From assembly GCA_013696965.1 (NCBI GenBank), contig JACCXN010000091.1:1-64000 (forward strand): a stretch of 64,000 nucleotides of DNA, written 5' to 3'. The translations under genes and the position numbers were made by a program. The DNA is from Bacteroidota bacterium. Lineage in GTDB: Bacteria > Bacteroidota > Bacteroidia > JACCXN01. The notes under the pieces are model-generated. The model made no database searches. It had not been told where the DNA came from and saw only the letters and a program-made list of their open reading frames with translations. Below are positions 1 to 64,000 of the stretch, one piece after another. Positions within the stretch are counted from its first letter, which is position 1, and every line of letters starts with the position of its first letter.

Positions 1-337
1 AATCCCTATGGGCCACTTCATGCCTTCTCAAGTCTTCCATAATTTTTCCTTCTTCTGATGACATGCCACTATATGGTGTAGCAATAATCTGAGTATAAAA
101 GGCCGCTTCCAATTGCTCAAGCGCATATGCATAATTAAGGACTCCTATGTCACCGCTTCCTAGGTCTACACCTTTATTTGCCCCAGGCAACTCTGGCTGA
201 TCCTTTCTACAGCCGGGAAAAAGTATGGAAGAAAAGAGTACTCCTGCACCTATGGCTGAGTATTTTAAAAACTCCCTCCTGTGATTATCTGGGATTTCTT
301 CCAAAGCCTCACTATTTTTAGTCGTGTTTGTTTTCAT
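1..337 (-). CDS. Ferritin-like domain protein, Tat-exported lipoprotein (3' end outside window)
   Basis: The minus-strand frame starts with ATG at 337 and runs off the window edge, giving about 112 residues. Near residue 20 there is a twin-arginine motif (RREFLK), then a hydrophobic stretch ending in a lipobox-like FPGC. This suggests Tat export and lipid anchoring. The mature part (NYAYALEQLEAAFYTQI, then RRHEVAHRD) has the Glu and His spacing of ferritin-like (PF13668-type) proteins, where such residues may bind a di-metal centre. The family is common in Bacteroidota and its substrate is usually unknown. I see no clear promoter upstream. The signal and domain are seen; the function is inferred. 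Confidence 0.75.
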   Translation of the reverse strand, partial: MKTNTTKNSEALEEIPDNHRREFLKYSAIGAGVLFSSILFPGCRKDQPELPGANKGVDLGSGDIGVLNYAYALEQLEAAFYTQIIATPYSGMSSEEGKIMEDLRRHEVAHRD

Positions 338-505
338 AATTTAACTGGTTTATATTTGATTTTATATTAAGTTTCCCAAGGGGGTTTATGATTTTTGTTT
401 TACTATTCTATTAAAGTTAAGACTTTATTTTTTAAATTCAAAATTCAAACTTTTAAAACAATAACCCATTCATCTTCTACACGTTATCACCTTTGCCATT
501 GCTCA

Positions 506-868
506 TTATTTTAGAATTAATTGCTTAGTTATTTTTCCTTTTTCAGTTTCAATTTCAAGAATATAATGGCCAGCTGCAAGCCCTTGTAAATCAATATTGA
601 TAACAGCGCCAATTCCGAATGTTTTTTCCGCTTCCAAAACTACCTGGCCATTAAATGAAATGATTTTTAATTTGCCTTTTAAAGCCTCATCTGCTAAATA
701 TGTTAGGCTAAATAATCCATCAGAAGGGTTTGGAAAAACCTTGAATGCAGAGTCCAGCATTCGTAAATAATCTTCAGTGCAACGGCCCCCCCCCGTCAAA
801 CAGCGGGGCAGGCATTGCGACTTGCTAATGTTTCCCCGCTTTTCAACGGGCGCATAAGGGACTTCCAC
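506..868 (-). pseudogene. 3' remnant of a T9SS cargo gene (type A sorting domain) joined to a GC-rich palindromic segment
   Basis: The last ~80 residues are a standard T9SS type A C-terminal sorting domain: VFPNPSDGLFSL, a beta-sandwich pattern, and a basic ending KQLILK. Such domains direct export across the outer membrane. What precedes it is not a signal peptide or catalytic domain. It is a short GC-rich stretch (about 780-865) with self-complementary GCGGGG/CCCCGC arms and a run of nine C on the plus strand. No N-terminal export signal exists in this frame, so the gene is either a truncated remnant or is fused to an inserted repeat. The start at 868 is not an ATG on a convincing leader and is only nominal. 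The sorting domain is sure; the rest is unexplained. Confidence 0.6.
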
Positions 869-948
869 CCTCTGAAAAAAAAAGATCGCATCTTTTGATT
901 GGTTTCGATAAATAAATTTGTATTTTTTGATTTTTTATTGACCTTTCA

Positions 949-986
949 AATGTGTGTGCACTTGCAACATGCAGGGCACACACATT
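949..986. repeat. Inverted repeat (11-bp perfect arms)
   Basis: AATGTGTGTGC at 949-959 is perfectly complementary to GCACACACATT at 976-986, with a 16-nt loop that can itself pair weakly (TTGCA/TGCA). It lies in the 307-bp gap between the T9SS remnant and the serine hydrolase. No coding sequence is convincing here; the open frame across it looks spurious. The role is unknown. Confidence 0.6.
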
Positions 987-1004
987 GGCTTATAGTAAAG
1001 CGGG

Positions 1005-1031
1005 CAGACGAGCAAGGCTTGTCTGTTTTTT
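1005..1031 (+). terminator. Terminator-like hairpin followed by a T run
   Basis: CAGACGAGC (1005-1013) pairs with GCTTGTCTG (1017-1025) with one G-T wobble and a 3-nt loop, followed by six T. It has the form of an intrinsic terminator, yet no plus-strand gene lies upstream in the window. It may belong to the structured element at 949-986. Confidence 0.45.
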
Positions 1032-1175
1032 CAGCAGCAGACAATTAATTTTAGGCAAGCCTCATGCAAGTTCATCACTTTTAATTTACATTTGTTCGTG
1101 CAGAAAGGAAAGTGCTGTTAATCCAGTTCTACTTTCCCTTTGCAGAAAAATAATGTCTATCTATAACAGGACAAA

Positions 1176-2489
1176 ATGAACAATATGAAAAGAAATTTTC
1201 TAATACTATTGCTTGGACTTATGACCATAGCGACAAAAGCCCAAAATACTTATTTCCCGCCAATGACCGGTTCCGATTGGGATACCATCAGTCCTGCCTC
1301 TTTAGGTTGGTGTGAGGATAAAATAGATACACTTTATGGTTTTTTAAACCAAAGAGAAACAAAAGCTTTTATTGTTTTAAAAGATGGTAAAATTGCTCTT
1401 GAAAAATATTTCGGGACTTTTACTCAAGACAGCTTATGGCACTGGGCCTCGGCAAGTAAAAGCTTTACAGCTTTTCTTGCAGGTATAGCCCAACAGGAGG
1501 GTTATTTTTCCATAGATGATACAACTTCTGATTATTTGGATACAGGATGGACTGCCTGTGCTCCTGAAAAAGAAGAAAAAATAACCATTCGCCATCAGCT
1601 TACTATGACCACAGGATTAGACCAGGGTGTACCTGTTGAAGGCTGCACAATAGATACCTGCTTACAGTATCTGACTGACGCAGGTACAAATTGGGCATAC
1701 CACAATGCACCTTATTACCTGATTCAAAAAATCATTGATACTACTACTGGAAACTTTAATGCATACGCTAATGCTAAAATCAGAAGCCAAATTGGCATGA
1801 ATGGAGGCTTTTTTTCTTTTGGTGATGGCAAGATTAATTATAGCAATGCGAGGAGTATGGCTCGCTTTGGTTTGCTTGTTTTAAATAAAGGAAATTGGAA
1901 TAGCAATCAAATTATGACTGATAGCGTTTATTTCAATCAGATGGTAAATGCCTCTACTTCTCTGAATCCATTTTACGGTTATTTATGGTGGTTAAATGAT
2001 ATGAATCCTGCCATAGCCCCTCCCGTTCCGCTTACTCAGCCTTTTTTTCCAAACGCCCCTACAGATGCAATTGTTGCACTGGGTAAAAATGGCCAGTTAA
2101 TAAATATAGCCCCAAGCCAGAATTTAGTTTTTATTAGAATGGGAGAACTTCCCACAGATTTGAGCAATACTCCCGGGTCCTTTAATGACAGTATTTGGAT
2201 TAAATTAAATGATATAATGTGTAACACTATATCCATTAACTATACTTCTTTTGATACTTTTAAGATGACTGTTTATCCAAATCCTGCAAATTCTATCATA
2301 AGTATAAAAACAAACCAAAAAATAGAAAGCATACGTATTTACAATATGACGGGAAACTTAGTAGCGATAGACCAAACGCCCGACCAAACACAATTTACTT
2401 TGCCAGACACTTTAACCAGTGGAATTTACTTGCTTAAAATTGACACAGAATCAGGAATTATTACACGAAAAATAATAATTGGAAAGTAG
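1176..2489 (+). CDS. Secreted beta-lactamase-family serine hydrolase with T9SS sorting domain
   Basis: This 437-residue protein has a signal peptide (hydrophobic core LILLLGLMTIA, cleavage near KAQ), a serine beta-lactamase/class C (PF00144-type) domain at about residues 40-345, and a T9SS type A sorting domain at about 360-437 (VYPNPANSIISI, basic end RKIIIGK). The catalytic SxxK is SASK at 92-95 and the second motif is Y-H-N at 175-177. The third motif is less clear. Family members are mostly esterases, D-amino-acid peptidases or of unknown substrate, so antibiotic resistance should not be assumed. An in-frame ATG at 1185 is an alternative start. It stands alone, with structured DNA upstream and a gene remnant downstream. 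Confidence 0.85.
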   Translation: MNNMKRNFLILLLGLMTIATKAQNTYFPPMTGSDWDTISPASLGWCEDKIDTLYGFLNQRETKAFIVLKDGKIALEKYFGTFTQDSLWHWASASKSFTAFLAGIAQQEGYFSIDDTTSDYLDTGWTACAPEKEEKITIRHQLTMTTGLDQGVPVEGCTIDTCLQYLTDAGTNWAYHNAPYYLIQKIIDTTTGNFNAYANAKIRSQIGMNGGFFSFGDGKINYSNARSMARFGLLVLNKGNWNSNQIMTDSVYFNQMVNASTSLNPFYGYLWWLNDMNPAIAPPVPLTQPFFPNAPTDAIVALGKNGQLINIAPSQNLVFIRMGELPTDLSNTPGSFNDSIWIKLNDIMCNTISINYTSFDTFKMTVYPNPANSIISIKTNQKIESIRIYNMTGNLVAIDQTPDQTQFTLPDTLTSGIYLLKIDTESGIITRKIIIGK

Positions 2490-2499
2490 TGCAGCCACT

Positions 2500-2690
2500 A
2501 AACATTTTGTCCACCTGACCCAAAAATCAGAAGGCGAAGAAATTTATGGCAAAGCAACTTGAAACGCTAATATTTTCCATGCATCAAAAACCGCTGGATC
2601 AACAAAAAGAAATTCTTTAAACATAGGGATGAACTTATGGTAGAAAAATGATGTTACAATCCCATAATATCAACCATAATCTAAAATGGA
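2500..2690 (+). pseudogene. Decayed C-terminal tail of a SpoIIE-family protein phosphatase
   Basis: No intact frame exists, but three frames together match the conserved end of Bacteroidota SpoIIE phosphatases. FVHLTQKSEGE is followed after a frameshift by KFMAKQLETLIFSMHQKP and LDQQKEIL. Then come a stop and another shift to a short NLW.KNDVTIP piece that resembles the family's W-x-G...DDVTVIG ending. In intact relatives this domain dephosphorylates serine in partner-switching regulation. Here it can only be a fossil. The match is from memory of the family consensus. Confidence 0.55.
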
Positions 2691-2710
2691 TGGCCTTAGG
2701 TTGATATTAT
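2664..2710. repeat. 12-bp perfect inverted repeat
   Basis: ATAATATCAACC at 2664-2675 is the reverse complement of GGTTGATATTAT at 2699-2710, separated by 23 nt. It immediately follows the SpoIIE remnant. There is no T run, so it is a poor terminator. It could be the end of a small inserted element or a leftover regulatory palindrome. Confidence 0.6.
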
Positions 2711-2869
2711 TTCTAAAATTCAAAGATATCTATCATTAAAAGGGAAAGAAAATCAGTCCTCATTTAAATTTGCTAAAGCAAATTTATAATACCATTTTTG
2801 CTTTTATATTCTGTTCAGGATCCACTCTAACAGTGTTTTAGTAAAAAATGAGGATATAATAATAGATCA

Positions 2870-3594
2870 ATGAAAAAATATAACCATGGCAACACTGGAA
2901 AAAAAATAAGTAAATCTATAATGATTGTTTTTCTTTTATTCATTTCATTAACTTTCTATGGATGTAAAAAGGAACCGGAGGAAACAAAATTTTTAATGCA
3001 AGGTACTTGGGAATTTTCCCATGCAAGAGATGAAAATGATGATTACATAAAATCTGAGATTAACTTTCCCGCTTCAGCGATACAAATAACTGAATACAAT
3101 ACAATAACAGGACCTCAGGGACCATTTTTAATGTACATTGCCAATGGTGATAAAAACTGGGAAGATGCAATGTTAAAATTTGAAGAAGTGTTTGATTATA
3201 AAAACTTCCAATACAATACCAGCAATCTTAATATTGAAAGTGGAACTCCTGATAGGTTTACTTTAGAACTTAAATTAAAGGCAGCAAATGCAAACGGAAG
3301 CCTTACTGATTTACTTTCAATTTTAGGTATAACTAATGAATGGCTGCAACCGGTGATATATCTAAATTTATTGATGTAAAAGTTGAATTCCCGAGGGAAA
3401 ACCAAGGTAAAAATCAAAAAAACATCATGTTATGGACAGTCGATAATGCAACTACTGCTGCCTACACTTATCAAAACAGTCAGGGAGAATTTAAAACATG
3501 GCAAGGTTGGCCGGCTCATCAACTAACCAAAAGCAAATTCATTTTTTTTAAGCGCACGGAGGAAATTAATGAAATAGTAGAAGAAAAGATGTGA
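2870..3594 (+). pseudogene. Lipoprotein of unknown function, interrupted by a frameshift
   Basis: The first part (2870-3379) encodes a lipoprotein signal (IVFLLFISLTFYGC, lipobox Cys near residue 32) and a hydrophilic domain beginning FLMQGTWEFSHARDE, as in small Bacteroidota lipocalin-like lipoproteins. The frame ends early. A second frame from about 3340 to 3594 continues in the same style (SKFIDVKVEFPRENQG, then WQGWPAHQLTKSKF). The change of frame fits a 1-nt deletion near 3340-3360. It may be a genuine frameshift mutation or a sequencing error. No enzyme motif is visible, and neighbours give no functional hint. Confidence 0.6.
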
Positions 3595-3698
3595 CCAATA
3601 TGAGAGGGAAGAAACTCTTAATATTCTGGCTTCTTTGAAATACATTTGACTTATAAAAAGCCAAAGCAATAGCATTTTATCCCCCAATCCATTTCAAG

Positions 3699-4442
3699 TT
3701 AATTAATTTTTAATTTCTTCAAAAAATCTCCCTTTCTCCTGGTTGATACCTCTATTTGAGAACCATCGATCATTTGTGCAAAGCCTCCATCAATTTTCAG
3801 AAACTTTTTTACATGTTTTAAATTAATGAGATTGGCGTGGTGAATCCTGTAAAAATTATAATTGCTGAGCACTTGTTCCAATTCTTTTAGGGGCTTAGTT
3901 GATAAAATTGAGCTTCCATTTGTCAGAAAAATCTCTGCATTGTTAGCCCTCGCTTTACAATAAATGATTTCAGCTACATTTACAAACTCGATTTCTTTAT
4001 TGCCCCAAATAGCTATTCTATGATCATCTTCGGGTAGGTTTAAATTTTCAATAAAATTATTTATCCTGTTTCCGAAATTAACTGTGTTTTTTAATTTGCT
4101 TACTGCATCAATGAGTTCTTCCTTGTTAATTGGTTTTAAAAGAAAATCAATAGCCGAACTTTTTGCCGCCTGAAGTGCATAGCGTTCATGAGCTGTGGTA
4201 AATATCACTTTAAAATTAATTTTATCAAGATCTTTCAAGAGTGAAAAGGAATTACCTCCTGGCAATTCGACATCAATAAACACCACCTCCGGCGCCTCCT
4301 TTATTATAACTCTTTTTCCATCACTAATTGAATTGGCAGTACCCACAATTTCAATTTCGGGACAAAATTTTCCAATTAAAAGTTCTAATGTTTCAAGACA
4401 TTGCAATTCATCTTCAATAATTACTGTTTTGAATCTTCTCAT
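3699..4442 (-). CDS. LytTR-family two-component response regulator
   Basis: This 247-residue cytoplasmic protein has an N-terminal receiver domain (residues 3-115) with acidic pair E10/D11, phospho-acceptor D57 (FIDVELPGG), T82/T83 and K103 (LLKPI). A LytTR DNA-binding domain follows (about 140-245: IIYCKARANNAEIFL, FYRIHHANLINLKHV). Its ATG overlaps the stop of the upstream kinase by one base (TAATG), so the two are translationally coupled and almost certainly cognate. LytTR regulators bind direct repeats upstream of target promoters; the targets cannot be read from this window. Confidence 0.92.
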   Translation of the reverse strand: MRRFKTVIIEDELQCLETLELLIGKFCPEIEIVGTANSISDGKRVIIKEAPEVVFIDVELPGGNSFSLLKDLDKINFKVIFTTAHERYALQAAKSSAIDFLLKPINKEELIDAVSKLKNTVNFGNRINNFIENLNLPEDDHRIAIWGNKEIEFVNVAEIIYCKARANNAEIFLTNGSSILSTKPLKELEQVLSNYNFYRIHHANLINLKHVKKFLKIDGGFAQMIDGSQIEVSTRRKGDFLKKLKIN

Positions 4443-7390
4443 TATTCCGGTATTAATAGTTTTACAAGGGTTCCTAAAGGTCTGTTTTGTTCATCTTTTA
4501 AATCTATAATGGATAAATTTATTTTTCTTTCCGAGTAAATATTTGAGCTTATAATCCGATCATGAATTAGATTTATTCCATATGATTTAAACTTCTTCAG
4601 ATCCTGATTTAATTGTTGAGACTTTTCCCTTCCTATTCCATTATCAGCAATGGTTAAGCAAACATTAGAATCTGGATTTTTTGATACAATAATCTCTAGG
4701 TTTTTATCTCCTTCTTTGTGACTTAAACCATGCCATATTGCGTTTTCTATAAATGGCTGAATTAGCATAGGAGGAATATCTATTTCAGCAACATTTATAC
4801 CTGTTTGAATTTCGATTGTGTATTTAAATCCTTGTGCAAATCTAAGGGTCTCCAGTTCTATATAAAACCGTGCTGTTTCCAATTCCTGTTCCAGGGAAAT
4901 TACATTTTCTGAGGAACTAGCCAGCACTGTTCTTAACAATTTTGAAAACCTTGTAATATATGCCTCAGCTGCATCATTTTTATTCTTCAAAATAAGATTT
5001 TGAACAGTTCCCAAACAGTTGAAAATAAAGTGTGGGTTTAACTGTGCACGCAAAGCTCTTAATTCTATTTCCGCCAACTTTTTTTCATATTCATATTTTC
5101 TTTTAATCTTATATCTGTAACGTTTATTCTGATATCTGAAAACATAAAAGGTAAGGCCAGCAATTATGAGAGCTATTAATACTTTAAACCACCATAAATC
5201 CCAAAAAGGAGGCATTACATAAAAGGGAAATTTTGCTGAAGAATTAAGGGCATTGGTTCCAATGGACAAAACAGCAACTTCAAATAAATACTTTCCGGGG
5301 GGTAAATGGGAAAACTGAAGTGAACTGTTGTTTGTTGTTCTCCATTTTGAATTTAATCCCAGAAGTCTATATAGATATTTTGTATTGTTGGGATCAATAT
5401 AAGTGAGTGCTTCGAATTCGATTTCAATAAAATTTTCCTTATAACTTAATTCCAATGGAATTTCACCTGGAATATACGTGGAATCAACGGTAAATATTTT
5501 TTTTATAAATATGGGCGCAACAATTTTTTTTTTAAAAAGCTCCTGTGGGTTATGATAAGAAAGGCCTTCATTTGTGGCAACCCATAACTTATCATTGCAA
5601 AAAGCAATAGAGTTTATTTCATTATCAATTAATCCATGCCTTTTGGTAAAACTATTAACGGTGTATTTTCCCTTCTCAATAACTATTCGGCTTAATCCCC
5701 TGTTTGTTCCCACCCAAACATTTCCGTCATTATCAATTGCAAGCGATTTGCAAATACTGCTCTGCAGACCTGTTGAGATTTTTATATTTTTAATATCTCC
5801 GTTTTTCCATATGCCTAATCCCGCGCCTTTTGTTGCCAGACAAACACTTCCATCTTTTAGTATTAAAATATCATCAATGCGATTTTTAAAAAAAGGGTGT
5901 TTATTTCCCAGATAAATTAAGCTATCCTTTTCATATTTCCATAGTCCATCGAGTGAACCAATAAATATTTCATTGTTTATACCCGTTTTCAACACCAGTG
6001 GTCTTTTAACCAACCGAATTGTGTCGCAAATTTTCAATTCCGAACTACAAATTTTATATAAACAACCGTGCGAGCTCATCCATATATCACCATGATTATC
6101 CTCTGTTACGCCAGTCCATGAGAAGCTTCCGAAAGGATTTTTTATTATTTTTTTCGATTCTGGATTGTAAATAAAGGAGTTTAAAGATATACCAAACCAA
6201 ACATTGGTTTTAGAATCTACAAATATTGATGTTGCCGTATTGCCTACTTTATTGGGTAAAAAATTTATTTCTTCAAAATAGTTCTGTTTAGCCCCGAATC
6301 CTCCCACTTCTGTTGCTACTCCAAAAATCAGGGAATCCTTGAAAGATGCTATTTTTACATTTTTCAAAGGCTTATCATTTTCAGAAATATTTGAAATCTG
6401 AGATTCTGAAATATAATAAACTCCTTGTTCGAGTGTTGAAAACCAATAACCTCCTTCATTATCTTGGAAAACCATTGTTACGGACTTCCCCTTTAAAAAT
6501 TGCTTTACAAACTTAGAATTTACATGATTTCCTTCATACAAATAAACCCCATTAAGAAAAGTACCGAACCAACACCTGTCTTTTTTATCAGTATAAACAC
6601 TAATAGGTTCGTATGGTAATGTTCCTTGATCTAGTTCTCCAGATTCCAGATTAAAAAAAATGCGCTTATTGAAATTATAAAACACCCCTTGTTTTTTGGA
6701 ATCTATTGCAAAACCCATATTGGACCTGGTGAAATTAGTGTTAGGCAATTCTTTACTAATCACTTTTCCTTTCCAATCAATGTTGAATTTTATTTGCGTT
6801 GTATCAAAATCAGCTCCAAGTCTCCTGCCACAAATAAAAGAATTTTCAATTTCCTTTATGTAATACCCTTGTGGAGTATACATTATCTTACAATCAAAAA
6901 TTTTACTTTTCAGATTTAGTTTAAACAGGTTATGGTTTGTACCGAGCCAGATATTATCAAGACTATCAATAACTATGTGTTTTAAAAACTGGTTCTGAAT
7001 AAATAGGCTAAGTTCTCCATTTGGAAATATCTTTTTTATTTCACCTTTTTCATAATAGGATAAATTGCCCGAATAACTTAGAAACCAAATCCTGCCCTTT
7101 TTATCTTCATATAAATTAAAAATGGTATTGTCAGCCAGGCCATCTGAGGTTGTATAATTTTCAAACTGATGGCCATTGTATTTACTTACTCCGGCATCTC
7201 CTGCAATCCAAATATATCCTTTTGAATCCTGTAACACAGCATAGGTTTCAGAACTGGGCAGGCCATTTCTTACACTGAAATTCCTGTAATTAAGTTCTTG
7301 GGCATACAATCCCCCATTGTACAAGACATGGAATGATAATAACAATATTAAACTTAATCTGGACAATAAAATACGGAATTTGGTCGACAA
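4442..7390 (-). CDS. Two-component propeller / Y_Y_Y sensor histidine kinase (LytS-like)
   Basis: This 982-residue membrane kinase has a signal peptide (RLSLILLLSF...YAQ) and a large periplasmic Reg_prop beta-propeller (about 35-640, repeats such as DSKGYIWIAGDAG and DNDGNVWVGTNRG). Then come a Y_Y_Y domain (about 650-720), a TM helix (about 729-753), a coiled linker, and a His_kinase domain with H787 in LNPHFIFN. A HATPase domain ends it (NAIWHGL, ADNGIGREKS). The only usable start is TTG at 7390: there is an in-frame stop just upstream and no ATG before the signal peptide. Such kinases sense periplasmic ligands, often glycans, but no polysaccharide-utilisation genes are adjacent. Confidence 0.9.
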   Translation of the reverse strand: MSTKFRILLSRLSLILLLSFHVLYNGGLYAQELNYRNFSVRNGLPSSETYAVLQDSKGYIWIAGDAGVSKYNGHQFENYTTSDGLADNTIFNLYEDKKGRIWFLSYSGNLSYYEKGEIKKIFPNGELSLFIQNQFLKHIVIDSLDNIWLGTNHNLFKLNLKSKIFDCKIMYTPQGYYIKEIENSFICGRRLGADFDTTQIKFNIDWKGKVISKELPNTNFTRSNMGFAIDSKKQGVFYNFNKRIFFNLESGELDQGTLPYEPISVYTDKKDRCWFGTFLNGVYLYEGNHVNSKFVKQFLKGKSVTMVFQDNEGGYWFSTLEQGVYYISESQISNISENDKPLKNVKIASFKDSLIFGVATEVGGFGAKQNYFEEINFLPNKVGNTATSIFVDSKTNVWFGISLNSFIYNPESKKIIKNPFGSFSWTGVTEDNHGDIWMSSHGCLYKICSSELKICDTIRLVKRPLVLKTGINNEIFIGSLDGLWKYEKDSLIYLGNKHPFFKNRIDDILILKDGSVCLATKGAGLGIWKNGDIKNIKISTGLQSSICKSLAIDNDGNVWVGTNRGLSRIVIEKGKYTVNSFTKRHGLIDNEINSIAFCNDKLWVATNEGLSYHNPQELFKKKIVAPIFIKKIFTVDSTYIPGEIPLELSYKENFIEIEFEALTYIDPNNTKYLYRLLGLNSKWRTTNNSSLQFSHLPPGKYLFEVAVLSIGTNALNSSAKFPFYVMPPFWDLWWFKVLIALIIAGLTFYVFRYQNKRYRYKIKRKYEYEKKLAEIELRALRAQLNPHFIFNCLGTVQNLILKNKNDAAEAYITRFSKLLRTVLASSSENVISLEQELETARFYIELETLRFAQGFKYTIEIQTGINVAEIDIPPMLIQPFIENAIWHGLSHKEGDKNLEIIVSKNPDSNVCLTIADNGIGREKSQQLNQDLKKFKSYGINLIHDRIISSNIYSERKINLSIIDLKDEQNRPLGTLVKLLIPE

Positions 7391-7917
7391 AAGTAATCTT
7401 TAATTGCACTTATTCTAATTTTTGCAGCACTTGTGAATCAAACATTGGCAGTTATGCTTTTTTTAATCTTTCTGAAAGTTATACAGATACTTTTGTTTTC
7501 AGTACAATCGAGAACTTATTTAAGATATTCTTGCACGGACAATAATAAATTGTGTAAAAAATGTGCATTCTTCTAAAATTCCGACTCGTTGTTTTTTTGT
7601 TACACAAATTCAAGTTAAAAAGCAACAATGAACACCAATTTCCTGGCATTATTAATATCTAAAACAGAAAAATAATTATCGATTTTAAGCAAAGAATCTA
7701 AAAATATTATTTTCAATAATTGATTTAATAGTGAAGGGAATTATTGTCATAAAGTAGGATTAGGTCCAATTTTAATAAATGAATTTGTTAGAAAAACTGT
7801 ATTAAAAAAAGGTTTAAACCACATTTATAATAGGTATATTATATTTTACTCTTCCAAATAATTAAAAGTCAAAAATGCACTACGAGAATTACACTAACTT
7901 ATTATCTTGGTTTTTAG
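7391..7917. other. 527-bp intergenic region, no supported gene
   Basis: The region lies upstream of the kinase and of the small ORF at 7918. Two short open frames (7333-7545 plus, and about 47 codons ending near 7860) lack starts or family resemblance. I see no convincing promoter, RNA or repeat. Confidence 0.5.
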
Positions 7918-8088
7918 ATGGACGAATTTAAAAAAGAGATGGACGAATTTAAAAAAGAAATTATAACGTACATTAAAGAAAATGTTAAAACTTTGGAAGA
8001 AGAACATTTAATTAAATTACCAATCGTGCAACTGGTAATTATAAAAACAGGAATCGAATTAGAAATAGAATTGAAAAATATAAAGTAG
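7918..8088 (+). CDS. Small lysine/glutamate-rich helical protein with a duplicated heptapeptide (56 aa)
   Basis: The ATG follows directly on an in-frame stop and the frame encodes 56 residues. It opens with two tandem copies of MDEFKKE, coming from a 21-bp direct repeat (7918-7938 and 7939-7959, one base different). The rest (ITYIKENVKTLEEEHLIKL, then VIIKTGIELEIELKN) is charged and amphipathic. A second frame starting at 7875 (MHYENYTNLLSWFL) runs into it and could be the original N-terminus after a frameshift. No family is recognised. It lies between a kinase and a polysaccharide locus with no operon partner, so it may be a remnant. Confidence 0.35.
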   Translation: MDEFKKEMDEFKKEIITYIKENVKTLEEEHLIKLPIVQLVIIKTGIELEIELKNIK

Positions 8089-8213
8089 GGTTAATCAAGC
8101 TTTATATATTTTTGTACTTTACTTTATCTAACTAACTGCTTCTGAAAATCCATTGATTGCAAATTTTTGTCATTACTTCCATAAAACCTTCCTCTTGTAT
8201 AAATAAGCATAAG

Positions 8214-8804
8214 TTATTTAAGTATTTTAAGGGCTGTTTTTAAAATAATTTTAATATCTGTAATTAAACCTGGAGAATTTATGTATTTAAGGTTTAAAGA
8301 AAGCTTTTCGGGCATTATTTTATTGATGTAATATTCATCCGGATTTTCTACCGCTGCTAGAAGCTCATTTTCATTTGAAAATTCAATGGAAGCATAATCA
8401 GTAATCCCTGGCTTTACTAAGAGTACACGTAACTGATCCTGAGAATATAAATCAACATATTTCCTTACTTCCGGCCTGGGGCCTACCAGGCTCATTTGGC
8501 CTAAAAACACATTTAATAACTGGGGAAACTCATCTAACTTATATTTTCTCAGCCAATATCCAGCATTAGTTATTCTACTGTCTTTTGCTCCTACTGTTAA
8601 AAGTCCCTTTTTATCCGCTCCAGTAGACATTGTCCGAAATTTGAATAATTTAAAATCCTTACCGTTTTTACCCACTCTTGTCTGTAAATAAAAGATCCCT
8701 CCTTTTGAATCAAAAACAATCCAGAGAGAAATAATGAGGAATGCAGGCAAAAGAAAAATCAAGCCTAACAAAGATAAAACAATATCAAATAATCTTTTTT
8801 GCAT
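8214..8804 (-). CDS. Bacterial sugar transferase (PglC-like initiating phosphoglycosyl transferase)
   Basis: At 196 residues this is the short monotopic type of PF02397 phosphoglycosyl transferase. It has one membrane-inserted helix (about 8-32) and then the catalytic core: KLFKFRTM, the DEFPQLLNV acidic pair, MSLVGPRPE, and KPGITDYAS. Such enzymes move a sugar phosphate from a UDP-sugar to undecaprenyl phosphate, the first committed step of repeat-unit assembly. It is the last gene of the locus and sits 3 bp after an aminotransferase gene. This is the PglE/PglC-like arrangement seen when the first sugar is an amino-deoxy sugar. Exact substrate unknown. Confidence 0.9.
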   Translation of the reverse strand: MQKRLFDIVLSLLGLIFLLPAFLIISLWIVFDSKGGIFYLQTRVGKNGKDFKLFKFRTMSTGADKKGLLTVGAKDSRITNAGYWLRKYKLDEFPQLLNVFLGQMSLVGPRPEVRKYVDLYSQDQLRVLLVKPGITDYASIEFSNENELLAAVENPDEYYINKIMPEKLSLNLKYINSPGLITDIKIILKTALKILK

Positions 8805-8807
8805 TGC

Positions 8808-10034
8808 TTAAGCCTCAACTATTTCCATAACAGATTCAACAGCTCCTATAACCGCATTGATAACAGTATTTATATTATCATCTGACAAATCATAATAAAC
8901 AGGTAAAGAAATTTCTCTTGAGTAATTGTTCAGGGAAACAGGGTAATTACTCATGTCATAGCCGAGGGAGGCATAAAAACTCATTTTGGGAACAGGAATA
9001 AAGTGAACGTTCACAGAAACATCTTTATCAAATATTTTTTGAATAATTAAATCCCGTTGTTCCTCTGAAACACCTTTTATTCGAAGTGGAAAAAGATGAA
9101 AGCTGGAAGTTTTTTCATTTGTTTGAAAAACCGGAAGCTCAGCCCAACTATGCATAGCTAGCTTTGCAGCATATTTATTAAATATTTGCTTTCGTTTTAC
9201 TAGCGTGTCATCTTTATACCTATCTATTTCAATGAGCCCAATAGCAGCACAAATATCAGTCATGTTGCATTTATAACCGGCAGTAACAACATCATAGCGC
9301 CAGTTTCCTTTTTGGGTTTTGGCAAGGGCATCCTTGTTTTGTCCGTGAAGGGAAACAATACATAACTCCTTGTAAATTTCTTCATTATCAAATGGAGCTG
9401 GGAAGTTTAAGGCAATTGCACCTCCTTCTGCAGTGGTAAGGTTTTTAACAGCATGAAATGAAAAAGCAGAAACATCGGTTAAATTTCCAGCTACTTTTCC
9501 CTTATAAATAGCACCAAAGGAATGGGCAGCATCGGAAAGAACCATAATTCTACCTAATTTCTGTTGATTTTCACCTTTTGGAGCAAATATTTTTTGGATT
9601 TCATTCTCTTGAACAAGTTGATTTATTTGTTCATAATCACAAGGTAATCCGGCAAAATCAACAGGCATAATTACTTTTGTTTTTTCATTGATGGCTTGTC
9701 TTATCTCATTAACAGAAATATTAAAATCATCTTTATTTACATCCACAAATACAGGTTTAGCACCACAATGAATTACAACGTTTGCAGTAGCGCAATAAGT
9801 GTATGCAGGAAGAATAACCTCATCACCCTCTCCTACTCCATACCATCTGAGCATTAATTCAAGCCCTGCCGTTGCTGAATTAAGGGCAACTGTAGCTTTA
9901 TGACCACAATATGCAGTTATGGATTTTTCAAACTGCTTGGTTCTTGGCCCGGTAGTAATCCAACCTGATTTAAGGGCGGCTGTTACTTCGTCAATTATTT
10001 TCTGGTCAATTCTTGGAGGCGAGAATGGGATCAT
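8808..10034 (-). CDS. DegT/DnrJ/EryC1/StrS-family sugar aminotransferase
   Basis: This 408-residue PLP enzyme has the family landmarks in order: opening IPFSPPRID, SGWITTGPRTKQFE, the LPAYTYCATANVV stretch, DAAHSFGA, and the PLP lysine K197 in FHAVKNLTTAEGG. It would transfer an amino group to a 4-keto (less likely 3-keto) nucleotide sugar. A somewhat long segment between GLPCDYEQIN and RIMVLSDAAH departs from the usual length. Its 5' end overlaps the O-antigen ligase-like gene by 29 bp, and the PglC-like transferase follows at once. Together these suggest it makes the first sugar of the repeat unit. Confidence 0.88.
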   Translation of the reverse strand: MIPFSPPRIDQKIIDEVTAALKSGWITTGPRTKQFEKSITAYCGHKATVALNSATAGLELMLRWYGVGEGDEVILPAYTYCATANVVIHCGAKPVFVDVNKDDFNISVNEIRQAINEKTKVIMPVDFAGLPCDYEQINQLVQENEIQKIFAPKGENQQKLGRIMVLSDAAHSFGAIYKGKVAGNLTDVSAFSFHAVKNLTTAEGGAIALNFPAPFDNEEIYKELCIVSLHGQNKDALAKTQKGNWRYDVVTAGYKCNMTDICAAIGLIEIDRYKDDTLVKRKQIFNKYAAKLAMHSWAELPVFQTNEKTSSFHLFPLRIKGVSEEQRDLIIQKIFDKDVSVNVHFIPVPKMSFYASLGYDMSNYPVSLNNYSREISLPVYYDLSDDNINTVINAVIGAVESVMEIVEA

Positions 10035-11307
10035 TGTTACTTTGATTTAGGGAAAAAATGAAAATGCTGTTAAAGAAAGTGAAAAATATAACTCCAGCTT
10101 GCCTTTCAAGCATAGATTCGAATAAAAAATTAACGGCTACAAAAATAATAAATGCGCCATAAAGAATAAATTGATTTTTGTACGAAAAATAAAATGGAAA
10201 AATAAAACATAAAATAAGCACAGAAAATCCAAAGATCCCTAATGCAATAAAAGTATTCAAATATTGATTGTGAGAATTCAGCTTATGCTCATATTCAGTA
10301 GTCATTTCCATTTCTTTATACTTCTCAAGCATTTTATCTTTGGCATCACCAGTTCCAACACCTATCCAAAAATTGTTTTTTATAATTTCAATGGCAGCTT
10401 TCCATACTAATATTCTGCTACCTGTTCCATCAGTGCTTGTTTTTACTATTTCATTCTCACTGTTTCTTCCCTTTAATGCATCTGTTATTACAGATAATTG
10501 GGGTATCCTTACTGTAAAAAGTGGAGTGAAATAAATATTTAATGTAAAAAACAAACCAATTAAAAATCCAAACATCAAAACAACATGCTTAATTCCCTTT
10601 TTTTTAAGCAGGTTTCTTGAAAAATAAACCAAAAATAAAAGTAAACCAATCCAGCCGGCTTTAGAACTTAATAAAAGAATAAATACAATTAATAGAACAA
10701 TTAATGCATACCAATTCCAATTTAATTTCAAGGCATTTGTGTTTACTAAATGAAATAGTGCTGCCAATGCAAAAACACTATACATTGCAATATAACTGGG
10801 ATGAAAGAACACAGATAATTGTTCATAATAAAAATAACTTGCTCCCAAATCATAAGGAACTCCATATAAATCAACATAAACTGGTTTTAAAAAACGGTAA
10901 GCAGCCCAGGCAAAACAAGCAAAAGCATTTACAGCGCAACCATATATAAAAAATTTCAAATACCTATTCATGTTGTTCTTAAATGTATTAGAATAGGGAG
11001 AAAAAATAAGCGGAAATGCTAAAAAGGACAATTTAGTTTCAATTGTTTCGAACCCAAACTGCAAATTATCTGAGTAAAGCATACCTATGAGATATAAAAC
11101 AAAAAACAAAACCATCATTAATAAGGGAATGTTTTGTATGTTATGTTTAAAACCTTGGATAATTAATTTAGGATTGCTTAACCAATTAATAGCTAATAAA
11201 ATTACAACGGGAACAACGATATAGGGATTAGCAGGGATTAAAAAAGCCAATAATCCTGTAAGAAACAGATGTGTTTTTTCATTGAATTTTGGAGAAATCA
11301 TTTTCAA
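10006..11307 (-). CDS. O-antigen ligase / polymerase family membrane protein
   Basis: This 433-residue protein has about 11 hydrophobic segments and a large periplasmic loop. That loop carries the PF04932-type landmark NNFWIGVGTGDAKD and ends in a conserved SHNQYLNTFIALG region. WaaL ligases and Wzy polymerases share this fold and cannot be told apart by sequence. A second Wzy-like protein is encoded at 25748-27022, so this one may be the ligase and the other the polymerase. It overlaps the genes on both sides (4 bp and 29 bp), showing tight translational coupling. Confidence 0.82.
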   Translation of the reverse strand: MKMISPKFNEKTHLFLTGLLAFLIPANPYIVVPVVILLAINWLSNPKLIIQGFKHNIQNIPLLMMVLFFVLYLIGMLYSDNLQFGFETIETKLSFLAFPLIFSPYSNTFKNNMNRYLKFFIYGCAVNAFACFAWAAYRFLKPVYVDLYGVPYDLGASYFYYEQLSVFFHPSYIAMYSVFALAALFHLVNTNALKLNWNWYALIVLLIVFILLLSSKAGWIGLLLFLVYFSRNLLKKKGIKHVVLMFGFLIGLFFTLNIYFTPLFTVRIPQLSVITDALKGRNSENEIVKTSTDGTGSRILVWKAAIEIIKNNFWIGVGTGDAKDKMLEKYKEMEMTTEYEHKLNSHNQYLNTFIALGIFGFSVLILCFIFPFYFSYKNQFILYGAFIIFVAVNFLFESMLERQAGVIFFTFFNSIFIFSLNQSNNDPILASKN

Positions 11308-11933
11308 TGGCCTATTGCCTGGCTGGCAGGAATAAATGATTTATCATAATAATTTTCAAAACTTACTCCTTCCAGAAGTAATTTTTTATCTATGTTTTTG
11401 GTATCACCTACAATTTTTCCAGGATTGCCTACTATAACAGAATAGTCTGGAAAGTTACCTCTTACAATACTACCTGCGCCAATAATGCATCCTTTTCCAA
11501 TTGTTGTTCCAGCCAATATTACACAAGAAGTCCCAATAAAAGTATAGGCGCCAATTTCAACTGGTCCGCTTATATATCCGGGTCTATCATTGGCAGGAAC
11601 CTCAATGTATTTTTCTCCTAGCAATCGAATGGAATTCTCACTACTGTGTGTATAAATACAGGAATGAGATGCTATGTGAACTCCTTGCCCGATATTAATT
11701 CCCCCAATTCCATCAAGCAAACAAAAGTGCCCAATCCAAACATTATTATTTATGCTGATATTACCTTTATTGATGAGTTTAACAGAGGAGCTGATACGGG
11801 TTTTATTGAAGAACTTTTTTTCCTTAGTATTAAAAAAACCATAGACCATAAACGGTTTTTTAAAAAAAGCCAATGCATTTAAAACTAATGAAATAAAAAT
11901 ACCAAGAGGTGATAAATAAATCTTCCTAAACAT
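11304..11933 (-). CDS. Hexapeptide-repeat O-acyltransferase (WcaF/maltose acetyltransferase-like)
   Basis: This 209-residue left-handed beta-helix protein has repeated [I/V]-G-x-x hexapeptides (INIGQGVHIASHSCIYTHSS, VEIGAYTFIGTSCVILAG, GKGCIIGAGSIVRG) and the usual closing VIVGNPGKIVGD. Such enzymes move acetyl groups from acetyl-CoA to sugar hydroxyls, or to amines in some subfamilies. The N-terminal ~40 residues include a hydrophobic patch, as in CapG/WcaF-like capsule enzymes. It overlaps both neighbours by a few bases in the polysaccharide locus. It presumably decorates the repeat unit. Confidence 0.82.
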   Translation of the reverse strand: MFRKIYLSPLGIFISLVLNALAFFKKPFMVYGFFNTKEKKFFNKTRISSSVKLINKGNISINNNVWIGHFCLLDGIGGINIGQGVHIASHSCIYTHSSENSIRLLGEKYIEVPANDRPGYISGPVEIGAYTFIGTSCVILAGTTIGKGCIIGAGSIVRGNFPDYSVIVGNPGKIVGDTKNIDKKLLLEGVSFENYYDKSFIPASQAIGH

Positions 11934-13098
11934 GTTTCAAATTTATTTTATTGCAAATATACTTATAATAAAGCTTAGCATTTTCGGGAGTATAATTAAA
12001 AGAGGCTTTGCGAGAATTGTCTTTAAATCTGATTAAATCATCCTTATTCAAAGAAAGGTGAAGAACAAAGTTTGCAATTGCCTGGGGATTATTTCCGTTG
12101 AATATTTCACCACATTTATGCATAGCTATTAAAGTCCCCAATTCAGAATCAGCTGAGGCAAGGGCTAAAATTGCAGAACCTGCTGCCAGCATATAATATG
12201 TTTTACTAGGAACTGAAATATTTTCTGCCCCCTGGCTAAGGGTTACTACTCCAATATCAGCACAGCCTAAAGAAAAAGGCAGCACTTCTTTTTCCTGGTA
12301 GGGTAAAAGCAAAACATTTTCTAGTTTTTTTTCTTTAACAATCTGGCTTATTTTGACTTTTTTTACTCCATCGCCAATTATTACAAAGTGAATATTGGCA
12401 TTGTTTTTTAAAATTTCAGCTGAATCAATTATTGATTCAATGTTATGGGTTAAACCTAAATTACCTGAATACATTATTACCAATTTTTCAGTTAATTTAT
12501 GCTCTATGGCAAAAGGATTATCTTTTTTTGGAATAGGTTTTAGAAAATCAGATTTTACCCAGTTTGGAATAATAACTATTTCCTTTTTTGTGTATTTTTG
12601 AATAGCATCAGCTATATGTTGCCCTAGTGTAAAAATGGTTTCCGCATTATTAAAACACTTTATATTCATATTTTTCCATATCCTGATCAATAGGGAAGAT
12701 TCTTTCGATACGCCAAAATTCACCAATACATCCGGGTAAAGATCCCATATTACCAAATGATATTTTTGATTTCGTATTTTTTTAAAAAAAAGACCGATAA
12801 AAACAATAAAAGGTGGTGTTGTAACCAAAATCAATTCATTTTTCCTGCTTGAAAAAAGTACGTAAAAAAAAGAATAAACTGTAAAAACTGACCAGGTAAA
12901 CAAACGCTTGAAGCTGGAAGTACTGTTGTATTTTATTAAAGAAGTAAGTTTTACCTTTTGATCTAAAGCATCGTAATTGCTTTCTACAACGCCAGTTATT
13001 AAATGTACATCTGCCCCTTGCCGGGAAAAATTATTTACAATGTCAATTGATAATTGTCTGGTAACCTGAACAATATATATGTATTTTGCCGAACTCAT
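11926..13098 (-). CDS. Glycosyltransferase family 4-like (GT-B fold)
   Basis: This 390-residue WbuB-like glycosyltransferase has an N-terminal acceptor domain with a membrane-associating patch (YSFFYVLFSS, TTPPFIVFIGLFFKK) and the VIWDLYPDV segment typical of this branch. Its C-terminal donor domain has LVIMYSGNLGLTHN and VIIGDGVKK, and the terminal E of the usual EX7E motif is replaced by a SVPSKTYYMLAAG loop. It adds one sugar to the lipid-linked repeat unit from a nucleotide sugar at the cytoplasmic face. Donor and acceptor are not predictable. Confidence 0.85.
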   Translation of the reverse strand: MSSAKYIYIVQVTRQLSIDIVNNFSRQGADVHLITGVVESNYDALDQKVKLTSLIKYNSTSSFKRLFTWSVFTVYSFFYVLFSSRKNELILVTTPPFIVFIGLFFKKIRNQKYHLVIWDLYPDVLVNFGVSKESSLLIRIWKNMNIKCFNNAETIFTLGQHIADAIQKYTKKEIVIIPNWVKSDFLKPIPKKDNPFAIEHKLTEKLVIMYSGNLGLTHNIESIIDSAEILKNNANIHFVIIGDGVKKVKISQIVKEKKLENVLLLPYQEKEVLPFSLGCADIGVVTLSQGAENISVPSKTYYMLAAGSAILALASADSELGTLIAMHKCGEIFNGNNPQAIANFVLHLSLNKDDLIRFKDNSRKASFNYTPENAKLYYKYICNKINLKHV

Positions 13099-13122
13099 AT
13101 ATTTACTATCAATAGCACTAAA

Positions 13123-14130
13123 TTATTTATCCGCATTATTTGCAATCAGTTTTTTTGTATTAAAAACATTGTAGCGGTAAACCATTTTTATTAAATATTT
13201 AATTTTGTTTTTTAATCCTTTGCTTTTAATTAAAGCAAACTCTTGTAATGGTATGTTAAAACCAGGATCCATCAGTTTAACAACATTTTCATTGTCGCTC
13301 AACTCTTTAATATAAGGAACATACAGATTGTTAACTACAGGCATTGTAGGATGCCTCCAGCCCAGATCAACGATATCGTTTTTAAAAAAACGAACATGGT
13401 GAAAATGGTAAAAAACAGCTTCAAATTTTGAATTATCTTTCTTATGAATAAAGGTAATAATATTTGCTTTTCTTGAAACAAACGGGTATTGCTCAACATT
13501 CCATGATGCCAGGCCTCCGCCTAGATGTTGCAACACATGAACTCCTTTAAATCGTGTTGTCCAGTCATCCAAGTATTTCTGATCTCCGAATTTTCCATCT
13601 TCATATCTATCGTAACACCATTCAATACAAGCATTGCTCCACCATCTTAGGGCTTCCATGCCATATTCATCATTCAAAAAAGTAATAAACTGTACACAGT
13701 AAATTCCTGAAGTGGAAATTCTGTTAAACTTAGGTGGATAACGGTGTTCTGTTATCAATATAGAATTATTCCCCATTTCTTGAATTAAAATTTTGGGGTC
13801 CTGATAAAAATAAAGATCAGCATCAAGGTATGTACAGTGCGATACATTATACTTTTCAATAACATATAGAATTGTTGAAGAAGTACATGTCCAGCAGTAT
13901 TCTGCTTTTGTTCTTGTAGGTTTTACTGCAAGTAATCTGTCATTTTCAAAATCTGCAAGAGGAATAATTGTTGCCTTTTCAAGTTTTAATTTGTTTAAAA
14001 TATTAAAACTATTATCATCAAAAGCGAAAATATATAAATGAAAATCACCACATGATTTTTCCAATGATCTATACATTGTTAAACCACGCGTGAGGTAAAA
14101 AGAATCGAATAATGTACAGAAATTAAGCAT
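13123..14130 (-). CDS. GT-A type glycosyltransferase (GT8-like)
   Basis: This 335-residue protein starts MLNFCTLFDSFYLTRGLTMY, as in a group of putative glycosyltransferases found in polysaccharide loci. It has KAEYCWTCTSSTI and a metal-binding D103-A-D105 in TYLDADLYFY, then a conserved W-rich acceptor region (FGDQKYLDDW). The DxD and general layout resemble GT8/GT-A enzymes that use UDP-sugars with a divalent metal. No membrane helix is evident, so it would work at the cytoplasmic side on a lipid-linked intermediate. Confidence 0.72.
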   Translation of the reverse strand: MLNFCTLFDSFYLTRGLTMYRSLEKSCGDFHLYIFAFDDNSFNILNKLKLEKATIIPLADFENDRLLAVKPTRTKAEYCWTCTSSTILYVIEKYNVSHCTYLDADLYFYQDPKILIQEMGNNSILITEHRYPPKFNRISTSGIYCVQFITFLNDEYGMEALRWWSNACIEWCYDRYEDGKFGDQKYLDDWTTRFKGVHVLQHLGGGLASWNVEQYPFVSRKANIITFIHKKDNSKFEAVFYHFHHVRFFKNDIVDLGWRHPTMPVVNNLYVPYIKELSDNENVVKLMDPGFNIPLQEFALIKSKGLKNKIKYLIKMVYRYNVFNTKKLIANNADK

Positions 14131-14232
14131 GGATGTTATGTATAATATAAGTCAGAAACAAAATAATGGTTTTTTTTACTAAAATACTTAATGCAACATT
14201 TCTATAACAATTTAGCTTTCCAATCTTTAATA

Positions 14233-14982
14233 CTAAATTGGCATCTTTTGTTTTTTAAAATCACCTTTTGAAAAAAACTTTTCTATAAAACAATAAAGAA
14301 GAATAAAAAAATATCTGCTTCCCATTTCCTTAATTTTAAGTTTTGACTGACCATATTTTCTGTTAGTCCAGGAATTTGCCATAATTTCATAAGAATAACC
14401 TCTAATAATCGCCTTAAGGGGTAATTCAACTGTTAAATTAAAATGAGGAGACAAAATAGGTTTAATCCCCAGAATAACTTCTTTTTTATAAAGTTTAAAT
14501 GCATTTGTGGTATCATTGTAACTAATATTCATAACAATACCAATAATTCTATTCGCTATCCGATTAATTATTTTTTTTACTAAAGGATAATCAATAACCT
14601 TTCCCCCCCTGCTCCATCTGGTGCCAAAAACACAATCCACATCTTTCTCTAACATGGTGGTGTAAAATTTAATCAAATCATATGGAGAATCAGATAAGTC
14701 AGCCATCATTATAGCAACACAATCTCCATTAAACCTTTCTAAGCCATATTTGATTGCATTTCCAAAACCGTTAGGTCCAGGATTGGTAAAATACTTAACA
14801 GTTAATGGATACTTAAAGCATAATTCTTCCAATTTTTTTTCCGTGCAGTCTTTTGAATTATCATTTACAATTAAGATTTCGTGATCAATTTTGATATTAA
14901 TTAAAGCTGCTTCAATAGCATCAATTGTTTCTGTAATTGATTCTTCTTCATTATAAGCTGGAATAATAATACTTAACTTCAT
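14233..14982 (-). CDS. Family 2 glycosyltransferase (DPM1-like)
   Basis: This 249-residue GT2 protein begins LSIIIPAYNEEESI and carries VNDNSKDCTE and the metal site MMADLSDSP. It then has the DTTNAFKLYKKEVI and NRKYGQSKLKIKEMG features of dolichyl- or polyprenyl-phosphate hexose synthases, and no C-terminal TM pair. DPM1-like enzymes make a polyprenyl-phosphate sugar that is used on the outer side by GT-C transferases. The next two genes upstream encode GT-C-like membrane proteins, so a donor-synthase/GT-C relay is plausible (inference). Confidence 0.85.
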   Translation of the reverse strand: MKLSIIIPAYNEEESITETIDAIEAALINIKIDHEILIVNDNSKDCTEKKLEELCFKYPLTVKYFTNPGPNGFGNAIKYGLERFNGDCVAIMMADLSDSPYDLIKFYTTMLEKDVDCVFGTRWSRGGKVIDYPLVKKIINRIANRIIGIVMNISYNDTTNAFKLYKKEVILGIKPILSPHFNLTVELPLKAIIRGYSYEIMANSWTNRKYGQSKLKIKEMGSRYFFILLYCFIEKFFSKGDFKKQKMPI

Positions 14983-15004
14983 TGAATTAATTTTTATATA
15001 ATAA

Positions 15005-16579
15005 TTAAAAATACTTATGATCTAAATTTTCAATTGTAGATGAACCGTTAATTTCTTCTAACAATTTATTGATGTTAGAAGAAAAATTTAATATTTTTTC
15101 TTCAGAATCAATAATTTCAATAATTACTTGCGAATTAAGAGACGAATCTAAAGTATTACCGGCTTTTGTAACAGAATTAGTTTCAAAATTCTCAACATTT
15201 TTACGAATGAAAATCTTATCAATTTTATGTTCATTGGCAATATTAATAATCATTTCCAACAAAGGTTTATTATTATATTTATCTGTTTCTTTAATAAAAA
15301 TCTGAAGTAATTTACTTTTTAACTCCATTCTCATATTCACGTAAAATTCTGAATAGAACAATGGATATAAACTAAACAATATTAAGTATCCTAAAACATA
15401 AAAAGCATCGTGGTTTTCATTGTAAGACGAGCCTTCAAGCGAAAAAAAATGAAAACTACCTGCAATTATTGAATACCAACCTAATATTCTTGCAAAATGA
15501 GGATTCACAAAACCAAAAACGACAATGGAAACAATAATTCCGATATTCATTCTATCTAAGCTACCAGCCAAAAGTAAAATGTCAACAAACAGAACTAACA
15601 AAAACAATGACATTGCTACAATATTTATTTTTTTATATATAAATTGAAAACTCCACAATAAAATAGCTGCATAAACAAGAATATTTTTAAATACTAGCCA
15701 TTTTACAGGAAATAAATTTTTAGCAAAAATCCAAACTGATGCATGCGAAGGATCTACTCCGATGTTAGAATCCATTCTTGTTAACATCATATAAAGCACA
15801 TTAGGTAAAAATGGAATGAACCAAATAATCGAAAAAAACAAGGTTAATAATGAAAAATAACAACCTTTAATTATTAAAGGACGATTAATTTTGAAAATGT
15901 TTCCGGGCTCTTCTAATAGAAAAAAGAGACAAACCGGAAAAACAAATACTCCCAAACCTTTATATGCAATTGAACATCCCATAAAAATAGCACTCAAAAA
16001 TATTTTTTTATCTTTTGCAAAATAAATTGCAAGCAACATAAATAATATTTGCAGTCCTTTATCTTCAGGTAATATAGTACCCCAAAATAAAAGCGTTGGA
16101 GAAAGAGCACCAATTCCTAACATAAGAATCATATTTAACAATGATTTTTTAAGGTGCCAAAACTTAAGTAAAAAAAGTACAATTAAAGATGATAGTATAG
16201 AATCGAAAAATGCAAAAACAATTCGATAAGCAACCGGATCTCCATTGAATATTTTTTCAATTGCGCCAAAAAACAATAAAGAAAGGGGCAAATTACCACT
16301 TGAATAAAAATCCCACACCTCCTGTGATTGAGAAACATATTCAACAAAAGCTACATCATCCAGTCGCAATAAATTACGTAACTCCTTTCCATCATTAAAA
16401 TCGTATGGATTAATTCCGTGACTTATTAGCTGGCCGCCATCTCTGTATATACTCAGATCAATAAAGTTGTTTTGTTCAGGAAATGAGTATATAAAATGCA
16501 ATCTGATCAAAAATGCAGCAATAAAGGTAAATAAGAGGAAAACTTTCCTATTAGAATATAATTGTCGAACTATCAGCAT
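15005..16579 (-). CDS. GT-C-like polytopic membrane protein, shorter paralogue
   Basis: This 524-residue protein has about 10-11 TM helices over residues 15-410. The first extracytoplasmic loop carries IDLSIYRDGGQLISHGINPY, like the acidic loop of GT87/PMT-type GT-C transferases that use polyprenyl-phosphate sugars. The tail (about 415-524) is soluble. It aligns with the first half of the tail of the neighbouring 16663-18540 protein (KLLQIFIKETDKY versus KLFRIFIRESDKY; VIIEIIDSEEKI versus MIVEIADEKEKL), then stops. It is a tandem duplicate whose tail is shortened. Activity unproven; conserved loop acidic residues are kept. Confidence 0.7.
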   Translation of the reverse strand: MLIVRQLYSNRKVFLLFTFIAAFLIRLHFIYSFPEQNNFIDLSIYRDGGQLISHGINPYDFNDGKELRNLLRLDDVAFVEYVSQSQEVWDFYSSGNLPLSLLFFGAIEKIFNGDPVAYRIVFAFFDSILSSLIVLFLLKFWHLKKSLLNMILMLGIGALSPTLLFWGTILPEDKGLQILFMLLAIYFAKDKKIFLSAIFMGCSIAYKGLGVFVFPVCLFFLLEEPGNIFKINRPLIIKGCYFSLLTLFFSIIWFIPFLPNVLYMMLTRMDSNIGVDPSHASVWIFAKNLFPVKWLVFKNILVYAAILLWSFQFIYKKINIVAMSLFLLVLFVDILLLAGSLDRMNIGIIVSIVVFGFVNPHFARILGWYSIIAGSFHFFSLEGSSYNENHDAFYVLGYLILFSLYPLFYSEFYVNMRMELKSKLLQIFIKETDKYNNKPLLEMIINIANEHKIDKIFIRKNVENFETNSVTKAGNTLDSSLNSQVIIEIIDSEEKILNFSSNINKLLEEINGSSTIENLDHKYF

Positions 16580-16662
16580 AATTATTTAAAAAATTCAATA
16601 ATTTTATCAATTAATAAATCAACTTTTTTTCCTTTTTTATTTGAACCCAATTTTAAAAAAAA

Positions 16663-18540
16663 TCAAGATGATCTGCTAAAATATATTACTGTTTCAAAAA
16701 TTCCTCCGTGATTTTCATTCTTTTTAAATTCATAGAATTGATTTTTATTTAATAATTCTTTAAACTTATTAATTATGCTTTTATCAGGATCCATATTACC
16801 TTTATTTATTTGCAGCTGTATTTGTTGAATATTATTTAACAAATTATCCGAAAATAATCCAAGCAAGCTATAATATTCATTCATATCAAGATTAACTTTT
16901 AATCCAATCAAATTTTCAGAAAGATTCTTTTGTCTTATAAAACCTTCAAGACTGGCAACATTTTTAACAATAGGATTACTTTCATTAAACAAAACAAATT
17001 CAAACTTTTTCCTTTGTAAAAAATGTTTAATATTATAATAAAATTTATTTAATTTTTCCTTTTCATCAGCTATTTCAACTATCATAATTTTGTCAAAAGC
17101 CAGATCGACTGCGTTGCTTTTATAAATTTCAGAATTAGTTATCAATTTATTCACTTCCTTATGAATGGTTATCTCATTGAATTTTCCTTTTTTTGCCATC
17201 TCGGCAATCACTTCATGTAATGGGAAGCCCTTATATTTATCAGATTCTCTAATAAAAATCCGAAATAACTTTTCTTTAAGATTAGATTGTATCCATTTAT
17301 AAAATCCAGAATAAAATAAGGGATATGAACTGAATAATAAAAGATAAGATAAAGCATACATCGCATCGTGCTCTTCATTATAAACAGAAGGATCAGCAAA
17401 CAAAAGCAAACTTCCAGCAATAATTGAATACCATCCGAGTATTTGTGCAAAATGAGAATTCACAAGCCCGAAAGCAATTATAGAAATTATAATTCCAATA
17501 TTCATTTCAGCAAGATCATAGTGCAACGGCAAAATAGCTGAGCCAAGAATCAGAACAAAAATTGACATCATCATAATATCAATTTTTTTATAAATAAATT
17601 GATAAGACCAAATTAGTGCAATACAAACAATTATCAGATCTTTTAAAATAATCCAAGAGTTTGGAAATAATTGTTTCATAAAAATCCATATTGATGCATG
17701 TTCCGGTTCTGTGACATGGTTTGAAACTAATCCTGATTGGATAATATACATAACATCCGGATAAAAAGGAACAAACCAAATGCAAGAAATTAATAAGGTT
17801 AGTATAGTATATTTGTACCCTTGGATAAGATCATGCCTGTCAGTCCTAAAAATATTGTTCGGAGTATTGATAATTAAATAAAAGCAAATTGGAAAAATAA
17901 ACATTCCGACTTTCATGAATGCGATGGAACATCCAAGAAAAATTGCACTATTAATCCATTTTTTACCTCTTGCAAAATAAATAGCTAAGATCATTAATAA
18001 TATTCCAAGCCCTGCATCAGCAGGAATAATAGTTCCCCACAACAAGAGTGTTGGAGAAAAGACACCCATCCCTAATATTAAAAGGAGGTTTAAAAATGTC
18101 TGTTTTATTAGCCAAAATTGCAATAGAAACAGCACGATGAGTGCTGATAATATAGCATCAACAAATGCAAAAATAATTCTATAAGATTCTAAATCTCCGG
18201 TTGTTATTTTACTTATTACACTATAGTAGATTAAGGTAAGAGGAGATCTTTTTGTGACATGAAAGTTCCATTTTTCAATATATCCATCAATTATAGCGTT
18301 ATAAGAACTAAGATCAAGACGAATTTTGTCTCGCATTTCACTTCCTTCATTATAATTATATGGGTTTATTCTATATTTTACAAGCTGTCCGCCATCGATA
18401 TTAAAATTCAGATCAATTGATCTTGTTTCACTTACAGGAGTATCTAAATAAAATAGTCTAACAGAGAAAGCAACAATAAATGAGAAAATAACAAGAAATA
18501 ATTTTTTTCTTTTCAAAAACGAATTTAATAATTTATTCAT
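16663..18540 (-). CDS. GT-C-like membrane protein with C-terminal degenerate FkbM-like domain
   Basis: I prefer the ATG at 18540 (MNKLLNSFLKRKK, matching the paralogue's N-terminus) over one at 18582. The TM region parallels the 15005-16579 protein, including IDLNFNIDGGQLVKYRINPY. The final ~230 residues are soluble and resemble the FkbM methyltransferase encoded next door. ENLIGLKVNLDMNEYYSLLGLF matches that protein's ENIDVLKIDTEGHEYYCLEGLF position by position, and both end with an ELLNKN-x-F/Y-x-E motif. The acidic KIDTEG signature is degraded to KVNLDM and no VDVGAN SAM loop is seen. The domain is therefore probably not catalytic and may have a structural or binding role. Confidence 0.7.
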   Translation of the reverse strand: MNKLLNSFLKRKKLFLVIFSFIVAFSVRLFYLDTPVSETRSIDLNFNIDGGQLVKYRINPYNYNEGSEMRDKIRLDLSSYNAIIDGYIEKWNFHVTKRSPLTLIYYSVISKITTGDLESYRIIFAFVDAILSALIVLFLLQFWLIKQTFLNLLLILGMGVFSPTLLLWGTIIPADAGLGILLMILAIYFARGKKWINSAIFLGCSIAFMKVGMFIFPICFYLIINTPNNIFRTDRHDLIQGYKYTILTLLISCIWFVPFYPDVMYIIQSGLVSNHVTEPEHASIWIFMKQLFPNSWIILKDLIIVCIALIWSYQFIYKKIDIMMMSIFVLILGSAILPLHYDLAEMNIGIIISIIAFGLVNSHFAQILGWYSIIAGSLLLFADPSVYNEEHDAMYALSYLLLFSSYPLFYSGFYKWIQSNLKEKLFRIFIRESDKYKGFPLHEVIAEMAKKGKFNEITIHKEVNKLITNSEIYKSNAVDLAFDKIMIVEIADEKEKLNKFYYNIKHFLQRKKFEFVLFNESNPIVKNVASLEGFIRQKNLSENLIGLKVNLDMNEYYSLLGLFSDNLLNNIQQIQLQINKGNMDPDKSIINKFKELLNKNQFYEFKKNENHGGIFETVIYFSRSS

Positions 18541-18640
18541 AATTATTATTTTAAATCTTGATATCCATCTTCCATAATGCAATGAGAATTATGGAAAGTT
18601 ATAATACAAAATATAAACTAAGCTGTTCCTGGTCGCATTT

Positions 18641-19396
18641 TTAATCTTTTTTCAAAAAATTTTTTGGTGAAGTTTTACAAGAAAATATCACTTCATCAAA
18701 ATCACCGTAGCCATGTTTAATTTTCTTACATTCAAAAAAATAATTCTTGTTTAACAATTCGTTAATTTGACTGAATTTAATCCTATTAAAATACATGTCA
18801 TCATTATGATTTTCCAGTTGAATATACTTAATTTTGGCTTCTGACTTATCTAAAAAAAGTCCTTCCAAACAATAATATTCATGCCCTTCTGTGTCAATTT
18901 TTAAAACATCTATATTTTCATTGAATCCGCACATCTTAATAAATTCAGACAAAGTGGTTACATTTACTGAATAACTCTTTGTAATAATTGCATCTTTATC
19001 AACACCTAATATTTTAGCTTTTTTCTTCAGGTATTCCGAATTCATGTTTAGTTCTTCAAACGAGGAAGTATAATCCAGTACATTTTCAAAAAACAACTTA
19101 TCACCTACTTTATCTGATATTCCAAAATTGAAAATTTTAATATTTGCATTACCAGAATATTTTTTAACTAGTAATGAAAAAAGTTCGGGATTTGGTTCAA
19201 TAGCATAAATCTTACATTCTGGATTTATTGTCAAAAAGAAATCAATACTTTGCCCCTTATTTGCACCAACATCTATTACAATATTTATTTTTTCACTCTT
19301 TTTATAGAAATCCCTCATTAGCCTTTCGAAAAATAATTTTTCGTTTAAATCAATGAGTATTTTTATCAACCCAATTCTTACATCTTTAAATTTCAT
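18641..19396 (-). CDS. FkbM-family SAM-dependent methyltransferase
   Basis: This 251-residue protein has SAM-binding motif I (VIDVGANKGQ, residues 40-49), the acidic IYAIEPNPELF strand, the VTTLSEFI segment and the family signature LKIDTEGHEY (about 165-173). FkbM enzymes O-methylate sugars or polyketides. In polysaccharide loci they usually methylate a repeat-unit or terminal residue, and methylation can cap the chain. It precedes, in transcription order, the GT-C-like gene carrying a degenerate copy of its C-terminal half. No signal peptide; cytoplasmic. Confidence 0.88.
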   Translation of the reverse strand: MKFKDVRIGLIKILIDLNEKLFFERLMRDFYKKSEKINIVIDVGANKGQSIDFFLTINPECKIYAIEPNPELFSLLVKKYSGNANIKIFNFGISDKVGDKLFFENVLDYTSSFEELNMNSEYLKKKAKILGVDKDAIITKSYSVNVTTLSEFIKMCGFNENIDVLKIDTEGHEYYCLEGLFLDKSEAKIKYIQLENHNDDMYFNRIKFSQINELLNKNYFFECKKIKHGYGDFDEVIFSCKTSPKNFLKKD

Positions 19397-19404
19397 TTTA
19401 TTTT

Positions 19405-20469
19405 TTATTTTACTCGCTGCTGCATGTTGTTGAACATTTCTATTAAGGTTGTTTCTAAATTAAACTTGTAATTCCAATTCGGATAGTGTTCTTTAAATTT
19501 AGTTACATCGCTAATATACCAAATATGATCCCCAATGCGATTTTCATTGGCATAACTATATTTCATTTTATTCCCACTGATTTTTTCACACAACTCAATA
19601 CCCTCTAACATACTGCAATTTGAAAATCTTCCTCCTCCAGCATTATAAACCTCTCCCGCTCTTGGATTTTGATAAAATTCCAAAAACATACTTACTAAGT
19701 CATAACTATGTATATTATCTCTTACCTGTTTACCTTCATATCCAAAAATAGTATAATGGTTTTCGGATATAGCGCATTTCATGAGATAAGACAAAAAGCC
19801 ATGTAATTGTGCACCTGAATGGTTAGGGCCTGTCAAGCATCCTCCTCTGAAAACACCAGTTTTTATTCCAAAGTATTTACCGTACTCTTGCACCATTATA
19901 TCAGCAGCAACCTTGCTTGCCCCAAAAACAGAGTGTTTTGTATTGTCAATGCTCATATTTTCATCAATTCCATGCTTAAAATAAATGTGATCCTGCGCTA
20001 TTTCCCATCTTTTATCTAATTCAATTAAGGGTAAATAATTGGGAGTATCACCGTAAACTTTATTTGTTGATGTAAATATAAAAACTGCATCAGGACAATT
20101 TATTCTGCACAATTCCAGCATATTAAGTGTTCCCGTGGCATTCACCCCAAAATCAGTAAGAGGTTCTTTTGCTGCCCAATCATGACTTGGTTGAGCAGCA
20201 GTATGAATAATAAGTTTAATCTCATTACTATATTCTTTAAATATTTTTTCCAATGATATATAATCACGTATATCAATATTATGTGTAATGAAATTTGAAA
20301 ATTTTTCCTTTAATCTCAATTTATTCCACTCTGTGGAACTTTCTGTTCCGAAAAAATAAGAACGAAGATTATTGTCAATTCCAATAATTAAGTCGAATTT
20401 ATTCGCAAAAAACTCAACTGATTCTCCACCAATGAGGCCAGAAGAGCCGGTAATTAAAGCTATCTTCAT
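19405..20469 (-). CDS. SDR-family NAD-dependent epimerase, CDP-paratose 2-epimerase-like, lacking the catalytic Tyr
   Basis: This 354-residue extended SDR has NAD motif TGSSGLIGG (G8, G11, G14) and the [17 protein letters not shown] stretch. It also has FTSTNKVYG and [17 protein letters not shown], typical of the CDP-paratose/tyvelose 2-epimerase (RfbE) group. Where family members have YxxxK, this protein reads F182-G-A-S-K186, so the usual catalytic tyrosine is a phenylalanine. It is followed at 2 bp spacing from a homologous SDR that keeps YxxxK. No CDP-hexose genes are nearby, so the natural substrate is open. It may act as a heteromer with its neighbour. Confidence 0.78.
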
Positions 20470-20471
20470 TG

Positions 20472-21536
20472 TTAATTTAGTATTTTTTTTAAGTTTGTTT
20501 CATTCGCATTAATCCATTCAAAAACGTCTATTAAAATTTCTTTTGCCGATATTTCAGGTTTCCATCCTGAAACAGAAGTTATTTTTGAATTGTCAGTTAT
20601 ATATAATGGAATATCAGCGATTCTATTTTCTGCTATACTTTTGATCTTAATATTATTTCCTGTTATTTCTTCACACAAAGATGTTAATTCTCTCAAGGAC
20701 ACGCTAATGTTTTCACCTCCTCCAACATTATAAATTTCTTTATTATATTTATCAATGTCATTCATTTGAATTTTAATTAACTTATATAAATCTGAAACAT
20801 GAATAATATCGCGCAGTTGTTTACCTTCTCCACCAAATCCGATATAGGATAATTCCTTTTTCCAATAATGTTTTGCCAGCCAAAGCACCACTACTCCCTG
20901 GTCAATTTTACCCATTTGCCATGGCCCCGTTATAACACCACACCGATTAATAACAGATTTGAGTCCATAAAATTCAGCATACTCCTGAATAAACTGTTCC
21001 GAAGATAATTTGCTTGTACCATAAAAGGATCTAAATCCATTTATTGGAAACTTTTCATTAATGCCATTTTTTGAAACCCCAGGAATATTTTGATTGTTTA
21101 ATATATTAAATCTCGTTTCTCCGTTTTCATATAAAATCTCATTAAGACTTGATACTGGATAAATTCTACTGGTTGATAAAAAAATAAAATTTGCTTTATG
21201 TTTGACGGCAAAATTTAAACAGTTTATTGTTCCTAGTAAATTAGTATTAATTACATAGTCAGTTGTTGAATTAATTCCAGATAATACGGAAGGTTCCGCT
21301 GCAGCCTCAATCAAAGTCGAAATTTCACCTATTTCATTAAAATCCTCTTTATTTCGGATATCTCCATGCATAAACTCAACACCTATTTCCCTGAGCCTTG
21401 AAATATTTAATTCAGAACCCATTCTTTTAAGATTGTCAAAAGCAATTATTCGAGTATCCGGATAATCTCTTTTAAAATTAATGGCAAGGTTAGATCCAAC
21501 AAAGCCGCACCCTCCTGTTATTAAAATAGTCTTCAT
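20472..21536 (-). CDS. SDR-family NAD-dependent nucleotide-sugar epimerase/dehydratase (RfbE-like)
   Basis: This 354-residue extended SDR has NAD motif [10 protein letters not shown] (G8, G11, G14). The catalytic residues look intact: FLSTSRIYP supplies Ser/Thr, and Y172-G-T-S-K176 is the Yxxx[20 protein letters not shown] and [15 protein letters not shown] place it near the CDP-paratose 2-epimerase group, as with its partner at 19405. The two have the same length and sit 2 bp apart, so they are ancient duplicates now expressed together. Reaction likely epimerisation of a nucleotide-activated sugar; substrate unknown. Confidence 0.82.
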
Positions 21537-21578
21537 ATTTGTGTATTTAAGCTATGGATATTGCAAAATTAGTTCAAA

Positions 21579-22676
21579 CTAAAACTTATTCATTACTTCC
21601 ACTACTTTTTGAACATCTTCTTTACTATGAAAAAATGATATGGGCAAACTTAATGTTGTATTATGGATCTCTTCACTAATCGGAAATTTTTGCTCAGCAA
21701 ACAGATTCTTCAATGCCACCTGGTTATTAGGAGAAACAGGATAATGAATTTCAGTTTTAATATTATTTTCCAATAAATATTCTTTCAATTCATTGCGCCT
21801 GGAATGCCGTATGCAGAAAATATGGTATACATCAAAATAATCCGTATGAACCACAGGTTTAATAAAATCCGATTTCAATTCATTTAAATAAATCGAGGCT
21901 AGTTGTCGCTTATGCTCGTTTATTTCATTCAGGCGTTTTAATTTAACTGAAAGAAAAGCAGCCTGAACTTCATCCAAACGAGAATTATAACCAACCAACT
22001 CGTTGTAATACTTCTTATCTGAGCCATAATTTCTCAATCTCCGTATAATTCCGGCTAATTTATTATCATTACAAACGATAGCACCTGCATCACCAAGAGC
22101 TCCTAAATTTTTTGTTGGATAAAAACTGAAAGCTCCAAATTCACCGAACGTACCGGTATGTTTATTTTTATATGTTGCACCATGAGATTGTGCACAATCT
22201 TCAATCAGCTTAAGGTCATATTTTTTACACAAAGCAATAATAGGATCCATATCGCATGATTTGCCATACAAATGAACTACAACAATTGCTTTTGTTTTTT
22301 TTGTAATACTTGCCTCTATTTTTGTTGGATCTATGTTATAAGTTTCAATAGAAGGCTCAACAAGCACAGGTTTCATATTGTTTTGCAGAACACTTATTAT
22401 CGTTGCAATATAGGTGTTGGAGGGTACTATTATTTCACTCTGAGGTTCAAAATTAAATGCGGCAATGGACAGTGTAATAGCATCAAGGCCAGAGGCAACA
22501 CCAATGCAATTTGAAATTGAATTATAGGCGGCAAATTCCTGTTCGAATTTTTTTACATTTTCGCCCAAAACATACCAGCCAGAATTTAATACAGTTGCAA
22601 AACTCGAAGCAAATTCCTTATGGAATGATGCGTTTAGCAATGCCAGGCTTTCATATTCAATCATTGTACTTGTCAT
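21579..22676 (-). CDS. fdtB: DegT/DnrJ-family aminotransferase, FdtB-like (dTDP-3-keto-6-deoxyhexose transaminase)
   Basis: This 365-residue PLP enzyme has the PLP lysine K189 in SFYPTKNLGALGDAG, plus SGLDAITLS, DCAQSHGATYKNKHTG and LPISFF. The YPTKNLGALGDAG form is typical of the FdtB/QdtB/DesV branch, which aminates 3-keto sugars. Its start overlaps the FdtA-like ketoisomerase gene by 20 bp, which supports the assignment. Together they would turn dTDP-4-keto-6-deoxyglucose into dTDP-3-amino-3,6-dideoxyhexose. ATG codons at residues 1 and 5 are both possible starts. Confidence 0.85.
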   Translation of the reverse strand: MTSTMIEYESLALLNASFHKEFASSFATVLNSGWYVLGENVKKFEQEFAAYNSISNCIGVASGLDAITLSIAAFNFEPQSEIIVPSNTYIATIISVLQNNMKPVLVEPSIETYNIDPTKIEASITKKTKAIVVVHLYGKSCDMDPIIALCKKYDLKLIEDCAQSHGATYKNKHTGTFGEFGAFSFYPTKNLGALGDAGAIVCNDNKLAGIIRRLRNYGSDKKYYNELVGYNSRLDEVQAAFLSVKLKRLNEINEHKRQLASIYLNELKSDFIKPVVHTDYFDVYHIFCIRHSRRNELKEYLLENNIKTEIHYPVSPNNQVALKNLFAEQKFPISEEIHNTTLSLPISFFHSKEDVQKVVEVMNKF

Positions 22677-23025
22677 ATATATAATCGTTTTGTTCGAAAT
22701 ATTCTGATGCCAGAACCATTAGTATTGCATCAGCTGAAAAACTATGCATTTGATGCCAATCCTCTGGCTGAAGAATTAAACATTTATCCGGAGAGTCCAG
22801 CAAAAATTCTTCTTTCTTTTCATTATTATCGTTAAAAATGGTGCAGCTACCTTTAATGCAAACGGCAGCTTGTATTGTCTTTACATGGCGGTGGCCACCT
22901 CGTATTGACTCATCAACTCCATAAATGTAAAAAATACGTTTTATATCAAAAGGAATAACCCTTTCAATTACTGTAAGATTACCACGTTTATCTGTAAAAG
23001 TCTTTAAGTTTAATACAAAGGCCAT
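22657..23025 (-). CDS. fdtA: FdtA/QdtA-like dTDP-4-keto-6-deoxyhexose 3,4-ketoisomerase (WxcM-like cupin)
   Basis: This 122-residue single-domain cupin of the WxcM C-terminal/FdtA family opens with FTDKRGNLTVIERVIPFDIKRIFYIYG. It has the catalytic-type histidine pair H45/H47 in RGGHRHVKT and the LQPEDWHQMHSF strand. These enzymes move the keto group from C4 to C3 of dTDP-4-keto-6-deoxyglucose. Whether the product is the galacto (FdtA) or gluco (QdtA) epimer cannot be told by eye. It overlaps the transaminase gene downstream. The symbol is by resemblance. Confidence 0.83.
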   Translation of the reverse strand: MAFVLNLKTFTDKRGNLTVIERVIPFDIKRIFYIYGVDESIRGGHRHVKTIQAAVCIKGSCTIFNDNNEKKEEFLLDSPDKCLILQPEDWHQMHSFSADAILMVLASEYFEQNDYIYDKYND

Positions 23026-23065
23026 AGAAAGAAAATGTTTAAAATTGTATGAATTTTATTCTCCT

Positions 23066-23863
23066 TTAAACTTCATTTTTAATTTTAAAAAAGAAAGTTT
23101 TAAATTCTGCATTGTTAATGTTTATTGTCTCTTCCGATTTATTGTCAAATATCAGATCATAATATTTTAAAAAATAATTCAAAAGCTTCTGCTCATTTAA
23201 AATCCAACATGCATATTTTGCCTGGTAGATATTTTTGGGAACAGTTTGAATTGTAATCCTGTCATTACCTTTAACAAGTAAAGGGGCACGGTTAATTACA
23301 ATAAATTCTATTTTTTTTGAAACCAAATAATCAATAAACTCATAAGGTTTTTCTAAATATTGCAAAACGGATGAAAGTAATAAAACATCAATCTTATAAC
23401 TAGCCATACAGTTTTCAACATCATAAAAAAAATGCAGTTGATCATCTGCAAAGGTTTTTTGACCCTCCTTAACAAAATGGGCTTGTTCAACTATGCACCA
23501 ATTAAAATCAATACTGCCTTTAAAAAAATTTCTATTTTGATAATAACTGCTGCCTAATGAGCCACCAAAATCTAACACATTAATTTTGTTTTTATTTTTA
23601 TTTTTTAAGGCAACATAAGATAAAGCGGATAAAAGGGGGAAGGAGTAATGAATTTTATCAAAAATAACTGAATCTCTCTCAAAAACTGCTTCGCCATTTT
23701 TCACTTTTAATAATGCATTTTTTACCTTAGTAAATATAATGTCAGTATCATAACCAGAGGATTTATCCTTTGCTTCTTTCCATGAGGAAAAATTGCCTGT
23801 CCATCCATAAAATAAACCTGTAATCTTTTTTAAAAAAAATGGTGGGATGAAATCCTTTAACAT
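23066..23863 (-). CDS. Putative methyltransferase, TIGR04325-type
   Basis: This 265-residue protein resembles the TIGR04325 putative methyltransferases of polysaccharide loci: GWTGNFSSWKEAKDKSSGYD near the N-terminus, then VLDFGGSLGSSYYQNRNF as the SAM-loop equivalent. CIVEQAHFVKEGQ and LLSSVLQYLEKPYEFID occupy the usual later positions. The fold is Rossmann-like. The acceptor is unknown; a sugar or lipid-linked glycan is likely from context. Cytoplasmic, no signal peptide. Confidence 0.75.
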   Translation of the reverse strand: MLKDFIPPFFLKKITGLFYGWTGNFSSWKEAKDKSSGYDTDIIFTKVKNALLKVKNGEAVFERDSVIFDKIHYSFPLLSALSYVALKNKNKNKINVLDFGGSLGSSYYQNRNFFKGSIDFNWCIVEQAHFVKEGQKTFADDQLHFFYDVENCMASYKIDVLLLSSVLQYLEKPYEFIDYLVSKKIEFIVINRAPLLVKGNDRITIQTVPKNIYQAKYACWILNEQKLLNYFLKYYDLIFDNKSEETININNAEFKTFFFKIKNEV

Positions 23864-23899
23864 TGAGCTTTTTATTTAATCCTTTTTATAAATGAAAAA

Positions 23900-24460
23900 C
23901 TATTCAGCAACTTTAAGCAATTTTGCAGGATTACCCACATATATACCATTTTCCTTTAGCACCGTTTTCTTTGTAACAACTGTTCCCATTCCAATCACAC
24001 AATTTTCAGGCAGCGTTAATCTTGGGTGAACAATGGCACTTAGAAATACTTTAGAGCCCCTTAAAGCTGTTACATGACCTCCTAAAATCCCATTGCATCT
24101 AACTTGTACATTATCATTTACTATGCAATCATGTCCTGCATGTGCATTTTTTAACCACAATGTATCATTATTTATCGTGGTTGGATTAACTGTTCCGCTA
24201 TCAATGGTAACTTGCTTTGTAAAACGATTGTTGTTTCCAATGATTACGCCTTTTTTTTCCTGATCAAAAAACTTAATGCTTTCACCTACATCTCCTATAA
24301 TACAGTGGGAACCTATATGATTATTATTTCCCAAAACTACATTTTCTTCCAGTATTGAATATGCGCCAATAAAATTCCCTATCCCCATCTTTACTGAAGG
24401 ATGAATTAAAGCTGATTGGTGTATTTGGTTTCCAGGAAAAGTCAGTTTTTCGGTTATCAT
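23900..24460 (-). CDS. LpxA-like hexapeptide acyltransferase
   Basis: This 186-residue left-handed beta-helix protein starts with the N-terminal IHQSALIHPSVKMGIGNFIG coils. A central KNAHAGHDCIVNDNVQV segment mirrors the catalytic His region of LpxA, followed by GILGGHVTALRGSKVFLSAI and the closing GMGTVVTKK, YVGNPAKLL. LpxA-type enzymes N- or O-acylate nucleotide sugars. Next to fdtA/fdtB-like genes it occupies the FdtC/QdtC position and could acylate the new 3-amino group. It lacks the C-terminal helical domain of true LpxA and is shorter, so lipid A synthesis is unlikely. Confidence 0.75.
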   Translation of the reverse strand: MITEKLTFPGNQIHQSALIHPSVKMGIGNFIGAYSILEENVVLGNNNHIGSHCIIGDVGESIKFFDQEKKGVIIGNNNRFTKQVTIDSGTVNPTTINNDTLWLKNAHAGHDCIVNDNVQVRCNGILGGHVTALRGSKVFLSAIVHPRLTLPENCVIGMGTVVTKKTVLKENGIYVGNPAKLLKVAE

Positions 24461-24511
24461 ATTCTTAAATCTTCAAATAATTAATTTTACTAATTGTTAC
24501 AAACATCATCA

Positions 24512-25732
24512 TTATAATTTACTTCTTAAAGCATTATCGATGATTTTTACCCTGTTTTCAATGGTATGGTCTCTTAATGTTCTCTGTTGTCCAGCTTTGG
24601 CTATCTTTTGGGCTTCCAGGGGATTATTTAACAACCATTTTACCTTATCTATACATTCTTCAACTGATTTGTAAGTAACAATTTCCTTATCTAAGTCGAA
24701 TAAATCAGATAAATTTTCTTTCCAATCTGTAACCAGGCAAGTTCCAATTCCGGTAGCTTCAAACAATCTTACATTTCCTGCACATTTTTTTGCTATGTCT
24801 CCATGGATATTAAAACAGAGTTTTGAATTAGAAAGCATTTTATACATATCCATTCCAAAAACCGGTGGCCTGATAGCATGAATCAATTTCTTAGAATAAT
24901 ATTTTATTTGAGTATCACCGTGCTTTTTATATTTGTTCAAAACCGGGATACCATCTACCAGGAAGCTGCAATTAATATTGTTCAATAAATTTACTGTTAA
25001 ATTCATTCCTTGTTTAAGGAGTATCCTGCTGCGCTTTTCTATATTACCATAAATAGTCATATCGATGCCTGAATCAATAATACTTTCGATATATTCGATC
25101 CTGGTTTTATGAAGGCCATACCCGGTCAAAAGTGAGCCTGTAAATACAAAATCTGTTTCAGGAAAATTGTTTGCGATTGTCCCTGTTTTGTCAAGAATTG
25201 AATGATCAAAAGAATGATATACAAGTTGGGTAGTTACACCCATTTCAGTAAGTTCATTTGCTGTACAAGGAGAACAGGTGAACATGATATCAAAAAAGGA
25301 GAATGAATCGGCAATTTCCTGATTATATGGAGCACAAATATGGCCTACAATCAATTTAAGCGAAGGAACTTCATTTCTTAGTTTTTGTATCCACTTTTTA
25401 TTTAACAATTTAGTTGTATCTATCCATACAACCTGGGGCTGATAGCATTTTATTTGTTCAAATATCAATTCCTGAAAAGAAAAAATTTTACCCCCAGAAT
25501 GTTCCTTTGCCCATGTTTGTTGAAGTGCTTCGGCATTAGAAACAATATCCATAGCGTCAATTCCTGCTTTTCTTAGATATTTACCATATGAACTAACCAT
25601 TTCAATAGAATCATTTGTTAGATGATTATACTGTTCATCATAACTTAATTGATCAACATCCGGAAATCTATCATAATAATTCCTTAAATATTCGCCATAA
25701 TAATCTGTGACTCTAATAAAACGGTAACTCAT
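24512..25732 (-). CDS. CgeB-like glycosyltransferase (GT-B, Glyco_trans_1_2)
   Basis: This 406-residue soluble protein has a C-terminal half of CgeB/PF13524 type: CFNIHGDIAKKCAGNVRLFEATGIGTCLVTDW, then DKEIVTYKSVEECIDKVKWL and a helical end with RTLRDHTIENR. The N-terminal half has alternating strands and helices with VVWIDTTKLLNKKWI and LIVGHICAPY, consistent with the acceptor domain. It presumably adds one sugar to the repeat unit. It lies between the Wzy-like gene and the acyltransferase gene on the same strand. Confidence 0.75.
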   Translation of the reverse strand: MSYRFIRVTDYYGEYLRNYYDRFPDVDQLSYDEQYNHLTNDSIEMVSSYGKYLRKAGIDAMDIVSNAEALQQTWAKEHSGGKIFSFQELIFEQIKCYQPQVVWIDTTKLLNKKWIQKLRNEVPSLKLIVGHICAPYNQEIADSFSFFDIMFTCSPCTANELTEMGVTTQLVYHSFDHSILDKTGTIANNFPETDFVFTGSLLTGYGLHKTRIEYIESIIDSGIDMTIYGNIEKRSRILLKQGMNLTVNLLNNINCSFLVDGIPVLNKYKKHGDTQIKYYSKKLIHAIRPPVFGMDMYKMLSNSKLCFNIHGDIAKKCAGNVRLFEATGIGTCLVTDWKENLSDLFDLDKEIVTYKSVEECIDKVKWLLNNPLEAQKIAKAGQQRTLRDHTIENRVKIIDNALRSKL

Positions 25733-25747
25733 AATAATTAACCTAAT

Positions 25748-27022
25748 CTAAATAATTTTTCTATTATTTAAAATTGTAAACGATATTAAAATAAATGGTA
25801 GAATTCCACCTGTGATAAAGCTTGTAAGTAAAGGCGCACTTAAAAAAATATAAATGTAGCTAAAAAAGACACCAAAATAAGCGGTATGTAAATTAAAGGA
25901 ATTGAAAAGACTAAAAAGCAAAGAAAAAATCACTGAAAATAATAGTACTCCCAGATACCCAAGATTCATGAAACCATCTGATACTATTCCATTATTGGCA
26001 TAAGCTTCTGAATCTCCCCAATAAATTTTTGTAATATGAAAACCAATAGGTGTATCATAAGGACTACTTACAAACAAATTAAAGAAACTGCTTTCAGCAA
26101 AATAAAAAGGATTTCCATCGAAAAAATCAAAATACCAATGGGTTAATAAAGCAGGAATAAAAAGAAACCTGTTAACGAAAGTTCCACCTAAAAAAGGGCT
26201 TTTAAAAACAAAAAGATCAATAAGAGGAAATAGTATAAATAAAATAACTGTAATGGAAAAAAAATTTGAGATTTTGGAAACATAGTCTTTACCGATGTAA
26301 TAAAAATAAACAACTAATATAGTAGTAAAATAAACTGCCTTGTTTCCTGAAATAACAAAAAGATATAACAATATAATAACAAACAACCCGATAAACAAAG
26401 GCTTTTTATTGATCATGAAAAACACCAGGGCAATTGGTATAATTGTTTTTACCTCAAAATGGTATAAATAACTTAAATAGCCTGTTAAATTCTCAGAAAA
26501 AGCATCTCTGGTTTCATATATTTCCGACAGAAGTAAAGTATTCAAATTAATGTTTAACTTAAAAGTTGCTATAATTGGAACCAATAAAAGCAGTGATATA
26601 CAAATTAATATAAATTCTTTATGTTTTAAAGAGGCAGTTACATAGGGCACAGAAAATTTAATATAAGGTGTAATCAAGAAAACAGAAATGAAAAAAACAT
26701 TTGAAATAAAGGGACCGGGAGCAATATTGCTAAATGAAAAAAGTATTGCATTGGGTATGAAAAAAAAGAAAAGCAATAACAAGTATATGGAATATAAAAA
26801 TTTGCTTTTTTTAAATAAATTATGGGAAAGTATTAATAATGCAACGAAAACTATTTTAGTAATTAAATACTTGAGCATATTCAGATCAGGAACAAAACCC
26901 AAATAAGCAAAATCTGAAGATATGAAAAAATAATAATAAAATTCCAAAACAATGTAAACTGCACACAACAATAGCTTTAGTCTAAAAAAATCTTTTGCAA
27001 CAAATAATTTAAAAGAGGACAT
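25748..27022 (-). CDS. Wzy-like O-antigen polymerase candidate
   Basis: This 424-residue protein has about 11 predicted TM segments and a periplasmic loop around residues 275-345 (HWYFDFFDGNPFYFAESSFF, then GFHITKIYWGDSEAYANNG). Such loops and extreme sequence diversity are usual for Wzy polymerases, which link repeat units at the periplasmic face. The context is decisive: the stop codon directly abuts the flippase gene's region and the chain-length regulator follows. Sequence motifs alone do not prove the role. Confidence 0.68.
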   Translation of the reverse strand: MSSFKLFVAKDFFRLKLLLCAVYIVLEFYYYFFISSDFAYLGFVPDLNMLKYLITKIVFVALLILSHNLFKKSKFLYSIYLLLLFFFFIPNAILFSFSNIAPGPFISNVFFISVFLITPYIKFSVPYVTASLKHKEFILICISLLLLVPIIATFKLNINLNTLLLSEIYETRDAFSENLTGYLSYLYHFEVKTIIPIALVFFMINKKPLFIGLFVIILLYLFVISGNKAVYFTTILVVYFYYIGKDYVSKISNFFSITVILFILFPLIDLFVFKSPFLGGTFVNRFLFIPALLTHWYFDFFDGNPFYFAESSFFNLFVSSPYDTPIGFHITKIYWGDSEAYANNGIVSDGFMNLGYLGVLLFSVIFSLLFSLFNSFNLHTAYFGVFFSYIYIFLSAPLLTSFITGGILPFILISFTILNNRKII

Positions 27023-28300
27023 CTATCTAAAATTTTGTTTTAATTTATTTTCATAATTTTTCACAATGAAAAAAATCATCATAATGTTAATTAAATGCAT
27101 TATTACTTCTATTGCTACATAGATTAATAAAAATTCATAAATCTCTAAGTTTCTAAAAAACAACAAAGAAAGAATAGCGAAAAAATAGGCTGACTGCCAG
27201 ATACTATTAAGCCGGATTTTTTCAAATGTTAAAAAAACGGATGAAAATGTTGATCCAATAAAATTTAACATGAAACTGAATATTAAAATTTGAGAAAATG
27301 AGCCGGAAACTGTATACTTTTCTCCGAATACGAATCCAAAGATTTGTGGTCCTAAAAAAAGAATTACAAGTACCTCAACACAAATCACGGTTAAAAGCAA
27401 GTACATAATATTCATTACATCTTTTTTTATACTTAAGGAATTATGTTTTTTTTCTGTGATCTGTTGAAAAAACACCTGTGAAATTGTGGAGGCAATAAAA
27501 ATAAGCGGGATGGACAAGACCATTCTTGAGAGATCTAAATATCCTACAATTTCTGTGGAATAAATTTTATTGATGAATAAAAAAGGCAGTATAGTGGCAG
27601 CACTACTAAGCAAGGTTGGAATTGCATTGAACTTTGGATAATCAATATATTTTTTAAAGACAAACGCTATTTTTTTGGGTGATACAAATCTGAGTTGATA
27701 TTTATTCCTGAAAATTTGTCTTATTCCTGCAATTATATTTGCAGCGTTTCCTAATAAATCACCAATGAATAATCCGCCAGGAACTTTTAAAAAACCTAAA
27801 ATTCCTTGAACAGCCCCTTCAACTGCCCGTCTGATTATTTTATTAGTGGTAGAAGCCTTAAATGCTTTTTGACGAATCAGCCAATAATTTATGCTTTGAT
27901 ATATTCCAAATAATGAACAGGCAAAGGGTAAAAAATATAAATAAATGGAATGTTTTTCGGGGAAATTAATGAATTGAGCGATTTCATTTTTAAAAAAAAA
28001 TATAAAGAAAAATAAGATAGTGCTGAATAAAATATTAAGAATAAAGGTAAGAGAGAGGATATTTCCGGCCTCATTGTTGTTTTTGGGCAATACAATTGTG
28101 GCTTCATACCTTAGGGCAGATACAATTGTAATCATACTAAAAATACTTAGATAAACAGACATTGCTCCAAAATCCTCCGGAGTGTAAATCCTTCTTAAAA
28201 CAGGATGCAATAATAAAGGAATGGCCTGTGCCAGGATAGTGCCACTAACTAAAGTCAATGAATTCTTTGTAAATTCAGATTTTAAAAGAAGTTGCTTCAT
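27023..28300 (-). CDS. Wzx-type oligosaccharide flippase (MATE/MOP family)
   Basis: This 425-residue protein has about 12 TM helices and the Polysacc_synt N-terminus: FTKNSLTLVSGTILAQAIPLLLHPVLRRIYTPEDFG, where the R-x-x-Y-T-P-E-D-F-G motif is diagnostic of Wzx-like flippases. It translocates the undecaprenyl-linked repeat unit to the periplasmic face. It lies between the chain-length regulator and the Wzy-like gene, as in many Wzx/Wzy loci. Confidence 0.88.
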   Translation of the reverse strand: MKQLLLKSEFTKNSLTLVSGTILAQAIPLLLHPVLRRIYTPEDFGAMSVYLSIFSMITIVSALRYEATIVLPKNNNEAGNILSLTFILNILFSTILFFFIFFFKNEIAQFINFPEKHSIYLYFLPFACSLFGIYQSINYWLIRQKAFKASTTNKIIRRAVEGAVQGILGFLKVPGGLFIGDLLGNAANIIAGIRQIFRNKYQLRFVSPKKIAFVFKKYIDYPKFNAIPTLLSSAATILPFLFINKIYSTEIVGYLDLSRMVLSIPLIFIASTISQVFFQQITEKKHNSLSIKKDVMNIMYLLLTVICVEVLVILFLGPQIFGFVFGEKYTVSGSFSQILIFSFMLNFIGSTFSSVFLTFEKIRLNSIWQSAYFFAILSLLFFRNLEIYEFLLIYVAIEVIMHLINIMMIFFIVKNYENKLKQNFR

Positions 28301-28373
28301 GACTTAATCCGGTAGCCTTAGACTATTGCCTGTAATAAGTAAAATCAAAATAAACAAAGTACTATTGGATAAA

Positions 28374-29204
28374 TTAAGCTATTAGCTTTTTCGCCTTTTG
28401 ATATAAATTAAGAAACAGGCTAATTAAAACGCCCAAAAACATTCCTAAAAAACCAAACCCAATGGCCTTCTTAAACATGCCGGTATAAATATCAACTACT
28501 TCATAAGGATTACTAGTAATTACGAAGTCTAATTCTTTTGAAAAAGCAAGTTCTTTTTCAATTTTTTGTTTTTGTTCAAATAGTTCTATATAACTCCAGT
28601 TCCCAAACTTTCCATTGGTAAGTAATTTAATCAATGAAGCATTTGATTCGTAATAGCCTTTGCCTAAATTTTTCTTATCTATCGCTTCTTCAATTAAATT
28701 ATCAACAACTTCCAGGAGTTTTTGTTTTTGTGATCGGGCAAAAATTTCACGTCTTTTTACGTATTCATTTATGATCACATAATGTTCAACTCCTTTTATT
28801 ATACTATCCACAGCCTCTTTATTATTTGCCTCTATTCTGATTTCAATTAAATTTGAAGGTTTAATTTCTGCTTTTATTACCCTTAAATCGTTTAAAATAT
28901 TCTGAGATAAACCAGGCTCATTAGGAAGAATTTCACTATTTAAAGAACTGGAAATATGCTTTAATTTCAAACCAACGGAATTGATGATTTCCACCATCAT
29001 ATCATTTGGAATTTGATTCGATTGTACAGTATATGTTTTTAAATAATAATACCTGGGCTGTTTAAAATTTTTAATTAAATCATAGGTTCCCAGTAATACC
29101 CCAATAAAAAAAAACGCAATTAATAATTTTTTTTTCTTTTTTAAAATGTAAATGGAATCTGCAAATAGTTTTAATAAATCTATTTCATTTTCAGTATTTG
29201 TCAT
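28374..29204 (-). CDS. Wzz-like chain-length determinant protein
   Basis: This 276-residue inner-membrane protein starts NEIDLLKLFADSIYILKKKKKLLIAFFFIGVLLG, with TM1 at about 30-48. It has a periplasmic helical region (about 60-240) and TM2 near the C-terminus (AIGFGFLGMFLGVLISLFLNL). The topology is that of Wzz/PCP co-polymerases, which set polysaccharide chain length with Wzy. No cytoplasmic tyrosine kinase domain is attached. It is the first gene of the polysaccharide locus and starts 47 bp after the end of rny, so read-through from rny is possible. Confidence 0.82.
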   Translation of the reverse strand: MTNTENEIDLLKLFADSIYILKKKKKLLIAFFFIGVLLGTYDLIKNFKQPRYYYLKTYTVQSNQIPNDMMVEIINSVGLKLKHISSSLNSEILPNEPGLSQNILNDLRVIKAEIKPSNLIEIRIEANNKEAVDSIIKGVEHYVIINEYVKRREIFARSQKQKLLEVVDNLIEEAIDKKNLGKGYYESNASLIKLLTNGKFGNWSYIELFEQKQKIEKELAFSKELDFVITSNPYEVVDIYTGMFKKAIGFGFLGMFLGVLISLFLNLYQKAKKLIA

Positions 29205-29251
29205 AAAAAAAACAATATGTATTATTGGAGTTGAACTTAAATTATTTTCTT

Positions 29252-30793
29252 CTATTTGGCATAACTAACCGCCCTGGTTTCCCTTATCACAGTAACTTTC
29301 ACCTGTCCAGGGTAGGTCATTTCAGTTTGTATTTTTTGAGAAATATCAAAAGCAAGTTTTCCTGCTTCAGCATCGGAAACTTTTTCGCTTTCAACTATCA
29401 CTCTTAATTCTCTACCTGCTTGTATTGCATAGGTTTTCATTACACCAGGGTGTGAGAGTGCAAGGGATTCAAGGTCTTTAAGCCTTTTTATATACGATTC
29501 CACAACTTCTCTTCTTGCTCCTGGTCTTGCTCCTGAAATTGCATCACACACCTGAACAATTGGTGAGATCATACTTGTCATCTCAATTTCATCGTGATGG
29601 GCACCAATTGCATTACAGATTTCCGGCTTTTCTTTGTATTTTTCTGCCAGTTTCATCCCCAAAATAGCGTGCGGAAGTTCCGGTTCATCATCTGGCACTT
29701 TACCAATATCATGCAAAAGTCCGGCTCTTTTTGCAAGCTTAACGTTCAGCCCAAGCTCTGTGGCCATAATGGCGCAAAGGTTTGCAACCTCACGGGAATG
29801 CTGTAATAAATTTTGTCCATACGAAGAACGGTATTTCATACGTCCAACCATTCTTATTAATTCCGGATGAAGACCATGAATTCCTAAATCAATGGTTGTT
29901 CTTTTACCTGTTTCAATAATTTCCTCTTCTATTTGTTTTTGCACTTTAGCAACTACCTCCTCAATACGGGCAGGGTGAATACGACCATCCGAAACTAATT
30001 GATGCAAGGCAAGTCTTGCAACTTCCCTACGAATAGGGTCAAAACAGGAAAGAATGATTGCTTCGGGAGTATCATCAACGATTATTTCCACACCCGTTGC
30101 AGCTTCCAGGGCCCTGATATTTCTTCCTTCCCTTCCAATAATCCTACCTTTTATTTCGTCACTTTCGATATTAAAAACAGTAACCGAATTTTCGATGGCA
30201 TGCTCAGTGGCAACACGTTGAATGGTTTGCAGTACAACTTTTTTCGCCTCTTTGTTAGCAGTTAACTTTGCTTCATCTACAATATCACGAATATAGGACA
30301 TTGCATCTGTTTTTGCTTCTTCCTTTAGGGCTTCAACCAATTGTGATTTGGCATTTTCAACGGATAGCCCTGAAATACTCTCAAGTTGTTGCACCTGGTT
30401 TTTATGGATTCGCTCTGTTTCCTCCTGTTTTTTTCCTACCAGGACAAGCTGATTGTTAAGGTTTTCGCGTATAGCATCAATTTCCTGCTCTTTCTTTCGA
30501 AGCTCTTCATTTTTTTGAGCAAGATGGGTTTCTTTTTGTTTTATTTTATTTTCTGAAACAGTTATAACCTGATTCTTCTCATTAATGTGTTTTTCATGAT
30601 CAGACTTAAGCTGTAGAAACTTTTCTTTAGCCTGCAAAATCTTTTCTTTTTTAATCACCTCAGCCTCTGCTTCGGCTTCCTTAAGAATTTGATTTGATTT
30701 TTTTTCATTGGCTTTTCTAATCAGGGTTGAACCTAAAACCACACCTGCAACCAATGAAAATAATGTTGCAAAAATAATTGGTATATATTCCAT
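29252..30793 (-). CDS. rny: Ribonuclease Y
   Basis: This 513-residue endoribonuclease has an N-terminal TM anchor ([20 protein letters not shown]), a long coiled coil (about 30-170), and a KH RNA-binding domain ([17 protein letters not shown]). An HD phosphohydrolase domain follows with the [12 protein letters not shown] metal motif, [12 protein letters not shown] and AIGAHHDE. Length and order match RNase Y exactly. It starts bulk mRNA decay at the membrane. Its 220-bp leader is highly structured (see the RNA candidate at 30850-30990 and the hairpin at 30814-30832). zapA is just upstream. Confidence 0.95.
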
Positions 30794-30813
30794 TTAATTA
30801 TTAATTTTAAGTG

Positions 30814-30832
30814 TGCAGAATTGTTTTCTGCA
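30814..30832 (-). promoter_or_regulatory. Hairpin in the rny leader
   Basis: TGCAGAA (30814-30820) and TTCTGCA (30826-30832) form a perfect 7-bp stem with a 5-nt loop. It lies 21 bp before the rny start codon, between the T-rich end of the RNA candidate and the gene. It could be a protective or regulatory leader hairpin for rny mRNA; function inferred from position only. Confidence 0.45.
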
Positions 30833-30849
30833 AACATTGTTTATAAAAA

Positions 30850-30990
30850 AAACCGACATCAACTCTTAGTATGAACTGAAATTAAAAACAAATTTCAGTA
30901 TCAACTTTACAATGGAGCGGTCCATTGAACAGAATCAAATGCGGGATAATTTTTGTTCCTTTATCAGTGGCTCTTCCACTTAACGGAAAC
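30850..30990 (-). ncRNA. Structured RNA candidate downstream of zapA, possible 6S RNA
   Basis: Read on the minus strand, this gap holds three consecutive helices. The first is a long imperfect hairpin at 30990-30955 (GTTTCC...GGAAC with an inner AGTGG-AAGAG-CCACT stem). The second is the palindrome CAATGGACCGCTCCATTG (30927-30910). The third is ACTGAAATT/AATTTCAGT (30899-30875). It ends in a run of eight T near 30850. There is no open frame. In many bacteria the 6S RNA gene ssrS sits right after zapA, and a Bacteroidota form (6S-Flavo) is known. The structure is seen; the 6S identity is inferred from synteny. It might instead be the rny 5' leader. Confidence 0.5.
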
Positions 30991-31012
30991 AACAATGTTT
31001 TATTAAAGAACG

Positions 31013-31300
31013 TTAAACATTTTTGAGATAATTGTCAATAAGAGAATCTAATTCTTCCAGTTGTACTACCAGGTTTTCGGATTCATTTCTAGAGTTTGCT
31101 GCAACTGACTCATTTGCAAATTGCAAAGCGCTCATGGCTAAAAGGTCTTGTCTGTCCCTTACAGCATAATTCTGCTCAAAATCTTTTATTTTATCTTCTA
31201 CTAGTTTAGCCGCTTTCCTTACATTCTCCTCTTCATTTTCCTTCACAGTAAGTGGATAAGAACGACCGGCAATTACAATTTTTATGGAAAGTTCTCTCAT
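31013..31300 (-). CDS. zapA: Cell division protein ZapA
   Basis: This 95-residue protein fits ZapA in size and layout: an N-terminal strand pair (LSIKIVIAGRSYPLTVKENEEE), then VRKAAKLVEDKIKDFEQNY and a long C-terminal coiled coil (LLAMSALQFANESVAA...LDSLIDNYLKNV). ZapA binds and bundles FtsZ at the division ring. It lies downstream of a coiled-coil gene and upstream of rny, a gene order I associate with Bacteroidota. Confidence 0.9.
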   Translation of the reverse strand: MRELSIKIVIAGRSYPLTVKENEEENVRKAAKLVEDKIKDFEQNYAVRDRQDLLAMSALQFANESVAANSRNESENLVVQLEELDSLIDNYLKNV

Positions 31301-31343
31301 ATTAATTCAGCAAAGGATTTCTCTTTCGCATCTTTCATTTTCA

Positions 31344-31634
31344 TTATCTATTCAAAAAAGCTATACAGTTATCAATTTCCCGCACCAATTCATTTATTTT
31401 AAGCTTTGCCTTCTGCGAATTTTCATCCGTATCCGACAATGATTTTGCAAGTTTAATTATTTTAATCTTTTCCTCTAAATTATTTATTGTAGTTTTTAGT
31501 ATTTCCTTTTGCTCTAACAGGTTAGAGTTTTCTCTTTTCAACTCTGTGTTCTGCTTCAATAGGGTACCATGCAAAGATATTAATGTTTCTATTTTTGCCC
31601 GAAACTCATTTATCCTATTTGATACATTACTCAT
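31344..31634 (-). CDS. Small coiled-coil protein next to zapA
   Basis: This 96-residue protein is almost wholly heptad-repeat helix (INEFRAKIETLISLHGTLLK, LEQKEILKTTINNLEEKIKI) and ends with ELVREIDNCIAFLNR. It has no signal peptide or TM. It is separated from zapA by 43 bp and is probably cotranscribed. Size, coiled-coil nature and position suggest a ZapB-like division partner, but no direct sequence signature proves it. Confidence 0.75.
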   Translation of the reverse strand: MSNVSNRINEFRAKIETLISLHGTLLKQNTELKRENSNLLEQKEILKTTINNLEEKIKIIKLAKSLSDTDENSQKAKLKINELVREIDNCIAFLNR

Positions 31635-31741
31635 GGCTAGAGCATTATGCTTGTTTAATTAATTGCCAAATCTAAGGTAATTCATACACTTAAACAAGTA
31701 AATTTTCGTTTATCTGTGCAATATTTCTGTGATTTCTCGGG

Positions 31742-31768
31742 TTGAAATTAGATTTTAAAATAAATTTG
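31742..31768 (+). promoter_or_regulatory. Bacteroidota-type promoter of the M23 peptidase gene
   Basis: TTG at 31742-31744 and TAAATTTG (TAnnTTTG -7 element) at 31761-31768 are 16 bp apart and lie 21 bp before the ATG at 31790. The spacing is a little shorter than the usual ~19 bp. Confidence 0.5.
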
Positions 31769-31789
31769 TAACTAAATTACCATTCCAAT

Positions 31790-33514
31790 ATGCCTTTTTT
31801 TTACAGATTTGTATGCTCTTGCCTTTCTATCTGTTCACTATCCATTTTTTCCTTTGCTCAACAAGAGTATCCAAAAGATTATTTCAGGTCTCCCCTTGAT
31901 ATTCCTATTCTTTTATCAGGAAATTTTGGTGAATTAAGATCAAACCATTTTCATGCTGGCCTGGATATGAAAACAGAAGGCGTGGAAGGAAAGAAAATTT
32001 ATGCAGTTGCCGATGGATATGTTTCAAGAATAAAGATTTCACCCTGGGGTTATGGCAAAGTGCTTTATATTACCCATCCCAATGGGTTTGTAACTGTGTA
32101 TGCCCATTTAAGAAATTTTAACGATATAATAGGATTGTTTATAAAGCAGGCCCAATATAAAGCTGAGGAGTTTGAGGTTGAACTGACATTACAACCTAAT
32201 GAGTTAATTGTTAAAAAAGGGGATGTTGTCGCCTTTTCCGGAAATACAGGAGGTTCTGGCGGGCCCCATCTTCATTTTGAAATCAGGGATGAAAAATCTG
32301 AAAATCCCATTAATCCCCTGTTATTTGGTTTTGATATTAAAGATGATGTAAAACCAATAATTAAAGAAATTATCCTTTATCCCCTTAGTCCAACAAGCAC
32401 TGTTAACAATTCCAACCAGTTTAAAAGGTTCACTCCTGCTTGCGGAAGTCCTGGAAATTATTCTGTAAATAATCCCGTGTTGGTAAATGGTAAAATTGGT
32501 TTTGGAATTGACACTTATGATCTAAATAGCCTTGTATCTAACAAAGTAGGGGTTTATACAATTGAATTAAAAGTTGATGGAAACAGAAAATACTTTTACC
32601 GCATGGATCGCTTTAGCTTCGATCATTCCAGGTGCCTTAACAGTCATGTGGATTTCTCTATGTATAAAAAACAAAAACATTGGTTTCAAAAGTTATTTGT
32701 TGCGCCCAATAACAAGTTAACTATTTATCATGACTTAACTGACCGTGGTGTATTAACCTTTACAAAAGACACATCTCATCGGGTTGAATTTTTGGTTTCC
32801 GATTACAATGGGAATGTTTCTAAGCTTTTGTTATCGGTGCAATCAAAACCTGAGGGTTTGAAAAACAATCAGGAGAAAATATCCAGCAAAGCCGTTGCAT
32901 TTTTTAAATATGGAACAGTCAATGAATTTAAAAATGAAAACATTTCTCTTACATTTCCAGAAGGTGTTTTTTATGATGATCTAAACTTTGAATTTCATAC
33001 TACTGATACCATTAAGGGTGCCATTACACCTACTTATCATGTTCAGAATGTGTATGTGCCTGTTAACATTCCCTACAATCTTTCAATACGGGTTGATACC
33101 TTACCTGTAAATGTGAAGCGCAAAGCTCTTATTGTAAATGTAGATGAATATGGGGGGAAATTTCCGGTAGGTGGTGATTTAAGAAATGACTGGCTAACAG
33201 CAAATCCTAAGTTTCTTGGATCCTTTACTGTAATGCTTGATACCACTCCACCTGTTATTAGCCCATTGACAATATTCAACGGCACATCGGGGATTCGGGA
33301 AATCAAAATTAAAATAAGCGATGATTTATCCGGTATTAAAACCTATAGGGGTAGTATTGATGGAAAATGGGTGGTTATGGAATATGAGTACAAACAATCT
33401 CTTTTATTCCATACTTTTGAAAAAGAACTTTCAAAGGGCAAACATGTTTTTCATCTGGAAGTAAAAGATACCAGGGGAAACATTTCTGAATTTACTACTG
33501 AATTCAATAAATAG
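31790..33514 (+). CDS. Secreted M23-family metallopeptidase
   Basis: This 574-residue protein has a signal peptide (ending SFAQQ), then the M23/LytM-like fold early in the chain: H55-x3-D59 (HAGLD), YAHL with H106, and H160-x-H162 (GPHLHFEIRD). These are the zinc and catalytic residues of peptidoglycan endopeptidases. The remaining ~400 residues are beta-rich with Ig-like segments (DTTPPVISPLTIFNG, KIKISDDLSGIKTYRGSIDG). This resembles other large Bacteroidota M23 proteins. A role in envelope remodelling or peptide cross-link cleavage is likely. Confidence 0.88.
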   Translation: MPFFYRFVCSCLSICSLSIFSFAQQEYPKDYFRSPLDIPILLSGNFGELRSNHFHAGLDMKTEGVEGKKIYAVADGYVSRIKISPWGYGKVLYITHPNGFVTVYAHLRNFNDIIGLFIKQAQYKAEEFEVELTLQPNELIVKKGDVVAFSGNTGGSGGPHLHFEIRDEKSENPINPLLFGFDIKDDVKPIIKEIILYPLSPTSTVNNSNQFKRFTPACGSPGNYSVNNPVLVNGKIGFGIDTYDLNSLVSNKVGVYTIELKVDGNRKYFYRMDRFSFDHSRCLNSHVDFSMYKKQKHWFQKLFVAPNNKLTIYHDLTDRGVLTFTKDTSHRVEFLVSDYNGNVSKLLLSVQSKPEGLKNNQEKISSKAVAFFKYGTVNEFKNENISLTFPEGVFYDDLNFEFHTTDTIKGAITPTYHVQNVYVPVNIPYNLSIRVDTLPVNVKRKALIVNVDEYGGKFPVGGDLRNDWLTANPKFLGSFTVMLDTTPPVISPLTIFNGTSGIREIKIKISDDLSGIKTYRGSIDGKWVVMEYEYKQSLLFHTFEKELSKGKHVFHLEVKDTRGNISEFTTEFNK

Positions 33515-33538
33515 CAGCAGGAATTAAATTTATTGAAC

Positions 33539-33546
33539 TATTTTTG
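33539..33546 (+). promoter_or_regulatory. TAnnTTTG -7 element upstream of 33571
   Basis: TATTTTTG at 33539-33546 lies 24 bp before the ATG at 33571. No clear -33 TTG is seen. The spacing to the start codon gives a plausible short leader. Confidence 0.4.
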
Positions 33547-33570
33547 TACCTATAACCTTTAATTTTAAAG

Positions 33571-34191
33571 ATGCGGCAACTGCTCCTGTTAATCATTTTA
33601 TTTGTTTCAGTGCAGGTTTTCTCCCAAGAGGAAAATAAAATAATCCAGTTTTCAGGTGTAGTGGTTGATGGAAACGATTTACAACCAGTGCCATTTACCA
33701 GTATTCTTATTAAAAACACAAGACGAGGGACTGTTTGCGATTACTATGGATTTTTCTCCATTGTTGCTCAAAAAAACGATACCATTGAGTTTTCAGCCGT
33801 GGGTTATAAAAAAACATCTTACATTATACCTGATTCACTCCAAGAGAATAGGTATTCTTTAATCCAAATGCTTTTTAGCGATACCATACTTTTAAGAGAA
33901 ACAATAATTTATCCCTGGCCAACAAAAGAACAGTTCAAGGAAGCTTTTTTAAACCTAAGGATTCCTGATGATGACCTTGAAAGGGCTGTAAAAAATTTAT
34001 CTCTGGCTGAGCTAAAAGAAAGATATAATTCTATGCCTATGGATGGAAGCATGAATTTCAAAAATCAAATGCAACAATATCAAAGCAAATTATATTATGC
34101 GGGCCAGTATCCTCCTAACAATCTTCTTAATCCAATTGCATGGTCTAAATTTATTAAGGCATGGAAGGCAGGGGAATTAAAAAGGGAGTGA
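33571..34191 (+). CDS. Secreted carboxypeptidase-regulatory-like domain protein
   Basis: This 206-residue protein has a signal peptide (LLLIILFVSVQVFSQ) and a CarboxypepD_reg-like beta-sandwich (about 25-110): FSGVVVDGNDLQPVPFTSILI, GTVCDYYGFFSIVAQKNDTI, FSAVGYKKTSYI. A helical tail follows (KEQFKEAFLNLRIPDDDLERA). Such proteins are common in Bacteroidota and are secreted or periplasmic; no activity is known to me. It follows the M23 gene by 56 bp and precedes a TonB-dependent receptor that has a related N-terminal domain. Confidence 0.8.
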   Translation: MRQLLLLIILFVSVQVFSQEENKIIQFSGVVVDGNDLQPVPFTSILIKNTRRGTVCDYYGFFSIVAQKNDTIEFSAVGYKKTSYIIPDSLQENRYSLIQMLFSDTILLRETIIYPWPTKEQFKEAFLNLRIPDDDLERAVKNLSLAELKERYNSMPMDGSMNFKNQMQQYQSKLYYAGQYPPNNLLNPIAWSKFIKAWKAGELKRE

Positions 34192-34415
34192 TTATTATTT
34201 GAAGATGAATAATTAGCAATAGGAGAAAATAAACATAAATACACATTAAAAGAAATTTAAGTAATCAAAATAAATAATTTAATAAGAACAATAAATTTAA
34301 CTTATCTTTATTAGTATTAATAAAATCTCGCCTCTGATATAGCTCTACCTTTCAGAATCACCCAAATTAAATTATTAAATAATATAAATAAAAAGATGCT
34401 AAAGGCATATTTTTC

Positions 34416-34423
34416 TATTTTTG
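34416..34423 (+). promoter_or_regulatory. -7 element directly before the TonB receptor start
   Basis: TATTTTTG at 34416-34423 fits TAnnTTTG and ends only 7 bp before the ATG at 34431. Transcription from it would start at or next to the start codon, giving a leaderless or nearly leaderless mRNA. No -33 TTG is evident, so support is partial. Confidence 0.35.
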
Positions 34424-34430
34424 CGGCTCT

Positions 34431-36926
34431 ATGACTCCGGCAAGGCTGATATTTATTTGCTTATTATTTATTTTTTCTAGAGTAAATGCTCAAGATAAAG
34501 CCACTGTATTTGGAAAAATTCAGGATTCAAACAAAAAGCCACTTGAAGCTGTTACAGTGGCAATGTTAGGAGAAACAACAGGTACCTATACGGATGAAAA
34601 CGGAAAATTCGAACTTGAAATTCCATCAAACACTCCAGTAACCATTATTTGTTCATATGTTGGATATAAATCCGAAAGTGCAGTAATAACTCTGTCCAAA
34701 GGAGAATTTTATGAACTCAATTTTAAAATGAAACCTAGCTCATCCACTATTAATGAATTTACAATTGAGGACAAAGGAACTCGTTCAAAACCTCTTATAA
34801 GGATTGATCCTAAAACCGTAACTGTGCTTCCATCAGCAGCAGGAGGTGTTGAAGCAGTAATTAAAACACTTCCCGGAGTTTCTTCAAACAATGAATTAAG
34901 TTCCCAATACAATGTACGTGGAGGGAATTTTGATGAAAACCTTGTTTATGTTAATGACATAGAAATTTACAGGCCATTATTATTACGTTCCGGGCAGCAG
35001 GAAGGTTTAAGCTTTATTAATGCTGATATGGTTTCTTCCATTTTATTTTCCGCAGGAGGATTTGATGCCAAATACGGTGATAAATCAGCTTCGGTTCTTG
35101 ATATTAAATACAGGAAACCTGTTGAATTTGGAGGTAATGCAAGTGCCAGTTTACTAGGGGCATCAGTTCATTTTGAAGGTGTAAGTAAAGGATACCGCTT
35201 AACCTATCAAATTGGAGCAAGGCAAAAATCCAATCAGTATTTGTTAGGTGCTATGGAAACAAAGGGCGATTACCGTCCATCCTTTACTGATGTCCAAACT
35301 TTTATTACTTATGATATTTCAGACAAATTCGAATTGAATTTTTTAGGAAACATCTCAAGAAACAAATTTAAGTTGGTTCCCCAAAACAGGGAGACTGATT
35401 TTGGGCATGTAAATGAAGCCCTTAGATTAACCATTTATTTTGACGGGCAGGAAATAGATGAATTCAATACCATGATGGGAGCAGTTTCTGGTATTTGGAA
35501 ACCTGACAAAAACCTGACTCTAAAATTAATTTCATCTGTATTCAACACGCGTGAATCAGAAAATTTTGATATCCAGGGGCAATATTGGCTTGATGAACTC
35601 GAACGCGATTTAGGAAAGGATGAATTTGGCGAAGTTGCCTTTAATCGTGGAATAGGCACTTATCTAACACATTCCAGAAACGAATTAAAGGCAACAGTAA
35701 TGAATCTGGAACATAAGGGATACTTCAACACTAGTGAACGGGAAATGAACTGGGGTGCCAGAATTCAATCAGAAAATATTAACGATAAGCTGAACGAATG
35801 GAAAATGATAGATTCTGCTTTTTATAGCATTCCAACTCCACCCGGGGACAATATTTACTTGCAGGACGTACTGCGAACCACTATCAAATTAAACTCTTTC
35901 CGCTACAATGCATTTATTCAAAATAGTTGGTATTGGGGCAAAACAACAGATTATGCCTTTACAGCTGGTATAAGGGGAAATTACTGGACATTGAACAAAC
36001 AGATAATTGTTAGCCCCAGGTTAAACCTGTCTATAAAGCCCGATTGGAAAAAAGATTTTTTATTCAGAATTGCAGCTGGTGTTTATTCCCAACCCCCTTT
36101 TTACCGTGAATTACGTGACTTGCAAGGCAATATTAATATGGAAGTCCGAGCACAAAATTCATATCATTTTATTTTGGGCAGCGATAATAATTTTTCCATG
36201 TGGAACAGGCCCTTTAAATTCGTTTCAGAAATTTATTACAAGCACTACACAAACTTAATTCCCTATGAGGTTGATAACGTAAGACTTCGTTACTATGCCC
36301 GCAACAATGCAAAAGGATATGGAACAGGTGTGGATTTGAAAATAAACGGTGAGTTTGTGAAAGGGGTTGAATCCTGGGCTTCGCTTTCTTTTATGCAAAC
36401 CAGGGAAGATATTTCCGATGATTTTTATTATGATTATTTTGATGAGGAGGGTAAAAAAGTACATCCTATTTACCGCAATACCCCGCAAGTTGTGGATAGC
36501 ATGCGCATGGAACCAGGCTATATCCCCCGCCCCACTGATCAAAAAGTATTTTTTGGTATGTTTTTTCAGGATTATTTACCCCGTCTTCCTGATTTTAAAA
36601 TGCACCTGAATTTTTTATTTGGCTCAAGATTGCCATTTGGACCACCATCCCATGAAAGATATAAAGATACCTTAAGAATGCCTCCTTACCGAAGAGTTGA
36701 TATTGGTTTTTCCTATCAGATATATAGTGAATCAAAAAGGCCAAGAGATGGGAACCCTATGAGGCATATAAAAGATTTATGGATAAGTGCAGAAGTATTT
36801 AACCTTTTGCAAGTGAATAACATCATTTCCTACTTATGGGTAAAGGATGATCAGAATATTTATTACGCAGTACCAAATTATCTTACACCCCGCCTTATTA
36901 ATGTAAAATTGGTTGCTAAATTCTAG
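34431..36926 (+). CDS. TonB-dependent receptor with carboxypeptidase-regulatory N-domain
   Basis: This 831-residue outer membrane protein has a signal peptide ending VNAQ and a CarboxypepD_reg_2 domain (about 22-110: GKIQDSNKKPLEAVTVAMLG, TYTDENGKFELEIPSN). The plug follows (about 115-235: VIKTLPGVSSNNELSSQYNVRGGNFDENL), then a 22-strand-type barrel ending LINVKLVAKF with the terminal aromatic needed for outer-membrane assembly. No SusD-like gene follows, so it is not a SusC pair. Substrate unknown. Its stop overlaps the end of convergent miaE by 4 bp. Confidence 0.9.
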   Translation: MTPARLIFICLLFIFSRVNAQDKATVFGKIQDSNKKPLEAVTVAMLGETTGTYTDENGKFELEIPSNTPVTIICSYVGYKSESAVITLSKGEFYELNFKMKPSSSTINEFTIEDKGTRSKPLIRIDPKTVTVLPSAAGGVEAVIKTLPGVSSNNELSSQYNVRGGNFDENLVYVNDIEIYRPLLLRSGQQEGLSFINADMVSSILFSAGGFDAKYGDKSASVLDIKYRKPVEFGGNASASLLGASVHFEGVSKGYRLTYQIGARQKSNQYLLGAMETKGDYRPSFTDVQTFITYDISDKFELNFLGNISRNKFKLVPQNRETDFGHVNEALRLTIYFDGQEIDEFNTMMGAVSGIWKPDKNLTLKLISSVFNTRESENFDIQGQYWLDELERDLGKDEFGEVAFNRGIGTYLTHSRNELKATVMNLEHKGYFNTSEREMNWGARIQSENINDKLNEWKMIDSAFYSIPTPPGDNIYLQDVLRTTIKLNSFRYNAFIQNSWYWGKTTDYAFTAGIRGNYWTLNKQIIVSPRLNLSIKPDWKKDFLFRIAAGVYSQPPFYRELRDLQGNINMEVRAQNSYHFILGSDNNFSMWNRPFKFVSEIYYKHYTNLIPYEVDNVRLRYYARNNAKGYGTGVDLKINGEFVKGVESWASLSFMQTREDISDDFYYDYFDEEGKKVHPIYRNTPQVVDSMRMEPGYIPRPTDQKVFFGMFFQDYLPRLPDFKMHLNFLFGSRLPFGPPSHERYKDTLRMPPYRRVDIGFSYQIYSESKRPRDGNPMRHIKDLWISAEVFNLLQVNNIISYLWVKDDQNIYYAVPNYLTPRLINVKLVAKF

Positions 36927-37504
36927 CCGTGAATAGTTTCCTTTTTCCCGTAATTATTAATAATACCAGCCTCAAAGGCCAACCATTCTTTCCACCTGCT
37001 ATCCACATTCTCGCCATTTGCATATTGTTTGGCGAATTTAAGGAACATGGTATAGTGCGTGGCCTCAGAAATCATTAATTGATGGTAAAAATCTGACAAG
37101 CTTTTATCTTGTATATTTTCAGAAAGCACTTTAAAACGTTCACAACTGCGGGCTTCAATAAGGGCAGAAAAAAGGAGCCGATCCACTAATACAATATTTC
37201 TGTTGTACCCTTTTCGGATAAACTTATACAATTCATTTACATACTCATCTTTTCTTTCCCTTCCAAGTACACCTCCCCTTGCAACAATACGGTCATGTAC
37301 CATTTTAAAATGATCCAGTTCCTCCCTTGCAAGTTCAACTAAGGCATCAACCAAATCAGGATATTCAGGATAATTTACAATTATACTAATTGCGTTAGTT
37401 GCTGCTTTTTGTTCACAAAAGGCATGGTCAGTTAGGATTTCATCAATGTTTTTTTCAACAATATTTACCCATCTTGGGTCGGTTGGAAGTTTCAGGCCTA
37501 ACAT
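36923..37504 (-). CDS. miaE: tRNA-(ms2io6A)-hydroxylase MiaE
   Basis: This 193-residue ferritin-like diiron protein has metal-binding helices visible as DHAFCEQKAA, LAREELDHFKMV, LIEARSCERF and SEATHYTMF. This Glu/His spacing fits MiaE, which hydroxylates the isopentenyl side chain of ms2i6A37 in tRNA. Length (about 190-250 in the family) and order agree. It has its own promoter and ends tail to tail with the TonB receptor gene. Confidence 0.88.
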   Translation of the reverse strand: MLGLKLPTDPRWVNIVEKNIDEILTDHAFCEQKAATNAISIIVNYPEYPDLVDALVELAREELDHFKMVHDRIVARGGVLGRERKDEYVNELYKFIRKGYNRNIVLVDRLLFSALIEARSCERFKVLSENIQDKSLSDFYHQLMISEATHYTMFLKFAKQYANGENVDSRWKEWLAFEAGIINNYGKKETIHG

Positions 37505-37524
37505 CTTGTTTGTTTTATTTGATG

Positions 37525-37532
37525 CAAATTTA
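37525..37532 (-). promoter_or_regulatory. TAnnTTTG -7 element of miaE
   Basis: On the minus strand TAAATTTG (plus coordinates 37525-37532) ends 20 bp before the miaE ATG at 37504. It gives a leader of about 13 nt. No clear -33 element was found. Confidence 0.4.
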
Positions 37533-37577
37533 AATATTCTCTAATTAGCAAGCTGCCTTAATCAAAATTAAAATAAA

Positions 37578-37600
37578 AGCATTTTTAAAAATGCTCTTTT
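37578..37600 (-). terminator. Intrinsic terminator (perfect 18-bp palindrome plus T-rich tail)
   Basis: AGCATTTTTAAAAATGCT at 37578-37595 is fully self-complementary. On the minus strand it is followed by TTTATTTT, and on the plus strand by CTTTTATT. It could end minus-strand transcription coming from the 37781-38095 gene, or work in both directions. Confidence 0.5.
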
Positions 37601-37780
37601 ATTAAACTTTGATTTTACCCTGTTTAATTAAATCAGCAAGAAAGCCAAAATAAGAAGTTGATTGTTTGCATTAATCTCTCGTAAAATTGCAAAGAAAATA
37701 AGCGCAAAGACCGCTAAGAATGATGCTTTGAGGCCTTTTCGATTCCTTTTGCACTTTTTAATGAAATCAACTCGTCATAA

Positions 37781-38095
37781 TTATTTTTCAAACTCATAAT
37801 CTCTTTCAACTTTGGCAATCCTGGTTTTAAAAGATTTATACCATTTCAACCTTCCTTTTTTTTGAGCAAGAATATGTTGGGAATTTGCTTTCCAGTTTTT
37901 TATGGCTTGAAGATCCCTCCAATAAGAAACAGTTATGCCAAGTTCCTCTTTTGCCGATTCCATGCCCAAAAAGCCGTCTTGTTCAGATGCAAGTCTTACC
38001 ATTTTGTTTGCCATTTCAGAATAGCCGTCTGTATTTGCCATTTCTGAACTAAAGATTACTGCAAAATAAGGCGGTTCTGGTGTTTTGGCTATCAT
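37781..38095 (-). CDS. Antibiotic biosynthesis monooxygenase (ABM)-domain protein
   Basis: This 104-residue dimeric alpha/beta-barrel-type protein has the pattern YFAVIFSSEMANTDGYSEMANKM, QDGFLGMESAKEELGITVSYW and AIKNWKANSQHILAQK, as in YqjZ-like members. ABM domains include quinol monooxygenases and haem-degrading enzymes, but many small members have no known reaction. There are no neighbours in the same operon. A terminator-like palindrome lies about 185 bp downstream. Confidence 0.82.
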   Translation of the reverse strand: MIAKTPEPPYFAVIFSSEMANTDGYSEMANKMVRLASEQDGFLGMESAKEELGITVSYWRDLQAIKNWKANSQHILAQKKGRLKWYKSFKTRIAKVERDYEFEK

Positions 38096-38308
38096 GTTTT
38101 TTTACTTTTTTAGTTACAGTTTCAATTATATGCTATCAACTATTATTAGTATATCTTTTAGTGATTTGTTGTAATAATGTGCATTTTCTAACAGCTAAGG
38201 TAAATGAAATTAAAAAAGTTCCCAATTAATTCAGTTTGGCAAAAGTATCTGTAGTTAAGCATTAACCCGCTTTAAAAAAGATTTTTTATTGAAAAAATAA
38301 ATTTAAAT

Positions 38309-38339
38309 TTGGTTTATATTATAAACTAATTTATATTTG
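38309..38339 (+). promoter_or_regulatory. Promoter with an operator-like palindrome in its spacer
   Basis: TTG at 38309-38311 and TATATTTG at 38332-38339 are 20 bp apart, a good match to the Bacteroidota promoter, 28 bp before the ATG at 38368. Within the spacer, GTTTATATTATAAAC (38312-38326) is a 15-bp palindrome around a single central base. The operon encodes a winged-helix protein, so autoregulation from this site is plausible (inference). Confidence 0.6.
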
Positions 38340-38367
38340 AAACATATTTACAATACATCTAAAAAAA

Positions 38368-38946
38368 ATGGAAGATCAACTCACACAGGAAGAAAGCCTT
38401 CAAATCATAAAAAGGATGATAAGCACATCAAGGCATAATATAAAAAAAACTGATAGTTTTATGTTTTTGCTTTGGGGCTATGTTGTGTTCGGGGCAAGTG
38501 CTGTAAATATCATCTTATTTCATACTCCATACGCAGATTACGCCTTTGCAGGCTGGTTACTTATACTTGTTGGAATTATAGGTTCCATTTATTTTGGAAT
38601 TAAAGAAGGAAAACAACAAACAGTAAAAACGTATGTGGATACAATGCTTAGTTATACATGGATTGCTTTTGGCGTTTGCATGGCAATAGTCCTGGTATTT
38701 GGTTTTAAACTCAAATTAAATCTTTATCCTGTGATTTTATTGTTTTACGGAATTGGTTTATTCATTTCGGGAGGAGCTTATAAATTCAAACCCTTAATTG
38801 TTGGAGGCATTATTTGTTGGCTTTGCTCGGTAATTGCTTTTAATGTGGAATTTTATTATCAGCTAATTATCCTGGCTTTTGCAGTATTAGCAGGATATAT
38901 CATTCCTGGTCATTTATTAAATTCCAAAGCCGCAGAAAATGTTTAA
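38368..38946 (+). CDS. Polytopic membrane protein of unknown function, cotranscribed with an HTH regulator
   Basis: This 192-residue protein has a short cytoplasmic N-terminus (EDQLTQEESLQIIKRMISTS) and about six TM helices (for example FMFLLWGYVVFGASAVNIIL, GWLLILVGIIGSIYFGI, LIVGGIICWLCSVIAF). No transporter or enzyme motif is visible. Its 3' end overlaps the start of the winged-helix regulator by 8 bp, so the two are made together. Such membrane/HTH pairs are frequent in Bacteroidota; the signal they respond to is unknown. Confidence 0.7.
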   Translation: MEDQLTQEESLQIIKRMISTSRHNIKKTDSFMFLLWGYVVFGASAVNIILFHTPYADYAFAGWLLILVGIIGSIYFGIKEGKQQTVKTYVDTMLSYTWIAFGVCMAIVLVFGFKLKLNLYPVILLFYGIGLFISGGAYKFKPLIVGGIICWLCSVIAFNVEFYYQLIILAFAVLAGYIIPGHLLNSKAAENV

Positions 38947-39229
38947 GGATTTAAATCCACTGTTGCATTCACAATTGAGGCTTGCTGTAATATCGATTCT
39001 TATTAGTGTAGAAGAAGCGGACTTCACTTATTTAAAAGAAAAGACCAATTCAACAGCAGGAAATTTAAGTGTGCAGCTTGAAAAATTAAATGAGGCCAAT
39101 TATATCAGCATAAAAAAAGCATTTGTGGGAAAAAGACCTAAAACAACTTGTAAAATCACAAAAAAAGGCCAAAAAGCATTTGATGAGTATATAATCATCT
39201 TGCAACAATATATTAACAAGCCACAATAA
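38939..39229 (+). CDS. Winged-helix transcriptional regulator (HTH_34/MarR-like)
   Basis: This 96-residue single winged-helix protein opens DLNPLLHSQLRLAVISILIS. It has the recognition region KEKTNSTAGNLSVQLEKLNEANYISIKK and the wing KTTCKITKKGQKAFDEYI, typical of PF13601-type regulators. It overlaps the membrane protein gene upstream by 8 bp and is followed by a small membrane protein. It probably binds the palindrome in the operon's own promoter. Confidence 0.85.
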   Translation: MFKDLNPLLHSQLRLAVISILISVEEADFTYLKEKTNSTAGNLSVQLEKLNEANYISIKKAFVGKRPKTTCKITKKGQKAFDEYIIILQQYINKPQ

Positions 39230-39284
39230 AAAACGTTCAAATTAGTGGATCATTGGTTCTTATTAAAAACAAAAACTAAATACA

Positions 39285-39464
39285 ATGGAAAATAAGAAAA
39301 AAGCAGGTTCCTCTATTGGAGGTATTGCATTAGTAGGTTTTATGTTTCTTGGAGCCGGCATCGGCATGATTTTCAATAAAGTTCAAATTGGAGGAGCAAT
39401 TGGAATGGGCATAGGATTTATAGCCATGGCTTCTATCATTTTTTATTACAACCGAGAAAGATAA
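39285..39464 (+). CDS. Small glycine-rich two-helix membrane protein (59 aa)
   Basis: The ATG at 39285 opens a 59-codon frame: a basic start (MENKKKAGSS), TM1 (IGGIALVGFMFLGAGIGMIF), a short NKVQIGG turn, TM2 (GAIGMGIGFIAMASIIFYY) and a charged end NRER. The GxxxG-rich helices and clean topology make it a real gene, about 55 bp behind the HTH gene and likely in its operon. No family recognised. Confidence 0.65.
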   Translation: MENKKKAGSSIGGIALVGFMFLGAGIGMIFNKVQIGGAIGMGIGFIAMASIIFYYNRER

Positions 39465-39672
39465 TGACCAAGTTTATTAATTATTAAGGGAATTCCGAAA
39501 AGGAAATTTCTGTTATTGCCCTTTTGGATTAATAGAGAATATTGCCTTTATTTTAACAGGATAAAGATGCATCTGCATTTAAACCTGTTATTTTTTTAAC
39601 AATAAAGCAAATTATTACGCTAGTTTTTCTTATTCCTTTTTTTTCATTAAATTTAATTAAAAGGAATAAGAA

Positions 39673-40968
39673 ATGAAAACAGGAACACAAATACAGGAAA
39701 ATATAAAGACAAATATTTCTGAAATAATAAATTTATTCCTGAAAGTCAGAAAACAAACCAATGATATCTGCCACCCATTATTGATCGAGGATTATACAAT
39801 TCAACCTATTATTGATGTGAGTCCCCCAAAATGGCACCTGGCACATACAACCTGGTTTTTTGAAAATTTCGTTCTCATCCCCAGTAAAAAGAATTATCGT
39901 GCTTTTAATCCTGGTTATAATTATCTTTTTAACAGTTACTATGAATCAGTAGGAGAAAGAATACTAAGAGCAAACAGGGGGTATTTATCCAGGCCAACTA
40001 TTGAAGATATTTATAATTACAGGATGTATGTTAATGAGAACCTGCTTGATTTTTTGAATTCAAATGGCCTGATTACAACAAAAATTTTGAAAATAATTGA
40101 ATTGGGAATTAACCATGAGCAACAACACCAGGAACTGCTATTAATGGATATAAAATACATTTTAGGTACAAATCCATTATTTCCAGCATTTTTAAATTCC
40201 GAAAACACAAATGAGCATCCTCCTGAAAAACCAATTGAAAATTATCTGGATATGGCTGAAGGCATTTATGAAATAGGATACAGTGGAAATGAATTTTCAT
40301 ATGATAATGAAAAAGAAAAACATAAAGTATACTTAAATTCTTTCCGCTATCTGGACAGGCTAATTACCAATCAGGAATATTTAGAATTCATTGAAGCCAA
40401 AGGATACGAAGATTTCAGTTTTTGGCTTCAGGAGGGCTGGGAATGGATAAAACTCAATAATATCACTTCACCTCTATATTGGCATTATTCTCAAAAACAG
40501 TGGCATTATTACACTTTAAGAGGGTTAAAACCACTTGGCTATCACGATCCTGTAACCCATGTGAGTTATTATGAGGCTGATGCTTTTGCCAAATGGAAAA
40601 ATAAAAGACTGCTTACTGAATTTGAATGGGAAGTAGTTGCAAAGGAATTATATAAAGTAATACCTGAAAATGCCAATTTTCTAGAAGAAGGGCATTATGC
40701 CCCTGTTCCAAGAAAAAATTATTCAACCCAGTTATTTGGGGATGTCTGGGAATGGACCAGTAGTGCTTACCTTCCTTATCCTGGCTTTAAAATAGCACAA
40801 GGTGCTTTAGGTGAATACAATGGAAAGTTTATGATTAACCAAATGATTTTAAGGGGGGGATCCTGCGCAACACCAAAAAACCATATAAGATTTTCATACC
40901 GCAATTTTTTTCATCCTGATAAGAGATGGCAATTCTCAGGAATAAGATTAGCGGAAAACCTAAAATAA
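39673..40968 (+). CDS. egtB: Ergothioneine biosynthesis sulfoxide synthase EgtB
   Basis: This 431-residue non-haem iron enzyme has a DinB-like N-domain (about 10-160) with the three-His iron site, WHLAHTTWFFE (H58) and H148-x3-H152-x-E154. The FGE-sulfatase C-type domain (about 190-431) has DMAEGIYEIGYSGNEF, GDVWEWTSSAY and ILRGGSCATPKNHIRFSYRNFF. It joins hercynine to a thiol donor with oxygen. The next gene is egtD at 5 bp. No EgtA or EgtC is nearby, so the donor may be cysteine rather than gamma-glutamylcysteine (inference). Confidence 0.9.
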   Translation: MKTGTQIQENIKTNISEIINLFLKVRKQTNDICHPLLIEDYTIQPIIDVSPPKWHLAHTTWFFENFVLIPSKKNYRAFNPGYNYLFNSYYESVGERILRANRGYLSRPTIEDIYNYRMYVNENLLDFLNSNGLITTKILKIIELGINHEQQHQELLLMDIKYILGTNPLFPAFLNSENTNEHPPEKPIENYLDMAEGIYEIGYSGNEFSYDNEKEKHKVYLNSFRYLDRLITNQEYLEFIEAKGYEDFSFWLQEGWEWIKLNNITSPLYWHYSQKQWHYYTLRGLKPLGYHDPVTHVSYYEADAFAKWKNKRLLTEFEWEVVAKELYKVIPENANFLEEGHYAPVPRKNYSTQLFGDVWEWTSSAYLPYPGFKIAQGALGEYNGKFMINQMILRGGSCATPKNHIRFSYRNFFHPDKRWQFSGIRLAENLK

Positions 40969-40973
40969 ATAAA

Positions 40974-41942
40974 ATGGAAGATATATTAATAAAAGCAAAT
41001 GTCACCAAATTTGCATCAGAGGTAATGGAAGGACTTTCTGCCTTTCCCAAGTATTTGCACTCAAAACACCTTTATGACGAATGCGGTGATCGTTTATTTA
41101 AAGCAATCATGCTTATGCCTGAGTATTATTTAACGGATAGCGAATATGAAATTTTTTCTAGCCATAAAGATGAACTCATTAAAACTTTTACTGAAACTAA
41201 AAATGAATTTATTCTTATTGAATTAGGAGCTGGAGATGCACTAAAAACAAAATTACTTTTAAAACAGCTGTCTGATGAGCAAGTAAAATTCAAATATATG
41301 CCAATTGATATATCAGCAAATGCAATTGAAAAACTTGAAGAAGATCTGGCATCAAATATTCCTGCAGTTACTGTACAGGGAATTAATGATGAGTTTTTAC
41401 CTGCAATCGAAAAATTAAAGAACATTGAAACGCGTAAAGTTATTTTATTTTTAGGTTCCAGTATCGGAAACTTCGAATCTACAGAGGCATTGGAATTTCT
41501 AAGTGATCTCGCAAAAACACTTAGTCCTGATGACTTGTTTTTAATTGGCTTTGATTTAAAAAAGGACCCTTCAGTAATATTAGACGCATATAATGACAAA
41601 CAAGGAATTACAGGAGCATTTAATTTCAACATCCTGGAGCGGATAAATAAGGAACTAGGAGGAAATTTTGACATTTCTAAATTTAAACACTACCCCACAT
41701 ATGATCCTATTAATGGGGAGGCAAGGAGTTATCTTATTAGTAAACAAAAACAAGATGTATACATTGAAGCCATTAACAAAGTTATTTTCTTTGACCAGTG
41801 GGAACCCATAAAAATTGAGGTTTCAAAAAAATACGATCTTGAATCAATAGAAAAACTTGCAAAAAATGCAGGTTTTACAATTAAATATAATTTTTATGAT
41901 TGCAGGAATTATTTTGTTGATTCAGTTTGGAATTTGAGTTGA
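40974..41942 (+). CDS. egtD: L-histidine N-alpha-methyltransferase EgtD
   Basis: The 322-residue form from the ATG at 40974 is preferred. The frame stays open back to 40926, but that would overlap egtB and add a non-conserved leader. It has FPKYLHSKHLYDECGDRLF near the start, SAM motif LIELGAGDALKTKLLL, MPIDISANAIEKLEEDL, LFLGSSIGNFE, and the C-terminal SLISKQKQDV-type histidine-binding region. EgtD makes hercynine (N-alpha-trimethylhistidine), the substrate of EgtB. It is immediately downstream of egtB in an operon. Confidence 0.9.
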   Translation: MEDILIKANVTKFASEVMEGLSAFPKYLHSKHLYDECGDRLFKAIMLMPEYYLTDSEYEIFSSHKDELIKTFTETKNEFILIELGAGDALKTKLLLKQLSDEQVKFKYMPIDISANAIEKLEEDLASNIPAVTVQGINDEFLPAIEKLKNIETRKVILFLGSSIGNFESTEALEFLSDLAKTLSPDDLFLIGFDLKKDPSVILDAYNDKQGITGAFNFNILERINKELGGNFDISKFKHYPTYDPINGEARSYLISKQKQDVYIEAINKVIFFDQWEPIKIEVSKKYDLESIEKLAKNAGFTIKYNFYDCRNYFVDSVWNLS

Positions 41943-42025
41943 AAAGGGTTACCATCTTTAAAAAAGAAGGGCATTCTTGTATTTTGTATATTATTCCCTT
42001 TTATTAAAAGACAAATTATAAAAGT

Positions 42026-42232
42026 ATGAAAACAATTCTTGGAGTAATTCTGTTAACCAGTGGTTTGATCGCCACTATTATAACAACCATTAACGTGATT
42101 CAACAAACCGAAGCTTTTAGTTTTTTAGGCATGGAAATAGTAATTTCAAAGGGAGATTATGTTCCGGTTATTATTAGTGCAGTTGTTATGCTTTTTGGTA
42201 TTGTATTACTCATTTCCTCGAAGGGAAAATAG
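42026..42232 (+). CDS. Small two-TM membrane protein (68 aa)
   Basis: The 68-residue frame has TM1 (ILGVILLTSGLIATIITTI), a hydrophilic turn (QQTEAFSFLGMEIVISKGDY) and TM2 (VPVIISAVVMLFGIVLLIS), ending SSKGK. It lies 84 bp after egtD and 27 bp before the DUF2971 gene. The topology is convincing; no family or role is recognised. I see no strong promoter. Confidence 0.6.
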   Translation: MKTILGVILLTSGLIATIITTINVIQQTEAFSFLGMEIVISKGDYVPVIISAVVMLFGIVLLISSKGK

Positions 42233-42258
42233 TATTAAAATTAATCCTTTTTTGATTC

Positions 42259-43020
42259 ATGGAAAATGAAAGGGCTATCCTTAATTTTATTAATAAACAA
42301 CCATTCAAGGAGGATTACTTGTGGCGGTATGTTGATTTAAAAAAATTTCTTTCTTTTCTCATTGACAAAAAACTGCACCTTAAACGACTTGATCATTTTG
42401 AGGATAAAGATGATGGGATTTTCGGGAATTTATTGCTTTTGAAACACAAATTTGGGGACAAGAAAAAATTAAATAAGATAATTGTAGATACAGAAGAATT
42501 TAAACTTCGGGAACTTCAAAAGAAGTTGTTTGCCAGTTGCTGGTTTGTAGGAAACAGAGAATCTATGGCGATGTGGAAATTGTTTTCAAATCCGGATAGC
42601 GTTGCTGTTCGTATTAAATATAAGGACCTGAAGAATTTGTTCAAAAACAATAACTACTCTTGCAACGGGCATAATATTGAAAGCATTACACTGGGTAAGG
42701 TTCAATATTATGATTATCAAAAAACAAGAAGGAATTCCATACTTTATAAAACCGAATCATTGTTTGCCTTTAGCAAGGATGAGAGTTTTTCAAACGAAAG
42801 AGAATTCAGGATTGTAGTTAAAACAAAACCAGAAAGCAAGGAATCTTCAAATGGAATTGATTTAATATTAACCCATTTTATTACCTTACCATTCGAAATA
42901 GTTTTTCATCCAAAAGCAGAGAATTGGGGAGTTAAAAACCTATCTGATATCATGAATAAATTTAATATTCCATTTAAAAAATATCATTCCGAACTAAATT
43001 TAAGGAATCGCATTGATTAA
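42259..43020 (+). CDS. DUF2971-like protein
   Basis: This 253-residue soluble protein has the scattered signatures of DUF2971: LWRYVDLKKFLSFL near the start, RLDHFEDKDDGIFG, ASCWFVGNRESMAMWKLFS, a charged middle, and FSNEREFRIV. The family is widespread, sometimes near phage defence genes, and its function is unknown to me. It stands close behind the small TM gene but no defence genes are nearby. Confidence 0.7.
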   Translation: MENERAILNFINKQPFKEDYLWRYVDLKKFLSFLIDKKLHLKRLDHFEDKDDGIFGNLLLLKHKFGDKKKLNKIIVDTEEFKLRELQKKLFASCWFVGNRESMAMWKLFSNPDSVAVRIKYKDLKNLFKNNNYSCNGHNIESITLGKVQYYDYQKTRRNSILYKTESLFAFSKDESFSNEREFRIVVKTKPESKESSNGIDLILTHFITLPFEIVFHPKAENWGVKNLSDIMNKFNIPFKKYHSELNLRNRID

Positions 43021-43057
43021 AAGATTGTGAAACCTCAAACCAATGTTAATAAAGAAC

Positions 43058-43519
43058 TTATTTACCTTTTTTGAACTGTTCTTCATAAATCAGTATCCAC
43101 TGATCAGGAGTAATTTTTACAGCTAATTCGCCTATAAGATTATAAGGAATTTGATCCGCTTTTTTAAAACGTATACAGCTTTTCCCCATGTCTAATTTTG
43201 CTTTACAGTGTTTTGGATATTCACTAAGAAACCATTCCAATAATTTCTTGTCGGCATATATTCCCATATGGTAAACAGCGATAAAATTTTTTTGTGATGC
43301 AATACCAATAAAAGGCAAGGGTAGTTTAGGATCACAATGATATCCTTTAGGATAAAGTGTATGAGGAACCACATAACCTATCATTCCATAATTTATTTCC
43401 TCTGAAAATCCTTGAGGAATATTTTGCAAAATTGCTCCTCTTAGTTTGAGCATTGCAGCTTTTCGCTCCTCCGGCAAACTTTCCAGGTAGGCCTTCACTG
43501 TTGTTTCTTTTGACTGCAT
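43058..43519 (-). CDS. DUF1801 (YdhG-like) domain protein
   Basis: This 153-residue small alpha/beta protein fits DUF1801: TVKAYLESLPEERKAAMLKLRGAILQ, GFSEEINYGMIGYVVP, KNFIAVYHMGIYADKK and CIRFKKADQIPYNLIGELAVKITPDQW. The fold is YdhG/CyaY-like. No reaction is established for the family. It is convergent with the DUF2971 gene and is not in an operon. Confidence 0.8.
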   Translation of the reverse strand: MQSKETTVKAYLESLPEERKAAMLKLRGAILQNIPQGFSEEINYGMIGYVVPHTLYPKGYHCDPKLPLPFIGIASQKNFIAVYHMGIYADKKLLEWFLSEYPKHCKAKLDMGKSCIRFKKADQIPYNLIGELAVKITPDQWILIYEEQFKKGK

Positions 43520-43734
43520 AAAATATATTTATTTTTAATGAACTCTGACCCCATGAACAATGAAAAGACTAAATCAAACAGGAAACAAAATCAAGGGCAG
43601 TAAATAGTGCTTTTTTCCTGGATAATTTTATCCGCATTATTTATTTTAACCCCCATAGAAAATAATAAAAAACCAAAAGTATTATTTTTGAATATTAAGC
43701 CTCTGAATACCCTTTTGTTGATAGTAAAACCTCT

Positions 43735-46320
43735 TTATCGTGAAGTTTTAACAAATCGATTAATAAACGTTTTACCTCCTACATCTGATTTGATAATATA
43801 TGCTCCTGGATTTAAATCTCCAATATTAATAACCGTTTTACTACTGTATTGAGAATTTATAGTTTTAAGTGGTCTTCCATCCATAGAAAAAATAGAAATG
43901 CTTACAGATTCACCTGACTGAATACCTTTTATTTCAAGAACAAGCGTAGCAATTGCTGGCGAGGGGTATACGGAAGAACTAACCGGAGAATTAGAATTAA
44001 CCTCATTAACCGTAATTAAACCTTGGCTAATAATGGAATCCATAGGAAAAGTCATTAATGAACGGGCGAAAGTTCCAGCTATGATTTTTTTTGTGGTGCT
44101 ATTATAATCAATGTCGTATACAGGAAATATTGGCATATTACTTCCAATTCGATCCCAATTAATTCCATTGTTAAGCGTTGCGTATACTCCACCATCAGTT
44201 GCAACAAACACTACAGAATCATTGTGCCCGGGTAAAATTAAAATATCATTTACTGCCAATTGAGGAAGATCACCTGATATATCTGTCCAGGAGGTTCCAT
44301 TATTTGATGATTTATGAATGTGTGGAATATAATCATTGGATTTATAACCGGAATGTGCCACAAAAACGGTATTCAGATTATTTGGCGAACTTTTTATATC
44401 AGTAACATACCTATCCGGAAGTGATCCTGTAATATTTACCCAACTACCTCCACCATTTAATGTTCTCCAAACATTACCATCACTTGTTCCTGTATATAAA
44501 TGCTGATTGTTTACTGCTGATTCATCAACAGTTGTGATCACATGAAAACGAGAACCAAAAATAATACCATCAGTAAGATCATTGCTTATTGGAATCCATT
44601 CACCATAAGGAGCCCCTGTCATTTTATAAATGCGGTAAGTACCAGTGTATAATATGGAAGAGTTTGATTTACTCATAATATAAGGCATATCCCATGATCG
44701 CCTGTCACTAGAATTCAATCCATAATCTAAATTATCATAAAAATTCCCATTGTTATCAGTATAATAGATTCCTCCATTTTGAGTTTCCACATACCAGGTA
44801 TAAGAATCATTTGGATCAAACAGAGCCTGAAATCCATCTCCTCCAAACATTCTATTCCAGGAATTAATTGCTGCCCCATTCCCACTCATTGTTCCTTGAT
44901 CTTGAGCTCCTCCATAGTACATTGCATTGTCATGAGGATTAACTGCCACCCTGTAAAATTGTGTATTGGGAATATTTTCAATATCCGTAAAATTCATTCC
45001 CCCATCTGTACTTTTGTATAAGCCTCCATCAGTGGCAAGTATAAATGTTGAAGAATTAATATAAACCAGGTCATGTTTGTCAGCATGAACAGTATAATCC
45101 CACCATGGTGGACCTGCCATATACCAATTGTTACCTCCATCATTGGTTTTATAAAGATCTACACTTAACAGAAAAAGTTCATTGTCATTTGTTGGGTTAA
45201 CTCTTATTTGTCCAAAATACCATCCAAAACCACTGTAAACCCCTGAAGGTAAACTTGAATTTGGTAAAGCAGTCCATGTAACACCCCCATTTGTTGTTTT
45301 ATAAATTCCTTGTAAATCAAGGGTTGAAGCATCAACATAAACAGCAAATAAGGTATTGGGGTTAACCTGCGAATGACACATGCCTATCCTTGACATATTA
45401 TCAGTTGGGAGGCCACCTTCCAGAATATTCCAGTTTACCCCTCCATCCATGCTTTTGTATATTTTAGCTGCCTGACCCGAAACTATACTTTGTTGATTGT
45501 TCCTTATCCTGTTCCAACCAGCAGCATAGATTGTTTGAGAATTAAAAGGATCCATTATTAAATCAATAATCCCTGCATCACTGGAGATGAATAAAATTTG
45601 ATTCCATGTTATCCCACCATCATTCGATTTATATAATCCTCTATCGGAATTAGGTGCAAAAGGCAGCCCCATTGTGGCAGCATAGATTGTATTGCTGTTT
45701 GAAGGATCAATAATAATTTTGGAAACAATCCGCTGGTCAGTTAATCCAATATGATTCCAGGAGGCACCTGCATCTGTTGATTTATATATTCCATCGCCAA
45801 TGGCAGGGTAACCTGAAATATTAGGATCTCCTGTACCTGCATATATAGTATTAGGATCATTGGGATCAATGGTTAGGCAACCAATGGAAAGATAGGCCTG
45901 GTCATCAAAGATTGGAAACCAAGTTGTACCGCCATTAGTAGTCTTAAAAATACCGCCACCGGCATTTCCAGCATAAATTATGTTCGAATTTGTGGGATGA
46001 ACCGCAACTGAATTTATTCTGCCACCGATATTGCCTGGTCCTTCCAAAGTCCATTCAGAATTAATGCTTCTGGATGATGAACGTGAAGTTGCGTATCTTA
46101 TCTGTTCCTGTTTCAATACTACCTCATAGGCTTTGATATCAAAAAAAGTATCCGGATAACTTCTTTGTAAAAAGAAATGTTCAGCAGGTCGGCTAAACTT
46201 TTCGATTTTAGCTTTAGCATTTTGTTGTGGTTGATAAAAGGAAGTATAATAATAGGAGATACTTGTTAATATAACTGCCATCGAGAAGATGGATAAGTAA
46301 AGGAATAATTTATTTTTCAT
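43735..46320 (-). CDS. Large BNR/sortilin-like beta-propeller protein with T9SS sorting domain
   Basis: About 861 residues from the preferred ATG at 46320 (MKNKLFLYLSIFSMAV); the -7 element at 46355-46362 favours it over the ATG at 46344. After the signal region come many BNR/VPS10-type repeats with the Asp-box-like KSTDGGxxW pattern (IFKTTNGGTTWFP, YKSTDAGASWNHI, YKSMDGGVNWNIL), then WD40-like stretches. A C-terminal T9SS type A domain ends it (VYPSPAIATLVLEIKG, ending NRFVKTSR). Such proteins are exported and surface-bound. No catalytic motif is visible. A PorV-like gene lies just upstream. Confidence 0.85.
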   Translation of the reverse strand: MKNKLFLYLSIFSMAVILTSISYYYTSFYQPQQNAKAKIEKFSRPAEHFFLQRSYPDTFFDIKAYEVVLKQEQIRYATSRSSSRSINSEWTLEGPGNIGGRINSVAVHPTNSNIIYAGNAGGGIFKTTNGGTTWFPIFDDQAYLSIGCLTIDPNDPNTIYAGTGDPNISGYPAIGDGIYKSTDAGASWNHIGLTDQRIVSKIIIDPSNSNTIYAATMGLPFAPNSDRGLYKSNDGGITWNQILFISSDAGIIDLIMDPFNSQTIYAAGWNRIRNNQQSIVSGQAAKIYKSMDGGVNWNILEGGLPTDNMSRIGMCHSQVNPNTLFAVYVDASTLDLQGIYKTTNGGVTWTALPNSSLPSGVYSGFGWYFGQIRVNPTNDNELFLLSVDLYKTNDGGNNWYMAGPPWWDYTVHADKHDLVYINSSTFILATDGGLYKSTDGGMNFTDIENIPNTQFYRVAVNPHDNAMYYGGAQDQGTMSGNGAAINSWNRMFGGDGFQALFDPNDSYTWYVETQNGGIYYTDNNGNFYDNLDYGLNSSDRRSWDMPYIMSKSNSSILYTGTYRIYKMTGAPYGEWIPISNDLTDGIIFGSRFHVITTVDESAVNNQHLYTGTSDGNVWRTLNGGGSWVNITGSLPDRYVTDIKSSPNNLNTVFVAHSGYKSNDYIPHIHKSSNNGTSWTDISGDLPQLAVNDILILPGHNDSVVFVATDGGVYATLNNGINWDRIGSNMPIFPVYDIDYNSTTKKIIAGTFARSLMTFPMDSIISQGLITVNEVNSNSPVSSSVYPSPAIATLVLEIKGIQSGESVSISIFSMDGRPLKTINSQYSSKTVINIGDLNPGAYIIKSDVGGKTFINRFVKTSR

Positions 46321-46354
46321 ACGAATCTTTGAATAATTGTTCACTTAAATTATA

Positions 46355-46362
46355 CAAAGATA
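46355..46362 (-). promoter_or_regulatory. TAnnTTTG -7 element of the BNR-protein gene
   Basis: On the minus strand TATCTTTG (plus 46355-46362) would place the transcript start near 46348. That leaves a 28-nt leader to the ATG at 46320 but only ~4 nt to the one at 46344, supporting the downstream start. No -33 TTG was found. Confidence 0.4.
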
Positions 46363-46437
46363 TTGTTTTTTGGATATGAAGTTTTTTTTGTTTGTAATGA
46401 CTTAAAACAAACAATTTACCAATTTTTATTTGCTTAG

Positions 46438-47667
46438 TTATTGCCTGAAAAGCTGATAAGAAAAGGCAAAAACAGTTGTGTTGCCCATTGGGTGTCGTGC
46501 AATAACAGAAATATAATAAGCAAGGTCAATGCAATAAGCTTTCCTTTGAATTCCAACTCCGGTAGTAATATACTTTCTATTTCCTTTGCTTGCATATTCA
46601 TGAAAATAGCCTGCACGATAAGCAAGGGCTAAATCTATATCGGAAAAAGAATATCTTGATTCTATTCCAAACTGGTGAATGATTTCATGGAGTTCTTCTT
46701 TCAATACACTGCCCTTTTCAATTTGAATACTGTTATCCGGATTATAAATGAAATTCCCGTTAGCATCCCGAATAGGAATTCCAGGAGCATCTGAAAAAGA
46801 ACCTAAAATTCCTGCAACAACTCCTATATCAGGGTCTGTGCCTGCTACTATTCCATTTTGATCTCTTATTGGAGGAGTGGGAACCAATAACTTTTGTGCT
46901 TGATAAGAAAATGAAAGGGTAATAAGGTCTTTGTTCACTAAATAAAGGTTTATGTTTACCATAGCAGCAATTTTTAAAACTGAGGGAACAAAATCATACC
47001 TTCCAAAACCATAAGTTAATTTTGGTCCTAAATTTAAAGCCGATGCGCCAATATTCAGTCTGATGTCTTTTTTTTCATCTACTGGCATTATCGATGTATA
47101 GTTAAACCCAATATCGGCAGCATGAGACATTCCTTTGTAATCATTCCCCATAAAATCAGGACCGAGTTTTGAATATATACTTTTGTATCCTAATCCAAGA
47201 GAAAAATTAGTGGAAAACATTCTTGCATATCTTAGGGAATTGTATATTTCAAATGGTCTATATTCTCCCAATGGTGTTCCTGTTGGACTTGTAAAAGTTA
47301 TTTTGCCTAAAGAAGAGTAACTCATTGCATAAGAAAACCCATTTTTGCCATCAGGGGAAAACAACAAGCCTATGTTAACCAAGTTTATATCGGGAACAAG
47401 CGATCTAAACAACGGTGTATAGTTAATAAAACCAGCAATAACCTTTTTGTTTCTTGCTAAAAGAGCCGGATTTTGCAAATATGCCGCATTGAAATTAAAT
47501 TCAGTAGCCACGGTTCCAATTTCTCCCATGCCCCCTGTTTGTGCATTTTCATTGATTAACAATCCAGGAACTGCAGTTAAAATTGCATTTGTTTGAGCTT
47601 TAGTAATAACAGGAAACAACAAAATAAATATGGCTGAAAAAAAAATAAATCTAAACTTAAAGATCAT
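46438..47667 (-). CDS. PorV/PorQ-family outer membrane protein
   Basis: This 409-residue FadL-like beta-barrel has a signal peptide (PVITKAQ) and the family's N-terminal block TGGMGEIGTVATEFNFNAAYLQNPALLA. Further PorV-like strands follow (NIGLLFSPDGKNGFSYAMSYSSLG, FSLGLGYKSIYSKLGPDFMG), and the end is FAFSYQLFRQ. PorV shuttles T9SS cargo from translocon to attachment complex. A true PorV usually lies next to porU. Here the neighbour is a T9SS cargo, so this may be a paralogue dedicated to it. Position within the family is inferred. Confidence 0.72.
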   Translation of the reverse strand: MIFKFRFIFFSAIFILLFPVITKAQTNAILTAVPGLLINENAQTGGMGEIGTVATEFNFNAAYLQNPALLARNKKVIAGFINYTPLFRSLVPDINLVNIGLLFSPDGKNGFSYAMSYSSLGKITFTSPTGTPLGEYRPFEIYNSLRYARMFSTNFSLGLGYKSIYSKLGPDFMGNDYKGMSHAADIGFNYTSIMPVDEKKDIRLNIGASALNLGPKLTYGFGRYDFVPSVLKIAAMVNINLYLVNKDLITLSFSYQAQKLLVPTPPIRDQNGIVAGTDPDIGVVAGILGSFSDAPGIPIRDANGNFIYNPDNSIQIEKGSVLKEELHEIIHQFGIESRYSFSDIDLALAYRAGYFHEYASKGNRKYITTGVGIQRKAYCIDLAYYISVIARHPMGNTTVFAFSYQLFRQ

Positions 47668-47929
47668 AACATATAAGCGATTAAAACTTGCACTAAGATA
47701 TTAATTAATTTATTTCGATTTTTAAAATCGTTTATGTTTTCAATGAATGCCCTAGAAATTTTTAATGCTGAATATGCAATTAATGCAGCATGATTCTCAC
47801 TTTTTTGCCAAGCCCATGTTTTACGTTCGCCCTTATGTGTCCACCGTAGTTGGGTGTATTCCAAGAAGCGTGTGAACAAGGCAGGCTCTTTTGCAAGGTT
47901 CGCTTTTGTATGAAAGAAATTAAAATTCT

Positions 47930-48112
47930 CAATTGTCTTTTAGATTTTATTCCGTTAAAGTAGTCTGTTTTCTTGCCCCAATTCCATGTGTCCCATTGTG
48001 CCTTGCTTTGCCTGAAATAATTACTAAACTTCTTGGCTCAAACATAGCTTCGATTTTTTCCTTCGTTTTTAGATTGAAAAAAATAACGAAATTATACCCT
48101 AAACTCAGCTAC
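47930..48112 (-). pseudogene. Decayed alkB-like 2OG-Fe(II) dioxygenase remnant
   Basis: The minus strand encodes only the C-terminal third of an AlkB-type protein. LSLGYNFVIFFNLKTKEKIE, then FEPRSLVIISGKARHNGTHG and IGARK are followed after a frameshift by TDYFNGIKSKRQLRILISFI. This mirrors the family's ending (EPRSLLxLSGxARYxWTHGI...RRISLTFR), though the conserved Trp is gone. The remnant stops at about 48113, where base composition changes sharply to GC-rich. An insertion appears to have replaced the 5' part. Recognised from the family consensus in memory. Confidence 0.5.
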
Positions 48113-48155
48113 GCGTCACACGATGCGGTGGACGGACTATCTCCAAAAAGAAATC

Positions 48156-48215
48156 ATGAACCTCTTGGGCTTAGCTGCGGCTAAGCATTCGCTCCGCTCT
48201 GCCCAAGAGGTTCAT
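48156..48215. repeat. Large palindrome (15-bp perfect arms, nested hairpin)
   Basis: ATGAACCTCTTGGGC (48156-48170) is the exact reverse complement of GCCCAAGAGGTTCAT (48201-48215). The 30-nt centre holds TTAGC-TGCG-GCTAA (48171-48184). No T run follows, so it is not a plain terminator. It marks the edge of a GC-richer segment next to the AlkB remnant. It may be an insertion-element end, REP-like element or recombination site. Confidence 0.65.
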
Positions 48216-48308
48216 TCAACAAAACTAAAACAAACTACATACTCACCTAATGCGGCTTATCCTGTACCCTTACGTCTTTACCCTGCCATTGGTATAGCCT
48301 TTTGAAGG

Positions 48309-49310
48309 TTATTCCAAAACCAACTTTACCATAAAAGGGAAGTGGTCGCTTCCGAAATCGTCTAACCGCTCCACTTCCGTCACTTTCCATTGGTGGGAGA
48401 CAAACACATAATCAAGCGGCCAACGGAAAATCCAAGAATTTGCATTGTAGGTATTATACATCCCCCTGCCTCTCCTGGTATCCTTCATTTTACTCCGTTT
48501 TTCAAACTCTTTCAAGTTGTGGCTCCACCCCACATCATTAAAATCCCCGGCCAAGACGGTAGGCAAGCTGTCTTTGGAGAGCATATTCCCCGCCAGTTTT
48601 AAGGATTCTTCATCCACAGTTCCAATATTGGTGGGATGACCGCTGGGTACAGGGGCTACGGGGTGCAGCGCCATCAACCTGAAGGTGTTGCCGTCCCTTA
48701 ACCGGATGGTTGCAACTATGCTTGGCACGCTATCCTGGTTGAGGAAATATATTTTATGTTGGGGTAAAGGCAATTTTGAGTACAGTGCCATTCCGTATGT
48801 GTTTGAAGCAGGGTAAGCAACGCGGTAAGGATAGTCGCTGTGGAGCACGGCTAATTTCTCCATCCACCATTTGTCAGGTTCAAGCGTTACTAGGATATCC
48901 GGTGAGGCTTCGTGCACTATTTCTAAAAATTCTGCCGTTTCCCGGTTAGTCATCAACACATTTGCTACCATAATGCTCATGTCCGCAGGCTGGTCCCTAA
49001 ATGACCTATCCGCTTCAGGAACCGCATTTGGTGCAAGAAAAGTATAGGGGAATATTATGTAAGCCTGTATAGAAATTACGGCTACAAGGGTGGCAATAAA
49101 TAGCTTATTCCCTATAGGATGCCATTTCTTTAGTGCCAAGGCTGAAACGAGGCAAAAAGCAAGGGCAATAAAAAAGCCCAGCCGCGGAAAGTTTAGCACT
49201 TGCAAAAACCAAAGGCCGGTATCATAAAAAAGGCTCGCTGCGGTTAGCAGGCTTAGTAGTATGCCTCCAACAAGGACGGTTTTGTAGGCTATCTTTTTGA
49301 ATTTACCCAT
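48309..49310 (-). CDS. Membrane-anchored endonuclease/exonuclease/phosphatase-family protein
   Basis: This 333-residue protein has three N-terminal TM helices (TVLVGGILLSLLTAASLFY, FFIALAFCLVSALAL, LFIATLVAVISIQAYIIF). The EEP catalytic domain (about 110-333) follows: MSIMVANVLMTNRETAEF, VTLEPD, LMALHPVAP, VLAGDFNDVGWS, LDYVFVSH and GSDHFPFMVKL. These are the Asn, Glu, His and Asp positions of metal-dependent phosphoesterases. Extracytoplasmic DNase or lipid phosphatase activity is possible. Its base composition is clearly more GC-rich than neighbouring genes, suggesting horizontal acquisition. Confidence 0.85.
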   Translation of the reverse strand: MGKFKKIAYKTVLVGGILLSLLTAASLFYDTGLWFLQVLNFPRLGFFIALAFCLVSALALKKWHPIGNKLFIATLVAVISIQAYIIFPYTFLAPNAVPEADRSFRDQPADMSIMVANVLMTNRETAEFLEIVHEASPDILVTLEPDKWWMEKLAVLHSDYPYRVAYPASNTYGMALYSKLPLPQHKIYFLNQDSVPSIVATIRLRDGNTFRLMALHPVAPVPSGHPTNIGTVDEESLKLAGNMLSKDSLPTVLAGDFNDVGWSHNLKEFEKRSKMKDTRRGRGMYNTYNANSWIFRWPLDYVFVSHQWKVTEVERLDDFGSDHFPFMVKLVLE

Positions 49311-49556
49311 ATCAGCTTGTTAAATTAACGAAAATAAATGAGAAGTGCCGAAAATTTAATCAACCAAGTGGTTCATGGGGCTTGGAGCAGTGTTTTTTAG
49401 CTCACCCGGAAGCTGGGAGCGGAAGTTTATAACCTGAAGAAATGGTGGCGGTTTACAATTAACCTCCTCCCGAATTCCTTGTACGTTGATTTTTTCATGA
49501 CAAATACTTCATGTTTTAAGTTATGAATAATTGCCCGGTTCTCGACTTTAAATATG

Positions 49557-50597
49557 TCAACAGCTTCTGTTTTTAAGATACAACTCCTGAACTAAAATAA
49601 TTACACTAACGGTTAGAGGTGTTGCCAAAACTAGTCCCCATCCGCCTGTCAGCGTAGCCATTAACAACTGTGCAATTATTAAGAGTGCAGGAGGCATGTT
49701 AATTAATTTTTGCTGAACAAGTGGTGTAATAAAATTACTTTCGATAAATTGGATTAAAATATAAAGTCCGACAACCAAAGCCGCGGATTCAGGACTTTGC
49801 ATTAGAGCCACTAGTACGGCAGGTATCAACGCAAGCAAAGGCCCAAAGTTGGGAATGAAGCTAATCAATCCTGCCAAAAGAGCTAACACAAGCCAAAGCG
49901 GCATTCCAATAATAGCTAAACCTATAGCTGTTAAAACAAAGACAACAAACATTGAAAACAATTTTCCTTTGAGCCAATTGCGTAAATGCTCACCTAGTTT
50001 ATCCAACACCTGATTTGCCTTTTTTTGTCCTTTTACAGGTATCAGTTGCACCATACCTTTGGTGTACGTTTGGGGCGAAATGGTGAAGAAAATTCCAACA
50101 AATAAAATCACATAAATATCACCGAACACCCCGAATGTGGACTGAAAAAATTGTCCCGCAAACACTTGCGCTTTATCCAATGAATTTTTTGAGGATAGCT
50201 TATCAATGATTTTTTCGCCTATTGAACTATTATTCAATTTCACCTTTGCATTATCAATAGTTTTAGGCAGTGTTTCCATTAGTTCAGCTATTTGTGCCTG
50301 CACTTTTGCTCCAATCAACCAAAATAACCCTGCAACTATTAACAAGGTGCCTATAATGGAAATAGCTACACATACGCCTTCTTTCCATTTTGTTTTACGT
50401 TGAATGAAATTGCTCAACCCTCTAAAAAATATAGCTATGAGCGTTCCTGCCAATACTAATAAAAAAACGCCAAACGTGGCTTTAAAAACCAGTAAGACAA
50501 TTATTGTAAAAGCAAGTATTCCGGTTGTTATCCATACTTTTTTTTGAAAAGAGGGAGTGTTTTCTGAATTTATTTGAGGTTCATTCTCTTGCTGCAT
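49557..50597 (-). CDS. AI-2E family transporter (PerM/UPF0118)
   Basis: This 346-residue protein has about eight TM helices in the PerM arrangement. A basic start and TM pair are followed by a helical extracytoplasmic region (QIAELMETLPKTIDNAKVKL...DKAQVFAGQFF), then KLGEHLRNWLKGKLFSMFVV, LLAGLISFIPNFGPLLALIPAVL and NFITPLVQQKLINMPPALLI. The family exports small molecules or ions; its AI-2 role is proven only for a few members. It stands alone between a GC-rich segment and an intron remnant. Confidence 0.88.
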   Translation of the reverse strand: MQQENEPQINSENTPSFQKKVWITTGILAFTIIVLLVFKATFGVFLLVLAGTLIAIFFRGLSNFIQRKTKWKEGVCVAISIIGTLLIVAGLFWLIGAKVQAQIAELMETLPKTIDNAKVKLNNSSIGEKIIDKLSSKNSLDKAQVFAGQFFQSTFGVFGDIYVILFVGIFFTISPQTYTKGMVQLIPVKGQKKANQVLDKLGEHLRNWLKGKLFSMFVVFVLTAIGLAIIGMPLWLVLALLAGLISFIPNFGPLLALIPAVLVALMQSPESAALVVGLYILIQFIESNFITPLVQQKLINMPPALLIIAQLLMATLTGGWGLVLATPLTVSVIILVQELYLKNRSC

Positions 50598-50624
50598 AGT
50601 AAAATAATTACTGAATTTACAAAT

Positions 50625-50843
50625 TTACATTTTATTTTTTTTTACCCATTTCAGTAGCCTTCTGTTGAGCTGATTCCAAACATACCGCATATGTCCGTCC
50701 CAAAATTTGTGGTAATAATTTATATTACCTCTTATTATGGGATTGATTTCCTTGGCCACTTCCTCCAATGGCTTGCGCCTTTCAATACTTTTTCCACCAA
50801 ACATTTTGACAGTTGCGTGTTGAATAATAAAACATAAGCCCAA
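50625..50843 (-). pseudogene. Group II intron reverse transcriptase/maturase C-terminal remnant
   Basis: The 72-codon frame holds the maturase-specific (GIIM) end of group II intron proteins: SIERRKPLEEVAKEINPIIR, GNINYYHKFWDGHMRYVWNQ, LNRRLLKWVKK. A full protein would be over 400 residues and its reverse transcriptase domains are missing. The frame continues upstream without a start into the end of the mscS-like gene. It is the scar of a former intron. I did not find an intact intron RNA domain V nearby. Confidence 0.75.
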
Positions 50844-50938
50844 TGTTTTTCCGTCTTCAAACAGGTACGTTCTGGTCGATACACAGTGCCTGTTATTGTT
50901 ATTGCAATCTTCCGCTGTTACTTCTTTTTTAATTCTTC

Positions 50939-51829
50939 TTATACGGTATCGCTTATACTCTTGATAACAACATTAACAGGAAAGCTCTTTGATGCTTCGT
51001 AAAACTTTAGTTCAGTAATATCAGCTGGCAGATTAAATCCATTTGCCTCTAATTTTACTTTAATTTGTTGTATCAACAATCCTTTGGTTTGCAGGAAGCC
51101 TTTTCGGAAATCCTCTGTGGTTATCCAAAAGTACACTTTAAGGTTTACCGTACTTGGGGCCAATTCATCTTCAGCAACAAAGTTAACATGTTGGGAATCC
51201 TTAACGATTCTGTCATTTTCTTCAAAACACGTTGCAATAATTTCTTTTGCCTTTTCAATATTATTTTCATAAGCGATCCCAACGATAAAATCGGAACGAT
51301 AATAACCGTCTTCAGTATAATTAAACACCGGTTTTTTTAGAATATCCGAATTGGGAATATAAACATTTTTACCATCAAATGTAGTGATCTTGGTATATCG
51401 GAACTCCATAGATTTTATTTTTCCAAATACATCTTCTATCTGCACCGTGTCATTCATATGAAAAGGACGATTGAAAGCAAGTATGATTCCCGCCAAAAAA
51501 TTTTCAGCAATGTCTTTAAACGCAAAGCCAAGCAAAATTGCCGAAGCTCCGGCCATAGTTATTATAGCACCTGCAATACGGCTTAAGCCCGCTGAGTGAA
51601 GCGCAAGAAAGAAAATACAAATAATTAGAACTAATTTTATAGCCTTGGCCAAAAAGGAAGTCATAAGTGGGTCATATGATTTTCCCTTTATGCGATTTTT
51701 GAAAATAGATGTAAGCCAGCCAGCTATAAGAATACCAATAATTAAGATTAAAACAGCTAGGCCAATACGGGGTATTGTTTTTAAAAAACTATAATAATAG
51801 ACTTCTAAGGTTTTTATAATTTCATTCAT
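50939..51829 (-). CDS. MscS-family small-conductance mechanosensitive channel
   Basis: This 296-residue channel has three TM helices (GLAVLILIIGILIAGWLTSIF, KLVLIICIFFLALHSAG, then the pore helix IAGAIITMAGASAILLGFAF) and the MscS signature KDIAENFLAGIILAFNRPF. The cytoplasmic beta/alpha cage follows (IEDVFGKIKSMEFRYTKITT, FDGKNVYIPNSDI). Length matches E. coli MscS. It releases solutes on hypo-osmotic shock. The intron remnant abuts its 3' end. Confidence 0.93.
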   Translation of the reverse strand: MNEIIKTLEVYYYSFLKTIPRIGLAVLILIIGILIAGWLTSIFKNRIKGKSYDPLMTSFLAKAIKLVLIICIFFLALHSAGLSRIAGAIITMAGASAILLGFAFKDIAENFLAGIILAFNRPFHMNDTVQIEDVFGKIKSMEFRYTKITTFDGKNVYIPNSDILKKPVFNYTEDGYYRSDFIVGIAYENNIEKAKEIIATCFEENDRIVKDSQHVNFVAEDELAPSTVNLKVYFWITTEDFRKGFLQTKGLLIQQIKVKLEANGFNLPADITELKFYEASKSFPVNVVIKSISDTV

Positions 51830-51837
51830 GTTTTTTT

Positions 51838-52149
51838 AAATTTTATAAATGTAATCTTGTCCGTGAAAAACGTTTTAAAAGCTTGTCGAGAACTTAAGTT
51901 TACAGCATTTCCCCAAAAAAAAAATAATTCACCTATCCATTAAAAGAATGTTTAAATGCATACGAAAAGAGTATCTAGTTTTTTCTAAGGCTGCCTGTTT
52001 GCACGCACGTGTTTGATTCTGTGGCAAAAACACCCTAGCAAACATAGCAAATGCAGATATCTGATTTTACAGCCTTAGATTTCTATTTAATTTCTACCCT
52101 TTAATTTGGAACTTACTGCTGTAATCCACCTTCGATTAAATGAGTCTAG
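51838..52149. other. Intergenic region of about 310 bp, no gene seen
   Basis: Lies between mscS and the first BON gene. No open frame, tRNA, hairpin-plus-T terminator or clear promoter was found. Confidence 0.5.
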
Positions 52150-52830
52150 TTACATGTTACCATAAGAGGCTTGTTTTTCAATACTAAGATTATCTACAAT
52201 TTCACATACCCCAGAGGTGTAATTCACTATTTCATTTACTCTCATCCTGGCAAGGTGTGAAGGGACTTTTCCTGATAAAGTCACTATTCTGTTTTTAACA
52301 TCCACTTTTATATTTCTTGTATTATGATAATCGTTTCTTTCAAAGGCTTTTTTAATGTCTGAAACTATTTCCTGATCTGAATAAATTCTGTTTCTGCTAA
52401 CTATAATAGAATCAATTACTTCTTTTATTCCAGTAATTCTAAATGCATATCCCTTAATTACATTTTTTTTCCAGTAAGCATCAACCGTCCCTTTCACAGT
52501 AGCAACTCCATCATTTACTGAAACGGAAATCGAATCAGCATCAATCCCATCATCAAGGCTCAATAGTTCATTTAAGATATCCATTACCTGTTCATCAGTG
52601 GGAACAACAACAGATTCAGGATAAGTTACTTCAATATTATTTTCCACGCGATTAACTCCTGATATTGAAAGGGCATCTTCCTCTGCTGCCTTTCGGCTAG
52701 AAAAATCAGGAACCTCTCCACTTAACCTTACGGTTCCATCCAGAATTTCTACATTAATATTTGCAGACAAAATTCTATCGTCCCAGATAAATTGATCCTT
52801 AATAGCCTTTTTAACCTCAGATTGCTCCAT
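52150..52830 (-). CDS. Triple BON-domain protein 1
   Basis: I use the ATG at 52830 (MEQSEVKKAIKDQFIWDDRI), which lines up with the two paralogues, rather than one 33 bp upstream. The 226 residues form three BON domains of about 70 residues each. Each has the Gly-containing pattern (LDGTVRLSGEVPDFSSRKAA, VNDGVATVKGTVDAYWKK, VKNRIVTLSGKVPSHLAR) followed by a GVxxVxxxI strand. BON domains bind membranes or polymers and occur in osmotic-stress proteins such as OsmY. There is no signal peptide, so it is probably cytoplasmic. First of a tandem triplet near mscS. Confidence 0.88.
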   Translation of the reverse strand: MEQSEVKKAIKDQFIWDDRILSANINVEILDGTVRLSGEVPDFSSRKAAEEDALSISGVNRVENNIEVTYPESVVVPTDEQVMDILNELLSLDDGIDADSISVSVNDGVATVKGTVDAYWKKNVIKGYAFRITGIKEVIDSIIVSRNRIYSDQEIVSDIKKAFERNDYHNTRNIKVDVKNRIVTLSGKVPSHLARMRVNEIVNYTSGVCEIVDNLSIEKQASYGNM

Positions 52831-52910
52831 GAAATAAATATTTAACTTTAATAAATTATGCAAAAAATCTTCAAAAGTAATTTAGCAATAAAAATCTGCT
52901 AAATTAAATA

Positions 52911-53579
52911 CTACCACAATTCAAGATGGTTTATGACATTTGTAACCCCGAAGGTATAACTTGCAATCTGCCTTGCCTTAATTTTGGCGGTATAAGAGGG
53001 TACAAAACCAGTCAATATAACCTGGCCATTTTTAACATCAACCCGGATATCTTCTGCCTGCATTAGGGTATTTCTTTTCACCGCATTTATAATTTCTTCT
53101 TTAATTTGCTGATCAGAAAGTTCAACATTAATGCGAACCTCTATATTATTGATTACATTATTAACGCCAGTTACGCGATGAGCGTAGTTTTCGGTTTGCT
53201 CCTTTTTCCAATGGGCATTTACTGTACCGTTTAAGGTTACAACTCCCCCTTCTACATTAACATTAATTGTTTCATTATCAATCCTTGGATCAATTCTTAC
53301 CATGTTTTTTATAAAAGATTTTATTTTATTGTCATCAGGAATAATGACTGATTGAGGATTTTTTACACGTAAATTATTTTCAACATTTCTTACCCCTGAA
53401 ATTGAAAATGCATCATCCTCAGCTGCTAATCTACTGGCATAAGTGGGAACCTCTCCCGAAAGCTTAACCGTACCATCAAATACCTCTATAAATATTTTTA
53501 CAGATAAAACCCTGTCATCCCATTCAAGTTGTTCTTTTACTTTATCTGCTATCGCTTGTTTTTCACTATAAACTGCCAT
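52911..53579 (-). CDS. Triple BON-domain protein 2
   Basis: This 222-residue paralogue has three BON repeats in the same register as its neighbours: VFDGTVKLSGEVPTYASRLA, VEGGVVTLNGTVNAHWKKEQ and VKNGQVILTGFVPSYTAKIK. It ends TNVINHLELW. It has no signal peptide or TM and shares the WDDRVL opening with proteins 1 and 3. Gaps of about 80 bp and 55 bp to the flanking copies suggest one transcription unit. Confidence 0.88.
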   Translation of the reverse strand: MAVYSEKQAIADKVKEQLEWDDRVLSVKIFIEVFDGTVKLSGEVPTYASRLAAEDDAFSISGVRNVENNLRVKNPQSVIIPDDNKIKSFIKNMVRIDPRIDNETINVNVEGGVVTLNGTVNAHWKKEQTENYAHRVTGVNNVINNIEVRINVELSDQQIKEEIINAVKRNTLMQAEDIRVDVKNGQVILTGFVPSYTAKIKARQIASYTFGVTNVINHLELW

Positions 53580-53634
53580 AAATCAATAATTTTATTTAAA
53601 AAAACAATACTTTAAATATTCTGATTTTTTTATT

Positions 53635-54303
53635 TTATCTTAGAATTAACTTGTCAATTACATTAACAACTCCTGTGGTAAATTGTGCAAGTTCATTGGC
53701 TCTAATTCTTGCCACATAGGAAGGAACTTTACCTGATAGAGTTACTTCTCCATCGCTAACCTGAATTTTAACCTCATCTGCATTTATATACCCGCTTCTT
53801 CTAAATGCTCTATCCAGATCAGAGGCTATATCCTGATCACTGTATTCACCCTGTGGGGTAACTGTGATTTTATCATTTACATCAACAACCCCTGCTATTC
53901 GATAGCAATAGCTTTCCACTACATCCTTTTTCCAAAAAAAATTCACATTTCCATTAATTGTTACAATACCATTATTTACACTAATATTAATATTTCTATG
54001 CTCTATGCGGTTATCAAATTTTAAATTGTTTTCAATAGCAAATTTTATTTCATCATCCGAGAGTACATTATACGTTTCGGGATACCTCACCTTTAAATTG
54101 TTTTCTACACCTACCACTCCATAAACCGAAAGAGCATCTTCCTCTGCTGCCATTCGGCTTGAATAGTTATAAACCTCCCCGGATAGCTTAACCGTTCCAT
54201 CAGCTACATCAATGTTGATATTTTCTGCCTGTACCCTGTCATCCCAATTGAACTGATCTTGTATAGTTTCCTTAATTACTTGTTTTACATGGGTTGTTGC
54301 CAT
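53635..54303 (-). CDS. Triple BON-domain protein 3
   Basis: This 222-residue paralogue opens ATTHVKQVIKETIQDQFNWD and has BON repeats VADGTVKLSGEVYNYSSRMA, VNNGIVTINGNVNFFWKKDV and VSDGEVTLSGKVPSYVARIR. It is the promoter-proximal gene of the triplet. The three copies are diverged but collinear over their full length, so the duplication is old and all three look intact. Confidence 0.88.
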   Translation of the reverse strand: MATTHVKQVIKETIQDQFNWDDRVQAENINIDVADGTVKLSGEVYNYSSRMAAEEDALSVYGVVGVENNLKVRYPETYNVLSDDEIKFAIENNLKFDNRIEHRNINISVNNGIVTINGNVNFFWKKDVVESYCYRIAGVVDVNDKITVTPQGEYSDQDIASDLDRAFRRSGYINADEVKIQVSDGEVTLSGKVPSYVARIRANELAQFTTGVVNVIDKLILR

Positions 54304-54740
54304 AGAATGAAAATTATAAGAATAAAAAACTCATACAAACATTTACAAAAATTTAATGCCAATAATTTTAATGTAAAATTTAATACCATTTGTGGGGATT
54401 TACAGTTGATATGATTATAAATAACTAAGAAAATTAGGGGAATTTTTTTTCCTGTTTTGAGGCTATTTTATTAGTAATATTATTTGAACTAAAATGCTTT
54501 TTTCATTCTCAAGGGCCCGTAATATTCAAAAGGACTAAGTTGAAAAAAACGGGGTTTTGGCAAAAAAACAGTACAGATTTTTACCAAAAAAATTCCCAAA
54601 AAAGGAATAAAAGTAAAAAAGGGAATATTTTTAAAACACAAGGAATTCAAAATTGAAGGTTTTGTAGGTAAAAACACTTATAAGAAGCTTATGGCAAGAT
54701 TTTTCATGTATAAAATGATAACTAAAACATTATTTTAAAA
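54304..54740. other. 437-bp intergenic region between divergent units
   Basis: AT-rich region expected to hold promoters for the BON triplet (minus) and the small protein at 54741 (plus). No exact TAnnTTTG with proper spacing was found. A minus-strand frame at 54489-54677 has biased composition and no family resemblance and is not called. Confidence 0.45.
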
Positions 54741-54926
54741 ATGGAAGCTTTATTAAAAACTTATTTTTTGATTTTAAAAATCAATATATTGATATATGCA
54801 CTTACACCTTTACTTTTTCTTATGATGACAGGAGGAATACCCTTAGTGCTTTCTGTACTTGTTAAATCCTATACTGAAATAAAAAGAAAAAACATTGAAT
54901 TTGAAAAGCATCCCCACCTCTCATAA
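54741..54926 (+). CDS. Small membrane-associated protein (61 aa), low support
   Basis: The 61-residue frame has one long or two short hydrophobic segments (YFLILKINILIYALTPLLFL, TGGIPLVLSVLVKS) and a charged tail (YTEIKRKNIEFEKHPHLS). The topology of a small membrane protein is believable, but no family is recognised. The reading frame could be chance in AT-rich DNA. Confidence 0.45.
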   Translation: MEALLKTYFLILKINILIYALTPLLFLMMTGGIPLVLSVLVKSYTEIKRKNIEFEKHPHLS

Positions 54927-54979
54927 GAAATTCTTAGAAGACAAAATATTAAGCAACAAAAAATGATTTTCGATCTAAT

Positions 54980-56014
54980 TCAATTGAAAACACTTGTGAA
55001 TTTATCAACTAAAATTGTAATTCCATATCCCCCCAGGATCAACCACAGGAAAAGAATAAATCCCAATACAACGGGTTTGCCACCTGTTGCTTTCATTTTT
55101 TTTATGTTTGTTTCTACCCCAAGTGCGGTCATTGCCATTGTAAGTAAAAAATTATCAATACTAACAATAGCAGCTACCATTTCGGATGCAAGCAAATGAA
55201 AGGAATTAAAACCGGCTACTGCCACAAATCCAACTGCAAACCAAGGAATATGGATGCTTTTACTATTAAATGTATCTCCATTTTTCCTTGAAAGATAAAT
55301 ACTAAGTAAAATCAATAATGGCACAAGAAGCATAACCCTTGTCATTTTTACGATAACGGCTGTATCGGAAGTAATATCTGACACTGCATTTCCTGCACCT
55401 ACTACATGGGCAACTTCATGTACAGTTGAACCTACATAAATGCCAAATAGTTTAAAATCCATTTGCAGGATTCCTGATTTATACAAAAGGGGGTATAAAA
55501 ACATTGATATTGTTCCGAATAAAACAACTGTGGCAACTGCAATTGCAGCTTTATGAGTTTCTGCCTTTACAACAGGCTCGGTTGCTAATACCGCAGCAGC
55601 TCCGCAAATGGAAGCGCCCGAAGCGGTTAAAAAAGCTGTTTCCTTATCTAACTTTAAAAATTTTATTCCTACATAAGCACCCAGAAGAAAAGTTGTTGCA
55701 ACCATTATTATATCTGCTGTTAGTCCGGTTAATCCAACCTGGGCAATTTGTTGGAAGGTAATTTTAAAGCCATATAAAATAATTGCAAGGCGCAATATTT
55801 TTTTTGCAGAAAACAGTATTCCCGGTCCCCATTCAAGTGGAATGGACCCACGAAATAAATTTCCTGTAATTATTCCAAGCAAAATCCCAATAATTAAAGG
55901 ACTTATTGCTAAGTTAGTGAAAAAAGAAAAAGATGCGATCCATGTTGCTAAAAGGGAAATAAGGGCAATAAACAGGACTCCCTTTATTAAATTCAAATTT
56001 ATGTTTTTAATCAT
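54980..56014 (-). CDS. YeiH-family putative sulfate exporter / transporter
   Basis: This 344-residue protein has about 10 TM helices and belongs to the PF03601 group: SPLIIGILLGIITGNLFRGSIP, ILRLAIILYGFKITFQQIAQVG, ASGASICGAAAVLATEPVVKAE and GIYVGSTVHEVAHVVGAGNAV. Members are annotated as sulfate or sulfonate exporters, mostly by inference. The conserved SICGAAA and HEVAHVVGAG segments are intact. No LysR regulator is adjacent. Inner membrane. Confidence 0.88.
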   Translation of the reverse strand: MIKNINLNLIKGVLFIALISLLATWIASFSFFTNLAISPLIIGILLGIITGNLFRGSIPLEWGPGILFSAKKILRLAIILYGFKITFQQIAQVGLTGLTADIIMVATTFLLGAYVGIKFLKLDKETAFLTASGASICGAAAVLATEPVVKAETHKAAIAVATVVLFGTISMFLYPLLYKSGILQMDFKLFGIYVGSTVHEVAHVVGAGNAVSDITSDTAVIVKMTRVMLLVPLLILLSIYLSRKNGDTFNSKSIHIPWFAVGFVAVAGFNSFHLLASEMVAAIVSIDNFLLTMAMTALGVETNIKKMKATGGKPVVLGFILFLWLILGGYGITILVDKFTSVFN

Positions 56015-56142
56015 TTTATTTATTGCCTTTTTTAATATTCCAATAAGGCAGCAAACATAAACAATTATTCATTCAGGACCAGCAATATTTACAAATCCTT
56101 TTATGTATTAAAGTACCATGAAAAAAACCAAAAATAAATGGT

Positions 56143-56769
56143 TTAGCTAGTGAAAAACAATTTATTTACATCGGAGATTTCCTGCTCAGAAATCCCGTGG
56201 GGTAAATTAGGATAAATTTTTTCCGTAACCTTAGCGTTCATGGATTTCAAAATGGCTGTTGTCTGCTGTACTCTTATTAACGGAACATGGGGATCATGAT
56301 CTCCTGCTCCGATAAAAACTTTGGTGCCTTTAAAATTGCCTTTGTAATTTTCTTTTTTTACTTCTTCTCCAATCAAACCACCTGTAAGGGCAATAATACC
56401 AGCATATTTTTCAGCATTCAAGGCTGCATATTCCAAAGCTAAACATGCGCCTTGTGAAAACCCCAGCAAAAAAATGTTATTTGTTGGAATACCTGCCTGG
56501 TTAATTTCAGCAATTGCATGCTTAATAATTGATAATGCTGATGAAAGCGCTGGCTGATTTTGTTCTCGAGAGGCCAAAAAACTCTTTGGATACCAAATAT
56601 TATAGGTTGCCTCCGGGGCAATTAATGCAAACTCCTTAACATTTAGGTGCGTTACAATTTCAAGAATATCATTTGAGGATGAACCTCTGCCATGTAATAG
56701 TAGCATCGCACATTTGGCCTCATCAAGGGGCATTCCCGACAATAATATCTGCTTTTCATGTTCAAACAT
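56143..56769 (-). CDS. Phospholipase/carboxylesterase-type alpha/beta hydrolase (MhqD-like)
   Basis: This 208-residue PF02230 hydrolase has LLLHGRGSSSNDI as oxyanion segment, nucleophile S105 in LGFSQGACL, the acid in GAGDHDPHVPL and the His in NLPHGIS. It overlaps the ring-cleaving dioxygenase gene by 8 bp. The pair matches mhqD/mhqO of Bacillus, which handle methylhydroquinone and related quinone stress. The link to quinones is by analogy; no MhqR-type repressor is nearby. Confidence 0.85.
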   Translation of the reverse strand: MFEHEKQILLSGMPLDEAKCAMLLLHGRGSSSNDILEIVTHLNVKEFALIAPEATYNIWYPKSFLASREQNQPALSSALSIIKHAIAEINQAGIPTNNIFLLGFSQGACLALEYAALNAEKYAGIIALTGGLIGEEVKKENYKGNFKGTKVFIGAGDHDPHVPLIRVQQTTAILKSMNAKVTEKIYPNLPHGISEQEISDVNKLFFTS

Positions 56770-57718
56770 ATTCTTGTGTATTAACCCTTACCGGCTTTAA
56801 ATGCCCTTCAATGCTTTCCCTCTTAGGTTCAAGCCAATAAGGAAGTTTTAAAGAAGAACCAAAATTTTCTATGCATTCATCAATTAAAAATCCAGGACCA
56901 TTGGTAGCTATCTCAAATAAAATCCGTCCTGGCTCACGAAAATAAATAGATTGAAAATAATATCGGTCAATTACAGGTGTTACATAATTAATACGGGTTA
57001 AAAGCTCTTCTCGTATTGATTGTTGAGATTCCAGGTTTGCGGTTTGAAAGGCAATGTGATGAACCGAACCAATACCTTGAATTGCTGTATCAGTTTCGGA
57101 ATTTACAATTATATCAATAAAGCTTCCTGGCAGGTTGGTGGAAGTGTACCGAAATCTCTGGTCGTTTTTTAATATTAACTGATGGTTCATAACATCAATT
57201 AATATTGATGCTGTTTCTTGCTGATTTTCTACCAAAAGGGTTGCGCCATAAAAACCTTTTATGGAATTATTCAATCTAATGCCGGGAACTTCAAATCCTG
57301 TTCGTTTATCTTTGTTATTTGCCACCAATTCTAAACTTAATCCTTCATGGTCTTCAAAACACACAACAGTTTCATTCCATCTTGAGAAAGGCTCTTTATA
57401 GGAAACATTGAATTTTTCAAGCCTTTGGATCCAAAACTCCAAAGCATTTTCATCAATTGAAAAAGAAATTGTACTTACTTCCCCATGACCTTTCACTGCT
57501 TTTGAAAAATTATCAAATGAAAAAAAGGTAAGAACACTTCCGGGAGTTCCAGTTTCATCTCCAAAATAAAGGTGATAAACCTCAGGTGCATCAAAATTTA
57601 CAGTTTTTTTTATAAGCAGAAGTCCTAAAATTCCTGTATAAAAATCAACATTGGTTTGAGGATCTCCAGTAATAGCAGTTATGTGATGTATTCCGGTAAT
57701 TTTATTCTGTTTGTACAT
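56762..57718 (-). CDS. Ring-cleaving dioxygenase, glyoxalase/VOC superfamily (MhqO-like)
   Basis: This 318-residue protein has two VOC halves. ITGIHHITAITGDPQTNVDFY and SLELVAN form the first metal half, GIGSVHHIAFQT and GRILFEIATNGPGF the second. His and Glu ligands are present (H15/H16 region and FEIA). These proteins are annotated as extradiol-type, hydroquinone-specific dioxygenases. Its 3' end overlaps an esterase gene, giving a two-gene operon. Confidence 0.87.
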   Translation of the reverse strand: MYKQNKITGIHHITAITGDPQTNVDFYTGILGLLLIKKTVNFDAPEVYHLYFGDETGTPGSVLTFFSFDNFSKAVKGHGEVSTISFSIDENALEFWIQRLEKFNVSYKEPFSRWNETVVCFEDHEGLSLELVANNKDKRTGFEVPGIRLNNSIKGFYGATLLVENQQETASILIDVMNHQLILKNDQRFRYTSTNLPGSFIDIIVNSETDTAIQGIGSVHHIAFQTANLESQQSIREELLTRINYVTPVIDRYYFQSIYFREPGRILFEIATNGPGFLIDECIENFGSSLKLPYWLEPKRESIEGHLKPVRVNTQEYV

Positions 57719-57907
57719 CCCTTACATTTAGAAAAATTTATACAATTCTTAAACTTCACATGCTTATCTAATTTAAGAAATTTAAAAGAGTTAAAAAAAC
57801 CGGATGTATTCTTATTCCATAAAATCAAAAAAAAACCTCTAGAAATGTATTTTAACAGGATATAATTATTAAGAATAAATGACTAAATTTAAAGAAAGAG
57901 CAAAATT

Positions 57908-59422
57908 GTGAAACAATTAAAATTTATTCCGATAAAGAGGCAAATCATTTTGTTGTTCCTTGTAAATTCGATCCTCATTATATTGCTTGGCGTGCTCAAT
58001 TTTATTGGCTTAAGACATTACGAAAGAAATATATCTTACATTAAAAATTCATCACTTTCCCAACTCTCCTTATTAAGGAGAATCGAATACAATACTGGCA
58101 CTAATTACATCTATTTATTACACAATTTGTATTCAACTGAACCCGAAAAAAAAATATTTTATGCGATTAAAATACGTGAACTATTATTTCAGAATGATTC
58201 ACTTTTTAAAGAATTAACTGATAAAATAACCAGATCAAGCACCAAAAACAGCCTTGAGGAAGTATTAAAATGGAAAAACCTGTATCAGAAAAAGTTAATA
58301 ACAGCCCTTGAAATTAGCTGGGAAGAACAGGATGTTATGCCTTTTGAATATGAGGAACATGAAATAAGACCTTTAGCGGGAATTTACAAACAAAAATTAG
58401 AAGATTTCGCCCAACTTGTAGTGTATAATACAGAACAAGACATAACAACTACTTTGGAGAAAATAAGCAATACAAGATTATTAAGCAGGTTGATAGTTGC
58501 TTTCGGTATTCTTTTTCTATTATTAATCAGCAATTTAATGATAAGAATATCAAAAAGACTTACTAAAGATTATATTACATTAAAGCAACAAACAATTGAA
58601 AGGGAAAAAGCTCAAAAAGAGTTGCAATTGCTCAATGAAGAGCTCGAAGAAAAGGTAAAAAAACGTACTGAAGAGCTTAATGGTGCCTATGAAAACATAT
58701 GTCAATATAATGATGAATTAAAGGAAGTTACACAGGCAAAAGATAAATTTATATCTGTAATTTCACATGATTTACGCAATCCTATTAACACTATTCTAAG
58801 TTCTTCAGAAATCCTGATGAATATGCTAAAGGAATCACCAGTTAATGAGCAGATAAAACATTTTGCATCCATAATTAACAACTCCTCAAATAAATTAATT
58901 GTTCAACTCAATGAACTATTAGAGTGGGCAAAAATTAAGAATAAAAGCATGATCTTTAACCCCCAAAAATTAAATTTAAAGGAAACTGTAACAGAATCAT
59001 TCAAATTAATACAATCAAATGCAGAAGAAAAATACATAGAATTATTAAATGAAGTTCCGGGAAATATTTTTGTTAAAGCAGATAAACTCATGCTGCGATC
59101 AATATTTCAAAATCTTGTGACAAACGCAATTAAATTTACATTACAAGGAGGATCAGTTACTGTAAAAGCTGAAGAAAATGCTGAATTTGTAATAATTAAT
59201 GTAACAGACACTGGAATTGGCATGACGGAAATTATAAAGGATTTATTGTTTAACGAAAGTAAAACTGTTTCTCATACAGGAACTGCCATGGAACATGGTT
59301 CTGGACTTGGACTTGTTTTGGTAAAGGATTTTGTTTCTACACATGGTGGAACTATAACTGTTGATAGCGAGATTGACAAAGGCAGTACTTTTACTTTTAC
59401 TATTCCAAAGGCTGGGCGATAA
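57908..59422 (+). CDS. Sensor histidine kinase, orphan
   Basis: This 504-residue kinase has TM1 (IILLFLVNSILIILLGVLNF) and an extracytoplasmic helical 4HB-like sensor (about 40-190). TM2 (LIVAFGILFLLLISNLMI) and a coiled coil (about 220-275) follow. HisKA has H287 in VISHDLRNPINTIL, and HATPase has NLVTNAIKFTL, DTGIGMTE and GSGLGLVLVKDF. It closes with HGGTITVDSEIDKGSTFTFT. No response regulator is adjacent, and the receiver domain is not fused, so its partner lies elsewhere. Confidence 0.92.
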   Translation: MKQLKFIPIKRQIILLFLVNSILIILLGVLNFIGLRHYERNISYIKNSSLSQLSLLRRIEYNTGTNYIYLLHNLYSTEPEKKIFYAIKIRELLFQNDSLFKELTDKITRSSTKNSLEEVLKWKNLYQKKLITALEISWEEQDVMPFEYEEHEIRPLAGIYKQKLEDFAQLVVYNTEQDITTTLEKISNTRLLSRLIVAFGILFLLLISNLMIRISKRLTKDYITLKQQTIEREKAQKELQLLNEELEEKVKKRTEELNGAYENICQYNDELKEVTQAKDKFISVISHDLRNPINTILSSSEILMNMLKESPVNEQIKHFASIINNSSNKLIVQLNELLEWAKIKNKSMIFNPQKLNLKETVTESFKLIQSNAEEKYIELLNEVPGNIFVKADKLMLRSIFQNLVTNAIKFTLQGGSVTVKAEENAEFVIINVTDTGIGMTEIIKDLLFNESKTVSHTGTAMEHGSGLGLVLVKDFVSTHGGTITVDSEIDKGSTFTFTIPKAGR

Positions 59423-59712
59423 TAAAAATTTCCAGTGAAATGGAAAAAATAACAAAATCATGTATAATATTTTGTTTAAAGAAAATCGAATATTAAAGGA
59501 ATTCACAAAATTACGAACAGGCTTTAGGCTTTATCCATAGAATTAACTTTGTTGTTTTTGCAATCTCTAAAACCTTAAGAATCATAAATATTTTAGACTC
59601 TATTGCAATTCTTCCTGAAAGGTTCGTATATTTCCCATTTCACCCTATTTTCATCCGTTTTACATGTGTATATATTCAAATGTAAAAGGAGTAATACTAA
59701 AAATTTGCATTA

Positions 59713-60249
59713 ATGAGAATAATAAGTGGAAAATACAGAGGAAAAAAAATAAATCCTCCCAATAATCTACCAGTTCGTCCTACAACAGATTATGCGAAAG
59801 AGGCCTTATTTAATTGTTTAGCAAATAAAATTGATTTTGAAGACATTAAAGTCCTGGATCTTTTTTGCGGTACTGGTAATATCACCTTTGAATTTGCATC
59901 CAGAGGTGTTGAGGATTTAACTTGTGTGGAGATTAACTTTAAATGCGCTGAATTCATTAAACGAACCGTTTTAGAACTAAAAGCTAAAGGCATAAAAGTT
60001 ATAACGAGTGATGTTTATAAATTCATTTCTTATAGCAGTGATAAGTATGACCTTATTTTTGCTGACCCACCTTATGATATGCAGGAAACACTATTCCTGG
60101 CTGATAGAATATTCGAAAAACAGTTGCTAAATAAAAATGGATATCTGGTTATTGAACATCCAGAGGATAAGGACTTTTCAAATAATCATTTCTTTGAAGA
60201 AAGACGCAAGTATGGAAAAGTAAATTTCAGTTTTTTTCACAATAAATAA
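59713..60249 (+). CDS. rsmD: 16S rRNA (guanine966-N2)-methyltransferase RsmD
   Basis: This 178-residue protein starts MRIISGKYRGKKINPP, the family's hallmark opening, and continues RPTTDYAKEALFNCL. It has SAM motif VLDLFCGTGNITFEFASRG and the catalytic IFADPPYD, with the usual C-terminal LVIEHPEDK. Length matches RsmD. It methylates G966 of 16S rRNA. It stands alone between the kinase and a secreted protein. Confidence 0.93.
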   Translation: MRIISGKYRGKKINPPNNLPVRPTTDYAKEALFNCLANKIDFEDIKVLDLFCGTGNITFEFASRGVEDLTCVEINFKCAEFIKRTVLELKAKGIKVITSDVYKFISYSSDKYDLIFADPPYDMQETLFLADRIFEKQLLNKNGYLVIEHPEDKDFSNNHFFEERRKYGKVNFSFFHNK

Positions 60250-60379
60250 TTGCAGCAAGTTAATTGCGTTTGTTTAAAGTAAATTAGCAATTAAATTTTT
60301 TTAAAATTATCCTGTACCAATAGTTATTGCTAATGATATGTGAATTTGAATTAAAGCATACTTTTCTTACAAATAAAAC

Positions 60380-61330
60380 ATGATTTTTCGCTTGTGTTTG
60401 ATCAATATGGGAGTGATACTAACTTCCCTAATTAATCCACTATATGCAATAAATCCAATTTGGAATGCAGGCGGAATAGTTGGAATATCTGCTACTTTTG
60501 GTACTAAAGTTAACCGTATTGGCTTTTTAACTGGAGCTTACATTGTCTGTGAAAATATTCAGCTTAATGCTTATGCAAACAGACTATATTGTTTCAACAG
60601 TTATGGTCCAGATTTAAAAAGAATAGAAAACCAGTTTAACCTGGGCATTACAGGAGCTTTTGGGCCTGAAACATTAACCCTTTCCAGGGAAGCAGTTTTC
60701 TTTAGTCCTGTTAGTAATTTCACTGGAAAAAGTAATAGCTTATCTTATGTTTTTAAAATTTATTCTGATAATATTTCTACTTCCCAAAATACTGGAATTA
60801 TTGGCTTTCAATCCGGAAATTTTCATTTCTTTACTGAAAATGATCTGTTTATTTTTAAAGGATCAGATAAATATAGAACAGGTGCAGTTTCGGTAATATA
60901 TCAAAACATGAATATGCAACTTGGAGTTAATCTATTGTTGTGGACTGGCAATAACAACGATGAAAAAAAGATAAAAATAAAACCAGGGGAATCTGATTAT
61001 CGTTCAGAGTTTGGTTATTATGATCTTTCAGAGACAAAATACGGCAAATTTTCTCATGGAATACTTGCTTTTTCCGGGGCTTATGCTCTGCCTTATTCAC
61101 AAACCATTAGCGCAATGGCAGGAATTGATTCAGAACAAATAAGGCATGTTGTGCAAAATAAATTTTTACACGATATGCCTTTTATCCCAAAAAAATTGAA
61201 TAAAGCAATAAATCCTCATTTTCCTAAGCTGGATTCAAATGGTTTGCCCTATTTAAAAAAACAAGATCAAACCATGAAAAAATCAAAATTTTTTGGAACA
61301 GTATCAGTTAATCCTACCCTTTTCTATTAA
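60380..61330 (+). CDS. Secreted protein with polymorphic toxin type 23-like domain
   Basis: This 316-residue protein has a signal-peptide-like start (LINMGVILTSLINPLYA) and a beta-rich body. It carries segments I associate with the polymorphic toxin type 23 domain of Bacteroidota: VGISATFGTKVNRIGFLTGA, TENDLFIFKGSDKYRTGA, KFSHGILAFSGAYALPYSQT and IRHVVQNKFLHDMPFIPKK. The HDMPFIP stretch is the clearest. There is no obvious immunity gene next to it, nor a T6SS or T9SS sorting domain. Toxin activity is not established; it may be a domesticated barrel-like protein. Recognition is from memory. Confidence 0.55.
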   Translation: MIFRLCLINMGVILTSLINPLYAINPIWNAGGIVGISATFGTKVNRIGFLTGAYIVCENIQLNAYANRLYCFNSYGPDLKRIENQFNLGITGAFGPETLTLSREAVFFSPVSNFTGKSNSLSYVFKIYSDNISTSQNTGIIGFQSGNFHFFTENDLFIFKGSDKYRTGAVSVIYQNMNMQLGVNLLLWTGNNNDEKKIKIKPGESDYRSEFGYYDLSETKYGKFSHGILAFSGAYALPYSQTISAMAGIDSEQIRHVVQNKFLHDMPFIPKKLNKAINPHFPKLDSNGLPYLKKQDQTMKKSKFFGTVSVNPTLFY

Positions 61331-61340
61331 AAATCCTAAA

Positions 61341-63020
61341 CTAATCTTTTGGGAAGTTAAATTCCTTTGAAATCTTTTTTACCAAAAAATGCTTTACCAT
61401 AACATAGGTTTTAGTATTATCTAATGGAAGATTAATTTTTTCACTTACCTTTTCGAATTCTTCTGCTGATATTACCAATTGGTAATTGATTCCCCCTGGC
61501 AGAGTTACAAAGTATTCACCATCTGAGTTTGTAAAAATAGAGGAAACTTTTTGTCCGGATAAATCCAAAACATCAATTGTTGCTTCTACTGCCTGGGCTG
61601 CATCCATATCAAAAACACTTCCTTTTAATATGGACAAACCATTGCTTTTGTAAACCTGGTTTTCTTTAAGATGAACAGCATAATTCTTCATGTCAATTCG
61701 ATAGATATCCCGCTCCCCTAGTCCATTTTCTTTTATTGATGAATAGTAGGCTGTGCTGTTATCTGAGGACAATACAAAATGCAAATCGTTATGAAATGTA
61801 TTAATGGGATAACCTAAATTTTCTGGAACAGACCAGCTCCCATTGTTATAAACGGATTTAAAAATATCATAACCACCCATGGTATTATGACCTTTTGAAC
61901 TGAAAAACAAAGTTTTTCCGTCAGGATGAATAAAAACACTTACTTCATCTTCAGTAGTATTAATTACTGGTCCTAAATTTTCAGCTTCACCCCAAACGTT
62001 TTTTGATAATCTTTTACTTCTGTAAATATCCCCATTGCCAAAACCTCCCCTTTTTTCACTAACAAAATAAAAATAACTCTCATCAGCACAAATGCTTGCA
62101 GAACTTTCGAAATAGGAAGAATTTATTTCTTTTGCCATAGGTTTTGGAGCTGCCCAGACTTGCTTATTGTTTAATTTTGAAACATAAATATCGCCACTTC
62201 CTGTTTCTCCCGGTACATTTCTATATACAAAAATTTGAGTGCCATCAGGTGAAATACTTAAGGCTGCATCATGAAAATCAGTATTTAATCTACCTGGAAC
62301 AGGTTTTGCCTCAGACCAAGTATTAGAAGCATCATTCCAAGAAGAAATGAAAATATCCTCATAAAATTTCCCATCACCAGGATCAGTTCTGCCTCCAGTT
62401 GTTTCTGGTCTTCTTGAAGTAAAAATCAAGGTTTTTCCATCACCAGATATGGAGGGTCCATAATCCTCAAAAGGTGAATTAATAAAGACCCCTGGATTGC
62501 TTATTTTCACGTTAACAGGATTAGCCATTAATTTTTTAGCTGTTTTACACTGCTCTATAAATGTCAAAGCATCTTTATTTTCTTCCAGAATTTCTTTAGA
62601 AGAATTCACGAATTCCTGTAATACCTCAATAGCCTTATCAATTTTCCCTGTTCTATGATATGCTTGTCCTAATATAAAATTCAAATTTTTATGAACCAAT
62701 GAATTTTGAGCTTTTGAATTCTCTAAAAACTCAACGGTAGCAGCAAAATTGAGCAAAGCAAAGTAACATTCCCCCACTCTGAAATTTGCCATAGCATCAT
62801 TCGGATAGGAGCTTTGCAACTCCCTGTAATTTTCTAAAGCAAGTTGATAATTCTCTGCCAAAAAATTATTTCTGGCTTGCTTGAGTTTAACTTGGTTGGA
62901 TAGGCTGTTAAATCCTTTTTGGGAAGTTGTATCTTTTACGCTTATTATTGAAGCGTTTGAACACTCTGTTAACAGAATAATGGAAAATATTAAGAGAACT
63001 AAGTTTTTAATATAATTCAT
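61341..63020 (-). CDS. TPR/PD40-repeat lipoprotein lacking an OmpA domain
   Basis: The ATG at 63020 (MNYIKNLVLLIFSIILLTEC) gives a clean lipoprotein signal with lipobox Cys. A start at 63053 adds a hydrophilic leader and is less likely. Three regions follow. TPR-like helices cover about 40-150. PD40/WD40-like repeats cover about 190-430 (FEDYGPSISGDGKTLIFTS, HDAALSISPDGTQIFVY, EVSVFIHPDGKTLFFSSKG). A carboxypeptidase-regulatory-like domain closes it (about 460-535). Bacteroidota PorE and relatives share this order but end in an OmpA peptidoglycan-binding domain, which is absent here. Confidence 0.78.
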   Translation of the reverse strand: MNYIKNLVLLIFSIILLTECSNASIISVKDTTSQKGFNSLSNQVKLKQARNNFLAENYQLALENYRELQSSYPNDAMANFRVGECYFALLNFAATVEFLENSKAQNSLVHKNLNFILGQAYHRTGKIDKAIEVLQEFVNSSKEILEENKDALTFIEQCKTAKKLMANPVNVKISNPGVFINSPFEDYGPSISGDGKTLIFTSRRPETTGGRTDPGDGKFYEDIFISSWNDASNTWSEAKPVPGRLNTDFHDAALSISPDGTQIFVYRNVPGETGSGDIYVSKLNNKQVWAAPKPMAKEINSSYFESSASICADESYFYFVSEKRGGFGNGDIYRSKRLSKNVWGEAENLGPVINTTEDEVSVFIHPDGKTLFFSSKGHNTMGGYDIFKSVYNNGSWSVPENLGYPINTFHNDLHFVLSSDNSTAYYSSIKENGLGERDIYRIDMKNYAVHLKENQVYKSNGLSILKGSVFDMDAAQAVEATIDVLDLSGQKVSSIFTNSDGEYFVTLPGGINYQLVISAEEFEKVSEKINLPLDNTKTYVMVKHFLVKKISKEFNFPKD

Positions 63021-63137
63021 TCCACGTTTTTTAAAGATGTTTTCATATGACATTTAACAAATTTAAAAATAACTAAAAATTATGATAGTTAATAATCCTT
63101 TTAATTATTAACAATATAATAAAGTTTTCAAGAAAAA

Positions 63138-63905
63138 TTAAAGCAGATTAATCTCAGAGGCTTTGTGTAAAAACAAGGCAAGTGCATCTTTTTTTTCTTT
63201 ATCAAATTCATATTTAATATGTTTTGTAAAGTATTCCAACAGATTATTGTTTTTTAAAGCATGCAAATTAGCCACATGCTCCAAATTTTCTAATCCATGT
63301 TTTAGAGCATGATTAAAATCACGGACAAAATCATCGGGAAGTTTTTTATTTGCAACCCAGCAAGCAAAAACAAAAGGCATGCCGGTTAAGATTTGCCATT
63401 GTTCCGACAAATCATATTCATATTTATATTTGCCATTCATTTCAAAGGCTCTGTCACCAATTACAACAGCAGCAGTGGTTTTGCTTATCAAATTTTCATA
63501 CCCATTTAAAGCGGGAATCCATTGAGGGTTAATATCCCATAGTTCTGATGCTAGTATTCTTGTTAACATAACAGAACTTTTTGATTGGTAATCTAAATAA
63601 ATCTGTTTAATTTCTTTTACAGGAACCTCACTGTATAACATTACTGTCTTTACTGGGCCATTTGCACCTATGCAAAATTCGCTTATTATATAGGATTCCT
63701 TTAACTTAGGAATAACTATCACAGGAACCAATCCAATGTCGACCTTTCCATTAATAAGTTTTTCCGCACATTGTGCTGGAAGATCCAGCTGTAATTCAAA
63801 ATCATGCTTTTTTAATTCTGGTGAATCCTGAATTCCATATATAAATGGCTTGGAATTAAGATAGGATACTACAGATATTTTAATTTTCGAAATCATTGCT
63901 TGCAC
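63138..63905 (-). CDS. mqnA: Chorismate dehydratase MqnA (futalosine menaquinone pathway)
   Basis: This 255-residue PBP-like protein begins KISVVSYLNSKPFIYGI, the MqnA signature. It continues LDLPAQCAEKLINGKVDIGLVPVIVI, CIGANGPVKTVMLYSEVPV, YLDYQSKSSVMLTRIL, AVVIGDRAFE and TGMPFVFACW. MqnA dehydrates chorismate to 3-enolpyruvylbenzoate, the first step of futalosine-route menaquinone synthesis. No other mqn gene is in the window, as expected for a dispersed pathway. Confidence 0.9.
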   Translation of the reverse strand: MQAMISKIKISVVSYLNSKPFIYGIQDSPELKKHDFELQLDLPAQCAEKLINGKVDIGLVPVIVIPKLKESYIISEFCIGANGPVKTVMLYSEVPVKEIKQIYLDYQSKSSVMLTRILASELWDINPQWIPALNGYENLISKTTAAVVIGDRAFEMNGKYKYEYDLSEQWQILTGMPFVFACWVANKKLPDDFVRDFNHALKHGLENLEHVANLHALKNNNLLEYFTKHIKYEFDKEKKDALALFLHKASEINLL

Positions 63906-64000
63906 TCATTAATGTGGGTATGGAATACAAATTTATCAATATAATCTCAAACAATTTGTAAATTCGTTGCCCTAAAAGAATAAACATTTTAAAATGAAAC

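Follow-up and report, generated by a model that had tools for sequence, protein, structure and literature searches.

A polysaccharide gene cluster of a Bacteroidota bacterium contains an open reading frame, here termed GTC1, which encodes a membrane protein resembling GT-C glycosyltransferases and which ends in a sequence related to FkbM methyltransferases, with an intact fkbM gene at its side. This raises the question of how such a protein was formed, and whether its parts have a function. The window analyzed is a stretch of 64,000 nt. The first-pass annotation of this DNA had the coordinates of the open reading frame exactly right; the strand is the minus strand. Its description of a GT-C-like protein with a non-catalytic FkbM-derived tail, situated beside an intact FkbM, is borne out by homology and by the curated family scores of the intact protein (see below). 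It missed a DUF190 domain, which is present in GTC1 and also in the downstream paralogue GTC2. GTC1 is a real, unusual chimera of known kinds of sequence, i.e. GT-C, DUF190 and FkbM. Positions of the segments and neighboring genes are shown in Table 1.

Table 1. Segments of GTC1 and neighboring loci (positions in the window).
Feature	Positions	Strand
GTC1, 625 aa: GT-C-like membrane protein + DUF190 (PII-like) + FkbM C-terminal half	16663–18540	-
GTC1 membrane part, residues 1–413; ~12 hydrophobic segments, predicted large first extracytoplasmic loop	17302–18540	-
GTC1 DUF190/PII-like domain, residues 424–510, without last strand	17011–17271	-
GTC1 junction stretch, residues 511–526, from DUF190 to FkbM-derived part; approximate breakpoint zone	16963–17010	-
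GTC1 FkbM-derived C-terminal half, residues 527–625, beta4 to beta7; FkbM polar signature gone	16666–16962	-
GTC2, 524-aa paralogue: GT-C-like + complete DUF190, without FkbM tail	15005–16579	-
GTC2 DUF190/PII-like domain	15026–15313	-
fkbM, complete gene of an FkbM-family methyltransferase, 251 aa; the tail probably derives from it	18641–19396	-
fkbM segment homologous to GTC1 tail, residues 145–243	18668–18964	-
fkbM-GTC1 intergenic region, 100 nt; counterpart of the GTC1-GTC2 spacer in the duplication model	18541–18640	-
GTC1-GTC2 intergenic region, 83 nt	16580–16662	-
GT2 enzyme similar to polyprenyl-phosphate sugar synthases; probably makes the GT-C donor	14233–14982	-

The cluster that holds GTC1 extends on the minus strand from about position 29204 down to 8214. 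In order, it encodes a chain-length regulator-like protein, a flippase, a polymerase-like protein, sugar-nucleotide enzymes, FkbM, GTC1, GTC2 and GT2, followed by further glycosyltransferases, an O-antigen ligase/polymerase family protein and a priming sugar transferase. A second methyltransferase of the cluster, at positions 23066–23863 (minus strand), belongs to the TIGR04325 family (213 bits, cut-off 80). The GTC1 reading frame starts with ATG; an upstream TTG at position 18582 is an alternative start, and an inverted repeat in the fkbM-GTC1 spacer, CCATAAT-N9-ATTATGG (positions 18572–18594, minus strand), lies around it. Other loci in the window were recognized by eye: adjacent EgtB- and EgtD-like genes at 39673–41942 (plus strand; ergothioneine or ovothiol-type synthesis), and three consecutive paralogues of ~220–237 aa at 52150–54303 (minus strand) that look like tandem BON-domain proteins. 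A PADLOC search found no defence families.

The amino acid sequences of GTC1 and GTC2 are 49% identical over 500 aa, which include the membrane part and DUF190; the membrane part of GTC1 by itself displays 50% identity to GTC2. The identity of GTC2 to proteins from a Cytophagaceae MAG and from Runella is 39% and 30%, respectively. Neither GTC1 nor GTC2 gives a direct match to a Pfam GT-C family. There is a remote profile similarity (hhalign 92.3) to an archaeal GT87/PIG-M/PIG-U-like protein, whose own Pfam matches are to PIG-U above the cut-off, to GT87 just below it and, weakly, to PIG-M. Hydropathy and conservation, with segment borders set by hand, agree with the polytopic GT-C pattern in which a large first extracytoplasmic loop carries acidic residues. 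GTC1 and GTC2 are thus termed GT-C-like on the basis of topology and remote profile similarity. The hydrophobic segments and the charge counts (positive-inside rule, hand-set borders) suggest 12 membrane helices with both ends cytoplasmic, so that the PII-like and FkbM-derived parts would be on the cytoplasmic side, the usual side for such domains. The model of full-length GTC1 is unusable (pLDDT 38.8), and searches of PDB sequences with the GT-C part yielded no match.

The closest known types are the GT-C enzymes of GT87/PimE and GT50/PIG-M. GTC1 and GTC2 appear to resemble these in being polytopic, in having acidic residues that do not vary in a large first extracytoplasmic loop, and in an invariant His further along the chain; a gene resembling those of GT2 polyprenyl-phosphate sugar synthases is also found next door to GTC2. 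In PimE, Asp58 in the first-loop region is the base and polyprenyl-phosphate-mannose the donor (PMC12041525). Unlike these enzymes, GTC1 and GTC2 have a C-terminal PII-like domain, and GTC1 has half a methyltransferase in addition.

The PII-like domain is identified by Pfam as DUF190 (PF02641, COG1993), with a gathering cut-off of 23.4 bits. The score is 44.2 bits for GTC1 (E-value = 2.4e-11) and 52.4 bits for GTC2 (E-value = 6.8e-14), where the match encompasses residues 423–517 and covers the whole domain, including the last strand. By sequence, TM0021 (1o51) and PH1503 (2dcl) are the nearest relatives of solved structure. Proteins of the PII-like superfamily are ferredoxin-like modules that act as trimers (PMC1779786). 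The GTC1 and GTC2 domains are, by profile, divergent members of DUF190: 18 of 37 conserved sites are kept in GTC2 and 16 of 37 in GTC1. Because most of the Gly/His-rich signature has been lost, it is doubtful that either domain binds the usual DUF190 ligand. Compared with other DUF190/COG1993/UPF0166 proteins, both score above the curated cut-off, but they are fused to a membrane enzyme and have little of the polar/Gly signature left.

DUF190 is normally a standalone protein of ~110 aa and its usual neighbor is crcB. Such an arrangement, crcB beside DUF190, is seen for example at the comparison locus L004. In the present genome the only copies of DUF190 are the GTC1 and GTC2 fusions and there is no standalone DUF190 gene. 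A crcB gene is present elsewhere in the genome (contig C30, positions 65493–65825). PII-type trimers dock on membrane proteins, as in GlnK-AmtB and SbtB-SbtA. The idea for GTC1 and GTC2 is similar, in that a PII-like module would sit at a membrane protein on its cytosolic side, but here the fusion is covalent, the partner is a GT-C protein, the ligand signature is degraded and the trimer is putative.

The first-pass annotation took the last ~230 residues of GTC1 to be an FkbM tail. This assignment was rejected, since about 90 of these residues are the DUF190/PII-like domain found by Pfam, and only the last ~99–115, corresponding to the C-terminal half of the methyltransferase fold, are FkbM-derived. 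Over this shorter region the proposed gap-free alignment with the adjacent FkbM is fully recovered: blastp shows 37 identities in 99 residues (37%) with no gaps and an E-value of 4e-14, and the alignment stops at most 8 residues from the FkbM C-terminus. A translated search of the whole genome finds the same similarity (E-value = 2.1e-10). The ungapped BLOSUM62 score is 159, compared with a maximum of 62 in 300 shuffled sequences. Pfam shows no FkbM match to the tail at an E-value of 10; profile comparison with the FkbM subfamily does (hhalign probability 94.9).

The tail holds beta4 to beta7. No SAM loop is visible in it because the SAM-binding N-terminal half is missing altogether, including motif I (of the VIDVGAN type) and the acidic residue that follows beta2, and DUF190 is in that position. 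The term "degenerate FkbM domain" is imprecise, the SAM-binding half being absent rather than degraded. Loss of key acidic and Gly residues is confirmed in the half that is present: the D-x-E-G-x-E signature, KIDTEGHE in FkbM, reads KVNLDMNE in the tail, and the E, H and DD that come after the signature are also gone. At 35 sites the three closest FkbM proteins all have the same residue; of these the tail retains 9 of 16 hydrophobic and only 5 of 19 polar/Gly residues. The hydrophobic folded core is therefore kept and the polar signature of FkbM is lost. A structure prediction is in agreement with this; an AlphaFold2 model of residues 508–625, built with 14 FkbM relatives, displays the strand-helix order of beta4 to beta7 (pLDDT 80.4, pTM 0.73). 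Class I methyltransferases are among the nearest structural matches in Foldseek (probability 0.99), with GNAT acetyltransferases mixed in and E-values of at least 0.008, the chain being short. Next to the tail, the intact FkbM has motif I and is above both cut-offs (67.3 bits vs 22.7 for PF05050; 85.3 vs 37.7 for TIGR01444). Relative to members of this family, the tail is homologous to the C-terminal half of its neighbor but is without the SAM-binding half and the signature residues, and judged by its sequence it is very unlikely to have methyltransferase activity.

How the fusion was formed is suggested by the gene order. If the ancestral order was fkbM followed by a GT-C::DUF190 gene, the fusion would follow from a tandem duplication with one approximate breakpoint inside fkbM (around codon 130) and the other shortly before the GT-C gene ends (around codon 511). 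The 3′ half of fkbM would then continue the reading frame of the first GT-C copy, and a complete GT-C::DUF190 copy, GTC2, would lie downstream. The order observed, fkbM, GTC1 with its partial fkbM, GTC2, is the one expected from one such duplication out of register. In a phylogenetic tree the tail groups with the local fkbM (support 95/90), nested in a clade with the two closest outside FkbM proteins, although the long branch of the tail makes its position less secure. Blastp scores of the tail are 65.9 bits with its own FkbM, and 36.6 and 26.2 bits with the two nearest outside proteins. Across the segments, dS is of the same order in the membrane part (1.45), DUF190 (1.08) and the tail (1.95), and third-position identities are 0.47, 0.47 and 0.51; dS is saturated, and these values are compatible with an equal age of the segments but do not prove it. 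The duplication also predicts similarity between the fkbM-GTC1 and GTC1-GTC2 spacers. None is detectable, which counts against the model, although neutral DNA of such age would not be expected to retain it. The origin of the GTC1 chimera by duplication is well supported.

The genome is a draft in 106 contigs, and a fusion could in principle be produced by faulty assembly or sequencing. This explanation has next to no probability here: the junction is contiguous, and misassembly cannot account for a tail that has only 37% of its residues in common with fkbM and has diverged from it at every codon position.

The chimera appears to be rare. Searches with the GT-C part gave no match in 395 genomes of the class, 396 genomes of the phylum, viral contigs or plasmids, at a sensitivity that distant family members could escape. 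A pattern scan of 84,980 species found only relatives without DUF190, and the homologues of the membrane part in the Cytophagaceae MAG and Runella have neither DUF190 nor tail. DUF190 itself is found in 168 of the 396 phylum genomes. The database search that the first-pass annotation called for detected no other GT-C/DUF190 fusion among the matches listed for ~400 phylum genomes, in which weak DUF190 matches are short frames (18 genomes, mostly weak ones, were rechecked), nor among the relatives in the 84,980 species. Long DUF190 open frames elsewhere were considered as fusions and rejected; those checked are upstream read-through beside standalone DUF190 genes. A literature search on DUF190 and FkbM fusions found nothing relevant. 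Because the Cytophagaceae and Runella relatives are without DUF190 and tail, the likely series would be GT-C alone, then GT-C::DUF190, then GT-C::DUF190 with the FkbM half.

The two copies have not diverged equally. With the Cytophagaceae protein as outgroup there are 66 unique changes in GTC1 and 32 in GTC2 (p = 0.0008); with the Runella protein the numbers are 46 and 29 (p = 0.064). Seven charged residues common to GTC2 and both outgroups are changed in GTC1, i.e. D60N, D63E, E108S, K174A, R268G, D342A and R343E (GTC2 numbering), and there is one case of the reverse in GTC2, conservation being judged here among only four or five sequences. Faster divergence together with these losses makes GTC1 look like a diverged, perhaps catalytically weakened partner of GTC2; from its sequence, its activity is probably reduced, changed or absent. 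A possible but less likely reading is that GTC1 is a second, fully functional GT-C enzyme whose specificity for sugar or acceptor has changed, with DUF190 and the FkbM half as structural additions that play no active part. Polysaccharide clusters often contain GT-C paralogues that form different linkages, the membrane part of GTC1 is intact and constrained (dN/dS ~0.3), and the catalytic-acid candidates D43 and D76 and the invariant His H281 are retained; the seven altered charged residues, which include K174A, R268G and the adjacent D342A/R343E, and the elevated rate argue against it. GTC1 might also be a pseudo-glycosyltransferase that regulates GTC2 within a mixed PII-like trimer, with the half-methyltransferase as a structural cap or partner-binding module, but this is considered rather improbable.

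The GTC1 frame has no stop or frameshift in 625 codons in spite of near-saturated synonymous divergence. In simulations of neutral drift of at least 0.5 changes per site the frame of the tail alone stays open in at most 0.15% of cases; total synonymous divergence exceeds this distance, though the share of the tail branch may be smaller. The dN/dS for tail and fkbM is ~0.25, a value to which the fkbM branch contributes. The open frame and the dN/dS thus make it most likely that the tail has been maintained as coding sequence for a folded part. These results weaken the view that the tail is a non-functional, decaying leftover and GTC1 a pseudogene in the making; lost FkbM signature, truncated DUF190 and accelerated divergence would fit such a decay, but it seems unlikely. 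A structural or partner-binding role is allowed, because the frame is open and a fold is predicted. A more specific role was also considered, that the tail serves specifically as a scaffold or a regulatory module which binds the intact FkbM, e.g. as a pseudo-dimer of C-terminal halves, and couples glycan transfer with methylation. The intact fkbM immediately upstream and a tail that is open, predicted to fold and has retained its hydrophobic core are in line with this. It is nevertheless improbable: gene order and tree account for the fusion by duplication without such a role, the tail has lost those FkbM residues for which a function is most likely, and the closest outside FkbM proteins (~50% identity; loci L045 and L046 in two other genomes of the class) have unrelated contexts with no GT-C neighbor. 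We know of no FkbM dimer interface.

Taken together, GTC1 is probably a chimera produced by out-of-register tandem duplication, with GTC2 as the likely working enzyme, GTC1 as its probably weakened partner and the FkbM half as a putative folded cap. In this scheme a polyprenyl phosphate charged with a sugar by GT2 would be the donor from which GTC2, acting at the periplasmic face, passes the sugar on as the polysaccharide is assembled. Since PII-like domains form trimers, those of GTC1 and GTC2 may assemble with each other; the positive-inside rule puts the GTC1 domain on the cytoplasmic side, and the FkbM half would be a non-methylating cap that replaces the lost DUF190 strand.

The tail of GTC1 is a clear example of an in-frame chimera formed by out-of-register duplication in an operon, in which the new half-domain stays folded while its catalytic residues go. 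Of greatest interest in the chimera is that a GT-C protein carries a PII-like domain. If GTC1 is a pseudo-glycosyltransferase that regulates GTC2, this would be a GT-C system with PII-like control built into the chain, and no earlier one is known to us. DUF190 proteins are widespread and functionally obscure, and are usually found beside the membrane protein CrcB. Their covalent fusion to another polytopic membrane enzyme suggests that DUF190 modules act at the cytosolic side of membrane proteins.
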